A DNA stretch of 34,668 nucleotides from a virus. This document shows, piece by piece, positions 1 through 34,668 of the stretch. Under the pieces are notes generated by a model. It did not search any database and was not told the DNA's origin. It saw only the letters and a program-made list of their open reading frames with translations. The DNA is taken from IMG/VR virus record IMGVR_UViG_3300020404_000089, positions 1-34,668 of that record. One strand, given 5' to 3'. The translations under genes were made by a program, and so were the position numbers. Numbering within the stretch: position 1 is the stretch's first letter; every line of letters starts with the position of its first letter.

Positions 1-21
1 GCGTAATCTATCTTTGTTCAT
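1..21 (-). CDS. 5' end of a gene running off the left edge
   Basis: An ATG at 21-19 overlaps the TGA stop of the preceding gene in an ATGA arrangement. AGGAAGG lies about eight bases upstream, so a new gene probably starts here. Only seven codons are visible (MNKDRLR). The protein cannot be identified from this. Lysozyme-type genes of marine phages can start in a similar way, but that is only a guess. Confidence 0.55.
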
Positions 22-3000
22 GGTGTTGTCCTTCCTAATTGCTGCGCCAACGCTTGTGTCGCAGGGTCAGGTAATAAAAGTGGTGAAACTTGTGCCGCCG
101 TACCTGAAGTTGCGGCTTGCACATTTGGAACTTGAGAAGTTACTGTTTGAGCCACAGTTTGAGCAATAGGCGCAGCCTGTGACACTGCGGTATTTGCTAA
201 TTCTTTTACTTCTGGTGGCATCTTTGTAGGACCTTCATCCGATCTACCTAATGTTTGAAGAGCTTGTTGTCCACTCGTTTGAATTATTTGAAGAGCCTGT
301 CCTATCTTATCCGCACCAGGTTGACGACTCGCTAACAAAACCTTTAACACAGCAGGACGGCGTAATGCATTTGACATCGCTAGATAAAATGCGGCGGCTG
401 GAAGCGTGGCTAAAGGTGCTGTAAGCATGCCATAGATACCTAACCCAATAGCAATTTGAGGTGCTGCAAGACCACCCTTACCAGCGATTGGAGCATTGGA
501 TACAGCCACCATATTGTCCGCTAGTTTAAAAAGATCATTAGAAACCTGCTTGCCAAACATGGCCTCCATTGACTCTCTGCCATACCCCTCTAATGTGCTT
601 TGTAATTTAGATCCCAGTCTTCCAGAGACAAAAGCCTCACGAAATGCAGGAGAGTCAACATCACCAAGAGATCTAAGAATACGACCCATGGCAGCCTGTT
701 CTACAGCCGCTACAGACTGTTCACTTATTTCTCCAAACTGACTAGCAAGGACAGGTTGTCCGTCCGCACCAGCCGCACGAATTTTAATTCTGCCTGATTT
801 AAATTGCCTGATCTTTTCTGCATTGCCTCTTTGAAAAATCGCACTAACTATTCCTTCAGAGTCATTTTTCGACAATGCTTGCAAAAAGCTATTTTCATTA
901 AATCCGGCTCTGGTAGCTAATGCTTCATTAACACCTCTTATGGTATTGGCTATACTATCATCAGCAAATTGATTGAGAACCGCAGGATCAAACTCCGTAC
1001 CTGTTTGCTTTAACAGTTGCGTTAATCTATTCATTTCACTTACTTCGCCTTTGAATAGAACCTTCGCTGTTGAACCAAGACCCTCTATTCTTTGTGCTAA
1101 TTTAATGCCGTCTATTACCTCTACACCGTTCTTAACGGTTTTATTTGTTGGATCAGCAAGTTCGCGTTCTAACCAAGACCTAGCCAATTGCTGTCTTGAG
1201 GCTTCCTGTGCGGCGGCACCCTGACCCCTAGCTTCAGCGGTTTTTGCGGCCTTATCTTCAGCTTGTTGTATTCTTTTACTAATTTCTCTTTTAGTATTAT
1301 TGTCTGGAAGACTGTCTCTGTATGCCTTTGCCTCGCTCAAAGACATCTTCCGACCTCCTGGACCAGGAATCGAGGCTCGTGCTAAAGTTGCCTCACCAGC
1401 CTCTAGACCTTCTACTAAAGGAGTGCCACGAATAGCGCGGAAGTAACGCCGCAACTTTTCTGGTGAGTTTGCTTCTATTAACTCATCCATAAATTTGGTT
1501 GCATCAATATCTATACGTCCAGCTTGTGTCTCTTTATACAACTTTTCTACCACTGGATCTCCAAATCTACGCATTCCTCTTTCGTAATATTTACGAGAGC
1601 GTTGCATAAGATTTAAACCTTCACGAAGTTGAGTAAGAGTTCCCGTGGTCGGTGTAGAAGTAAATTCCATGCCGCTTTGATTTAACAAAGTGCGTAATTT
1701 TTGTGCTTCAGTCTCACTCAATTGCCCTGTCAACTCTCTGCCAGTAACGCTTTTTGGATGTGACTTACCAAAGTGAGCAAGAACTAGATTAAGATTTTGT
1801 TCTCCCGCAAAGAAAGCATCGTCCACAGAGGCTTTCAACGCCGCTTGATTACCTCCAGCAACTGTTGCCTTAAACTCATCACTGTAACCGAGATTACGAA
1901 CAATCTGACGAACAATGTGAGCGTCTTCTGGACTAATATATGCAAAGGCAAGAGCCTGTTGTCTAGACATAGACTCTCCTCGTTTAGCGGCCTCAGACAC
2001 AACTTTGCTAATAGATTCTTCAACAATCCTGTATAGTTGCGTGTTATTTAATTGATCTGCTTCAGGACTGGTACGAGAAATTCGATCTAGAACTTTCTTT
2101 ATTCCTGACACAGGAATGATTCTGTTGTTTTCACCCAATGCTCTAGACGCAGCGGTAAATAACCCATCAGCTTGTTCGTCAAATACAGTTTTTGAATTAA
2201 CTAAAGACTGAATTGACTCTTTGCTTAATTTTTCACCACGGCGTAAAGGTTCAATGATAGCCTTGATGCCTTCTTCAATCTCTGTATCTAACGCTCGTTG
2301 AGCCGCTTGTACAGATTGACCAGACGTAGTGAACATATTTTGAATATCTTGTTTTACAACTCTTTCAAGATTATCTAATGCCACATCATCAACAGTGCCC
2401 ATGGCTTTCAATTCAGCTTTTATCAATCGCAGGTTTTCATCTGCGGCTTTTTGATTAGGAAACACACCCTCATAAATAGCTTGAAGACGATTTAAAACAG
2501 GGCGCACACCAGGTGCGGCACCTTCAACCGTTGGACGAAACTTCTGTTTAATCAACTCTCTACCTTGTGCTCTAGCCGCCTCTGCTTCTGCACTGCCAGA
2601 ACCTTTTAAGATTCGACCAAAGATACTAGAGATGCCACGACCAAGAACTTCTCCTGTGGCTCCAAACACACCCTCATATGCGGCATCACGAAGTATCTCA
2701 TCCCGTGATTGACGTTGATATCCTAATGAAGTTTCATACGCTTCATCAGCCAGCTTTGCCAATCCCATGGTTACACCAACCGCAGGTGCGGCAAGCAAGA
2801 ACCCAGTGCCAGAAAGCAATATGCCTGCACCAATACCTGCCGCTAGTGGTACACCCGATGCCCCTGCAAAGTCCGCTACGTCATATCGAGACAGACCTTC
2901 TTCATCAATAGCTAGTTCTTTTCCCTCGCCTAAACCTAACTTTTGACGACCACCTTGAGTCAGTATGAATCGACCACCTTCATCTTGTCTGAAACTCTGC

Positions 3001-3374
3001 GCCCCTATCTTATCTGTGAGATAAGCAATTTTTTCTTCCTGAGTCTCTCTGGCTCCAAGTCCTGCACGCAGTTCAAAATCTTTTAGTCCAGTGAAATAAT
3101 CGACATTCGGATCCATCAAAGTGCGGTCAGCCGGTGACAGAGGTGCTCCAGTTTTCGGGTCTATGCCAGCGGCTTCCTTTGCAGCGGCGTATGCTGCAAT
3201 CTCATCTGCCGAGGCAGTAGCCATGTCAATTTCAGTTTGATTTGTAGAGACACCGGCTTGTTGTGCAAAATAATTCGCTAATTGACCCAACTCCTCTTGA
3301 GTCGGTTCTTCTCCTGCGATCTCTACTTGCTCTATTTCTTTTGAGTACGGATTCTCAATTTTAACTACAGCCAT
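18..3374 (-). CDS. Large internal virion protein candidate, 1118 aa
   Basis: This is the largest protein of the window. It is rich in Ala, Gln, Glu and Lys and looks mostly helical. There are two long hydrophobic stretches: one at about residues 172-206 (AGIGAGILLSGTGFLLAAPA) and one at about 965-1000 near the C terminus. The acidic N terminus reads MAVVKIENPYSKEIEQVEI. I see no catalytic motif and no lysozyme or transglycosylase signature. Its place at the end of the structural operon, after the hub-like gene and three other Ala/Gly-rich proteins, fits a podovirus internal core or ejection protein, in the position of T7 gp16 or P22 gp16/gp20. The hydrophobic segments would suit insertion into the host envelope during DNA entry. 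That role is inferred from size, composition and position. Start: ATG at 3374, 11 bases after the upstream stop. Confidence 0.7.
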   Translation of the reverse strand: MAVVKIENPYSKEIEQVEIAGEEPTQEELGQLANYFAQQAGVSTNQTEIDMATASADEIAAYAAAKEAAGIDPKTGAPLSPADRTLMDPNVDYFTGLKDFELRAGLGARETQEEKIAYLTDKIGAQSFRQDEGGRFILTQGGRQKLGLGEGKELAIDEEGLSRYDVADFAGASGVPLAAGIGAGILLSGTGFLLAAPAVGVTMGLAKLADEAYETSLGYQRQSRDEILRDAAYEGVFGATGEVLGRGISSIFGRILKGSGSAEAEAARAQGRELIKQKFRPTVEGAAPGVRPVLNRLQAIYEGVFPNQKAADENLRLIKAELKAMGTVDDVALDNLERVVKQDIQNMFTTSGQSVQAAQRALDTEIEEGIKAIIEPLRRGEKLSKESIQSLVNSKTVFDEQADGLFTAASRALGENNRIIPVSGIKKVLDRISRTSPEADQLNNTQLYRIVEESISKVVSEAAKRGESMSRQQALAFAYISPEDAHIVRQIVRNLGYSDEFKATVAGGNQAALKASVDDAFFAGEQNLNLVLAHFGKSHPKSVTGRELTGQLSETEAQKLRTLLNQSGMEFTSTPTTGTLTQLREGLNLMQRSRKYYERGMRRFGDPVVEKLYKETQAGRIDIDATKFMDELIEANSPEKLRRYFRAIRGTPLVEGLEAGEATLARASIPGPGGRKMSLSEAKAYRDSLPDNNTKREISKRIQQAEDKAAKTAEARGQGAAAQEASRQQLARSWLERELADPTNKTVKNGVEVIDGIKLAQRIEGLGSTAKVLFKGEVSEMNRLTQLLKQTGTEFDPAVLNQFADDSIANTIRGVNEALATRAGFNENSFLQALSKNDSEGIVSAIFQRGNAEKIRQFKSGRIKIRAAGADGQPVLASQFGEISEQSVAAVEQAAMGRILRSLGDVDSPAFREAFVSGRLGSKLQSTLEGYGRESMEAMFGKQVSNDLFKLADNMVAVSNAPIAGKGGLAAPQIAIGLGIYGMLTAPLATLPAAAFYLAMSNALRRPAVLKVLLASRQPGADKIGQALQIIQTSGQQALQTLGRSDEGPTKMPPEVKELANTAVSQAAPIAQTVAQTVTSQVPNVQAATSGTAAQVSPLLLPDPATQALAQQLGRTTP

Positions 3375-3385
3375 GTTTTTTACCT

Positions 3386-5560
3386 TTAGTTAAAACGAAG
3401 AACGCCGTCATCGCCTTTGGTCACACCAATCGTTGTTCCGATGCTCAATTGACCAGGGAGGAGGCCTGCTTCTGAAAGTCTGCCTCTAGCAGGACTTAAC
3501 GACCCAATCGCTGAAACCTGTGTGCCAGGCTGGTATACGCTCATAAGATTTGTTTCAACAAGTTGCATTTGAGCAAAATCTTTCTTTTGAGCGTTTCGCA
3601 TTTGAAGAGCCGCGCCTTGTAATCTTTTAAGCATGGTGTCTTTATCTTGTGTGACAAAAGTAAAAGCCCCACCATCTATGGCTCCTTCACCAAAATATGC
3701 AGTAATCAAAAAATCAACGTCACGATTTGAGATTGAGTTTGCAGATTGAGTAGATCCCACCGTGTTAGGAATCATCAACTGAAGTGCTTGTCTCATGGCA
3801 CTTCTAGCTTGATCCTTAGTCTCATACTTCTTCCCAAAGTCAAAGCCAGCAAAGTTTCCAACTTTGTTGAAAAAATCCATAGCTCCAGCTTTAAATCCAG
3901 TTACGTTGCCTTTGGCAACATCAACCATAACGTCCTCTAAAAGGTCAACGGCTTGCTCTGATTTAATCACATTGTCCACGGCTGTAGTGTATGTCTCCTG
4001 CTGTTTGCTTAACTCAGACATGCTGATCTGCCCAGCTTCAAATTGAGACTTTGCAATAGCGGCGTTAGCTTTAGCTCGTGCGCCAAGTGCGGTTACCATG
4101 GCAGAACTAACCAGTCCAGAAGGCATTTTGTTGTCCTGAATGTCCGCAACAGTTACTTCTACATCTTCAAATGCACCATACTTACGTCCTCGATATGTTC
4201 CGCCCTCTTCTCCAAAGGTATATGCCTTTGTGCCTCTTCGTTCTCTGCTTATTAAACGTTGTTCTGCCTTTTGTTTACCAACTTCACCAAGACCATATTG
4301 CAGTGCAGAGAGTTGAACTTGACGATTAAACTCATCCCTCTTTGCCTTATCTTTAATGAACATATCCGCACCTTTTTCAAAAGCGTTTGCTATGTTCTCA
4401 AGGGCATTAGGACTTTTACCCGCTGCCATGGCAAAACCAATTTTTGCCAAAGCAAGACCTTTATCTAAACCTTCATATTGAGGTGCATTTTGCGTGAACT
4501 CATTCATAAGTTGTTTTAATGACGCTTCTTGTTGTTCTGGAGTGCCCTCATTGATAATTTTCTCTATCTCTTCCGCACTTTGTGGGACAATATTTCCCTT
4601 CTGACCCTGTTGCATGCGAGATTGTTCTGTCAAAATACGCTTTTGATCTTCCGTTGAATCTTCTTTCTTTTGATCTTCCCCTAATAGACCAGATGTTCCT
4701 TGTGTGAAAGCAAGCTCATCAGGTTTTTCATTAGGATCTACTGGTGCGCTTGAAGACGGATCCATATCTGTTTTCATAGCCGCATCTGCAATAGCAATTC
4801 GCTCCATCATTTCGGTAGGGGTCTCTGGACGCGGTTTTGACTTTGATCCAGGTAAACCAATCTTTACGCTTATGTCTGGTGCTGTTCCTGCTGGAAGTGG
4901 AGGCGGTTTTGATCCGCTTTGAAAACCTGGAAGAGTCATTAAATCAACACCAAGTAAATCGTCAGGGAAAGGTTTGTCTCCTTTATTTAAGCTATCTATA
5001 ACACCTGGAGTTAGAACCTCAGGTCCAGGTTTGGTTCCAGCACCTATATTTTGAGAAGATACAAATGGAGAAAGTGCTGCTGCTGTCGCAGTTCCAGCTA
5101 AATCTACGAGTTGCCCCGTTCCTTTTGCAATTTCTTGTAAAGATCGAATACCTAATTTAGAGGAGTCTGGACCTACCGCTCGTCCAACGGCACCACTTAT
5201 CCCTTTATCAGAATCAAGCAAACCACTTATTCTTTGCCCTGTAGTTTGTGGTCTAGAGGCTTCTCTTATTGCAGCGGCTTCAATTTCTGACATTGAAATT
5301 GGTGGTTTTCGATTCCTATTAAAAGGGATCAAAGGGCGAGGCGATGTACTTGTATTCGTGTTCGTGTTGCCACGAAGTGCGTTTAATACTCCACTAAAAC
5401 TATTTGGAGCGTTCATAAATCTTTGAAACATGTTTCCTTGATGAGTGTGCCCGACAGGACCACCAGCATGAAACTTTTGAACAGGCATAATACCCGCCGC
5501 TCTGTTCAAAGCATTACGGGCGTTACGAGGCTTGAACATCTTACGATTAAGTACGCTCAT
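3386..5560 (-). CDS. Virion structural protein, Gly/Pro/Lys-rich N terminus, 724 aa
   Basis: The N-terminal ~60 residues are basic and include a PVQKFHAGGPVGHTHQG stretch. A low-complexity Pro/Ser/Gly-rich region with KPRPETPTEMMERIA follows. From about residue 330 onward the protein becomes helical (Glu/Gln/Ala-rich), with EGLDKGLALAKIGFAMAAGKS followed by a long amphipathic segment. The C-terminal part has FLITAYFGEGAIDGGAF. I do not recognise a Pfam domain. Similar mixed disordered/helical proteins sit near the end of structural modules in pelagic phage genomes. An internal virion or ejection role beside the 1118-residue protein is the best inference. It overlaps the preceding gene by four bases (ATGA), suggesting coupled translation. 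Confidence 0.65.
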   Translation of the reverse strand: MSVLNRKMFKPRNARNALNRAAGIMPVQKFHAGGPVGHTHQGNMFQRFMNAPNSFSGVLNALRGNTNTNTSTSPRPLIPFNRNRKPPISMSEIEAAAIREASRPQTTGQRISGLLDSDKGISGAVGRAVGPDSSKLGIRSLQEIAKGTGQLVDLAGTATAAALSPFVSSQNIGAGTKPGPEVLTPGVIDSLNKGDKPFPDDLLGVDLMTLPGFQSGSKPPPLPAGTAPDISVKIGLPGSKSKPRPETPTEMMERIAIADAAMKTDMDPSSSAPVDPNEKPDELAFTQGTSGLLGEDQKKEDSTEDQKRILTEQSRMQQGQKGNIVPQSAEEIEKIINEGTPEQQEASLKQLMNEFTQNAPQYEGLDKGLALAKIGFAMAAGKSPNALENIANAFEKGADMFIKDKAKRDEFNRQVQLSALQYGLGEVGKQKAEQRLISRERRGTKAYTFGEEGGTYRGRKYGAFEDVEVTVADIQDNKMPSGLVSSAMVTALGARAKANAAIAKSQFEAGQISMSELSKQQETYTTAVDNVIKSEQAVDLLEDVMVDVAKGNVTGFKAGAMDFFNKVGNFAGFDFGKKYETKDQARSAMRQALQLMIPNTVGSTQSANSISNRDVDFLITAYFGEGAIDGGAFTFVTQDKDTMLKRLQGAALQMRNAQKKDFAQMQLVETNLMSVYQPGTQVSAIGSLSPARGRLSEAGLLPGQLSIGTTIGVTKGDDGVLRFN

Positions 5561-6444
5561 GAGCCTCCCCCAAACATGTTATTCAAACCGCCAAATATAC
5601 CGCCCTGACCAAACGCACCAGCTTGTTGCAGACCCGCGATGCCCATGCCTATACCGCCTATCTGTGACAACATGCTAGGTGACGGTGCGGTCTTACTGGT
5701 AATCGTACTAGTTGTAGACGGTACGCCTCTGAATATATCCGACATGAATCCAATCCGTTGATAGGGTTCATAAGAACGTTCAAGAGCCGTGTTGCGTTGT
5801 GCATCAAGCTCGGCCTGTTGTTGCTGTTGCTCCATGCCGCCAAGCTGTGACAGGATTCCAATGTCACGCTGTTGTGCGCCTTGTGCCGATTCACCCATGG
5901 CTGCCTGCTGGAGTCCGAGTTTACCAAACAATTCACCTGCCTGCTGTGAGCGGTCTTGCGCCGACTCAAACGCCTGTGCTCTGAGCTGCGCCGACTGTCT
6001 TGCAAACGCATCTTGTGTATTACGTTGTAGTTCTTGGTTTGCAACGGCCTGACGAGATCCACCAAATGCACCTGCTTGTACCGCCGCTGATCCGATACGT
6101 TGACGCTCCATATCTGACTGTCTTTGTAAATCAGACAAACTCTGATCAATCACATCCTGTGTATAAGGAGACATATATTGCTGGTATGCACCTGGTTGCA
6201 AGGATGCTACGCCTTGACCCAAGGTCGCCGCACCTGCCTGCATCATGGGTTGATACGCACCAACACCGGTAATTCCTAAATTAATAGCCTGCTGTTGTGC
6301 AGGTGTAAAACCCTGTATCTGTTGTGCGGGTATGGGCACAGGCTGATTGGCTAACGTGCCCGTGCTTGCAAGAAGATTTTTAAGAAAGGTTTCCTGATAA
6401 CCTGGCAGTACGGTAACCTGTTCGGTGCGGACTGTATCGACCAT
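5557..6444 (-). CDS. Gln-rich virion structural protein, 295 aa
   Basis: The N terminus has VLPGYQETFLKNLLAS followed by QQIQGFTPAQQQAINLG, a pattern I recall from many pelagic phage structural regions. The middle (about residues 110-225) is strongly helical and Gln/Ala-rich with a GMEQQQQQAELDAQRN run. The last 45 residues are Gly-rich (GGIGMGIAGLQQAGAFGQGG). The gene lies between two other Ala/Gly-rich proteins. An internal virion protein or small ejection protein (compare T7 gp14/gp15 position) is likely but unproven. Another, unrelated frame is open at 5658-6149 inside this gene and is treated as a shadow. The start overlaps the previous stop by one base. Confidence 0.65.
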   Translation of the reverse strand: MVDTVRTEQVTVLPGYQETFLKNLLASTGTLANQPVPIPAQQIQGFTPAQQQAINLGITGVGAYQPMMQAGAATLGQGVASLQPGAYQQYMSPYTQDVIDQSLSDLQRQSDMERQRIGSAAVQAGAFGGSRQAVANQELQRNTQDAFARQSAQLRAQAFESAQDRSQQAGELFGKLGLQQAAMGESAQGAQQRDIGILSQLGGMEQQQQQAELDAQRNTALERSYEPYQRIGFMSDIFRGVPSTTSTITSKTAPSPSMLSQIGGIGMGIAGLQQAGAFGQGGIFGGLNNMFGGGS

Positions 6445-7235
6445 TATGCCATCCTCTCAAACTTATCCATCATGGCGTACATGCGCTTGGCACCCACATC
6501 GGCGTTTCCATTACCCGCGCCTTTTACCGCCTTGTTTGTCATTACGAACTCATCGTTAGAGAGCCGTGCTTCCTGTACCTTCTTACCATTCTGGAATATG
6601 CCTGCCTTTATGCTGTCCGAGGTTCCAGTGCCAGGCCCCTCGATACGACCACCCATATTCAATGACACAATGCCACCACCTGCCATCATCATGGCTTGCT
6701 CTCGCCTACTGGTGATAGCCTCTTCCAACTCCTCGGCTGTGTCATACGCGATTCCTGTTTCCTGATCTATAAACAAACCCTTGATAGGCGTGCCCTTGTA
6801 ATCAGGACGGGATTCAAGTTCCAACGGACCGCTGTCTTTATCGTCGTCACCACCGAGTAATGAACCACCTAATGTAGCAAGAAGAGATACATCACCAAGA
6901 CCAAGACCTGTATTGAATATGCCGCCTTTTTTCGCTGCTTCTGTAGCAACTTTTGCCGCTACATCCTTCGCACCAAGTTGTCCTGCCTGCATACGAGCCT
7001 GATCTGCTAAAACACGTTTTGTTGCTTCATCTGTGGCAACGGATCCGGCGGCAGACTGCATTCCGCTACCAAACAGAGAACCAACGCCTTGCCCCATCAC
7101 ACCAGCAAGAGCGGCATCCTTAATATCTCCACCAGCCAACAATGTCGCGATACCAGAGCCGATACCTGGACCTACTCCGGTCATTGTACCAACGATACCA
7201 CCCACTATCGGTGCGATTGATTTAAGAAAACTCAT
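6444..7235 (-). CDS. Virion structural protein with GRIEGPGTGTSDSI / LSNDEFVM module, 263 aa
   Basis: The first ~60 residues are hydrophobic and Gly-rich (IVGGIVGTMTGVGPGIGSGI), giving one or two possible membrane-inserting segments. A central Ala-rich helix comes next. The C-terminal ~80 residues carry GGRIEGPGTGTSDSI, then LSNDEFVMTNKAV and GAKRMYAMMDKFE. That C-terminal module is familiar from marine phage internal or structural proteins; its function is not known to me. A small membrane-active ejection protein is plausible from size, hydrophobic N terminus and neighbours. Start: ATG at 7235, preceded by AGAGGTGA. Confidence 0.65.
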   Translation of the reverse strand: MSFLKSIAPIVGGIVGTMTGVGPGIGSGIATLLAGGDIKDAALAGVMGQGVGSLFGSGMQSAAGSVATDEATKRVLADQARMQAGQLGAKDVAAKVATEAAKKGGIFNTGLGLGDVSLLATLGGSLLGGDDDKDSGPLELESRPDYKGTPIKGLFIDQETGIAYDTAEELEEAITSRREQAMMMAGGGIVSLNMGGRIEGPGTGTSDSIKAGIFQNGKKVQEARLSNDEFVMTNKAVKGAGNGNADVGAKRMYAMMDKFERMA

Positions 7236-7312
7236 ACTTCACCTCTAAGATATTGACACTGTAACAGAACCGAGGGCTGTTGTCGCTACATTACTGTTAC
7301 CAAAAATAGACC
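7236..7312 (-). other. 77-base gap, reads open in the -1 frame after the upstream stop
   Basis: This gap has no start codon of its own that gives a useful ORF. In the -1 frame relative to the upstream 75-codon gene, the sequence stays open past its stop and encodes a peptide ending NVATTALGSVTVSIS before a TAG at about 7247. This style of sequence occurs in beta-strand repeats of marine phage proteins. It may be a remnant or a frameshift extension. The base sequence also holds the SD for the next gene. Confidence 0.35.
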
Positions 7313-7540
7313 TTATGCTACCTTTACAGTACCGGAATCATTATACAGCGTCCCCGTTTCAAGTCCAGTGGCGCTTGTGGGCAAGTCTGTTATTGTTATA
7401 GTCGATGCCCGTAGGTCACCTGGATTACGCTCCTGTTCAATAAAAATCTCCAGTGCCCGAATAAGGTCAGACATGTAACCCATATCGTATTCCTGCGGAG
7501 CTTCCGGCAGTCTTGGCGGCGGCGTTTGATTGCTAGACAC
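7313..7540 (-). CDS. Small structural-region protein, 75 aa, GTG start
   Basis: The start is GTG at 7540-7538, overlapping the TAG stop of the hub-like gene (TAGTG). A strong GGGAGG lies just upstream, which fixes the start. The protein has a Pro-rich N terminus (PPPRLPEAPQEYD), a helix (MSDLIRALEIFIEQE) and a C-terminal stretch ending TGTLYNDSGTVKVA. I recall short genes of this kind next to the hub/nozzle gene in pelagic phages. The function is unknown; a small tail or ejection accessory is possible. The sequence after its stop stays open in the -1 frame. Confidence 0.6.
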   Translation of the reverse strand: MSSNQTPPPRLPEAPQEYDMGYMSDLIRALEIFIEQERNPGDLRASTITITDLPTSATGLETGTLYNDSGTVKVA

Positions 7541-9711
7541 TAGCGCCTCCCATCCTGACGTACGTCAACTCTAGGACTACCAAGCCGCCACTTAGCTCCA
7601 AGTGCAGTTGACTCGACTCTTAATGCAAAAGACCGACCTCGGGCACGGACAAACAACTGTTTTGTGTACTCTTCCACAGGAGTAGTTTGTGTTCTTGTTG
7701 TCGTAGATGCCGCTGTGTTTCCAAAATCTTCGCCAGGAAAATCTCTTGATTTGATAGTGAACGTGGCTTGTGGAGTAGATATAGCAGTAGAACCAGAGAA
7801 ACTTAGGTCAGGTATAACCCTTCTAACATAAGCAAAGTGATCCCCATCTCCTATATCCATTACGGCTGACTCTATAAATGATGTCATTGCGTTGCCATCA
7901 TCATCATGTCCGAACTCTTGGTTGTACACATATCCGGATTCTGTAGCCAAGGGAAAGGGCCGAGTACCGCGATCCAACCACGCACTTCTTGCTAACGTAC
8001 CGAAGTACCATAACTTTTCTAAGTAGTTGTACACCACATAACGGTCATTCTCTGTTGATTCAGATGCTGGGTAGAACCAGAACACCTCACTGAACTCAGA
8101 GTTCACCCCACCATATATCTTGTCACTCTGTTCCAGATTGATATCATTGAATACTTTGTCCTTGACAGTGCATGGTAACTGAGCTGTCTGACCAGCGTAG
8201 ACATAGAAGTTATCGTCACCCATCCAGAACACAAAATCTTCTGTAGCAACAGCGGCGTTTGGTCCGGCGATGGTTATGTTGGATGCAAGCTGCTGTAGAC
8301 CGAAAGTAAAAGGAGGACCTATAAACCTCATGGAGGTTAACGCAGTGTCAGTCCATATCAGGATCTCACGCTTTGTCTCAATGGCCTTAACAAACGTAGA
8401 CCCCGAGCCTAGGCGTAAATCCCCAGCAGTGTTAGTCGCAGTAGGATACCAATCAATTGGGTTCTCTTGACTGGCGAAACGTATTAACAACGGATCTTGG
8501 ATTCCGTCTCCTTGTGCGTCTGTCGCACCACCAAGGCCATCACAACCAAAAGCAAGAACGTGACGATCTCTGTCTGACACCATGATCTGCTTACAAATGG
8601 TGGGTACACTTCTCTTTGTGCCTGATCGAGTAGACAGTTCTACTGCTCTGGCTCCCGTGCCAGTAGATTTGTCCCAGTAGAACACACCGGAGTCACGAGG
8701 ATTTATAAGGAGATCTTCTCCGAAATTGTCATGCGACCACAGACGTATCTGTGTAGTGGTTGATAGACCACCAGAAGCTGCAACACCCCACCCAGAAAAA
8801 TCATCCGCTGGATCAGCGTTACCCTTGGCTAAAAGCACTAAACTTCCATCCACATGAGTAGCCGCAGTTGTGCCAGAGTGCCCACGAGTACAGCCCGTTA
8901 AATCATTGCCTGAAATACCACCAACAAGGATTAACTCATTGTCAATCATTACAATGTCAGTAGCCACAATGCCTGTGGTGCTGGTTACAGTAATGGTGGT
9001 GTCACTATTTGAAAGAGTGCCGCCCTCGTTGACCGTTGTCTGTAGTGGTGCTGAAGTTCTACCACCATACAAACCTGCGCCCCAACCTGTACCACCAACT
9101 GTAGTATTAAGACCCACGTTGATCTGATAGTTGCCTACCGTGTTACTGCCGCCGTTACCTGTATCAGAACCATTGGATGTTACTGCAACTCCGAGAAGAT
9201 CTTTAGCTGTAATTTCATAGGTGCTGCCGGAAAGAACCTGATCAACACTATATTCCTGATTTAGTACGGTGGCAGTTATGTTTCCGCCAAGACTTGCGGC
9301 GCTGGAAAAAGTAACAAAGTCTCCAGCCACTGCACCGTGGTTAGTGTGAGTTACAGTAATGGTACTGGAAAACGGTGCTGATGTTGTTGCGGCAAAGGTA
9401 ATAACACCTGCACTTGTAGGAGAGCCAGTGCGAATAGGGGTTATATCATTGAATGTACCGCCTTCTTCTAAATAATATTTTAAGTTCGTGCCCAATCCAA
9501 GAAAATTAGATCCATCAAGAGAGATCCAGTTGTGTAAAGCACGGCAAGTGCCTAGAAAAGTTGAGCTACTGTACTTTGCCCAACCTCCTATTTTTTCAGG
9601 ATAGCCTAGACGAAAGCGTACTTTATCACCATCTCTCCACCCACCTTCATTGGAATACGCTGTAAGATCCTGTACAAGCCCGGGTCTGAATTGTAGTTTT
9701 GTTAGCGGCAT
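7540..9711 (-). CDS. Tail hub/nozzle-type protein, 723 aa
   Basis: The N terminus reads LQFRPGLVQDLTAYSNEGGW followed by DGDKVRFRLGYPEKIGGW, a signature I associate with large tail hub or nozzle proteins of short-tailed marine phages. The body is beta-rich with aromatic residues. At about residues 230-290 there is an inserted beta module, TITVTSTTGIVATDIVMID, followed by DLTGCTRGHSGTTAATH. That module resembles one in the 350-residue fibre protein at 19322-20374. The C terminus ends in a repeating beta pattern with VRARGRSFALRVES. The likely role is the lower tail platform joining the adaptor ring to fibres, comparable in position to T7 gp12 or P22 gp10. The comparison is structural inference only. 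TAATG overlap with the upstream gene. Confidence 0.7.
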   Translation of the reverse strand: MPLTKLQFRPGLVQDLTAYSNEGGWRDGDKVRFRLGYPEKIGGWAKYSSSTFLGTCRALHNWISLDGSNFLGLGTNLKYYLEEGGTFNDITPIRTGSPTSAGVITFAATTSAPFSSTITVTHTNHGAVAGDFVTFSSAASLGGNITATVLNQEYSVDQVLSGSTYEITAKDLLGVAVTSNGSDTGNGGSNTVGNYQINVGLNTTVGGTGWGAGLYGGRTSAPLQTTVNEGGTLSNSDTTITVTSTTGIVATDIVMIDNELILVGGISGNDLTGCTRGHSGTTAATHVDGSLVLLAKGNADPADDFSGWGVAASGGLSTTTQIRLWSHDNFGEDLLINPRDSGVFYWDKSTGTGARAVELSTRSGTKRSVPTICKQIMVSDRDRHVLAFGCDGLGGATDAQGDGIQDPLLIRFASQENPIDWYPTATNTAGDLRLGSGSTFVKAIETKREILIWTDTALTSMRFIGPPFTFGLQQLASNITIAGPNAAVATEDFVFWMGDDNFYVYAGQTAQLPCTVKDKVFNDINLEQSDKIYGGVNSEFSEVFWFYPASESTENDRYVVYNYLEKLWYFGTLARSAWLDRGTRPFPLATESGYVYNQEFGHDDDGNAMTSFIESAVMDIGDGDHFAYVRRVIPDLSFSGSTAISTPQATFTIKSRDFPGEDFGNTAASTTTRTQTTPVEEYTKQLFVRARGRSFALRVESTALGAKWRLGSPRVDVRQDGRR

Positions 9712-10340
9712 TATGTTTTTCTCCCGCCATAAAAATCAGATATATCTAAAGCACCAGATGTGGGAATGCCTGAGTTAACAGCTTGGTCAATGTTTCTGCT
9801 ACTATAGCTATTTCCTCCGATATATGTATAGTGACCAGACCAGCCGCTAGATGGGAAACTTGTAATTATACCAATCGTATCACCTGAAGATGCAGTAAAA
9901 GTTCCAGTAGTGCTAACAGTGCTGTTGTACGAAACTAAGGTTGCGTAATAAACATTACTTCCGTTTACTTGAACAGTTAGCGGTGCAGTTTTTGAGTATG
10001 CGTACCAACCAAAATAAATATTATATGTACCAGTTTTATTAACAGTGAATGTTCTGTTTACTGTGCCTGTGCTACCATTATCAGCCCACAATTGATGAGT
10101 GTATATACCTGACGGAGTTGTACTATTTATGGCTGGGTTATAGCCTCCAAATTGAGGAGTTCTTAAATTAGTAGAATTAGAGCCAGCAAGATTAGATGCA
10201 GTAACAAGCTCTGGAACGGTAGATGGGACGTATCCGTTACCACCACTCTTGTAATACTCGCTCATAGAAATAGGGTGTGAGCCAGTAAACTCTGTCTGAA
10301 GATCAGAAAGTGACAGTGTTCCAGAAGATGGCAGCGTCAT
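9711..10340 (-). CDS. Tail-fibre-type protein with inserted beta domain, 209 aa
   Basis: The N terminus has LPSSGTLSLSDLQTEF, then HPISMSEYYKSGG. The C terminus repeats the same style (GIPTSGALDISDFYGG). These short elements are widespread in marine phage tail proteins. Between them sits a Ser/Thr/Gly/Tyr-rich beta-sandwich region (about residues 55-185) with NKTGTYNIYFGWYAY and a second strand-rich part, which looks like a jelly-roll carbohydrate-binding domain. A virion surface or receptor-binding role is inferred. It overlaps the hub-like gene by one base and the upstream fibre gene by one base. Confidence 0.65.
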   Translation of the reverse strand: MTLPSSGTLSLSDLQTEFTGSHPISMSEYYKSGGNGYVPSTVPELVTASNLAGSNSTNLRTPQFGGYNPAINSTTPSGIYTHQLWADNGSTGTVNRTFTVNKTGTYNIYFGWYAYSKTAPLTVQVNGSNVYYATLVSYNSTVSTTGTFTASSGDTIGIITSFPSSGWSGHYTYIGGNSYSSRNIDQAVNSGIPTSGALDISDFYGGRKT

Positions 10341-11152
10341 TAGACCGATCCAAATGCAGTTACGTCTTGAACAGAAGTTATTGCGCCGTTAGTAGCCACT
10401 TTAGCTACGGCAGAGCCACCGTAGGAAAACACTAGGTTGTTGTTACCGTCCACAGAAATTGTCCATCCGCTACCACCGGTCAGACTTAATGTGTTCCCAA
10501 AGCTAGAACCTGCACTAACAAACCCAAGCTGACCAGAGCCATCCGTCTTTAATAGCTGTCCTGCGGAGCCGTCCGCTTGTGGATAAGACAATCCGTCAAG
10601 TATGACAGAACCTGTGCCATGCGGAGTAATTGCAATATCTCTATTGCTTGCTGTGGTTACAATGCTATGCGTTACGACATCGAGGTTGCCTCCAAGCTCG
10701 GGACTCGTGTCATTAACCAGATCGGTGGTTGGTGTTAGGCTTTTGAAAACACCGGAACCACCACCACCATCACCTGTCACAGCGGCTGATGCACCTGATG
10801 CGATTTCCACACCGTTAGATGCAGAGTAGGTTACACCCTTGTATATAACGCGACATGCAGCGTTTGTATCGTTTCTGATAGTATAGAACTTTTCCTGATC
10901 TGTTGGAGTAACTCTTAACTCAAAAGTAGAACCAGGAGATCCGGTAAGAACAAGAACGGTGTTTGCGCCGTCACTAGTAGATCCATCGTTGGTAGTCAGA
11001 TCCTGACTACCTGAAATAGTTATCTGCGCTTGACCGTGAAGCGCCTGATCAATTATGTCGAAGTTGGTATTAGTTGTTGTGCCCCAAGTTCCTGCCTGTT
11101 CGCCGGAGCCGGGTTTTTGAATACCTGTGTTTGAAGTATATGTACTGGGCAT
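10340..11152 (-). CDS. Tail fibre protein, 270 aa
   Basis: The N terminus TGIQKPGSGEQAGTWGTTTN followed by NFDIIDQALHG is a classic attachment module of marine phage tail fibres. Residues ~40-135 form a beta domain with a Gly-rich hinge (GDGGGGSG). Next comes DTSPELGGNLDV and DIAITPHGTGSVILDG, a pattern common in fibre shafts. The C terminus is Gly/Ser-rich beta (SLTGGSGWTISVDGNNNLVF). The protein probably attaches to the hub or another fibre by its N terminus and forms a trimeric shaft. No enzymatic motif is visible. Confidence 0.75.
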   Translation of the reverse strand: MPSTYTSNTGIQKPGSGEQAGTWGTTTNTNFDIIDQALHGQAQITISGSQDLTTNDGSTSDGANTVLVLTGSPGSTFELRVTPTDQEKFYTIRNDTNAACRVIYKGVTYSASNGVEIASGASAAVTGDGGGGSGVFKSLTPTTDLVNDTSPELGGNLDVVTHSIVTTASNRDIAITPHGTGSVILDGLSYPQADGSAGQLLKTDGSGQLGFVSAGSSFGNTLSLTGGSGWTISVDGNNNLVFSYGGSAVAKVATNGAITSVQDVTAFGSV

Positions 11153-11875
11153 TTAAACCACCTTATTTGTCCACGTTTCTATTGTACCACCCGCGTTGAT
11201 TTCTGTCCATGTCCCACCACTTGGGACAACTTGCACCCAGTTTTCTGATGGGGTGTCTGCATCTATACGCTCCCAATAGAACCTACCTTCGGCGGAAACA
11301 ACAAACACCGCATTGATCTCTAACTCGTCCATGAGAATAACTTTGGTTCCAAGAGAAGTCTGTATAAAGACAGACTCAATATCCAAAGGACGAGAGTTTA
11401 TTATAAATGTAGGCGTGACTGACTGTATAAATTCAGCCGTCATTTCTTGCGAAGCGGAGTATAACAGATTCGCCCCAGATGTCTGTGTAAAGTTAGCACT
11501 CTGCTCAGAGGCTGCACTTAGGGTCATAACGGAATTTGTGCTTTGTATAAAGGCTGCGTCTTGCTCGGATATTGCTGAAGCTACAAACGTACCATTCGTT
11601 GTTTGTACAGTGCTGAAATCCATATCTACAATGACTGTTCCAAAGCGGGTAAGCTCAGTGCCTTGCAGAAACGAAGCAGAAGCCTCAAAGATACCTGCAA
11701 GCACACCTACGCCAATTGTAGCTTTAACACCAATTGCTTCCATTTCTGCGGAAGCGTTTGCTACAAACATAGGTGCGCCGTCTACAGTGAAGTTGGCATC
11801 AGCAGTTGCAGAACCAAAGGCTAGAATACCTTGGTCCGCTATAGCTCTTTCTGATAATGCCAACTCACCAAACAT
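11153..11875 (-). CDS. Repeat-containing fibre-type protein, 240 aa
   Basis: The central part (about residues 85-195) is built from five or so tandem units of 20-21 residues, each opening with an F-x-Q-T/S motif. Examples are FIQSTNSVMTLSAASEQSAN and FTQTSGANLLYSASQEMTAE; later units are more diverged. Each unit could form one or two strands of a beta-helix or solenoid. The C terminus is different: FYWERIDADTPSENWVQV and a Trp-rich end (GGTWTEINAGGTIETW). Repeats like this occur in marine phage tail proteins. A rigid fibre segment with a Trp-rich tip is likely. Unit number could vary between related phages. Confidence 0.65.
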   Translation of the reverse strand: MFGELALSERAIADQGILAFGSATADANFTVDGAPMFVANASAEMEAIGVKATIGVGVLAGIFEASASFLQGTELTRFGTVIVDMDFSTVQTTNGTFVASAISEQDAAFIQSTNSVMTLSAASEQSANFTQTSGANLLYSASQEMTAEFIQSVTPTFIINSRPLDIESVFIQTSLGTKVILMDELEINAVFVVSAEGRFYWERIDADTPSENWVQVVPSGGTWTEINAGGTIETWTNKVV

Positions 11876-11886
11876 TAGTCACCACC

Positions 11887-12894
11887 TTAAAGCTCCGCCT
11901 TAAAAGCAATAAAATTACCTGTTTGAACTCCATTATCTTGTAATTTAACAGCACGCCCAGTAGTCATACCACCACCACTACAGCCCACATTGATTGAACC
12001 AACATTCAAATTAGAATAGTTGCCTTGATTAATAGAAGTAACAGTGTACCCACCGCCACCGTCCCAAGTTCTAAAGTTTCCAAGTGTAGCTGAAGTTTCT
12101 ATAACTGGCTCATCTCTCATAGTTACTGGAAGAGATGCATGAACCTCTGCGGTGGTTCCATTCGTTACAGACCCAAAAGCGTAATTAGTATAAGACCCTT
12201 GAGGTTCAAACTTGACATAATACCTCTGACACTTAGCTAACGTAGTTCCAAAGTCCTCATGCTCAAACGGTGTAGCTGTCTGTCCTACTTCAAGCTGAAC
12301 ACCAGTCAGATTTAACTCCCACGCTGCTGTCCCAGTGTCACCATCCGCTTGGTGAATGCTAATATATAGATGGCTAGTGTTATCTACTGTCCCCAGCCCA
12401 GAAAAAGATGGGACATCAAATGTATAAACAAATCTTTGCCACGATGATGTTAATGTTACTGTGCTACTTAGAGGTGTTGAATCAGTAGAATAAGGGCTAA
12501 CCCTACTTATTCGCGCAAGTCTAACTGTATAACTACCACCAGCAGGGTTTGTACCTTTAGCGTAAAAACTAAATGTAGCCTTTCCTTCAGGCAAAGATTT
12601 TACGTCCTCAACTTTATGAATCAACCCACAGTAGTTATTTCCTGTAGATGTAGCTTGTTTTAAATATTTAGAAAAACCAGCAACTTCAGAACCCAAAGAA
12701 AATGTTTCTTGAGTTGTTGTTGAAGTGCCGCCAGAAAGTTGGTGATACCATCTGTCCAAAGAATATCCGTCAGCAGTGAAAGATGTCCCTCGCTGTGACA
12801 CCTTCATCGCACCGTTGATAATCAGGTTGCGGCCTGTAATCCCACCCGCATCTGCGCTACCACCCAAGTCAGCTATTTCTCTTGCACGACTCAT
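11887..12894 (-). CDS. LIINGAM-family tail fibre, 335 aa (copy 1)
   Basis: After a short N-terminal tag the protein has GRNLIINGAMKVSQRGTSF, the hallmark of a phage tail-fibre family with a carbohydrate-binding-type beta-sandwich. The next ~150 residues (to about 200) carry TFSFYAKGTN, SWQRFVYTFDVPS and QLEVGQTATPFEHEDFGTTL followed by AKCQRYYVKF. The C-terminal ~110 residues (DEPVIETSATL to NFIAFKAEL) form the tip domain. A paralogue with the same modules lies at 17544-18611. Such proteins are thought to bind host surface glycans; the specific ligand is not readable from sequence. Confidence 0.75.
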   Translation of the reverse strand: MSRAREIADLGGSADAGGITGRNLIINGAMKVSQRGTSFTADGYSLDRWYHQLSGGTSTTTQETFSLGSEVAGFSKYLKQATSTGNNYCGLIHKVEDVKSLPEGKATFSFYAKGTNPAGGSYTVRLARISRVSPYSTDSTPLSSTVTLTSSWQRFVYTFDVPSFSGLGTVDNTSHLYISIHQADGDTGTAAWELNLTGVQLEVGQTATPFEHEDFGTTLAKCQRYYVKFEPQGSYTNYAFGSVTNGTTAEVHASLPVTMRDEPVIETSATLGNFRTWDGGGGYTVTSINQGNYSNLNVGSINVGCSGGGMTTGRAVKLQDNGVQTGNFIAFKAEL

Positions 12895-12897
12895 CTC

Positions 12898-13281
12898 TTA
12901 CTCCGGCTTGGTAGGCCACTTAACATCATCAAGGCTGGTAGCGCTTTTAGTAATGTCACGCAGTTCCTGACGATATGTCTTACGCTCATCACTTATTGTA
13001 AGGTCATTAGATGCCCACCAGTCTGTCTCTGCAAGCAATCGGTTACGCTCTGCCCGTAGCAGCTTCATAGGCTCTGCCGCCTTTAGCTCGTCAGCTTTTG
13101 CTTTGACCGCTGACCAAGTTGTACCCCAGTCATCAGGGTCGGCGCTCTCAATAGCCGAACCATTGGAGTCAGCGCCCGTAACTTTACGGAACATCTCGTT
13201 GAACTCATCTTCTGTTGTTGGCTCACCACGAAGCACCCATTCCTTGATGCCTAATTCTGTGAGTGCTTCTGCTATACTCAT
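12898..13281 (-). CDS. Tail fibre assembly chaperone-like protein, 127 aa
   Basis: The C-terminal half has LLRAERNRLLAETDWWASND followed by YRQELRDITKS and SLDDVKWPTKPE. This is the pattern of the phage tail assembly chaperone family (Phage_tail_APC type). The N-terminal half (GIKEWVLRGEPTTEDEFNEM and DPDDWGTTW) matches what I recall from small proteins placed next to fibre genes in marine phages. It is soluble, charged and without membrane segments. It probably assists folding or trimerisation of one of the adjacent fibres. The gene lies between two fibre-type genes with gaps of 3 and 9 bases. Confidence 0.7.
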   Translation of the reverse strand: MSIAEALTELGIKEWVLRGEPTTEDEFNEMFRKVTGADSNGSAIESADPDDWGTTWSAVKAKADELKAAEPMKLLRAERNRLLAETDWWASNDLTISDERKTYRQELRDITKSATSLDDVKWPTKPE

Positions 13282-13290
13282 TTTATTCTC

Positions 13291-13806
13291 CTATCCTATT
13301 AGAAAGCCAGAAAATCTACCGTATACACCAATATATTTTGCGATAGTGTCTTCAGATAAAACTCGCATTTTTTCTCCAACTGACATATTAACTATGCACT
13401 GTGTTTGTGCAGTCCTACCATGATTATAGCAATGAAAGTTTGCTATAGCAGCATCACTACTATTTCTGTAATTTAGAATTATTCCAAAAGCGCTTTCTGA
13501 TACAACTAAACAACTTGCTTGAAAATGATAAAGTCCAGCGACTGCACAAGTAAATTCTGCATTGGTAGTGCTATAATTTCCACCAGTATTATCATGCATC
13601 CCGGCTGAAGATGTATCATTATAACTCATAACACCAGCAGCGCCATAACTTGTATAAGATGCTGGTCCTGTAGCTTGAAATGACACTACATTTCTTGTCA
13701 AAGTGCCTAATACTGGTGCGTTTACTTTACCACTGCTATCAACAGTCAGCGCACTATTCCCGTTAGTCGGGTCTTGTATTTCGGAGACTTTTAAGATGCT
13801 TGTCAT
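13291..13806 (-). CDS. Fibre protein with C1q-like C-terminal domain, 171 aa
   Basis: A short N-terminal attachment segment reads ILKVSEIQDPTNGNSALTVD. From about residue 40 a C1q/TNF-like jelly roll follows: VVSFQATGPA, then GGNYSTTNAEFTCAVAGLYH with FQAS directly after, then VNMSVGEKMRVL, ending YGRFSGFLIG. The spacing of NxSTxxxxFTxxVAGxYxF and the terminal FSGFLI matches the C1q domain pattern. C1q folds trimerise, as expected of a fibre tip. The protein likely recognises a surface ligand. It overlaps the upstream gene by four bases (ATGA). A second C1q-like tip occurs in the 342-residue protein at 16336-17364. Confidence 0.7.
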   Translation of the reverse strand: MTSILKVSEIQDPTNGNSALTVDSSGKVNAPVLGTLTRNVVSFQATGPASYTSYGAAGVMSYNDTSSAGMHDNTGGNYSTTNAEFTCAVAGLYHFQASCLVVSESAFGIILNYRNSSDAAIANFHCYNHGRTAQTQCIVNMSVGEKMRVLSEDTIAKYIGVYGRFSGFLIG

Positions 13807-14297
13807 TGTGCAATCTCCATCAAGGTCATTGAGGACTGCGATTCATTAGAAGACCAATTAATATGTAAACTTCCACTCCCATTACTTTCTGCGTTTAAGT
13901 AAACTTTGTAAGTGCGAGCAGTCCCTGCGGTTGTGGTAGTTGGATCAATTTGATTGTGTAAAAATCTAGGGCCAATATATTCGTATTGAGCGTTCATATA
14001 AAAATCATGCACAGTCCCAAGTAAGTTTGATGTTGAGTCTCTATACAGCCTTGAACTATACCAAATGCCCCCAGCGTAATTGTTTCCACAAGCAATATTC
14101 ACCATGCAATATATTTTTGACCCTGTGGCCTTTGGTGTTATTGACGTTGTTATGCCTGTGTATTCGGTTGGAGTTGCTCCACTAATAGTTTGATTAACAC
14201 CATGTATTGTGTTTACAACTTGAAGTATATGCCCCGGTATAACCACACCATGACCGCTGGTCTTCTCAACAATGTCATCTACAAAGAGCTTACTCAT
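13803..14297 (-). CDS. Short beta-sandwich fibre/tip protein, 164 aa (MEIAQ family)
   Basis: The layout is an N-terminal tag (SKLFVDDIVEKTSGHGVVIP), a TSITPKATGSKIYCMVNI core, and a C-terminal SSMTLMEIAQ. Two neighbours, at 14294-14794 and 15534-16037, share the same skeleton (ITPxxxxSK and xxEIAQ/G). The family is familiar from marine phage tail regions. The C-terminal MEIAQ strand probably closes the beta-sandwich. The role is inferred as an alternative or additional adsorption tip. ATGA overlaps on both sides suggest co-translation with its paralogue. Confidence 0.65.
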   Translation of the reverse strand: MSKLFVDDIVEKTSGHGVVIPGHILQVVNTIHGVNQTISGATPTEYTGITTSITPKATGSKIYCMVNIACGNNYAGGIWYSSRLYRDSTSNLLGTVHDFYMNAQYEYIGPRFLHNQIDPTTTTAGTARTYKVYLNAESNGSGSLHINWSSNESQSSMTLMEIAQ

Positions 14298-14794
14298 TGT
14301 GCAATCTCCGACACTGTATAATTTACCATTGAACCTTGATAGATAGATATTGATCCACTACCTTGACTCTTAATAAAAACTTGGTATGAAATTGTGTTGC
14401 CTAGAGTATAAGTTGGCGTATCTAAAATATGATGCATATGTCCTGCAATATTATCACTTCCAGAAGATTCGTGAAAATGATCATAATCGACAACATTCAA
14501 AGCTGCATATGTGCCACCTTGCACACTTCTAAAAATACTACTCATTGAGCCATTTCCAGTATTAACGCCATATATCATTCCAACATCACAAGTAATTACA
14601 ATTTTACTATTTGCAAATTTGGGGGTTATGACTGGCGAAGTTAATCCAGAGGTTACAAATGAAGTGCTGGTAGTTGCAATATTACTACCAATAACATGCG
14701 AGTTACCTAATGTTTGCACCGCATAACCCGGAATATTTACACCACTGCCGCTGGTAGCTTCATTAATCTGGTCTACATTTATTATCGAAGCCAT
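14294..14794 (-). CDS. Short beta-sandwich fibre/tip protein, 166 aa (MEIAQ family)
   Basis: This is a paralogue of the 164-residue neighbour: N-terminal INVDQINEATSGSGVNIPGY, core SPVITPKFANSKIVITCDVG and C-terminal NYTVSEIAQ. The middle differs strongly, with a His-rich stretch (DYDHFHE and GHMHHI). Such divergence between conserved ends is what one expects of receptor-binding tips. I see no enzyme motif. The His cluster could bind metal, but this is speculative. Confidence 0.65.
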   Translation of the reverse strand: MASIINVDQINEATSGSGVNIPGYAVQTLGNSHVIGSNIATTSTSFVTSGLTSPVITPKFANSKIVITCDVGMIYGVNTGNGSMSSIFRSVQGGTYAALNVVDYDHFHESSGSDNIAGHMHHILDTPTYTLGNTISYQVFIKSQGSGSISIYQGSMVNYTVSEIAQ

Positions 14795-14801
14795 CTATGC
14801 C

Positions 14802-15530
14802 TCACAGTATTGTTAGATTGCCGTTAACCGTAATCGTGGTTGACGAACCTATCGTTAGAGGGCCAATCGCCAAGGCGTTCTTGGTTGACCCTATTGTTGT
14901 ATTCTCTGTAACGCTCTGACCGTTTGTGCGGAACACAGCCGTATCGACCGTTGTGTTTGTTGTCTGGAACTGCGGTGCTGTTATCTCCCCAGCAAACGTA
15001 CCCCCAGAAGCCTTACTCACTGTATCAGTTACGCTAAATGCGCGATAGGCTCTAATCACTAGCTCATCGTTTAAGGCCGCGCCTGTTCCTAGCGTTATTG
15101 TGTCTCCGCCACTAGCTGTGAAGTCTGAGCTATCCAGATGCACACCGTTTAGATAAACGTCTACGTCATTGCCGCTAATCGCCAGTATAGCGCCAGTGCT
15201 GTCTGCGCCAGTAAACGCAGTCTGACTTGCTGTAGCCACATACTTGAATAATTGCATGGCGTAACTGGTTGGCTGGTCTACGGCGCGACCAAAGTAGCGC
15301 ACAGTAATGATGTCACCGTTTGCAGGGGCTGCGGAGAAGGTAAGTGTGTTCGCCTGCGCTGTATAAGCTGCGCTGACCCCCGGTTCCTGAACCACGTTTC
15401 CTATAGTCACGACAATAGCTTCACCGCTCACAACGGACTGAGCCAGAGTGAACGCAGTGGCGCTCCCTGTCCCAGTAAACCTCTGAAATGTTATGTCACC
15501 TACATTTGGGTCTATGCCTATATATGCCAT
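14802..15530 (-). CDS. Tail fibre protein with two repeated beta modules, 242 aa
   Basis: The N terminus has a module (residues ~8-90) with FTGTGSATAFTLAQSVVSGE, NVVQEPGVSAAYT and NTLTFSAAPANGDIITVRYF. A related module follows (about 95-170) with ATASQTAFTGADSTG, VDVYLNGVHLDSSDFTASGG and GAALNDELVIRAYRAF. This is the repeated adhesion-type domain found in many phage fibres (VxxNGxxQxP style). The C terminus is a shaft segment (SKASGGTFAGEITAPQFQTT) ending in a Thr/Ile-rich strand. The first module is shared with the 342-residue fibre at 16336-17364. A proximal fibre is likely. Confidence 0.7.
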   Translation of the reverse strand: MAYIGIDPNVGDITFQRFTGTGSATAFTLAQSVVSGEAIVVTIGNVVQEPGVSAAYTAQANTLTFSAAPANGDIITVRYFGRAVDQPTSYAMQLFKYVATASQTAFTGADSTGAILAISGNDVDVYLNGVHLDSSDFTASGGDTITLGTGAALNDELVIRAYRAFSVTDTVSKASGGTFAGEITAPQFQTTNTTVDTAVFRTNGQSVTENTTIGSTKNALAIGPLTIGSSTTITVNGNLTIL

Positions 15531-15533
15531 TTT

Positions 15534-16037
15534 TTATCCTGCAATTTCCATAGCAGTAATAGTGGACGGTACTCTTGTAGCATTTAAATTATCTCCGTCA
15601 TACTGCGTCCTGCCAATATAGAATGTATTTGAAAGAACTGTACCTTGAAGCTTGTAAGTAGTTGCGCTTGTTGTGTTAGGTGAATCTAAGAAATGAAGAT
15701 GATTAGCACCTGCACCGTAAGCACCTGTGCCAGTTGAAGAATCATAAAGACCAACCATTGAGCCTCGCCCTCTACTGCCCGAAGCAGAACCTTTGTAAAT
15801 TTCAGTAGACCCTCTTACAAGCTGCAACCTCAAATTAGAGTCACTACCTACAATATGGCACTGAACCATAATAAGAACTTTGCTTGAAGTTGCTGAAGGG
15901 GTTATTGCAACACTTAACCCTGTAATATCAACTAAAGAAGTGCTAGTAGAGCTAAAGGTGTCGGTTTTAGTTGTGCTAACTACTTGCAACACCTTCCCGC
16001 TATCTAAGGAGCCTGATAATATTTTAGATATAGGCAT
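15534..16037 (-). CDS. Short beta-sandwich fibre/tip protein, 167 aa (MEIAQ family)
   Basis: This is the third member of the short tip family. The N terminus is shorter (ISKILSGSLDSGKVLQVVST), the core is LSVAITPSATSSKVLIMVQC and the end is STITAMEIAG. The central part has a basic Ser/Arg/Gly loop (GSASGSRGRGSM) and HLHFLDSPNTTSATTYKLQG; a DSPNT-type element also occurs in the 166-residue paralogue as LDTPT. I infer a virion surface or adsorption function from family and position. Confidence 0.65.
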   Translation of the reverse strand: MPISKILSGSLDSGKVLQVVSTTKTDTFSSTSTSLVDITGLSVAITPSATSSKVLIMVQCHIVGSDSNLRLQLVRGSTEIYKGSASGSRGRGSMVGLYDSSTGTGAYGAGANHLHFLDSPNTTSATTYKLQGTVLSNTFYIGRTQYDGDNLNATRVPSTITAMEIAG

Positions 16038-16041
16038 CTAA

Positions 16042-16317
16042 TTACTCCGGTAAACTAGCTAATGCTTCTTCGTGTCGTTTTGCTGCTGTCTTAACCCATC
16101 CTCGTGTAAATGCGTCAGCCACGATAAGTTCACGAGTAGCTGGTATCTGCACTCCCTCGTCTAGCGCACGGTTAGTGTAGATAGATACGATTTCATCGTT
16201 GGCAATCCTTGCACGTTCCGTCACTGCATTCTCAGCCCAATCAGACGGAGACAACGTAGCGTATTCTAGTCCTTTGAACTGAGTATCTGTCAGTTCGATT
16301 TGTATTGTTTGTGCCAT
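16042..16317 (-). CDS. Small conserved tail-region protein, 91 aa
   Basis: A charged, mainly helical protein: QIELTDTQFKGLEYATLSPS, then WAENAVTERARIANDEIV, with a C-terminal GWVKTAAKRHEEALASLPE. There is no signal, membrane segment or enzymatic motif. I recall similar short proteins beside fibre genes in marine phages. A chaperone or assembly role for adjacent fibres is possible from size and position, but I do not recognise a named family. Confidence 0.6.
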   Translation of the reverse strand: MAQTIQIELTDTQFKGLEYATLSPSDWAENAVTERARIANDEIVSIYTNRALDEGVQIPATRELIVADAFTRGWVKTAAKRHEEALASLPE

Positions 16318-16335
16318 TGTTTTTACTCCGTTGAA

Positions 16336-17364
16336 TTAACTTATTAAATGTCCACAGAAACTACCGTATGGACCGTTATATGTGGTAAGTTGACCAGTGC
16401 TATAAACTGTTACATAATCATTTGCCGACAAAGCTATAATGGTACTGGCATTTACCGATATGTAACTACCATTTCCAGATTCTAGGGTATCTGCATAGGT
16501 CGTTAACGAACTGCCGTTGACTGCAAAAAGGAGTCGGGTATAGTTAGAACCACTAGATAAAGAAAGATGTGACAGTGTAAAAAGATAGTTACCCGCTACG
16601 GGCGCAGTAAAGCGTCCAGTGCTTGTACTATAATTACCACCTACGTCCAGAGCTTTAGTTGCCCAAATAAGGACAGCGTTTGTACTGGTTGGTGGGGCAT
16701 TGTATACTCTAAAGACTGGCTGACCAGGCATCGTGACACGACCAGTGCTGTCGATACGCAAACGTTCTGCGCCAGAAGTTCTTACAAGTAGACTGTTATC
16801 GCTGTGGTTATAAGAAAAACCACCTACATATGGAGCAGTCCCACTCGTCCCATCAGAAAAATATAAGTTAGTTCTTTGGTCTGAACCTGTACTTGCAATC
16901 GTTACGCCAGTATGCCCAGAGGATGCAATAACTAAATTGTCAGCCTCACCATCGTATGATGCTGGCGTAGCAGTACCAATGCCAACCAGATTATTAGTGC
17001 TGTCAACTTTAAGAGTGGTAGTGTCAACGGTTAAATCACCACTAAACGTACCAGTGGTAGCAGCAAGAGGCTGACCAGAAGGATGCTCTAGTCGTGTTGT
17101 TGGCTCTGCCAGCCCTCGGTAGACAACGTACACATTATTTGTCCCGGAAGATGGGGCTGCATCAAATGTTAATGTGGTTCCTGTGGCAGTGTAGGATTTC
17201 CCAGAACCCGGCTCTTGAGGCACGTTATTCACAAACACGTTCAGGTCTTCAGCCACATTAACCGGGCGGTTTAATGTAAAGGCTGTAGTAGACCCGTTCC
17301 CACTGAAATACTGACTAGTGGGGGTTGCTAGTTTCTGTGATGGTGGTGGCCCTAAATATGCCAT
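16336..17364 (-). CDS. Tail fibre with C1q-like tip, 342 aa
   Basis: The N-terminal module (about 15-90) has YFSGNGSTTAFTLNRPVNVA and FVNNVPQEPGSGKSYTATGT, related to the 242-residue fibre. A shaft follows (TFSGDLTVDTTTLKVDSTN, then GIGTATP), with RLRIDSTGRVTMPG, as in phage fibres. From about residue 215 the C terminus looks C1q-like: DVGGNYSTSTGRFTAPVAGN, YLFTLSHLSL, VNASTIIALSANDYVTVYST and SFCGHLIS at the end. The three-part plan (attachment, shaft, trimeric tip) is complete. TAATG overlap with the 59-codon gene upstream. Confidence 0.75.
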   Translation of the reverse strand: MAYLGPPPSQKLATPTSQYFSGNGSTTAFTLNRPVNVAEDLNVFVNNVPQEPGSGKSYTATGTTLTFDAAPSSGTNNVYVVYRGLAEPTTRLEHPSGQPLAATTGTFSGDLTVDTTTLKVDSTNNLVGIGTATPASYDGEADNLVIASSGHTGVTIASTGSDQRTNLYFSDGTSGTAPYVGGFSYNHSDNSLLVRTSGAERLRIDSTGRVTMPGQPVFRVYNAPPTSTNAVLIWATKALDVGGNYSTSTGRFTAPVAGNYLFTLSHLSLSSGSNYTRLLFAVNGSSLTTYADTLESGNGSYISVNASTIIALSANDYVTVYSTGQLTTYNGPYGSFCGHLIS

Positions 17365-17543
17365 TAATCAGCGTCCTCTATTGTTAGAGTGCCAGCTTTT
17401 TGTTGTTTAAGAATTTCTGCGTAGTGACGGTTGTCTGGGTCTGTAGGAATAGACATCTCGGTGCCGTCAACGGTGCCTGTTATAACAGTTCCATTACCGT
17501 CTTTTGTTTCATTAAGAATATATTTTGCTGATTTAATGTTCAT
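17364..17543 (-). CDS. Small conserved tail-region protein, 59 aa
   Basis: This short gene fills the gap between two fibre genes exactly. ATG at 17543 follows directly on the TAA of the 355-residue fibre, with GGAG eight bases upstream. Its own TAA overlaps the ATG of the 342-residue fibre (TAATG). The product begins MNIKSAKYILNETKDGN, has GTVDGTEMSIPTDPDNRHY in the middle and ends KAGTLTIEDAD. The pattern PxDPxNRHYxEIL...GTLTIxDAD is one I recall as a small conserved protein near fibres in marine phages. The function is unknown; a chaperone-type role is possible. Confidence 0.7.
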   Translation of the reverse strand: MNIKSAKYILNETKDGNGTVITGTVDGTEMSIPTDPDNRHYAEILKQQKAGTLTIEDAD

Positions 17544-18611
17544 TTATAACTCCGCATCAAATTTTCCACGACCAGACATCAAATTATAGGTGTTGGTGTG
17601 GTTGCCTCGAATTAAGCAAGCTGTCTTATCTGCACCTACCAAAATCCACCCATTAGAAAGTGTTGAGCCGTAATAAGTAGTGGCATTTCCTGTGTTTGAA
17701 CCCCAAGCACTTGCTGTCATTGCTGGCGCTGCCCTCATAGTTATAGGAAAACAAAGAGGTGTGTAGTAATAAGGGTTACTGCCAGTTGAACCTGAACTAA
17801 AATAATAGTCCATAGATTGATAATACCTCTGACACTTGCGTAACGTAGTTCCGTAATTCTCATGCTCAAATGGTGTAGCTGTATCTCCGACCTCAAGCTG
17901 GACACCTGTGATGTAAAACTCATTGCTTGTGCTGTCTACTACATTAACTTGACCAACAGCACGATTTGCATCTGTGTTATGCCAAGTATTTGGTGTTAGT
18001 GTTCCACCAGAATATGTTGAGCCAGCCATTAGCCACCAATTAATAGTAAACCCAAGAGTATTGTCGTTTGTTATAGCCGTTGTTTGATAACCGCTAAAAG
18101 TTAAAGTAACTTTTTGCCAAGTATTTGCTGATGCTATTGTGTACGCTTGTGAGTTTTCATAACCCGCATCTACATGGGTTAACTCTACAATATGTGTTCC
18201 TGTTTTAGGAGACCTAACCCAGAATTGAAGTGTCAAAGACTCTGCACTTGATGTTCCATATTTAAGCTGCTGTAAATTTTGACCTTCAAACCTTTGTATC
18301 AGAAGATGGTAATCTCCTGCGGCTACTGAAGTGTCGGCAGTCGTTACATCTAATTTTGCAGAATAGGAAAACCCTTGCTCAGATGGGACTGTTGTTGACT
18401 GGCTGTAGGTAAATAGCTGTGCGCCATCACCAGCACATAAAAAGCGGTCAACTCCATAGCTGTTACGAACACCAGTCTGAGTTCCCCGCTGTGCCACCTG
18501 CATTGCACCATTGATTATAAGATTTCTGCTAGACAGAACTTGGTCAGTCACCTTTGGTACAGTGACTGCTTCGCTTGCAATCTGGTTAGTGCCAATAGTG
18601 CTAAGTGCCAT
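17544..18611 (-). CDS. LIINGAM-family tail fibre, 355 aa (copy 2)
   Basis: This is a paralogue of the 335-residue fibre. A short N-terminal helix (LSTIGTNQIASEAVTVPKVT) leads to SSRNLIINGAMQVAQRGTQ. The beta-sandwich has SLTLQFWVRSPKTGTH, NTWQKVTLTFSGYQ and QLEVGDTATPFEHENYGTTL followed by RKCQRYYQSM. The C-terminal ~85 residues (ITMRAAPAMTASAWG to LMSGRGKFDAEL) are the tip. The two copies share the domain order but the intervening sequence is diverged. The N-terminal helix probably anchors it to another fibre. A glycan-binding role is inferred from the family. Confidence 0.75.
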   Translation of the reverse strand: MALSTIGTNQIASEAVTVPKVTDQVLSSRNLIINGAMQVAQRGTQTGVRNSYGVDRFLCAGDGAQLFTYSQSTTVPSEQGFSYSAKLDVTTADTSVAAGDYHLLIQRFEGQNLQQLKYGTSSAESLTLQFWVRSPKTGTHIVELTHVDAGYENSQAYTIASANTWQKVTLTFSGYQTTAITNDNTLGFTINWWLMAGSTYSGGTLTPNTWHNTDANRAVGQVNVVDSTSNEFYITGVQLEVGDTATPFEHENYGTTLRKCQRYYQSMDYYFSSGSTGSNPYYYTPLCFPITMRAAPAMTASAWGSNTGNATTYYGSTLSNGWILVGADKTACLIRGNHTNTYNLMSGRGKFDAEL

Positions 18612-18946
18612 TATGTAATCTCCAGCACACTCAAAACTGCATCACAGCAGTTAGCCTGTGACCCATAAACTTTTAATACGTCAGTGGCATTCATAACAAT
18701 TTTCTGAGGACCTCCGACTGCCACCAGAGACGATCCAACAGGCACAATTGCATCTTTAACTACATGAGTAATAGTGCTTCCACCATCCAGTAGCTCGACT
18801 GTAACCGTAATTGAGACTGTCAATATGTTAGCAATGTTAAGGCCAATGATTGTCGTCTCTGTAGAACTTGGACAAGTATACAAGGTAGCTTTGCTTGATG
18901 ACGTATCAATATTTTGCGCCGTGAATGTTTTAAATGCGTTTGCCAT
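18611..18946 (-). CDS. Small beta-sandwich virion protein, 111 aa
   Basis: The sequence alternates hydrophobic and polar strands: TLYTCPSSTETTIIGLNIAN, VSITVTVELLDGG, HVVKDAIVPVGSSLVAVGG and VMNATDVLKVYGS. This pattern is typical of a single beta-sandwich domain. It resembles the 90-residue protein at 24818-25090, which also has a GxTxLxxxxV core, and proteins of this type in cyanophage and pelagic phage tails. It probably belongs to the virion surface or a fibre base. No catalytic residue is visible. One-base overlap with the next fibre. Confidence 0.6.
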   Translation of the reverse strand: MANAFKTFTAQNIDTSSSKATLYTCPSSTETTIIGLNIANILTVSITVTVELLDGGSTITHVVKDAIVPVGSSLVAVGGPQKIVMNATDVLKVYGSQANCCDAVLSVLEIT

Positions 18947-18950
18947 TTTC

Positions 18951-19322
18951 CTATCCTAACGCTATCGCAAATGCCAGCGAGTTATCTGTGAAATTAACAG
19001 GACTGCCAGTTGCATCGTTAAATATCATCTTTTCTGCTGGCAACGTACAAAATATTGTTCTAGTGCCAGACGACCAACTAACAGCGTTATCTGAGTTACT
19101 GGACTGCAATATAGTGGTACGAGCAAGAGTCGTCCCAGATAAAGTAAAAGTACCAATACCTGTCTCAAAATCAGTGCCGTCAGTACAAGTGTAATAGGTT
19201 GTGTTACCATCACCCACTTGGCTAAAAGGCTCAAAACCAGTCAAAGCACCAGCTAACGTATATGTGCCAGTGCCTGTGGTTGTGGTCGTCTCTTTGACGC
19301 GATCTTTAAGTACAAGAGTCAT
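18951..19322 (-). CDS. Tail fibre protein (DRVKETTTTTGTG family), 123 aa
   Basis: The N terminus reads LKDRVKETTTTTGTGTYTLA, followed by VGDGNTTYYTCTDGTDFETG and GTFTLSGTTLARTTI, with TIFCTLPAEKMIF near the end. This whole pattern is a widespread small fibre or tail protein of marine phages, probably a single beta domain that trimerises. Host recognition has not been shown for it. It overlaps the 350-residue protein start/stop by one base, implying co-translation. Confidence 0.7.
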   Translation of the reverse strand: MTLVLKDRVKETTTTTGTGTYTLAGALTGFEPFSQVGDGNTTYYTCTDGTDFETGIGTFTLSGTTLARTTILQSSNSDNAVSWSSGTRTIFCTLPAEKMIFNDATGSPVNFTDNSLAFAIALG

Positions 19323-20374
19323 TACTTCAACTCTATTGACAGGTTCCCTGCGTTAATACGGAATATGTCGCCAACTGCTATTGTCTTACTTGCATCCAAT
19401 GTACCAACAAACAAAATGTTGGAACCATCAAAGGTCAACAGAACATTGTCTGAAATTGACACAGCAGTATCCAGAACAATACTGGTTTGACTATTCACTG
19501 TGGCTACTCGCACAACACCACTGATTCCGGTTCCGGTAACAACATCGCCTACAACGATTGTCCCGTTGTTCGCATCAACCGTCACATTAGCCGATGAACT
19601 AACTGCGCCATTGACCGTTGCTGTAGCAATATTTTTGTCTGCGACAAAGGCCGTAGTAACGGTGTAAGTAGAGGCCGTTCCAGCGGCTGCTGCAAACTCA
19701 ATGTTGTTGTCGTTTATCACTCGCTGAGTGTCACAAACAACAACGTCTGATACGCTATGCGCGGCGGCAGTTGTGCTCGATGTTCCTCGTGTGCCGCCTG
19801 TTAGAGTGTTTGTGCCATCAAAGTTTAGCGCTACATTATCACTAATTGAAACTGCGGAACTCAAAACAATGTTGTTTTGGTTTGTGACAGTAGCCACTCT
19901 GACTGTGCCAGATATGCCTGTGCCAGTAACAACCATACCAACAGTGATGGTGCCGCTGTTTCCATCAACCGCTACGTTAGCTGATGAGCTAACTGCACCG
20001 TTTGTATTTGCGGTGGCCGTGCCATCCTTACCTGTGTAAGTAATGATCTCATCACCGATAACGACAGCCCCGGATGATGGAAACGCTTCTGCGTCTGTCA
20101 GTATCACTTCTGTTGCGCTGTTAGTCAAAGCAACCGCTACGGTTGTTGTTGACTGTTTCCAGTTGGCTGCGGTGACTTGTTGCCTTGTATAGTTGGCATC
20201 GTCTGTGTCCACTTGTACTTCTGTTACATCTCCAGCCTCCGCGTTTGTCACGGCGGTTGCTAGGCCAACATAAATATCGTTGTTTGGCGTAGCAAAAGAG
20301 AGCGAGTTGTTCTTAAATATGAAGTCAAGAACCCTTCTCTCTAGGTAATTGGTTGCTGCGTTTGATGTTGCCAT
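19322..20374 (-). CDS. Modular fibre-type protein with duplicated 63-residue cassette, 350 aa
   Basis: The N terminus (NAATNYLERRVLDFIFKNNS followed by DIYVGLATAVTNAEAGDV) is a common start of marine phage tail proteins. At 90-118 a beta module opens (VILTDAEAFPSSGAVVIGDE, then IITYTGKDGT). It continues only after residue 188 with TLTGGTRGTSSTTAAAHS. The residues between (about 125-187) form a cassette, NGAVSSSANVAVDGN to LNFDG. The cassette recurs at 255-317 with about 49 of 63 residues identical by eye, 130 residues further on. The C terminus (VGTLDASKTIAVGDIFRINA) closes the fold. The cassette looks like a beta domain inserted twice in the same scaffold. A fibre or adsorption role is inferred. 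Confidence 0.7.
   Translation of the reverse strand: MATSNAATNYLERRVLDFIFKNNSLSFATPNNDIYVGLATAVTNAEAGDVTEVQVDTDDANYTRQQVTAANWKQSTTTVAVALTNSATEVILTDAEAFPSSGAVVIGDEIITYTGKDGTATANTNGAVSSSANVAVDGNSGTITVGMVVTGTGISGTVRVATVTNQNNIVLSSAVSISDNVALNFDGTNTLTGGTRGTSSTTAAAHSVSDVVVCDTQRVINDNNIEFAAAAGTASTYTVTTAFVADKNIATATVNGAVSSSANVTVDANNGTIVVGDVVTGTGISGVVRVATVNSQTSIVLDTAVSISDNVLLTFDGSNILFVGTLDASKTIAVGDIFRINAGNLSIELK
19424..19612 (-). repeat. Duplicated 63-codon cassette, copy B
   Basis: Codons 255-317 of the 350-residue fibre-type protein. They match codons 125-187 (copy A) in about 49 of 63 residues by eye, without gaps, and the DNA is also clearly similar. The start-to-start distance is 390 bases. The shared core is VVTGTGISG and AVSISDNV. 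Confidence 0.85.
19814..20002 (-). repeat. Duplicated 63-codon cassette, copy A
   Basis: Codons 125-187 of the same protein. Copy A interrupts a beta module that is uninterrupted in the hub-like protein at 7540-9711 (there ELILVGGISGNDLTGCTRG; here ITYTGKDGT, cassette, TLTGGTRGTSS). This indicates insertion rather than simple tandem growth. Confidence 0.8.
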
Positions 20375-20389
20375 CGTTCTTACTCCTGT

Positions 20390-21037
20390 TTAAGTGCGTG
20401 GCCTATCAGGTAGACCTCTCCTGTAGGCATCGCTATTCTCTCTAGCTTCAGCCAAATCCTTCAAGCGTTGTACTTCTTGCATGAACCTTTGCTCATATAG
20501 TTGCATCATATCTGCTTCGCCTTTCATATAAGTATACGCTTCTACAAGTGAACCGTAAAGAAGGGCATTCGGGGCATTAGTACTGAGCCAAGTATTACCT
20601 GTACCTGCTCCAGCCGTAATACTGGCTGGCCTATAGTAATAATGAAGCTCCACGGTATACGCTTGATCTGGTGTAGGACCCACAATAAAATTGTCTACAT
20701 CAAAAACGCCATAGTATTTTGGGACAGCATTACTGCCCATAGCTATAGAATATTCCTGAATAAAGTTTACGTCTTTAAATTTTAAAAACTCTTTATAATT
20801 AGCTGTTGTAATTTGAAAAGAAAAAGGTGCTAAATAATCGGTAGGCACATTTAGATAAGGATCACTAACTGTAAGTTGTGATGTAGCATTCTTTCTAAAT
20901 AGTTCTAGATCAACTAGTGTAAAGATACGGTCTTCCGCGCCACGAATAAACACAGGCAAATTAGTTACAAAAGAAGTTTCTTCATTCTCTGTAAAGTTCT
21001 TTATCGCGTCTTGTAGCTCTGTGTATGTAAACGACAT
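20390..21037 (-). CDS. Head-tail adaptor-like protein, 215 aa
   Basis: The protein begins MSFTYTELQDAIKNFTENEE with LPVFIRGAEDRIFTLVDLEL, a helical N terminus. It has YLNVPTDYLAPFSFQITTAN, VDNFIVGPTPDQAYTVELHY with a YYRPASI continuation, and a C-terminal helical part (LYGSLVEAYTYMKGEADMMQ, YEQRFMQEVQRL). The order (helical start, beta middle with GPTPD and ELHYYYRP, helical end) is that of the phage adaptor/connector family (SU10-type adaptor, related in role to P22 gp4 or T7 gp11). It probably binds the portal and hub ring. A second, differently arranged candidate lies at 22276-22941. Confidence 0.65.
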   Translation of the reverse strand: MSFTYTELQDAIKNFTENEETSFVTNLPVFIRGAEDRIFTLVDLELFRKNATSQLTVSDPYLNVPTDYLAPFSFQITTANYKEFLKFKDVNFIQEYSIAMGSNAVPKYYGVFDVDNFIVGPTPDQAYTVELHYYYRPASITAGAGTGNTWLSTNAPNALLYGSLVEAYTYMKGEADMMQLYEQRFMQEVQRLKDLAEARENSDAYRRGLPDRPRT

Positions 21038-21049
21038 GTCACTTGCTCA

Positions 21050-21700
21050 CTATACTATTGTTATATTGCCGACCATACCGCTATGATTAGTGCACTGATA
21101 CACTAGAGATGTATCACTTGGTTCATGCGGGACAATAAACTGCGTTAATCCGGTGGTAGAATTGTAGTTGTCTGTCACTCCTGTTGTAAAAGCAGATCCG
21201 CCATTGGATGTCCTAATTTGCAAAGGGTGGCTTGATACATTGGCTGTATTGTCAATCAGATATGTATGCCCCTTATAAAAGGTAAAGTTTGGGTTGTTAC
21301 CTGAAGTTGCTCCAGGGCCAGTAAATGTGTATGCGGTAGAGCCGTTCACACCAGCGGTGTATTTGGTTACAGGGCCGCTTGCCTCATCATTTAAACGTAC
21401 CCAAGCTCCGCCGTGGGCAAAGTACATTCCTCCAGTTGCATGAACATGAGCAATCGCTCCATGATACGTTGATGCGCTAGGCAAGTCACTCAAAGCTGCG
21501 TAATAGAAAACAATCTTATTTGCGCCTTGACTAACGTCAAGAACACCGTTTGTGTCGATAATATCCGTAAGCGTGGTTCCATTACCTAACGCACTGTATA
21601 TCTCATCGAAGTTATCGTTTATCTTGTCCGCACCTGCACGAAGGGTATCACCCGTTCCATCATTAGCTGATGTTCCAATTCCTACTGCCTGTTTTGCCAT
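21050..21700 (-). CDS. Virion protein with cupredoxin-like C-terminal domain, 216 aa
   Basis: The N terminus (VGIGTSANDGTGDTLRAGAD followed by KINDNFDEIYSALGNGTTL) is a common attachment segment of marine phage tail proteins. A beta part follows (about 55-105). The C-terminal ~95 residues are cupredoxin-like: YTFTGPGATSGNNPNFTFYK, GHTYLIDNT, then HPLQIR with H158, and a C-terminal VYQCTNHSGMVGNI with C203, H206 and M209. One His, then Cys-x2-His-x2-Met, is the order of type 1 copper ligands in plastocyanin and related proteins, though the His-Met spacing is shorter. I recall related domains in cyanophage tail proteins. Whether it binds copper is unknown. Confidence 0.7.
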   Translation of the reverse strand: MAKQAVGIGTSANDGTGDTLRAGADKINDNFDEIYSALGNGTTLTDIIDTNGVLDVSQGANKIVFYYAALSDLPSASTYHGAIAHVHATGGMYFAHGGAWVRLNDEASGPVTKYTAGVNGSTAYTFTGPGATSGNNPNFTFYKGHTYLIDNTANVSSHPLQIRTSNGGSAFTTGVTDNYNSTTGLTQFIVPHEPSDTSLVYQCTNHSGMVGNITIV

Positions 21701-22276
21701 TTAAGCCTCGTCAAAAGTCTTGCTTGCCGAATCGAATGTAACACTTATCGAATCAAAGGTCGATGCTGATGTTGTTGATGCTACGCCAGCAGCAGCGGTC
21801 ACAACGCCACCACCACCTCTTATGCCACCAGTGGTCGCCGTTTCGCCAGTAATTGTAATTGTATACGAGTTGGCATCAACAACAGTAATTGTATACCCCG
21901 CAGCTTTTTCCAGAGCGGTTGTTGAAAAACCGTCAAATGCTTGTGTTTTACGGAAAATAACAACATTGGATGTGCTTCGACTATGAGACGGTTCAAACAC
22001 GGTAATCACAGAAGAACCCGCGCTACCTGACTGAAAAGGATTCATTATCAGTAGAATTTGTCCTGCTACCTCGGTAACTGTGTCTGGTCGTGGATCACGA
22101 AGAGCCTGAAGGTCTGCTATCACTCTTCTTGGTTCTAGTTGAGGATGCTTCTCTTCATACTCATCCTCTCCAACAAGCAATCCGTTCCATTCTTTCCGCA
22201 TATTTCGCAGGCGGTATCGAAAACCAGAACGATCTGATATTCCGTATGCATCTTTACCGACTGCAAATCTAGCCAT
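21701..22276 (-). CDS. Connector-region virion protein, 191 aa
   Basis: The N terminus (FAVGKDAYGISDRSGFRYRL, then MRKEWNGLLVGEDEYEEKHP) is charged and aromatic; I recall it as the start of a conserved protein of marine phage head-tail regions. Around residue 80 it becomes Ser/Thr/Val-rich beta (SSVITVFEPSHSRSTSNVVI and GYTITVVDANSYTITITGE). The C terminus is Gly/Ser-rich (GGIRGGGGVVTAAAG). A neck or tail-surface component is inferred from position between two adaptor-like genes. Function not known. It abuts the next gene directly and overlaps the previous one by one base. Confidence 0.6.
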   Translation of the reverse strand: MARFAVGKDAYGISDRSGFRYRLRNMRKEWNGLLVGEDEYEEKHPQLEPRRVIADLQALRDPRPDTVTEVAGQILLIMNPFQSGSAGSSVITVFEPSHSRSTSNVVIFRKTQAFDGFSTTALEKAAGYTITVVDANSYTITITGETATTGGIRGGGGVVTAAAGVASTTSASTFDSISVTFDSASKTFDEA

Positions 22277-22941
22277 TACACCCTCAGATATTGAATATCA
22301 GGCTGAAGTTTTAAAGAAACCCTATCCTCGTCCTCATCCGCTGCGCGTTGAAATTCTTCTTCATACAACGTTTTTAAAAGCTGCACACGTTCTGGAGCTT
22401 TTTTTAGTGCAATATAATAAGCCATACCAGCCGCTGCACATGGAAGAAAACGAAAAGGTAATTCCATTGTGTTTACTAAAGTATCCGCATCTTCTATGCG
22501 TCTTACATAGTAGTAAACAAGTTGATCAGTGCTGTTTTCTGGTGTAGGCCATAACGTTATTTCAGGCGAGATCTGTCTATTGAAGAAATATTGAGAAGGT
22601 CTACCCTCTGTAGTTTTTGAGGGCTGAGATAAATAGTTGCTTCTACTGATCTTACTCACTGTAAAGTCTGTGTTACTTCTTCTAAGTACAACCTCTAAGA
22701 GGTCTACAACATCAGCACCCAGTGTAACTGTAGCTTGACCAGACGTTAACGTAGTTGTGGCTTGACGAACAGTCCAAAGATTAACTCCTCTATTCGCCCA
22801 ATCAGCGAACATCAAGTTCATAGAACGCCTAGCTGTTCTCGCATCGTATCCGGTGCGGACTTCAAGTCCGCACCTTTCATACGCTTCTTCAATGATCTCA
22901 GCTACGTCAAGATCAAAATCTCTTGAATTTGAGGTTGCCAT
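22276..22941 (-). CDS. Head-tail connector/adaptor-like protein, 221 aa
   Basis: The N-terminal helix DLDVAEIIEEAYERCGLEVR, then DARTARRSMNLMFADWANRG and NLWTVRQATTTLTSGQATVT, is a pattern associated with P22 gp4-like or T7 gp11-like connector proteins. It has PSQYFFNRQISPEITLWPTP and QLVYYYVRRIEDADTLVNTM, and a C-terminal helix. Length (221) is close to known connectors. It probably assembles on the portal ring after packaging. With the 215-residue protein it makes two adaptor-like genes; one may replace the other or they may form successive rings. Confidence 0.65.
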   Translation of the reverse strand: MATSNSRDFDLDVAEIIEEAYERCGLEVRTGYDARTARRSMNLMFADWANRGVNLWTVRQATTTLTSGQATVTLGADVVDLLEVVLRRSNTDFTVSKISRSNYLSQPSKTTEGRPSQYFFNRQISPEITLWPTPENSTDQLVYYYVRRIEDADTLVNTMELPFRFLPCAAAGMAYYIALKKAPERVQLLKTLYEEEFQRAADEDEDRVSLKLQPDIQYLRV

Positions 22942-23130
22942 TTATCTAGCCCTTGTTCTCCCGCCTTTACGCATCTTTTTGACGCTACCGCCACCTTTCA
23001 TACGCCGCATCTTTTTGATGCTACCGCCGCCTCGCATCTTTTTAAGGCTACCGCCACCCTTCATTTTTTTGATGCTACCGCCACCCTTCAAGCCGATACG
23101 CTTTTTCATTTTCTTTTTTGACCCTGCCAT
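22942..23130 (-). CDS. Highly basic micro-protein of KGGGSIKKM repeats, 62 aa
   Basis: Nearly the whole protein is Lys, Arg, Gly, Ser and Met. Four copies of (K/R)GGGS(I/L/V)KKM lie at residues 15-23, 24-32, 33-41 and 45-53, with a basic lead (MAGSKKKMKKR) and tail (RKGGRTRAR). There is almost no acidic residue, so the net charge is strongly positive. The start at 23130 has AGGAGA upstream and overlaps the end of the preceding gene by 25 bases. Flexible Gly-Ser linkers with KKM clamps would suit binding of nucleic acid or of an acidic surface. Small basic Gly-rich proteins are common in marine phages, but their role is not established to my knowledge. Confidence 0.65.
   Translation of the reverse strand: MAGSKKKMKKRIGLKGGGSIKKMKGGGSLKKMRGGGSIKKMRRMKGGGSVKKMRKGGRTRAR
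22972..23088 (-). repeat. Imperfect 27-base tandem repeats coding for KGGGSxKKM
   Basis: Three adjacent 27-base units and a fourth separated by an extra 9 bases (codons R-R-M) code for the four KGGGSxKKM copies. Units differ by a few bases, mostly synonymous or conservative, so the peptide is kept while the DNA drifts. Confidence 0.8.
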
Positions 23131-23666
23131 TTTAGTCTCCTGTAGTATTCCTGGCGTTGATGATAAGATGAAGAGCCACCGTAATATTCTTCACAAGTAT
23201 CGTAATAACCCTTCTCTCTGAGCTGATCTGAAGCCTCTTGTAGCTTTGTTAATCTTTGCAAAAAAACAATAGCATATGGCTCCTCATCAGTCATCTCTAT
23301 TTCATCGTCTAATAAGTCGTTGTCGTCAGACTCAGGATGAAATCCCATAAGAAACATATCTTTAGTGCTATGTTTACCCTTAGATATGCTTTCGTTCATG
23401 TTATCCAAAAACTCATAAAATTCATCAAATTCAAAAAAATCGTGATCTACTAAAATAATAACTTCCTTTGAATCATCCCACTCATCAATTGCTTTGTACA
23501 GCACCTTCCAGCTTTTTGTTTTCTTAAAAATAAAACCTACTTTGTTGTCTCTCCATGCTTTTTTAGCGTATGGACACACAGGTAAACCGTTATAATTATC
23601 ACTTGTTTGTTCAAGAACAGAAGCAGACCAGCGTTTTATTTCTTCAATCACTTCTTTTTCGTTCAT
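23106..23666 (-). CDS. Acidic protein with PVCPYAKKAW motif, 186 aa
   Basis: The product is acidic, in contrast to its neighbours. It has VIEEIKRWSASVLEQT, then NYNGLPVCPYAKKAWRDNKV, GFIFKKTKSWKVLYKAIDEW and EVIILVDHDFFEFDEFYEFL. Later it has GFHPESDDNDLLDDEIEMTD and a Tyr-rich end (CEEYYGGSSSYHQRQEYYRR). I recall the PVCPYAKKA motif in small proteins of marine phages and bacteria (similar in style to the DUF1415 LCPFAK motif), without an established function. A single Cys in a conserved loop could be redox-active or bind metal; this is inference. An acidic protein amid very basic ones could be a partner or inhibitor. Confidence 0.6.
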   Translation of the reverse strand: MNEKEVIEEIKRWSASVLEQTSDNYNGLPVCPYAKKAWRDNKVGFIFKKTKSWKVLYKAIDEWDDSKEVIILVDHDFFEFDEFYEFLDNMNESISKGKHSTKDMFLMGFHPESDDNDLLDDEIEMTDEEPYAIVFLQRLTKLQEASDQLREKGYYDTCEEYYGGSSSYHQRQEYYRRLKWQGQKRK

Positions 23667-23944
23667 TTTTTTGTTCTTCTACGAACAGATTTTACACGCC
23701 TTGGCTTGCCTGCTGGCTGCCCCAAACGTTTCTTTTGAGCAACACGAGAAGACTTTTCTTTTGAAGACATTTCTTTGGTTGTCTTCGGGGTTTTGGATGA
23801 TACCCGCTTTGACGGGCGACAATAAGGGACACCACGCTTTTCTCCTTTTTTACGGCCACATTTTTTGCCCGTGCGAACGTCTTTCCAGTCCTCTTTGAAC
23901 CATCGTTTAAGAGCCAGACCAGATTTTGTCTTTCTAACTGCCAT
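23663..23944 (-). CDS. Lys/Arg-rich protein (LKRWFKEDWKDVRTG family), 93 aa
   Basis: The N-terminal third has TKSGLALKRWFKEDWKDVRT, followed by GKKCGRKKGEKRGVPYCRPS with C29 and C42. The rest is a basic Ser/Thr/Lys tail (SSKTPKTTKEMSSKEKSSRV) ending VRRRTKK. I recall this LKxWFKExWxDxxTGKxCGRKK...YCRP pattern from small basic proteins of marine phages and of large algal viruses, where it is an uncharacterised domain (possibly DUF5872; name not certain). Paired cysteines could bind zinc. The tail resembles a histone tail in composition. DNA binding or condensation is likely from charge alone but untested. ATGA overlap with the next gene. Confidence 0.7.
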   Translation of the reverse strand: MAVRKTKSGLALKRWFKEDWKDVRTGKKCGRKKGEKRGVPYCRPSKRVSSKTPKTTKEMSSKEKSSRVAQKKRLGQPAGKPRRVKSVRRRTKK

Positions 23945-23965
23945 CAGGATTGCTCCACCGCGCCT

Positions 23966-24151
23966 TTAGTTCTTTTTCTTCGCCTCGGCAATACTTTGCC
24001 GCAACCTCTCGCTACCGCCGTGCCCTTGATATTTTTGCCGCGAAATTTCCGCTTCGGTTTGGACGGAGAGTTCATCATTAGAATGTCTTACCTTTGCGTT
24101 TAGTAGAGCGATTCTTTCTTTTAGTCTTCTTACTTTTTCCTCCAGTTCCAT
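23966..24151 (-). CDS. Short coiled-coil protein overlapping its neighbour, 61 aa
   Basis: Residues 1-30 form a clear heptad pattern (MELEEKVRRLKERIALLNAK). The C-terminal half is polar (SRQKYQGHGGSERL and SIAEAKKKN). The start ATG at 24151 is preceded by AGGAG about ten bases upstream, so it is likely translated. Its first 74 bases overlap the end of the 60-residue basic gene in another frame. Such an overlap is longer than the usual one to eight bases here. It could be a small assembly factor; function unknown. Confidence 0.55.
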   Translation of the reverse strand: MELEEKVRRLKERIALLNAKVRHSNDELSVQTEAEISRQKYQGHGGSERLRQSIAEAKKKN

Positions 24152-24260
24152 AATTCGCCGCTCCTACCTTTCGACATTTCGCAATGGCACCTGAAGCATA
24201 TGCACTTGGAAAAACCTTGTATCGAGCTTTTACTTTTTTATAACAAGCGTCTTTGGGCAT
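24078..24260 (-). CDS. Small basic protein (KVKARYKVFPSAYASGAIAK family), 60 aa
   Basis: Start chosen at ATG 24260, not the upstream in-frame ATG at 24326: AGAGGAG sits about six bases before the later ATG, just after the previous stop. The product has CYKKVKARYKVFPSAYASGA, then AKCRKVGAANYGTGG and a basic tail (KSKKTKRKNRSTKRKGKTF). C6 and C29 could pair or bind metal. The motif KVxxRYKVFPSAYASGAxxKCRKxG is one I recall in short proteins of pelagic phages and in giant viruses, without known function. This is one of three basic Cys-containing proteins within 1.2 kb. Confidence 0.7.
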   Translation of the reverse strand: MPKDACYKKVKARYKVFPSAYASGAIAKCRKVGAANYGTGGKSKKTKRKNRSTKRKGKTF

Positions 24261-24261
24261 T

Positions 24262-24537
24262 TTAGAACTCCTCTTTGATGGAGGTTTTGAAATTTGTTGT
24301 CGCATCGAACTGCGCGAGATTGCCATCGTATGTCCTCCCTGTGAAGTCCTCCCACATAGGTCTAATCATTTGATGAAGTTGATCTATTTTTTCATTATTA
24401 GCATCAATCTTCAATGCCATGACCGCTACATTTCTATCTACGGCAATAAGTGTTGTTGAAATCCATGTGAGACCAGTTACACATGCACCTATAAAAGCAA
24501 CAAAGATCGTTCCAGCTACAAAATTAGCACTTAACAT
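24262..24537 (-). CDS. Small membrane protein with C-terminal helix, 91 aa
   Basis: Start chosen at ATG 24537: GGAG lies six bases upstream, and the only longer option begins at a TTG. The N terminus is hydrophobic (VAGTIFVAFIGACVTGLTWI), a single membrane span near residues 7-27. The next part (AVMALKIDANNEKIDQLHQM) is a helix that could be a coiled coil. The end (PMWEDFTGRTYDGNLAQFD) is polar. The gene overlaps the end of the basic 95-residue gene by seven bases. Membrane attachment with a cytoplasmic coiled coil is the likely topology. Function unknown; a lysis or superinfection role is possible. Confidence 0.6.
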   Translation of the reverse strand: MLSANFVAGTIFVAFIGACVTGLTWISTTLIAVDRNVAVMALKIDANNEKIDQLHQMIRPMWEDFTGRTYDGNLAQFDATTNFKTSIKEEF

Positions 24538-24818
24538 TTCCATCTCCGCCGTGCAGCGCAAATACGTTTTTTGGGTGTTTTGCTACAATTAATATTGTGC
24601 ATCTTCATCTGGCCTTTTGAACGGCTACAGTATGATGCGCGACGTTTAGCTGCTTTTGACCCCTTCTTTACCTTACCAGTAACAGCGGTCTTTAACTTTG
24701 ACCCTGGGTTGGCGCGGCGGTACGCCGCCACACCAGCCTTGGTCATTCCCGCTCCAGACTTTGTGGAGCGGAAATTTTTCTTGTTACGCTTTGGCATTTT
24801 GGCTGGTTTTCTAGCCAT
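24531..24818 (-). CDS. Lys/Arg-rich protein with four cysteines, 95 aa
   Basis: Start chosen at ATG 24818, which overlaps the upstream TAA (TAATG); the longer reading would need a GTG inside the previous gene. The product is strongly basic: RKPAKMPKRNKKNFRSTKSG, then AGMTKAGVAAYRRANPGSKL, KTAVTGKVKKGSKAAKRRAS, with C64, C78, C87 and C95 in the last third (YCSRSKGQMKMHNINCSK and ICAARRRWKC). I recall GAGMTKAGVAxYRRxNPGSKLKTAVT as a conserved domain in small proteins of marine phages and giant viruses (possibly DUF6321; name not certain). The cysteines could form a zinc site. A nucleic-acid-binding role is suggested by charge only. Confidence 0.7.
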   Translation of the reverse strand: MARKPAKMPKRNKKNFRSTKSGAGMTKAGVAAYRRANPGSKLKTAVTGKVKKGSKAAKRRASYCSRSKGQMKMHNINCSKTPKKRICAARRRWKC

Positions 24819-25090
24819 TAGCCAAAGAATCCAGTAAGCGAATCCACGTTGGTAAGTGTCACATGACACTCACTATCGAAGATTATACCATGATCTGGAA
24901 TGGTGATTTGATTATCATCAGATGTGTGAAACACCATCGACAATAGAGTAGCACCGCTACTGCCGTTTTTAAACACCACCGCAGGTGACCCGCTAGAAGC
25001 TGTCTTTACATAGAACGCTTTTAAACGAGTTCTACCACCCAGCACTGTTCCGCTAGCTGTAACTGTTTTTGCTGTGATAGAAGCAGCCAT
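24818..25090 (-). CDS. Small beta-rich virion accessory protein, 90 aa
   Basis: The protein consists of alternating strands: TAKTVTASGTVLGGRTRLKA, FYVKTASSGSPAVVFKNGSS, LLSMVFHTSDDNQITIPDHG and ECHVTLTNVDSLTGFFG. It is a single beta-sandwich by pattern and resembles the 111-residue protein at 18611-18946. Proteins of this style occur near capsid or tail genes of marine phages. Its place one gene after the coat suggests a capsid decoration or tail surface protein. Confident as a gene, not as a function. Confidence 0.6.
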   Translation of the reverse strand: MAASITAKTVTASGTVLGGRTRLKAFYVKTASSGSPAVVFKNGSSGATLLSMVFHTSDDNQITIPDHGIIFDSECHVTLTNVDSLTGFFG

Positions 25091-25102
25091 TCCGCCCTCC
25101 TA

Positions 25103-25564
25103 TTAAGCAAGGTTGTTATTTTGCTGGTACAGAATTGTAAAACGAACAAGACCTGCGTTTGTGGCAGCAGAAGCAGTCACAGTCAAACGAATGTCTGCTG
25201 TACCAGTGTCCTGCCAAGCTAATGCAGCGCCAGCCTGAGTTGTTGGGTACTTACGTCCAGCAGATGTGCCGCTTGCAAATGTGTTCAGAATTGTAGCTGC
25301 ACCGCCTACTGTGTCTCCAACACTAAGATTGGTAGAAGCGTTAGCTGCGGTGATAACGTCAATCACACAGTCAATAATCTGAGAGTTTGCAGGAATAACA
25401 ACATCAGTGACTTGAGCAGCTAGAGCACCGCCTGATAAGTCTGCTGAAAATGTCTGAGCCATAACAACTTGACCAACGTTAGCAATGTTTGAGCCTAAAG
25501 TCGTGCCTGTTGTGTTCTTGATAGTTCCGGCCTTAATAGGACCAGAGAAAGTAGTAGTAGCCAT
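25103..25564 (-). CDS. Ala/Thr-rich capsid decoration-type protein, 153 aa
   Basis: The N terminus (TTTFSGPIKAGTIKNTTGTT) is followed by a beta-rich body: VGQVVMAQTFSADLSGGALA, VTDVVIPANSQIIDCVIDVI and STNLSVGDTVGGAATILNTF. The C terminus (ADIRLTVTASAATNAGLVRF) completes a sandwich. Genes of this type often follow the coat gene in pelagic phages; a decoration or head-fibre role is the likely inference. It is the first gene after the tandem terminators, so its expression depends on read-through or a local promoter. AGGAGA lies upstream of the start. Confidence 0.65.
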   Translation of the reverse strand: MATTTFSGPIKAGTIKNTTGTTLGSNIANVGQVVMAQTFSADLSGGALAAQVTDVVIPANSQIIDCVIDVITAANASTNLSVGDTVGGAATILNTFASGTSAGRKYPTTQAGAALAWQDTGTADIRLTVTASAATNAGLVRFTILYQQNNNLA

Positions 25565-25631
25565 TTAAGTCTCCTGTCGTGGCTAGTGTCAACCGCACCA
25601 TGCAGTTGTCAGGATGAAAACAGCATACACG

Positions 25632-25663
25632 AAAAAAAACGAAGCCGCAATTACTACGGCTCC
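25632..25663 (-). terminator. Rho-independent terminator 2 downstream of the coat gene
   Basis: On the minus strand a 7-bp stem GGAGCCG / CGGCTTC (one G-U pair) with a 9-base loop is followed, after one G, by eight T residues. It is weaker than the first hairpin and lies about 60 bases after it. Confidence 0.7.
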
Positions 25664-25721
25664 GAGTTAAGGGAGGATTTGATATCTCAACAATGCGTAA
25701 GATACAAAAGTATCATAACAC

Positions 25722-25750
25722 AAAAAAGGGCAGCTAAAAAGCCGCCCTTT
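25722..25750 (-). terminator. Rho-independent terminator 1 downstream of the coat gene
   Basis: On the minus strand AAAGGGCGGC, loop TTTTTA, GCTGCCCTTT (10-bp stem with one G-U), then a short T tract. It lies 24 bases after the coat stop. This is a strong canonical terminator. It should reduce transcription into the tail genes relative to the head genes. Confidence 0.85.
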
Positions 25751-25773
25751 AACCCAGTATGGAGGACTAGGGT

Positions 25774-26685
25774 TTATGCACCAGGTGAACCGAATACACA
25801 ACGAGGATCGGAGAAGCCGAAGCTGTAACGCTCACGAGCCTTGAAGCGCATGTTACCTGTGTCAAAGTCTGCTTCCATCTGTGTTGACAGTGGAACACGC
25901 TCAAAGTGGAGGAATCCACGAGGAGCATCTGTCAACAGGAAGAATGCATCCGTATCAGTAAGGAAGTCGTTAACGGCATAACCGTCAGGCAACATACCCA
26001 TTGAACGAAGTGCATTGACATCATTGTCAGCAGTACCCACACGAAGATTTGAAACCATCAGACGCTCGGCAACAAACTGTAGTTGACGAGGAACAACAAG
26101 TTTCATTCCGCGTAGAGCAACCTTCAAACCACGCTCATCAACAAAACCAGCAATGCTAATCAGAGCGTCCTCAAGAGAGGTTTCGTTCAAATCAGCGGCA
26201 GTGCTTGGCTCGTTGTTGAATGTGTTACCATTTGTCAATGGGTGAGATGCATCACACAATGCAACTCCGTCACCACCAGCAAACGCACCAGCCGAGAATG
26301 CATTGTTTAGAATGCTGGCTGCTTTGACCTGCTTGGTATGTGCCATTGAACGGGCAAGAGCACGAGTGTAGCGGCTTGAAAGACGATCATAAAGATTGTC
26401 CTCGACTGCTTCTTCGGTAATGCTAAATGCCAAGGCAATGGTTTCATGGTTGTACCGAGCGGTAAATGCTTCGTTGGCATCATCAAAACTGATAGCAGAA
26501 CCCTCATCCTTAGTGGGAGCAGCTCCAAAGCCAGAAAGCATTACCTCTTCTTCAAATGCACGATCTGAAGACTCGGTGGTGAAAATTTCGGCGTGCTGGT
26601 TTTCATACCTGTCATACTCCATTCCAAATAGAGCATTTAGGCCAGGCTCCAGCTCTTTCGCCAGTTGTGCGCGAGAAATAGCCAT
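25774..26685 (-). CDS. Major capsid protein, 303 aa
   Basis: The N terminus reads SRAQLAKELEPGLNALFGME, then YDRYENQHAEIFTTESSDRA. It has EEVMLSGFGAAPTKDEGSAI followed by SFDDANEAFTARYNHETIAL, then SITEEAVEDNLYDRLSSRYT and ARSMAHTKQVKAASILNNAF. Near the C terminus is DTDAFFLLTDAPRGFLHFER and RERYSFGFSDPRCVFGSPGA. This is the pattern of a HK97-fold coat protein of the Mu gpT-like type found in marine phages. It sits after the scaffold and is followed by strong terminators, consistent with high expression. No protease gene is visible here, so maturation cleavage is unclear. SD: AGGAGG before the ATG. Confidence 0.85.
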   Translation of the reverse strand: MAISRAQLAKELEPGLNALFGMEYDRYENQHAEIFTTESSDRAFEEEVMLSGFGAAPTKDEGSAISFDDANEAFTARYNHETIALAFSITEEAVEDNLYDRLSSRYTRALARSMAHTKQVKAASILNNAFSAGAFAGGDGVALCDASHPLTNGNTFNNEPSTAADLNETSLEDALISIAGFVDERGLKVALRGMKLVVPRQLQFVAERLMVSNLRVGTADNDVNALRSMGMLPDGYAVNDFLTDTDAFFLLTDAPRGFLHFERVPLSTQMEADFDTGNMRFKARERYSFGFSDPRCVFGSPGA

Positions 26686-26697
26686 AACTGAGCCTCC

Positions 26698-27342
26698 TTA
26701 TACGCCAGTCGTAGAAACAGTGCCCTGTGCAATGCTGCCCGTAGGAGCATTGAAGTGGTTGTTTATACGAACGATTAACGGGATACCAGCAACAGTAAAG
26801 TCTGAGTTTTCTGGGTCATCAAGGATTCCCATAATACGCAGAGCGTGTGTATTGGTGGTAGCGACAGTATTCAAATCCGCAGTAGCAGAGGAAATACCTG
26901 TAGTGGTAGAACCGCTGTTACCAGTTGCCATCTGAATATTAGAGAACACTGCTGTGCGAAGTTCAGCTTCGGTGTCGTTGCTGGCTTGCACATTAGATGT
27001 TGCAATAGTAAACAGTTGATCTGGATTATCATACAAAAAGGCTTTAACGGGGAAATTAGCATCCGCGCCAGAGCCAGGCCAGAAGTTAGAACGAACTACT
27101 TCTCCAGTGGTAGAACTGACATACTCACATCCGTTGAACACACCCACGATTGACACTGATCCACCAGCAGCAGCTTGTAGATCATCAATCACTCCGGCAG
27201 CAATCGGGATAACCGCCATGCCTTGGAAGATCGGGTTAGAGTTATTAGATGCAATGCGATACTCAGTCGTACCAGTGGAATTAGGTGCTGAACCCAGCAT
27301 CCCATACGGCCTCAAGCCGAAGCTTCCATTGGTGTTTGCCAT
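26698..27342 (-). CDS. Capsid accessory/decoration protein candidate, 214 aa
   Basis: The N terminus is NTNGSFGLRPYGMLGSAPNS, with TTEYRIASNNSNPIFQGMAV, IPIAAGVIDDLQ, SVSIVGVFNGCEYVSSTTGE and FWPGSGADANFPVKAFLYDN. The C terminus has MGILDDPENSDFTVAGIPLI and VRINNHFNAPTGSIAQG. It is beta-rich and placed directly before the major capsid gene, in the usual position of a marine phage head protein. A capsid stabilisation or decoration role is inferred. Confidence 0.65.
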   Translation of the reverse strand: MANTNGSFGLRPYGMLGSAPNSTGTTEYRIASNNSNPIFQGMAVIPIAAGVIDDLQAAAGGSVSIVGVFNGCEYVSSTTGEVVRSNFWPGSGADANFPVKAFLYDNPDQLFTIATSNVQASNDTEAELRTAVFSNIQMATGNSGSTTTGISSATADLNTVATTNTHALRIMGILDDPENSDFTVAGIPLIVRINNHFNAPTGSIAQGTVSTTGV

Positions 27343-27369
27343 GAGAATAACTCCTTATCTCACTATGGT

Positions 27370-27831
27370 TTAATTGGAGCCGCCTTTGCGACCTCCAAAA
27401 CTTACACGACTTTGCCTCTCATTAGTGATTGGCATCGAAGGATGTTGTTCCTTCATTAAGTCCTGATCCACAGCAGTCATTTGTTCGCGTGTCCGATCAC
27501 GGTAATATGCGGTTCTTTCCTGCGCTGTCTCTTCAGGGATCCTTGCTAACATTAACCCGCCGTTTCCTATAACACCTGCGTGATTACCATCTTCAATAAC
27601 AGCAAAATCGGATCCAGAATACTCATCGGCTCTGACAGGTTCCCATCCTTCACGAAGTTTCGCGTGGACGTTCATCTTATCTTCATCACCTCTGAGAGCT
27701 GTTCTAATCCAACGGTGCCTATATCCGTCAGGTGCTTCAGGTGCTTCTAAACGACTGGGCGGTGCCCAAGGCTTTCTGCGCGATGTCTTTTCGCGGGTTT
27801 CGGTAGACCGTGGTTGTCTTGTGTCACTCAT
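27370..27831 (-). CDS. Conserved head-region protein, 153 aa
   Basis: The first ~25 residues are basic and polar (STETREKTSRRKPWAPPSRL). The core has EAPEAPDGYRHRWIRTALRG, HAKLREGWEPVRADEYSGSD, FAVIEDGNHAGVIGNGGLML and ARIPEETAQERTAYYRDRTR. I recall this APDGYxHRWIR...REGWEPVR pattern in proteins between scaffold and coat genes of pelagic phages. No named function is known to me; a minor capsid or scaffold cofactor is likely by position. The gap to the scaffold gene is three bases. Confidence 0.65.
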   Translation of the reverse strand: MSDTRQPRSTETREKTSRRKPWAPPSRLEAPEAPDGYRHRWIRTALRGDEDKMNVHAKLREGWEPVRADEYSGSDFAVIEDGNHAGVIGNGGLMLARIPEETAQERTAYYRDRTREQMTAVDQDLMKEQHPSMPITNERQSRVSFGGRKGGSN

Positions 27832-27834
27832 AGC

Positions 27835-28743
27835 TTAGTCCTTTACATACTTAGCGTATTCTTCAAGAGGAACACCAAGTTTCTTAGCCATTGCTACTTG
27901 TGACGGTGTCAACTTGACGGTCCTGCGCCCCTGTTTTGAACTGCGGGAAGCGGAAGTATCAGCCGAGGCGACCCTTGTACTTCCTCCGGTTTGTTTTCCC
28001 CCCATCTCATTTGGAAAACGAGATTTTAAACGGGAATCCAACTCATCATAATACTCTTCGCCCTCTGGGTCAAACCCTTCTTCGGTCACAAGTTTATTAT
28101 GAATAACAAAAGCAGCTTGAGTCATTATCTCATCTTCACCAAACCACTCATTCTTTTCAGCCCACTTCTGCGCTTTAGGATCGGGCTTTGATGCGGGTTG
28201 AGCCTGTTGTTGCGGTACAGGTTGAGCCTCCTGCTGTGGCACAGGTTGCTGTTCCTGTCGCTGTTTTGCTAATCTGAAACGTTCTTGTTCTATGGAAATT
28301 TTAGATAAAGCCTGTTGAGCGTCAAACATCGCATCAACGTCACCTCGATCATGAGCTTCACGATAAGCTCTTTTTGCTGTGTCTAGTTGAGAATCAATGC
28401 GAGTGCCGTATTCGCTCAAGTATCCTTGGTCTAGATTTGTTAGACGAGACTTTAAATCCTCGTTCTCTTTTTTAAGAACATCTGCGATACGGGCAGCTTC
28501 TTCTTTATCTCTCTCCGCATAGCGATACTTTTCAGTAAGTTTTTTAATCCGCTTCTGGACACCTTTACTGTAGTTGTCCAGTTCCTCTCCCTCTGCGTCT
28601 TCTTTAACGGTGACTTTTGGCTTATCGTCAAGCTCTAAGTCCTGCTGAACAGGTTCCTTTTCAGCAGACTCGTCAATTGTAACTTCTACATTTTCTTCAA
28701 CAACTTGTGCTTCAGCCTCTGCCACTACCGCCTCCTTAGACAT
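27835..28743 (-). CDS. Scaffolding protein candidate, 302 aa
   Basis: The N terminus is very acidic (VVEENVEVTIDESAEKEPVQ). From about 55 to 160 it is a long coiled coil (GVQKRIKKLTEKYRYAERDK, ENEDLKSRLTNL). A QPVPQQEAQPVPQQQAQP linker follows, then a helical part with WFGEDEIMTQAAFVIHNKLV. The C-terminal ~30 residues are basic (QGRRTVKLTPSQVAMAKKLG and LEEYAKYVKD). Acidic/helical with a basic C-terminal helix is the pattern of phage scaffolds, whose C terminus binds the coat. It overlaps the GroES gene by eight bases. The coat gene follows two genes later. Confidence 0.75.
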   Translation of the reverse strand: MSKEAVVAEAEAQVVEENVEVTIDESAEKEPVQQDLELDDKPKVTVKEDAEGEELDNYSKGVQKRIKKLTEKYRYAERDKEEAARIADVLKKENEDLKSRLTNLDQGYLSEYGTRIDSQLDTAKRAYREAHDRGDVDAMFDAQQALSKISIEQERFRLAKQRQEQQPVPQQEAQPVPQQQAQPASKPDPKAQKWAEKNEWFGEDEIMTQAAFVIHNKLVTEEGFDPEGEEYYDELDSRLKSRFPNEMGGKQTGGSTRVASADTSASRSSKQGRRTVKLTPSQVAMAKKLGVPLEEYAKYVKD

Positions 28744-29203
28744 GTTTCACATCATCTGGTTCAAGGATCGTAGCAATGACCTCATCGTCATTGATAATGC
28801 GAACCTCACCGCCATCAATTTTAAACCTGGACCCTGCATATCTGCCAATGCACACCCACTGACCCTCTTCACACCAAGGTTCAGGACTGTCACCAAATTT
28901 GTTAGGGTCTTGATACGCCAAAGGCCCTAGCTTTAAAACATAGGCCACCACAGTGGCTAATGCTTCACGCTCTCGTGCCTCATTGGGAATTATGATGCCG
29001 CCCTCTGTCTTCGTCTTACCTTGATAAGGCATGACAAGTATCCTCCAACCAGTTGGTTGAGGCAGGCGTTCTTTTAAAGATTTGTCTACTAAACTGGGGT
29101 CTAAAACTCGTTTTTCAGCCTCTACATAAGCGCCTTCTGTTGATACAGGTTCTTTTGCTTTAGACTTTGCGATATGGTCAGGAACGTATAATGTCTTCGC
29201 CAT
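28736..29203 (-). CDS. GroES-like co-chaperonin, 155 aa
   Basis: Residues ~50-150 have the Cpn10 fold pattern: PTGWRILVMPYQGKTKTEGG with IIIPNEAREREALATVVAYV (strand, mobile loop, strand), then LGPLAYQDP, WCEEGQWVCIGRYAGSRFKI and VRIINDDEVIATILEP. A ~45-residue N-terminal extension (PDHIAKSKAKEPVSTEGAYV) is absent from host GroES. It probably works with host GroEL to fold the coat protein, as T4 gp31 does. The loop TKTEGGIIIP holds the region that contacts GroEL. It stands immediately before the scaffold gene, and the start overlaps the previous gene by 26 bases. Confidence 0.85.
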   Translation of the reverse strand: MAKTLYVPDHIAKSKAKEPVSTEGAYVEAEKRVLDPSLVDKSLKERLPQPTGWRILVMPYQGKTKTEGGIIIPNEAREREALATVVAYVLKLGPLAYQDPNKFGDSPEPWCEEGQWVCIGRYAGSRFKIDGGEVRIINDDEVIATILEPDDVKHV

Positions 29204-29390
29204 CTTCTATGTTTCTCTCCAGCAGGGTTTTGATCTCTTCCTTGGCATAGACAAGTCCCTGTACTTCTCCAACCAACCGCTGGTACTGTTCAAAGTTTGA
29301 AACACCACCAGATGTCAACATGTCAGCGATCTGTTCCTCTCGCTGTGCTAACAACTTATAAACATGTTTTGCGAAGTCTGCAACATCCAT
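29178..29390 (-). CDS. Small helical protein, 70 aa
   Basis: Entirely helical and charged: VADFAKHVYKLLAQREEQIA, NFEQYQRLVGEVQGLVYAKE, EIKTLLERNIEDGEDIIRS. No hydrophobic span. Small proteins of this style precede the GroES-like gene in pelagic phages; role unknown. It could be a scaffold-like cofactor or a head assembly factor. Its end overlaps the GroES start by 26 bases. Confidence 0.6.
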   Translation of the reverse strand: MDVADFAKHVYKLLAQREEQIADMLTSGGVSNFEQYQRLVGEVQGLVYAKEEIKTLLERNIEDGEDIIRS

Positions 29391-29397
29391 TATACAA

Positions 29398-29706
29398 TTA
29401 AAATGTCCCTGCGAACTTTTTACCTCTTACAACGGCACCACAACCTCGGCTCATATTAGGTGCATCTACGCTCATTCCCTTGCTAAAACCTTTTACACCA
29501 CGACCTTTTAAAATGTCTTTTTGTGTAACTTTTCCATCACCTGTCAAATCAGGAAAACTAGTCATACCGCCGCCTACAAAAGTTTTAACATCATCATCAG
29601 AATCGTTGCCTCTTTCTTTAAAAAGATCAGACTCGGCAAGCTCTTTAGCATCTTCACTACCAAACTTTTCAAGTTCTTCTAATTCAATAATTCTTGGATC
29701 AGTCAT
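29398..29706 (-). CDS. Protein with dockerin-like calcium loop and RGCGAVVRGKKF tail, 102 aa
   Basis: The N-terminal half is acidic (IIELEELEKFGSEDAKELAE). Residues 53-64 (DLTGDGKVTQKD) match an EF-hand or dockerin calcium loop, with D53, T55, D57 and D64 as candidate ligands. The C terminus (MSRGCGAVVRGKKFAGTF) is basic and ends in a motif I recall from many small marine phage proteins. The combination of an acidic part, a calcium loop and a basic tail suggests a virion or assembly protein rather than an enzyme. A second EF-hand-like loop lies at 31343-31663. Confidence 0.6.
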   Translation of the reverse strand: MTDPRIIELEELEKFGSEDAKELAESDLFKERGNDSDDDVKTFVGGGMTSFPDLTGDGKVTQKDILKGRGVKGFSKGMSVDAPNMSRGCGAVVRGKKFAGTF

Positions 29707-29715
29707 TAAAAACTC

Positions 29716-30099
29716 CTATTTCTTAAAAAACTTGGTTGCTGCACGGGTTCCAAATGAAGCCGATACAATGATTCCCAATGTGTACCTATAATACTCCGGC
29801 ATGGCCTGTAAAGCAACAAAACCATCTTCTACGATCTGTCTGCCCCAATCTCCGCAGAAGGCTAAGATAAGCGGAACCGAAAATAAAATGGTAAGCCATT
29901 CGTCTTTCCAGCTATTTGCAGATGCGTCAGCCATTTTAAGATCCCAGTCGATCTCTCCCGTGGCTTTCTTCTCCATAATGACAGCTTCTGCCTTGGCTTT
30001 CGCTACTTTTGCACCAGCTTCAGCTTTTGTCTTTTCAACCTTACCCTCTAGCCATGTTCCAGCTAAAGAGGATATAGGACCAATCAGTGCCTGTATCAT
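29716..30099 (-). CDS. Holin-like membrane protein (3TM GTA-type), 127 aa
   Basis: The N terminus is IQALIGPISSLAGTWLEGKV followed by a long Ala/Lys-rich amphipathic helix. It then has WDLKMADASANSWKDEWLTI, LFSVPLILAFCGDW (span near 68-84) and YYRYTLGIIVSASFGTRAAT (near 104-122). This order (N-terminal helix, KDEW, two spans) fits the holin family found in gene transfer agents and marine phages (GTA_holin_3TM type). It probably opens the inner membrane for an endolysin; no endolysin gene is visible in the window. Overlap with the next upstream gene is four bases. Confidence 0.65.
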   Translation of the reverse strand: MIQALIGPISSLAGTWLEGKVEKTKAEAGAKVAKAKAEAVIMEKKATGEIDWDLKMADASANSWKDEWLTILFSVPLILAFCGDWGRQIVEDGFVALQAMPEYYRYTLGIIVSASFGTRAATKFFKK

Positions 30100-30314
30100 T
30101 CTACTATCCTCACGATGTAATTTGATCCATCAGAATTTTTCTCAATTACAACGGTTTTATTCTCACAGGAATATCTGACCGCTGTTGATTTCTTATACAA
30201 ATTTCGTTCTATTTTTCGCTTGGTCTTGAGACATTTAGATATCTTTTCAAATGCAGTATGCTCCGCAACATCACCGCCCATGTAAAGTATCAATGCTATT
30301 GTTTCAGTTACCAC
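30096..30314 (-). CDS. Small hydrophobic-start protein with two Cys, 72 aa, GTG start
   Basis: The start is GTG at 30314, with AAGGA upstream; it overlaps the stop of the 134-residue gene by 11 bases. The layout is a short hydrophobic strand (IALILYMGGD), then EHTAFEKISKCLKTKRKIER with one Cys, and AVRYSCENKTVVIEK with a second. The same layout (short hydrophobic start, GG, Cys, late Cys) is seen at 30913-31134 and 31134-31346. A short exported or membrane-associated protein with a disulfide is possible. Function unknown. Confidence 0.55.
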   Translation of the reverse strand: MVTETIALILYMGGDVAEHTAFEKISKCLKTKRKIERNLYKKSTAVRYSCENKTVVIEKNSDGSNYIVRIVE

Positions 30315-30708
30315 GTTTATGATTCCTTAATTTTTCAATCTGTTCTTCAATATTCGTGAGTCGCTTTTCAAAAAAATCTAAAGTCAGTTTTTGTTGTTGA
30401 TCATGTGGAGCGCGACCTTCGTCTATTTGCTCTTGCAGTTTTGCAAGTTGATCTGACAGATGCTCTATTAGCATAAACTGTTCAGAATCAGCGGGTAAGC
30501 TCCCCATTTCACCTCTAGGCCATTTGATGCGAAATTCTGTATTCATACCTAAATCTGTTTCCATCAACAGAATTTTATTCTCTATAGTGTTAAGGCGTTC
30601 AATAACACCAAAATACGCCCAAGTGCCAACGGTTGCAGCGATAAGCAATGCAATCAAATTGCGGATAGGCATGGCTAATTCAGTGTTTTCACTTAATTTA
30701 GTAGCCAT
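30304..30708 (-). CDS. Membrane-anchored coiled-coil protein, 134 aa
   Basis: One span near residues 15-33 (IRNLIALLIAATVGTWAYFG) follows a short cytoplasmic N terminus. After it are RLNTIENKILLMETDLGMNT, EFRIKWPRGEMGSLPADSEQ and LSDQLAKLQEQIDE, ending in a coiled coil (FFEKRLTNIEEQIEKLRNHK). The EFRIKWPRGEMGSLPAD segment is conserved in pelagic phages as I recall. The protein could be a spanin-like or superinfection protein, but it has no lipobox. Start overlaps the previous stop (TAATG). Confidence 0.65.
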   Translation of the reverse strand: MATKLSENTELAMPIRNLIALLIAATVGTWAYFGVIERLNTIENKILLMETDLGMNTEFRIKWPRGEMGSLPADSEQFMLIEHLSDQLAKLQEQIDEGRAPHDQQQKLTLDFFEKRLTNIEEQIEKLRNHKRGN

Positions 30709-30920
30709 TACTCAACACCCAAAATTCGTGACAGACCAAAAACCTCCATGAGCATAAATGTAAAAAACAATAATAAAATACCACCTGCAATTAGTTTACC
30801 ACTAAAGTTGGTGGATCCTATTTTAATAGCCACAAACTCATTGCCTAATATACGCAGTACAAGTTCAAAGCTATTCTCGCCAACTGCTACAGATACTGGT
30901 TTTTTCTTTTCTTCACTCAC
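30708..30920 (-). CDS. Small membrane protein, 70 aa, GTG start
   Basis: I chose GTG at 30920 over ATG 30986: it gives an 8-base overlap (GTGAGTGA) with the previous stop, whereas ATG 30986 would give a 74-base overlap, and the GTG has GGGGA upstream. The product starts SEEKKKPVSVAVGENSFELV, then LRILGNEFVAIKIGSTNFSG, and ends in one span (AGGILLLFFTFMLMEVFGL, residues ~45-63). A short soluble head attached to one membrane helix is likely. Function unknown. Confidence 0.55.
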   Translation of the reverse strand: MSEEKKKPVSVAVGENSFELVLRILGNEFVAIKIGSTNFSGKLIAGGILLLFFTFMLMEVFGLSRILGVE

Positions 30921-31134
30921 AAGTTGATTTCCCCGCACAGTCTTTCGGAAAACAGTGCATAGCCATCTTATAATGTTTATTATCATAGGCGGCTGACCAT
31001 CGTTTATCTTCCAACATCCAGTGACATTGTTTTTGACTCATAGGTTGCTGTAAACTCATCTGTCCAATGTAATGATCAGTGACTCCATCATTTCCCCACA
31101 TTGAAATTACCAAGATGTACTCTCTCAAGGCCAT
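30913..31134 (-). CDS. Small Cys/His/Trp-rich protein with hydrophobic start, 73 aa
   Basis: The layout is MALREYILVISMWGNDGVTD, then QQPMSQKQCHWMLEDKRWSA, and YKMAMHCFPKDCAGKSTCE with three late Cys. It resembles the 70- and 72-residue neighbours in plan but not closely in sequence. The Cys/His content could bind metal or form disulfides in the periplasm. The start overlaps the previous TAA (TAATG). Function unknown. Confidence 0.55.
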   Translation of the reverse strand: MALREYILVISMWGNDGVTDHYIGQMSLQQPMSQKQCHWMLEDKRWSAAYDNKHYKMAMHCFPKDCAGKSTCE

Positions 31135-31346
31135 TAGTATAACTCTTTGTCTGGACTCACTTTAACTGGTTTACAATATGCCGTTGCCTTATGTTCTGAA
31201 GGAACTCCGCTGTAATGTTGATAGTTCCCGTACCTCTTTGTTACCTGTGATGCGAAGAAATTGCAATCCGTTACGGATCTGAAGTACATGTCCTTACTTT
31301 GGATTTCTCCTCCTAACACCACAATTAACAAAAACGCATGGGTCAT
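31134..31346 (-). CDS. Small hydrophobic-start protein with two Cys, 70 aa
   Basis: The N terminus (THAFLLIVVLGGEIQSKDMY) is short and hydrophobic. DCNFFASQVTKRYGNY with one Cys follows, then SEHKATAYCKPVKVSPDKEL with a second. The layout matches two neighbouring genes. A short exported protein with one disulfide is possible; signal-peptide cleavage is uncertain. Similar short proteins occur in pelagic phage lysis or membrane regions as I recall. ATGA overlap with the upstream gene. Confidence 0.55.
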   Translation of the reverse strand: MTHAFLLIVVLGGEIQSKDMYFRSVTDCNFFASQVTKRYGNYQHYSGVPSEHKATAYCKPVKVSPDKELY

Positions 31347-31663
31347 TTCTTACTCATCCAGGCCGTTGTACCCATGTACGCTCCAACTATGCCTGCACCA
31401 GACAAAAATATCAAATCGGTGACAGCTCCAAGCCCTTCCAGTTTTTCAGGAGAACACCATGGAGATGCCAGAAATACGGCATAACACCCCATGAAAACCA
31501 ACGTATATCGAGCCATGCGAAGTTGAGCTACGTTCTTGCGTAACTCTGTCTCCGTTTTCTTAATCTCTTTAACGTGACTAAGTTCCTCGTCACTTACGAT
31601 GCCGTCACCATCTTCATCATATTCTGAATATACGCTGTCTTTTTGTAACTTTTTCTGTGCCAT
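31343..31663 (-). CDS. Membrane protein with EF-hand loop, 106 aa
   Basis: Start chosen at ATG 31663, with AGAGG six bases upstream; the longer reading begins at a TTG. Residues 16-27 (DEDGDGIVSDEE) are a perfect EF-hand loop (D16, D18, D20, E27). A charged helix follows (HVKEIKKTETELRKNVAQLR), then two spans (YTLVFMGCYAVFLASPW and DLIFLSGAGIVGAYMGTTAW). Calcium binding by a membrane protein could sense ions in seawater or in the cell. The role is unknown; a holin-like or regulator function is possible. Confidence 0.6.
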   Translation of the reverse strand: MAQKKLQKDSVYSEYDEDGDGIVSDEELSHVKEIKKTETELRKNVAQLRMARYTLVFMGCYAVFLASPWCSPEKLEGLGAVTDLIFLSGAGIVGAYMGTTAWMSKK

Positions 31664-31664
31664 A

Positions 31665-32150
31665 TCAACCTCTTGCAATTGTCCATAACATGCCGACTAA
31701 AAGAGAACCCATAGCAAGGATAACGCCCATAACTATCAGAAAATTCTTTATGGCTTCCCACTGTTCTCTCTCTTTTCGTATTTGCTCTCTGCGTGCGTTA
31801 GCAGCGGCCTCCTTCGCAGCCTGTATGCGTCTAGCACGCTCATCCAAAATCCCCCGCCATGTGCCGTGACCAAAACGCAAATCTACAAGGGTGGCTATCT
31901 CACGCACCTTTTCCTGCGCCAATTTAGCGTCAATGACTTCTCGTGCCACATTTTCCACACCAAATTGATCGGTTAGACTCTGACCAGACTTCTTACTTCT
32001 AGCCTTTTGAGCCTCACCCTCACCACGCAACAAATCATCTATCTGACCCGCCAACGAGCCGATATCCTTTGCCGTATCTAGATTTGATTTAATGAAATCT
32101 GTGGCCTGCTTAACTAACGCAAGCCCAGTCAAGACCTCTGCAACGACCAT
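31665..32150 (-). CDS. Helical protein with C-terminal membrane anchor, 161 aa
   Basis: Long amphipathic helices (DFIKSNLDTAKDIGSLAGQI, DAKLAQEKVREIATLVDLRF) are followed by a basic Ala-rich helix (ERARRIQAAKEAAANARREQ) and one C-terminal span at about 137-159 (FLIVMGVILAMGSLLVGMLW). No signal peptide. The helix-rich soluble part with a C-terminal anchor is like some phage membrane tethers. Similar genes directly after the portal occur in pelagic phages as I recall. Function unknown. Confidence 0.6.
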   Translation of the reverse strand: MVVAEVLTGLALVKQATDFIKSNLDTAKDIGSLAGQIDDLLRGEGEAQKARSKKSGQSLTDQFGVENVAREVIDAKLAQEKVREIATLVDLRFGHGTWRGILDERARRIQAAKEAAANARREQIRKEREQWEAIKNFLIVMGVILAMGSLLVGMLWTIARG

Positions 32151-32179
32151 GCCTCATAACTCCAGTCCCGCTTATGCGG

Positions 32180-34654
32180 TTACTTGGAGCGCAGTGCCAG
32201 GTCCCTCTGGGTCTGGATGCGCTCACGATTCACATCTGCCCTTTCTTCTGCGATCTCTTCTTGGAGTTCGATCCGTGCTGCGTCAGTCATTGCTCGTTGC
32301 TGGACCTTCTGACGTTCTAGGTCTAATTCTGCGGCATCCTGTTGTGCCCTGCGCTGAGACTCAGCGGCCTTAATTGCAAGCTCCTGCTGTCTTATCTGCA
32401 CGAGCGGATCTTGCTGTCCCTCTGGTGGTGCAAGCATCTGTATGATTTCCTGAGTAAACTGAGCCTCTAGTTTTGCAACCTCGGACTCTATAACCTCCTC
32501 AGACATTGCAGATGCCGCTTGCATTTGTTGTTGTGCCATCATGGGATCCATCGCACCCATTTGTGCTGCTAACGCCGCTTGCTGTGCCTGCGCCTGCTGT
32601 TGCTGTACTTGTGCCATAACAGTCAAGCGTGCCTTCATAGATATATGATCCTGAAGATGCCCCATAAATGTAGCATAAATGTTGGGTGATGTAGAGACCA
32701 AAGGCAGCTTCATAAATGTCACATGCGTCATAATATGAGCGTCATGGTCTTGCTGTTGAAACGCCGTCAACAGTTCTCCTTGCATGCCTTTTGCGTTCTC
32801 GATGCTCGGACTCGTGGGCTGTGGCTCTTTCTTAGCAGGCAGTATCTGATCAATGTTCTGAACCTCCAACGCCTGATACATGCGCTTGTATGCCTCATGC
32901 AGGTTATGGATGTTGGGGTTGGATTGCGCCAGTTGAAGCTGTGTTTGCGCTAATGTCACACGCTGTGCCATTGAAAAGATGTTAGGGTCAGAAACAGGTA
33001 TAACATCTACCCGTCCATCAAAGTCCTGCGCTTTCACCTCGGAAGGTGCTCCGGCTACCTCATACGGATATGTTGAAGGGAGATTCTCCGCGAATATTCT
33101 GGCGAGGAGCCGGAACTCTGTTTTCTGTGCGTAATGTAAACGCTTATGAATAGCCGACATGACCTTCATACCGCGTTCTAATAACGCTACAGTTGTACCT
33201 ACAGGCATATCTCCGCTTTTGCTCTCTCCAATCTGCTGATCGGCGATAGAGACAAAACGGCGACCACCTTCAATAAGTGACGCTAAGAGCTGTGCTAGAG
33301 TGCCGGATGGTTCTTTGTACGGCAAAGGTATGATTGAGTTACGAATGTCACCACCAGGGGCATCTATGTCTCTGAACTCACCAGGTGCTAATGGTTCGTC
33401 TTCGTTACGCACGCGAATGCCGCGTGCCTTAAAACCTGACGGCAAATTAGCAAGCGTACCAGAATCTATAAGCTGACGTAATATACTGGTGGTTGCTCGA
33501 CCCAAGCCACCAATCATGTGTATCAAACCATACCCATAAAAGCCCAGACCAGGTAGGAACTTGTAATGCACAAAATACTGCCGTTTGCGCTTCAGCGGGT
33601 CTTGTTGGTCGTAATTACGGGTTATGGACAGGATTTCACCAGATCCAACGTCTAACGTCACTATATATGGTAATTTGATGCCTGTGAAATTACCTTCTTG
33701 ATCTACGTCCTCAAAACCCTCCAGATCCATCTCGATATGTATCTCAAGGATCGTGTGCACCTCGTCCAGATAACCCTTACTGACACCATCTATCTCATCT
33801 ACCTTGTCACGAACGTTGTCATCAGTTTCTTGATTTGTAGATACCTCTACATCACGATAAATGCCTGCAACCTGCATTTTACGGACTTGATTCTCATCCA
33901 TACGCAATACATGCGTAACTCTTGAAGCTGTTGTCAGATCCGTAGCAGAATACGGCACTACCAGATCCTCTGACGGCACAAACGCCGATACAGCGCGGTT
34001 TCTGGTGGGATCAAAGTAAACTTTCTTAAAAGTAGAGCCTGACAGCGGTAGATAAAACAGCATCTGATCCGTATCAGGGTCAAACTCCTCCATGACCTCA
34101 GTAACCTGATAGTTCATGAAGTTCTTGACTCTAGCTGCCTGCGCTTCCTTTTCGGCGGTTCTTGCGCCTATAACCTGTGTTTTTACAGGTCCACCAGCAG
34201 GCAGAAGCTCTTTGTACGCTTGTGCTTGAAACTGTGTTACGGACTCGGCAATCAGAGGATGTGTTACGCCGGATGCACCATCAAACGGCTGATTACGCTC
34301 CTGATACTTGATACCAAGAAGATCCAACCCCTTGGTGTATGCCTGTTGCCAGTCCTCACGAGATTCAGTGTCTTCTTCGTACATCTCACGAAGTTCACTA
34401 GATATCTCGCCTAAAACCGCCTCATCTATGATCTCAGCCAAGTTAGCGTTGTGATCATACTGTTCTGTCTGTACTTCCACGCCCTCTGGCTCACCGCCCA
34501 TCAATGCCTGAACGATGGCACTTCCGTCCGCACCCTGCATAACCTCTGCACCGCCAGCAAAGTCCTCGGCCTGTGGCACTTCTACCATCATGCCCTCTAC
34601 TGCTTCGATGCCGGAATCCGTCAAACTTCCTGTGGGTCGTGGAGGTAGTGCCAT
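32180..34654 (-). CDS. Portal protein, 824 aa
   Basis: The protein has a low-complexity N terminus (~60 residues). The portal core follows: REDWQQAYTKGLDLLGIKYQ, QPFDGASGVTHPLIAESVTQ, FQAQAYKELLPAGGPVKTQV and YLPLSGSTFKKVYFDPTRNR. It has SEDLVVPYSATDLTTASRVT and GYGLIHMIGGLGRATTSILR, typical of P22-like portals. The C terminus after about 660 is a Gln/Ala/Glu-rich coiled coil (QQQAQAQQAALAAQMGAMDP), which may form the barrel. It should form a dodecameric ring at one capsid vertex. The start overlaps a TAA (TAATG), so another gene ends just upstream. Confidence 0.85.
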   Translation of the reverse strand: MALPPRPTGSLTDSGIEAVEGMMVEVPQAEDFAGGAEVMQGADGSAIVQALMGGEPEGVEVQTEQYDHNANLAEIIDEAVLGEISSELREMYEEDTESREDWQQAYTKGLDLLGIKYQERNQPFDGASGVTHPLIAESVTQFQAQAYKELLPAGGPVKTQVIGARTAEKEAQAARVKNFMNYQVTEVMEEFDPDTDQMLFYLPLSGSTFKKVYFDPTRNRAVSAFVPSEDLVVPYSATDLTTASRVTHVLRMDENQVRKMQVAGIYRDVEVSTNQETDDNVRDKVDEIDGVSKGYLDEVHTILEIHIEMDLEGFEDVDQEGNFTGIKLPYIVTLDVGSGEILSITRNYDQQDPLKRKRQYFVHYKFLPGLGFYGYGLIHMIGGLGRATTSILRQLIDSGTLANLPSGFKARGIRVRNEDEPLAPGEFRDIDAPGGDIRNSIIPLPYKEPSGTLAQLLASLIEGGRRFVSIADQQIGESKSGDMPVGTTVALLERGMKVMSAIHKRLHYAQKTEFRLLARIFAENLPSTYPYEVAGAPSEVKAQDFDGRVDVIPVSDPNIFSMAQRVTLAQTQLQLAQSNPNIHNLHEAYKRMYQALEVQNIDQILPAKKEPQPTSPSIENAKGMQGELLTAFQQQDHDAHIMTHVTFMKLPLVSTSPNIYATFMGHLQDHISMKARLTVMAQVQQQQAQAQQAALAAQMGAMDPMMAQQQMQAASAMSEEVIESEVAKLEAQFTQEIIQMLAPPEGQQDPLVQIRQQELAIKAAESQRRAQQDAAELDLERQKVQQRAMTDAARIELQEEIAEERADVNRERIQTQRDLALRSK

Positions 34655-34668
34655 TAGAACGTTCCTTT
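34654..34668 (-). CDS. Possible 3' end of an upstream gene
   Basis: The frame ending in the TAA that overlaps the portal ATG reads K-G-T-F-stop. Ending in GTF recalls the RGCGAVVRGKKFAGTF tail of the 102-residue protein, but four codons are too few to name it. The junction type matches the other coupled genes of the window. Confidence 0.3.
   Translation of the reverse strand, partial: KGTF

Follow-up and report, generated by a model that had tools for sequence, protein, structure and literature searches.

Small basic proteins clustered beside the coat gene of a marine phage: candidate internal head cargo

What role might be played by several tiny, extremely basic proteins whose genes lie together beside the coat gene of a phage? 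The question is raised by a marine phage, IMG/VR virus record IMGVR_UViG_3300020404_000089, whose whole 34,668-nt stretch we refer to as the window. A sequence-only reading had pointed to four basic proteins here (95, 60, 93 and 62 aa), interleaved with an acidic 186-aa protein, a coiled coil and a membrane protein, and had suggested a DNA-condensing or nucleoid-like system packaged in, or acting beside, the head.

The basic genes between coat protein and adaptor

All four basic proteins are present, all on the minus strand, and a fifth, E44, had been overlooked. The slot that holds them is bordered upstream by the major capsid protein (MCP) and downstream by an SU10-type head-tail adaptor:

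25774..26685, minus: major capsid protein (Phage_capsid_4 / Mu gpT-like; PF25209 E=1.1e-11; PHROG 371)
24818..25090, minus: P90, small protein between MCP and M1, a conserved neighbor (132 loci)
24531..24818, minus: M1, 95-aa basic protein, DUF6321 (PF19846), 4 Cys
24262..24543, minus: MEM, membrane protein with a single hydrophobic stretch, overlapping the M1 end
24078..24260, minus: M2, 60-aa basic protein with a KDACY-x-KVKARYKVFPSAYASGAIAKC core and two invariant Cys
23966..24151, minus: 61-aa "coiled coil" ORF, not a gene, overlapping M2 and E44
23944..24078, minus: E44, 44-aa basic protein with an ARGCGxVxxxRRKxTK motif, supported by the codon-position test
23663..23944, minus: M3, 93-aa basic protein, DUF5872 (PF19197), two invariant Cys
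23106..23666, minus: ACID, 186-aa acidic protein, DUF1415-like (PF07209); PHROG 28122
22942..23130, minus: REP62, 62-aa GGGSIKKM-repeat protein with no acidic residue (46 loci)
22276..22941, minus: SU10-type head-tail adaptor (Pfam PF24175 E=2.5e-16)

The five basic proteins contain 33-40% Lys+Arg, and their net charge per 100 residues is +40 for REP62, +34 for M1 (which has no acidic residue in the window) and +32 for each of M3, E44 and M2; the next most basic of the 46 window genes compared reaches +4. The probability that five random window genes would land inside the span of these five is P=4e-4.

An AGAGGAG Shine-Dalgarno stretch lies upstream of the M2 ATG, and E44 starts within the M2 stop codon (TAATG). 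In most relatives the two are fused, E44 forming the C-terminus of M2 in 103 loci where both make a single ORF. We sorted by frame the substitutions that separate the window from seven relatives: against the relative L034, codon positions 1, 2 and 3 hold 7, 5 and 22 substitutions in M2 and 5, 5 and 23 in the E44 frame. The same comparison gives 22, 8 and 8 in the frame of the proposed coiled coil, so that position 1 is favored; because substitutions fall on position 3 of M2 and E44 and on position 1 of this frame, the ORF is non-coding and we rejected it as a gene. The other two interleaved members are real, with profile matches in 56 (ACID) and 97 (MEM) of the loci fetched with module queries. 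ACID scores 34.3 bits against PF07209 (cutoff 26, E=2.5e-8), the relatives of MEM conserve both the start at MEML and a C-terminal PLWEDF, and P90 has a median offset of -284 from M1.

M1 and M3 pass the gathering cut-offs of DUF6321 (48.2 vs 28.5 bits, Pfam E=1.8e-12) and DUF5872 (55.9 vs 27.5 bits, Pfam E=7.8e-15), respectively. M2 (SAYASGAIAKCRK) matched no Pfam family in the profile search and matches PHROG 727/38880/3477; NCBIfam holds no family for the small proteins, and the one PADLOC match, to M3, is too weak to be meaningful (E=0.0072). Profile searches of the fetched loci yielded 175 distinct homologues of M1 and 167 of M3. The Cys pairs that had been noticed in the window proved near-invariant in all three families, being kept in 175/175 and 174/175 homologues for the main pair of M1, 130/131 and 131/131 for M2, and 166/167 and 167/167 for M3. 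The two extra Cys of M1 always go together: 50 homologues have both, 125 have neither, and none has just one. AlphaFold models of the modules are small helices: the AlphaFold2 model of M1 has three (pLDDT 80.8), and a Foldseek search with it returned no PDB match, the best BFVD hits being DUF6321 or unnamed proteins. The M2 model (pLDDT 62.7), with its conserved Cys pair, is too weak for a fold search.

Conservation of the set beside head genes

To describe the neighborhood we used 56 loci in which M1 is flanked by no less than 3.5 kb in either direction. M3 was found in 49 of these, M2 in 33, the adaptor in 37 and MCP, within 3.5 kb of M1, in 42, on the same strand throughout. In a second sample, anchored on the MCP of window relatives, at least one of M1, M2, E44, M3 and REP62 lies beside the coat gene in 27/30 loci, and the remaining three have other small basic proteins in that slot; kinship among sequences inflates these and all other counts given here. 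The co-occurrence of small basic proteins in other phages is thus borne out by synteny, and the module set differs from one genome to the next. One alternative slot module, K4, falls below the DUF5754/Tlr6F gathering cut-off (13.8 vs 27.4 bits, E=0.061).

The arrangement extends to cultured phages. In the T7-like P-SCSP1d a DUF6321 gene lies between MCP and the tail tubular protein, as in the window, and in Roseobacter phage CRP-7 M1, M2, M3 and TerL are four consecutive genes. The algal virus CpV-BQ1 likewise has an annotated DUF5872 (PMC12085832), in agreement with the sequence-only reading, which had placed these motifs in marine phages and large algal viruses. At least nine contigs from bacterial and archaeal genome sets bear M1, and all those listed are single-cell or metagenome-assembled records; three carry the capsid gene of this phage type, one more has the adaptor gene, and another three have other genes of the cluster. 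Among the matches listed, M1 thus appears restricted to viruses, which favors a role as viral head cargo.

Fused modules and virion proteins of cyanophages

In T4-like cyanophages M3, M2 and M1 are joined as modules in a single long protein (syn9 gp114, S-SRM01). The cyanophage-type set contains 27 fused M3-M2-M1 ORFs, and the PHROG 727 profile places an M2 region (252-318), a CW region (317-343) and an M1 region (360-430) in a single protein. The T4 protease gp21 cleaves after L/I-x-E (PMC9026906). We found the related pattern [LIVMF]xE immediately ahead of M1 in 20/23 non-redundant cases (shuffled mean 0.7), before CW in 17/30 (shuffled mean 1.2), before M3 in 9/15 (shuffled mean 0.6), or 15/15 if a one-residue offset is allowed, and less regularly before M2, in 13/29 (shuffled mean 1.1); the coat protein of S-SZBM1 has ILTE-AAPT near residue 50. 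Judging from these sites, the cyanophage module proteins appear to be cut apart in the prohead.

Published mass spectrometry (MS) places two module proteins on the virion list of S-CREM2. The M3+CW+M2 protein gp160 was detected in CsCl-purified virions by 7 unique peptides (13.1%; PMC10665884 Table 3). For gp137, which has a C-terminal M1, 4 unique peptides with 4.1% coverage were reported (PMC10665884 Table 3); these are not localized and so do not place the M1 part itself in the virion. The authors state that CsCl-purified samples may include non-virion proteins (PMC10665884). Among the 30 MS-detected proteins of S-SZBM1, neither its DUF6321 protein (_192) nor the long, basic _194 appears, although proteins of this kind yield few usable tryptic peptides; for M1, M2, M3 and REP62, tryptic coverage is limited to 0-40%. 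An abundant 87-aa virion protein beside TerS, S-SZBM1_195, was tried as a DUF6321 protein and rejected for want of any module match. Our literature search found no pelagiphage virion proteome, and the P-SCSP1u cryo-EM paper yielded no mass-spectrometry text.

The N-termini also point to the head. T4 ipII and ipIII start with MKTYQEFIAE, and S-SZBM1_192 starts with MKTFKQYITE, a near-copy of the T4 capsid-targeting sequence (CTS). Other DUF6321 proteins start with MKNFAQYIEE (P-TIM40) and MKSFKDLRSDITE (S-CAM3), and upstream of the DUF6321 module S-RIM14 has KTYEEFVSE and S-H38 has SFAEFIYE. In S-CREM2, 4/50 of the proteins detected by MS show the N-terminal pattern, compared with 0/148 other ORFs (Fisher p=0.0037, exploratory, since the pattern was fixed after several of its hits had been seen). 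When a CTS regular expression was matched along the whole length of each protein, the MS-detected set showed no significant enrichment (p=0.06 for the strict form, 0.10 for the loose one), nor was a "WR box" linker motif significant, and a literature search linking "cyanophage" with "capsid targeting sequence" returned a T4 review only. A T4-type targeting sequence with a prohead-protease site is absent from M1, M2, M3, E44 and REP62 of the window; targeting there must therefore differ.

Internal head cargo, its alternatives and known systems

We consider it probable that M1, M2 (with E44), M3 and, as a likely further member, REP62 are internal head proteins packaged with the DNA. Such small basic cargo would be built into the head and lie with the packaged DNA, where charge neutralization would be its simplest physical role, and it would probably be ejected together with the DNA. 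Localization in the head is supported by the targeting-like N-termini and protease-type sites of homologues and by the S-CREM2 detection. Presence in the window phage's own virion is an inference, as are the cleavage itself, any binding to DNA, the ejection, and whether the Cys pairs form disulfides or hold metal. The original proposal is thus partly supported, for the conserved set and, through homologues, for the head; DNA condensation and zinc sites gained no support, and its coiled-coil member is lost.

In this reading the cargo stems from a mobile kit of small basic modules, most of them with paired Cys. In podoviruses of the window phage's kind each module has a gene of its own, in a slot among head genes, and T4-like cyanophages join the modules in one protein that carries capsid-targeting sequences and is apparently cut in the prohead. 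It is doubtful, if conceivable, that a kit of at least six modules (M1, M2, M3, K4, K5 and CW, five with conserved Cys) circulates as a protamine-like nucleoprotein system among large algal viruses and aquatic tailed phages that are unrelated to one another. Just as speculatively, podoviruses would encode such a system gene by gene and T4-like cyanophages as polyproteins processed in the prohead, and disulfides would perhaps lock it after virion exit.

An ejected, host-acting role fits the data as well as a nucleoid-like role does. T4 IPI acts against host restriction, and the basic proteins might likewise be effectors and not DNA condensers, packaged with the DNA and doing their work in the host cell, restriction being one conceivable target. 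Targeting-like N-termini are also found on two MS-detected S-CREM2 proteins, gp6 (S-AdoMet lyase family) and the cytidylyltransferase gp154, and in S-SZBM1_194 the sequence FITYREFIAE directly precedes an S-AdoMet-lyase-like domain; the basic modules themselves, however, match no enzyme or anti-defence family, and we regard this account as unlikely. It is a variant of the head-cargo reading, differing only in the role after ejection.

We hold it equally unlikely that the modules are packaging accessories, which would engage the DNA at the terminase or portal while it is being packaged and would not stay in the virion. Module proteins are indeed encoded after TerS and before TerL in syn9, S-SRM01, S-CREM2 and P-TIM40, and directly before TerL in CRP-7, but in the window, P-SCSP1d and most relatives the genes adjoin MCP, adaptor or tail genes, and the virion detections and protease-type sites of the cyanophage proteins also count against this account. 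The adjacency of MCP in most loci, the small size and the conservation as a set would suit basic peptides that bind the coat shell from within, as cement or clamps. We find such a lining role somewhat harder still to credit, given the extreme Lys/Arg content, the variable module set and the separation from MCP in T4-like phages; moreover, single-sequence and profile searches of the PDB gave no match for M1, one chance match for M3 (4iab, E=1.8) and only chance-level ribosomal P0 matches for M2. Least plausible are intracellular nucleic-acid-binding proteins of a late operon that never enter the virion, with the S-CREM2 detection as carry-over: the undetected S-SZBM1 protein and the window proteins' lack of T4-type targeting would fit, but outside the prohead neither the protease-type sites at the module borders nor the targeting-like N-termini would serve any evident purpose.

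If the basic proteins are internal head cargo, a concrete, testable virion role can be assigned to two domains so far without a function and to several families that lack a name, which together occur in hundreds of marine phage records. The results suggest that head cargo may consist of interchangeable basic modules common to phage groups, as separate genes in one and apparent polyproteins in another. A sequence rule, a targeting N-terminus plus [LIVMF]xE, would explain the cytidylyltransferase and the S-AdoMet lyase family protein in cyanophage virions. What tailed phages carry beside their DNA is an old question, now checkable in cultured phages.

The closest known counterparts are the T4 internal proteins, which are packaged and ejected with the DNA (PMC9026906). 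Both IPI, IPII and IPIII (and Alt) and the cyanophage relatives have short targeting N-termini of one type and sites of the L/I-x-E type. They are small and more basic than acidic, and the window proteins are likewise small and positive (44-95 aa, +32 to +40), but the latter are separate genes without a propeptide, mostly with Cys pairs, and contain 33-40% Lys+Arg compared with 14-19% in the T4 proteins; we claim no sequence homology for the mature parts. DUF6321 and DUF5872, to which M1 and M3 belong, are family names without function, and PHROG 727 (cyanophage gp114-type) joins in one protein the M2 and M1 regions, with CW, that the window phage encodes separately. Adenovirus core proteins VII and mu are very basic, accompany the DNA in the virion and undergo trimming by the viral protease as the particle matures; they come from an unrelated virus and are unrelated in sequence, so that the analogy is one of mechanism only.

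Basic gene cluster beside the coat gene

The window, a virus record of 34,668 bases, carries, on the minus strand, genes for a portal, a GroES-like Cpn10, a Phage_capsid_4 coat protein (MCP), the cluster, an SU10-type adaptor and tail proteins. The cluster is transcribed in the order P90 (a small protein on the coat side of M1), M1, MEM (a membrane protein), M2, E44, M3, ACID (186 aa, acidic) and REP62; its basic members are:

24531-24818, minus strand, M1 (DUF6321 at curated Pfam cut-offs)
24078-24260, minus strand, M2
23944-24078, minus strand, E44
23663-23944, minus strand, M3 (DUF5872 at curated Pfam cut-offs)
22942-23130, minus strand, REP62

Each of these five has a net charge between +32 and +40 per 100 residues, with the next most basic product of the 46 window genes at +4. 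Cluster genes abut or overlap (M2 and E44 share TAATG, for example), resembling a translationally coupled operon. ACID (23106-23666), adjoining the basic set, is DUF1415-like (E=2.5e-8). The GroES-like Cpn10 co-chaperonin gene (28736-29203) lies within the head region, and Pelagibacter phage HTVC027P has one at a similar place.

The sequence-only reading had also counted a 61-aa coiled coil as a cluster member, but this is a false frame: substitutions relative to seven relatives hit its codon position 1. The same substitutions fall at third positions of M2 and E44, and we rejected the coiled coil as a gene. E44, absent from that earlier list, is real: a basic frame of 44 aa that contains an ARGCG motif and, in 103 relatives, forms the C-terminus of M2.

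Conservation and distribution of the modules

In a module-query sample of 56 IMG/VR M1 loci with at least 3.5 kb on each side, M3 lies within 3.5 kb of M1 in 49, MCP in 42, E44 in 38, the adaptor in 37 and M2 in 33, and the neighbours counted share the strand of M1 in every case. Because this sample was picked by module similarity, we took a second, anchored on MCP (80 loci, of which 30 extend 3.5 kb or more downstream). Of these 30, 27 carry one or more of M1, M2, E44, M3 and REP62, which supports a conserved basic set beside the coat gene, as the state of one broad lineage of close relatives (MCP 86-100% identical) rather than as independent events. The remaining three loci (L373, L397, L402) carry another module, K4 (KMKC...YWSCKxW), downstream of MCP, with K5 (LYxNIxxRR...KGAP) added in L397 and L402. 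Locus comparison places the module slot on either side of MCP.

M1, M2, M3 and TerL are consecutive genes in Roseobacter phage CRP-7, M3 and M1 stand two genes apart in HTVC027P, and DUF6321 and K5 lie between the coat and tail tubular genes of T7-like P-SCSP1d. Single long proteins of T4-like cyanophages combine M3, M2, M1, K4 and a further module, CW, variously; those of syn9, S-SRM01, S-CREM2 and P-TIM40 are encoded after TerS and before TerL, S-CREM2 has a second module protein (gp160) elsewhere, and ACG-2014j joins K5 and DUF6321 in one protein. With these profiles, M2 and M3 were not found in M1-bearing HTVC010P, HTVC100P, Ma-LMM01, P-SCSP1d and KBS-P-1A.

In a bacterial and archaeal genome collection, M1 occurs on at least nine contigs, accompanied by a coat gene of the window phage type (L320, L325, L327), an adaptor (L328) or other cluster genes (L322, L324, L326); L321 and L323 gave no match beyond M1 with these profiles. 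Among the matches listed, every contig comes from a single-cell or metagenome-assembled record, which gives no pointer to a cellular gene.

A Cys pair is almost or fully invariant in each of M1, M2, M3 and CW; four Cys are conserved in K4 and none in K5. Two additional Cys of M1 are both present in 50 of 175 sequences, both missing in 125 and single in 0, a joint gain or loss that fits a bond or shared ligand and is also partly due to kinship among these sequences. AlphaFold2 predicts three helices for M1 (pLDDT 80.8) and, weakly, two for M2. Disulfide and metal are both candidate states of the Cys pairs, and modelling could not tell them apart.

A C-terminal RG[CM]G pattern, possibly a targeting tag, was observed 148 times, mostly in M2/E44; shuffled C-termini gave an expectation of 20. 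An acidic 102-aa protein (29398-29706) ends in MSRGCGAVVRGKKFAGTF, and similar C-terminal tags (RG[CAMT]GxAxxGxxFxGxY/F) occur on other, otherwise unlike proteins of related contigs; the ARGCGxV motif of E44 is comparable.

Candidate targeting signals and virion proteomics

T4 internal proteins (IPs) are sent into the head by propeptides (capsid-targeting sequences, CTS), with positions 4 and 7 mattering to targeting, 8 and 10 to processing, and the prohead protease gp21 cuts after L/I-x-E (PMC9026906). Both ipII and ipIII begin with MKTYQEFIAE. Immediately before M1, [LIVMF]xE occurs in 20 of 23 non-redundant instances among cyanophage fusion proteins (2000 shuffles: mean 0.7, maximum 4); the corresponding counts are 13/29 before M2 (shuffled mean 1.1), 9/15 before M3 (0.6) and 17/30 before CW (1.2). 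The DUF6321 proteins of T4-like cyanophages start with MKTFKQYITE-A (S-SZBM1_192), MKNFAQYIEE-D (P-TIM40), MKSFKQLRIDINE-S (S-RIM44), MKSFKDLRSDITE-A (S-CAM3) and similar sequences, or carry a CTS-like stretch upstream of the module (KTYEEFVSE in S-RIM14, KTFAEFCAE in S-CAM7, SFAEFIYE in S-H38); MED4-213 is an exception.

We modelled an N-terminal pattern of 10 residues after the CTS. In S-CREM2 it is present in gp6, gp13, gp136 and gp154, all four detected by mass spectrometry (MS), and none of the 148 other ORFs has it (Fisher p=0.0037); since several of its hits were already known when it was set, and a previous version applied to any position gave p=0.06-0.10, this enrichment is exploratory. 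The four starts are MKDFDSFLEE, MKDLHSFLTE, MQTFSMFFSE and MKNFSSFLTE (L329-L337). As gp6 belongs to the S-AdoMet lyase family and gp154 is a cytidylyltransferase, CTS-like N-termini may be a reason for such enzymes in cyanophage virions. S-SZBM1_194 (L236:7253-9376, 707 aa) has FITYREFIAE directly before an S-AdoMet-lyase-like domain, which puts a signal of this type on a likely anti-restriction enzyme in at least this one case. Its architecture is as if such an enzyme were head cargo.

Two module proteins appear in published MS of CsCl-purified S-CREM2: gp160 (M3, CW, M2), by 7 unique peptides, and gp137 (C-terminal M1), by 4 (PMC10665884). The S-SZBM1 list of 30 proteins includes neither the DUF6321 protein nor its neighbour _194 (PMC9146016), which counts against head location; low detectability is a possible reason, window M1, M2, M3 and REP62 each yielding 0-3 tryptic peptides of usual length. 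S-SZBM1_195 (L236:9378-9641), a small unannotated 87-aa protein adjoining TerS, ranks third by emPAI in that published virion list and matched no Pfam family.

Proposed course and relation to internal head proteins

From the gene anatomy and sequence signals observed here, together with the published S-CREM2 peptides, we infer the remaining steps. Most likely, the small basic modules are expressed late, with the coat gene, and would then enter the prohead, in T4-like phages by a CTS followed by protease cutting; the window phage would use some route other than a T4-type CTS. Inside, they would most likely associate with DNA through charge, during or after packaging, and be ejected along with it. 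DNA packing and action in the host are both candidates for their main role.

On this reading the window proteins resemble T4 internal proteins in their proposed mode of action, but they carry no propeptide and are therefore not classed as T4 IPs. Among the open-access full texts searched, one paper, on an algal virus genome, names either DUF6321 or DUF5872. The basic proteins of the window would belong to a known class, internal head proteins, as a variant of it.

Follow-up and report, generated by a model that had tools for sequence, protein, structure and literature searches.

A block of five very basic small proteins (P1, P2, P5, P3 and P4), encoded in the head-gene region of an uncultured phage, is best explained as a set of co-working cationic mini-proteins which would be packaged in the virion, lie on or among the genome, and act like the internal head proteins of other phages. 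We give this reading a probability of about 0.5. The window, that is, the whole stretch of DNA analysed (34,668 nucleotides), is a 34.7-kb piece of phage in IMG/VR record IMGVR_UViG_3300020404_000089. All of its predicted genes lie on the minus strand, and a megablast search of positions 14000-34668 against phages gave no match. The block itself (22942-24818, minus strand) is flanked by the capsid and cement genes on one side and by an SU10/Pam1-type adaptor gene on the other, and most of its gene junctions touch or overlap. An earlier note on this DNA had placed the block next to the coat gene; this gene is near, about 1 kb off (25774-26685), with the cement-like gene and one small gene intervening. 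The features are as follows:

32183-34666, minus strand: portal
28739-29203, minus strand: GroES
27835-28743, minus strand: scaffold-like gene
25774-26685, minus strand: major capsid protein (context; phrog_371, major head protein)
25103-25564, minus strand: cement-like protein (context; a relative is annotated as cement protein in DSL-LC04)
24818-25090, minus strand: small gene between the cement-like gene and P1
24531-24818, minus strand: P1, 95 aa, DUF6321 (PF19846), net charge +32, four Cys, C-terminal WKC (Pfam; dN/dS 0.19)
24262-24543, minus strand: P7, 93 aa, one hydrophobic segment (sequence; dN/dS 0.59)
24078-24326, minus strand: P2, 82 aa, VFPSAYASG module, two Cys, net charge +25 (PHROG matches; dN/dS 0.26)
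23966-24151, minus strand: "coiled coil" open reading frame of the earlier note, 61 aa, judged not to be a gene (other frame inside P2 and P5)
23944-24078, minus strand: P5, 44 aa, RGCG module, net charge +14, FRGKNIKGTAVARGCGKVL (motif counts; dN/dS 0.14)
23663-23944, minus strand: P3, 93 aa, C-terminal half of DUF5872 (PF19197), net charge +30, two Cys (Pfam; dN/dS 0.13)
23106-23666, minus strand: P8, 186 aa, mildly acidic (-12), DUF1415-like, optional (Pfam, phrog_28122)
22942-23130, minus strand: P4, 62 aa, (KKMxGGGS)n repeat, net charge +25, no Cys, optional (sequence; dN/dS 0.25)
22276-22941, minus strand: adaptor (context; SU10_adaptor PF24175, with a Pam1-type adaptor label in DSL-LC04)

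The earlier note had counted four basic proteins of 95, 60, 93 and 62 amino acids. All four open reading frames are present on the minus strand between 22942 and 24818, and a fifth basic protein, P5, had been overlooked. The frame of 60 residues exists as the C-terminal part of the 82 amino acid P2 frame, opened by an internal start at 24260; both starts have Shine-Dalgarno-like sequences, and the first 22 residues of the longer frame form a module which is conserved in relatives. Three of the basic proteins carry paired or fourfold cysteines, as had been claimed, with four in P1 and two each in P2 and P3. The net charge per residue of the basic proteins ranges from +0.29 to +0.40, while all window proteins outside the block are at or below +0.07, and the summed net charge of P1 to P5 is +126. 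Calculated for complete digestion, trypsin would leave one to three peptides of 7-30 aa from each of these proteins, and none of that size from P4.

Codon analysis gave median dN/dS values of 0.19, 0.26, 0.13, 0.25 and 0.14 for P1, P2, P3, P4 and P8, respectively, all of which are under purifying selection; the value for P5 (0.14) comes from three pairs only. The cluster of basic proteins is real and beyond chance, since it combines purifying selection, Pfam matches of P1 and P3 above the cut-offs, and a gene order that is kept in many contigs. Among the 232 sequences analysed, P4 has relatives in 47 and P7, a recurring neighbour of P1, in 97, while P8 is present in 56. P8 matches DUF1415 in Pfam (34.3 bits, cut-off 26) as well as phrog_28122. 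The coiled coil that had been described as interleaved with these proteins is unconvincing: the frame lies wholly within the P2 and P5 genes in another reading frame, its median dN/dS is 1.48 (184 pairs), and because it is out of frame there and shows no constraint it is probably not a gene.

P1 belongs to DUF6321 (PF19846), against which it scores 48.2 bits (curated cut-off 28.5), and its AF2 model has a pLDDT of 88 and a pTM of 0.70. Cys64 and Cys95 are present in all 53 diverse sequences compared, and Cys78 and Cys87 occur together in 24, are both missing in 29 and are never found singly. Since these cysteines are gained and lost pairwise, two separate disulphide pairs would fit P1 better than one four-cysteine zinc site, although the pattern is also compatible with a metal. 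In the set as a whole the paired cysteines may form disulphides and not coordinate zinc. W-x-C forms the exact C-terminal end of 199 of 205 DUF6321 open reading frames. Compared with PDB, the P1 model gave no usable Foldseek match and a best VIA-align Z of 2.4; among viral models its clear matches were to DUF6321 proteins only, including the virion protein of phage S-SCSM1. When P1, P2 and P3 were compared by sequence with solved structures, no matches were returned, and none of the proteins showed a known DNA-binding domain or fold.

P2 has partial matches within three longer families, PHROG 727 (8e-18), 38880 and 3477, the first of which additionally contains a DUF6321 stretch. P5, in relatives, is joined to P2 or P3. 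P3 scores 55.9 bits against DUF5872 (PF19197; curated cut-off 27.5), covering model positions 49-111, and both P2 and P3 keep their two cysteines. The structural model of P3 is of middling quality (pLDDT 75, pTM 0.59), with no usable Foldseek match in PDB. P2-type proteins from other contigs (L006:6490-6675; L248:3487-3651, 39.8 bits) align with the DUF5872 model over its first 39-45 positions, and 29 of 57 P2 relatives match this first part weakly; the P2 of the window had no DUF5872 match in Pfam. Full-length DUF5872, with a PSAYA half and a CGR half, was not found in any one window protein, its halves corresponding to two nearby genes. Because P2-type relatives match the start of the model and P3 its positions 49-111, DUF5872 reads as a P2-P3 fusion of which the window holds both halves separately. 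DUF5872 has been reported in algal giant viruses, for example as BQ1_105 of CpV-BQ1 (PMC12085832); the earlier note had assigned the motifs to marine phages and large algal viruses, and the families agree with this, the algal virus being the case of DUF5872.

These modules are joined to one another in many different ways. For this analysis we defined six motifs: A (DUF6321), B (PSAYA), C (W..W.D..CGR..C), D (RGCG), E (SRxSM..QI.KPP) and F (CW.GY..NCV). They were found singly or as B-D, C-D, E-B, E-B-D, E-D and F-C, and in T4-like cyanophages as C-B-F-A or C-F-B-A in one polypeptide, module C in these cyanophage fusions being assigned by motif and by eye, without a Pfam match. In P-SSM2 the gene of PSSM2_123 lies between gp15 and gp16, and the 271 residues of this protein include C, F, B and A. 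The fusion protein has matches in 487 phage records. The T4-GC119 proteins (P-SSM2 PSSM2_123, S-SM1 SSM1_115 and S-SCSM1 gp029) carry the same P3-like, P2 and DUF6321 modules as the window, likewise beside head and packaging genes; each of them is a single fused polypeptide that also includes linkers and a further module, CW.GY..NCV, whereas the window has separate small genes and, in addition, RGCG and GGGS members.

These fused relatives provide a link to the virion. In S-CREM2, ORF137 (nt 108049-109521) was detected in CsCl-purified virions with four unique peptides at 4.1% coverage (PMC10665884 Table 3). By its coordinates this is WNL51056.1, which is acidic overall (-20) and has DUF6321 at its C-terminus. 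The adjoining ORF136 yielded eight peptides in the same virion proteome (PMC10665884); it is strongly basic (+23), and its start, MQTFSMFFSE, resembles the capsid-targeting sequence of T4. In S-SCSM1, gp029 (modules C, B, F and A) carries the record label "virion protein". Mass spectrometry had identified 45 virion proteins in this phage, 13 of them with unknown function (PMC9602691), and the record has 47 such labels, 14 on otherwise unnamed proteins. Because 47 labels closely fit 45 detected proteins, the label very probably reports detection by mass spectrometry, although this may be untrue of one or two. In the record of S-SM1 the homologue is labelled no more than "hypothetical", though 41 virion proteins were detected in that phage. 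Homology supports virion packaging of the window proteins. The idea in the earlier note that they are packaged gains from the fact that purified cyanophage virions contain fused relatives (PMC10665884; PMC9602691 with the record labels), and for the separate proteins of the window we infer the same. That note would have given up its idea if the proteins were absent from virions, did not bind nucleic acid and did not co-occur in other phages; with fused relatives in virions and modules that occur together, it does not fall on the first and the last of these grounds.

Co-occurrence was examined in loci collected from IMG/VR with P1, P3 and P2 queries separately, each of which gave more than 580 confirmed stretches among the matches listed. 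P3 loci contain P2 in 79 of 80 cases and P1 in 72 of 80. P1 is freer: 46 P1 loci extend at least 3.5 kb past P1, of which 34 have a P3-type module no more than 4 kb away, and 24 have both P2 and P3 types. The block order is kept in many contigs of the clade of the window; the order of the capsid genes is just as well conserved there, and for this reason that of the block was not counted as independent evidence, and the set staying together at other positions is more telling. In HTVC027P, phage 023Pt_psg01 and others the order is 2-3-1, ahead of GroES/scaffold, and in roseophage CRP-7 it is 1-2-3, adjoining terminase. A Prochlorococcus single-cell genome contains a siphophage-like contig that reads TerL-2-3-major tail protein-1-portal-MCP, matched by a contig in a SAR202 bin, and in the T7-like P-SCSP1o P1 stands without partners between MCP and gp11. 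The set therefore adjoins genes for capsid, portal or terminase in phages that are unrelated to one another, namely podophages, a siphophage, CRP-7 and T4-like cyanophages, and P1 without the others does so in a T7-like cyanophage. This supports a co-inherited, exchangeable set of basic proteins, and to that extent the interpretation in the earlier note, which is supported in part.

DUF6321 also occurs away from head genes, in HTVC010P and, among replication genes, in Ma-LMM01. Such positions outside the head block would suit late cytoplasmic factors which bind nucleic acid or ribosomes and are merely carried along by virions, as would the ribosomal-protein-like size and composition of these proteins and their weak, non-significant matches to ribosomal L24 and L37ae. 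We think this very unlikely in view of the fusion relatives in two virion proteomes and the repeated linkage to head and packaging genes. On the other hand, detection in virions is silent on the place of a protein in the particle. The proteins could be minor structural components of shell, portal or neck, a glue between capsid or adaptor parts which is not bound to DNA; their genes lie between the cement and adaptor genes, and DUF6321 is predicted with confidence to fold as a domain, the C-terminal Trp-x-Cys of which is nearly invariant. Such a role appears quite improbable for proteins of very high charge, and a single shell partner is hard to imagine for a block that is found alongside several tail types and alongside capsid, portal and adaptor families unrelated to one another.

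Under the preferred reading, that of packaged internal head proteins, very small cationic domains, of which three have cysteines conserved in pairs, would be made from the head-gene region and enter the virion, where they would lie on or among the genome inside the head and probably leave it together with the genome. Their high positive charge suggests that they contact DNA, and a location in the head rather than the tail is suggested by gene position and by the capsid-targeting-like starts of neighbouring cyanophage genes. Coliphage T4 packages small basic proteins, IPI, IPII and IPIII, together with its genome, and these are encoded with head functions. The window proteins are likewise small and basic, encoded in the head region and, as we infer, packaged with the genome; they differ in having no sequence relation to the T4 proteins and in having paired-cysteine modules instead. 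By inspection, the T4-type capsid-targeting sequence (MKTYQEFIAE type) is absent from P1-P5, and similar starts were seen only in genes adjoining the cyanophage fusions.

Those starts in genes nearby might also point to effectors which, as with T4 IPI, are packaged, injected with the DNA and act on the host in defence or takeover, charge serving only to aid packaging. Host-directed proteins typically show such variable membership and shuffling, with partners that are optional. However, the cores are strongly conserved across phages of very different hosts, unlike host-specific effectors, and no known effector domain is present, which makes this explanation unlikely.

The charge of the set bears on another explanation, the strong form of the idea in the earlier note, a phage nucleoid in which the proteins condense the genome and neutralise its charge during or after packaging. 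At an assumed 100-400 copies of each protein, and with genomes of 57.6-61.5 kb (about 60 kb) as in relatives, the +126 set would offset some 10-40% of the phosphates. There is viral precedent in ascovirus P64, which condenses DNA (PMC6163548), and in PBCV-1, which packages basic DNA-bound proteins (PMC3281028). Against this, there is no evidence that basic proteins neutralise much phage DNA, and dense packing leaves them little room (PMC3281028). Nor are phages known to require proteins for neutralising the charge of their DNA. Moreover, the modules are folded and specifically conserved, unlike protamine-like tails, P4 excepted, and most phages with related capsids do without some members. We regard a nucleoid as rather unlikely.

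Likenesses to these viral proteins nevertheless exist. P64, with 2-Cys adaptor motifs and Arg/Ser repeats (PMC6163548), is a virion protein which likewise joins short cysteine modules to high charge, and A278L/A282L of chlorella virus (PMC3281028) are basic adaptor virion proteins with a similarly high positive charge. Unlike the window proteins, all of these come from eukaryotic viruses, and P64 is one large protein for which DNA condensation has been demonstrated. Neither the ascovirus/chlorella 2-Cys domains nor the basic adaptor domains gave a Pfam match in P1-P5 or in 57 P2 relatives. A broader idea, which we consider rather doubtful, is that phages have a counterpart of viral chromatin: a kit of such exchangeable, cysteine-closed cationic domains, common to podo-, sipho- and myophages and, through DUF5872, to large algal viruses, which would be put on the genome inside the head in the form of separate proteins or of one fused protein.

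The modules are already known as domains of unknown function, and in marine viruses the DUF5872 and DUF6321 families are common "unknowns". A small search of the open-access literature found a single listing of DUF5872, none of DUF6321, and no description of their unity as a shuffling set or of their link to the virion. Treated as one interchangeable, virion-linked set, several orphan families would become one testable question, namely whether marine phages have dedicated cationic proteins on their packaged genomes. Phages are usually thought to rely on the packaging motor and small cations, and cationic proteins on the genome would contradict this view.

DUF6321, the family of the 95-aa protein P1, is adjoined in several unrelated phages by a small protein that combines a single hydrophobic segment with a tail that is either charged or coiled; this protein is a possible recurring partner (L-numbers denote comparison loci, with coordinates within each).

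Small hydrophobic-segment proteins beside DUF6321
window 24262-24543, the 93-aa P7
L004:5774-5962
L006:6241-6489
L005:5805-5978

DUF6321 also lies outside the head block: in HTVC010P it is near a peptidase M15, and in Microcystis phage Ma-LMM01 replication genes surround it.

DUF6321 outside the head block
L002:5965-6246
L010:4947-5210

Several genes neighbouring the cyanophage fusion protein, in which several block modules are joined, have N-terminal starts (MKTFKQFMSES, MKSYNEFISES, MKTYQEL and MQTFSMFFSE) resembling the T4 capsid-targeting sequence.

Cyanophage genes with such starts
L237:5362-5682
L232:4480-4806
L233:2548-2874
L009:3050-3751
L261:1996-2709

P2, the VFPSAYASG module protein, has two in-frame starts (window 24255-24345, minus strand), each preceded by a Shine-Dalgarno-like sequence, and the extra 22 residues constitute a module which stands as a separate ORF in some relatives. 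The C-terminus of a 102-aa protein encoded upstream of GroES, ...KGMSVDAPNMSRGCGAVVRGKKFAGTF, resembles the RGCG tail of the 44-aa P5, and the RGCG tail may be a portable C-terminal tag.

RGCG tails outside P5
window 29401-29706, minus strand, 102-aa protein
L173:2165-2569, similar tail
L187:2660-3010, similar tail

The DUF1415 member P8 (window 23106-23666, minus strand) is optional in the block, being present in 56 of 232 sequences, and its dN/dS is 0.14. Elsewhere, DUF1415 is a bacterial family, the function of which is not known.

Since phage contigs carrying the module set (L248, L252, L253 and L258) sit in records for Prochlorococcus, Flavobacterium and Pelagibacteraceae genomes, some of them single cells judging from the record names, these taxa are hinted at as hosts of these uncultured phages.
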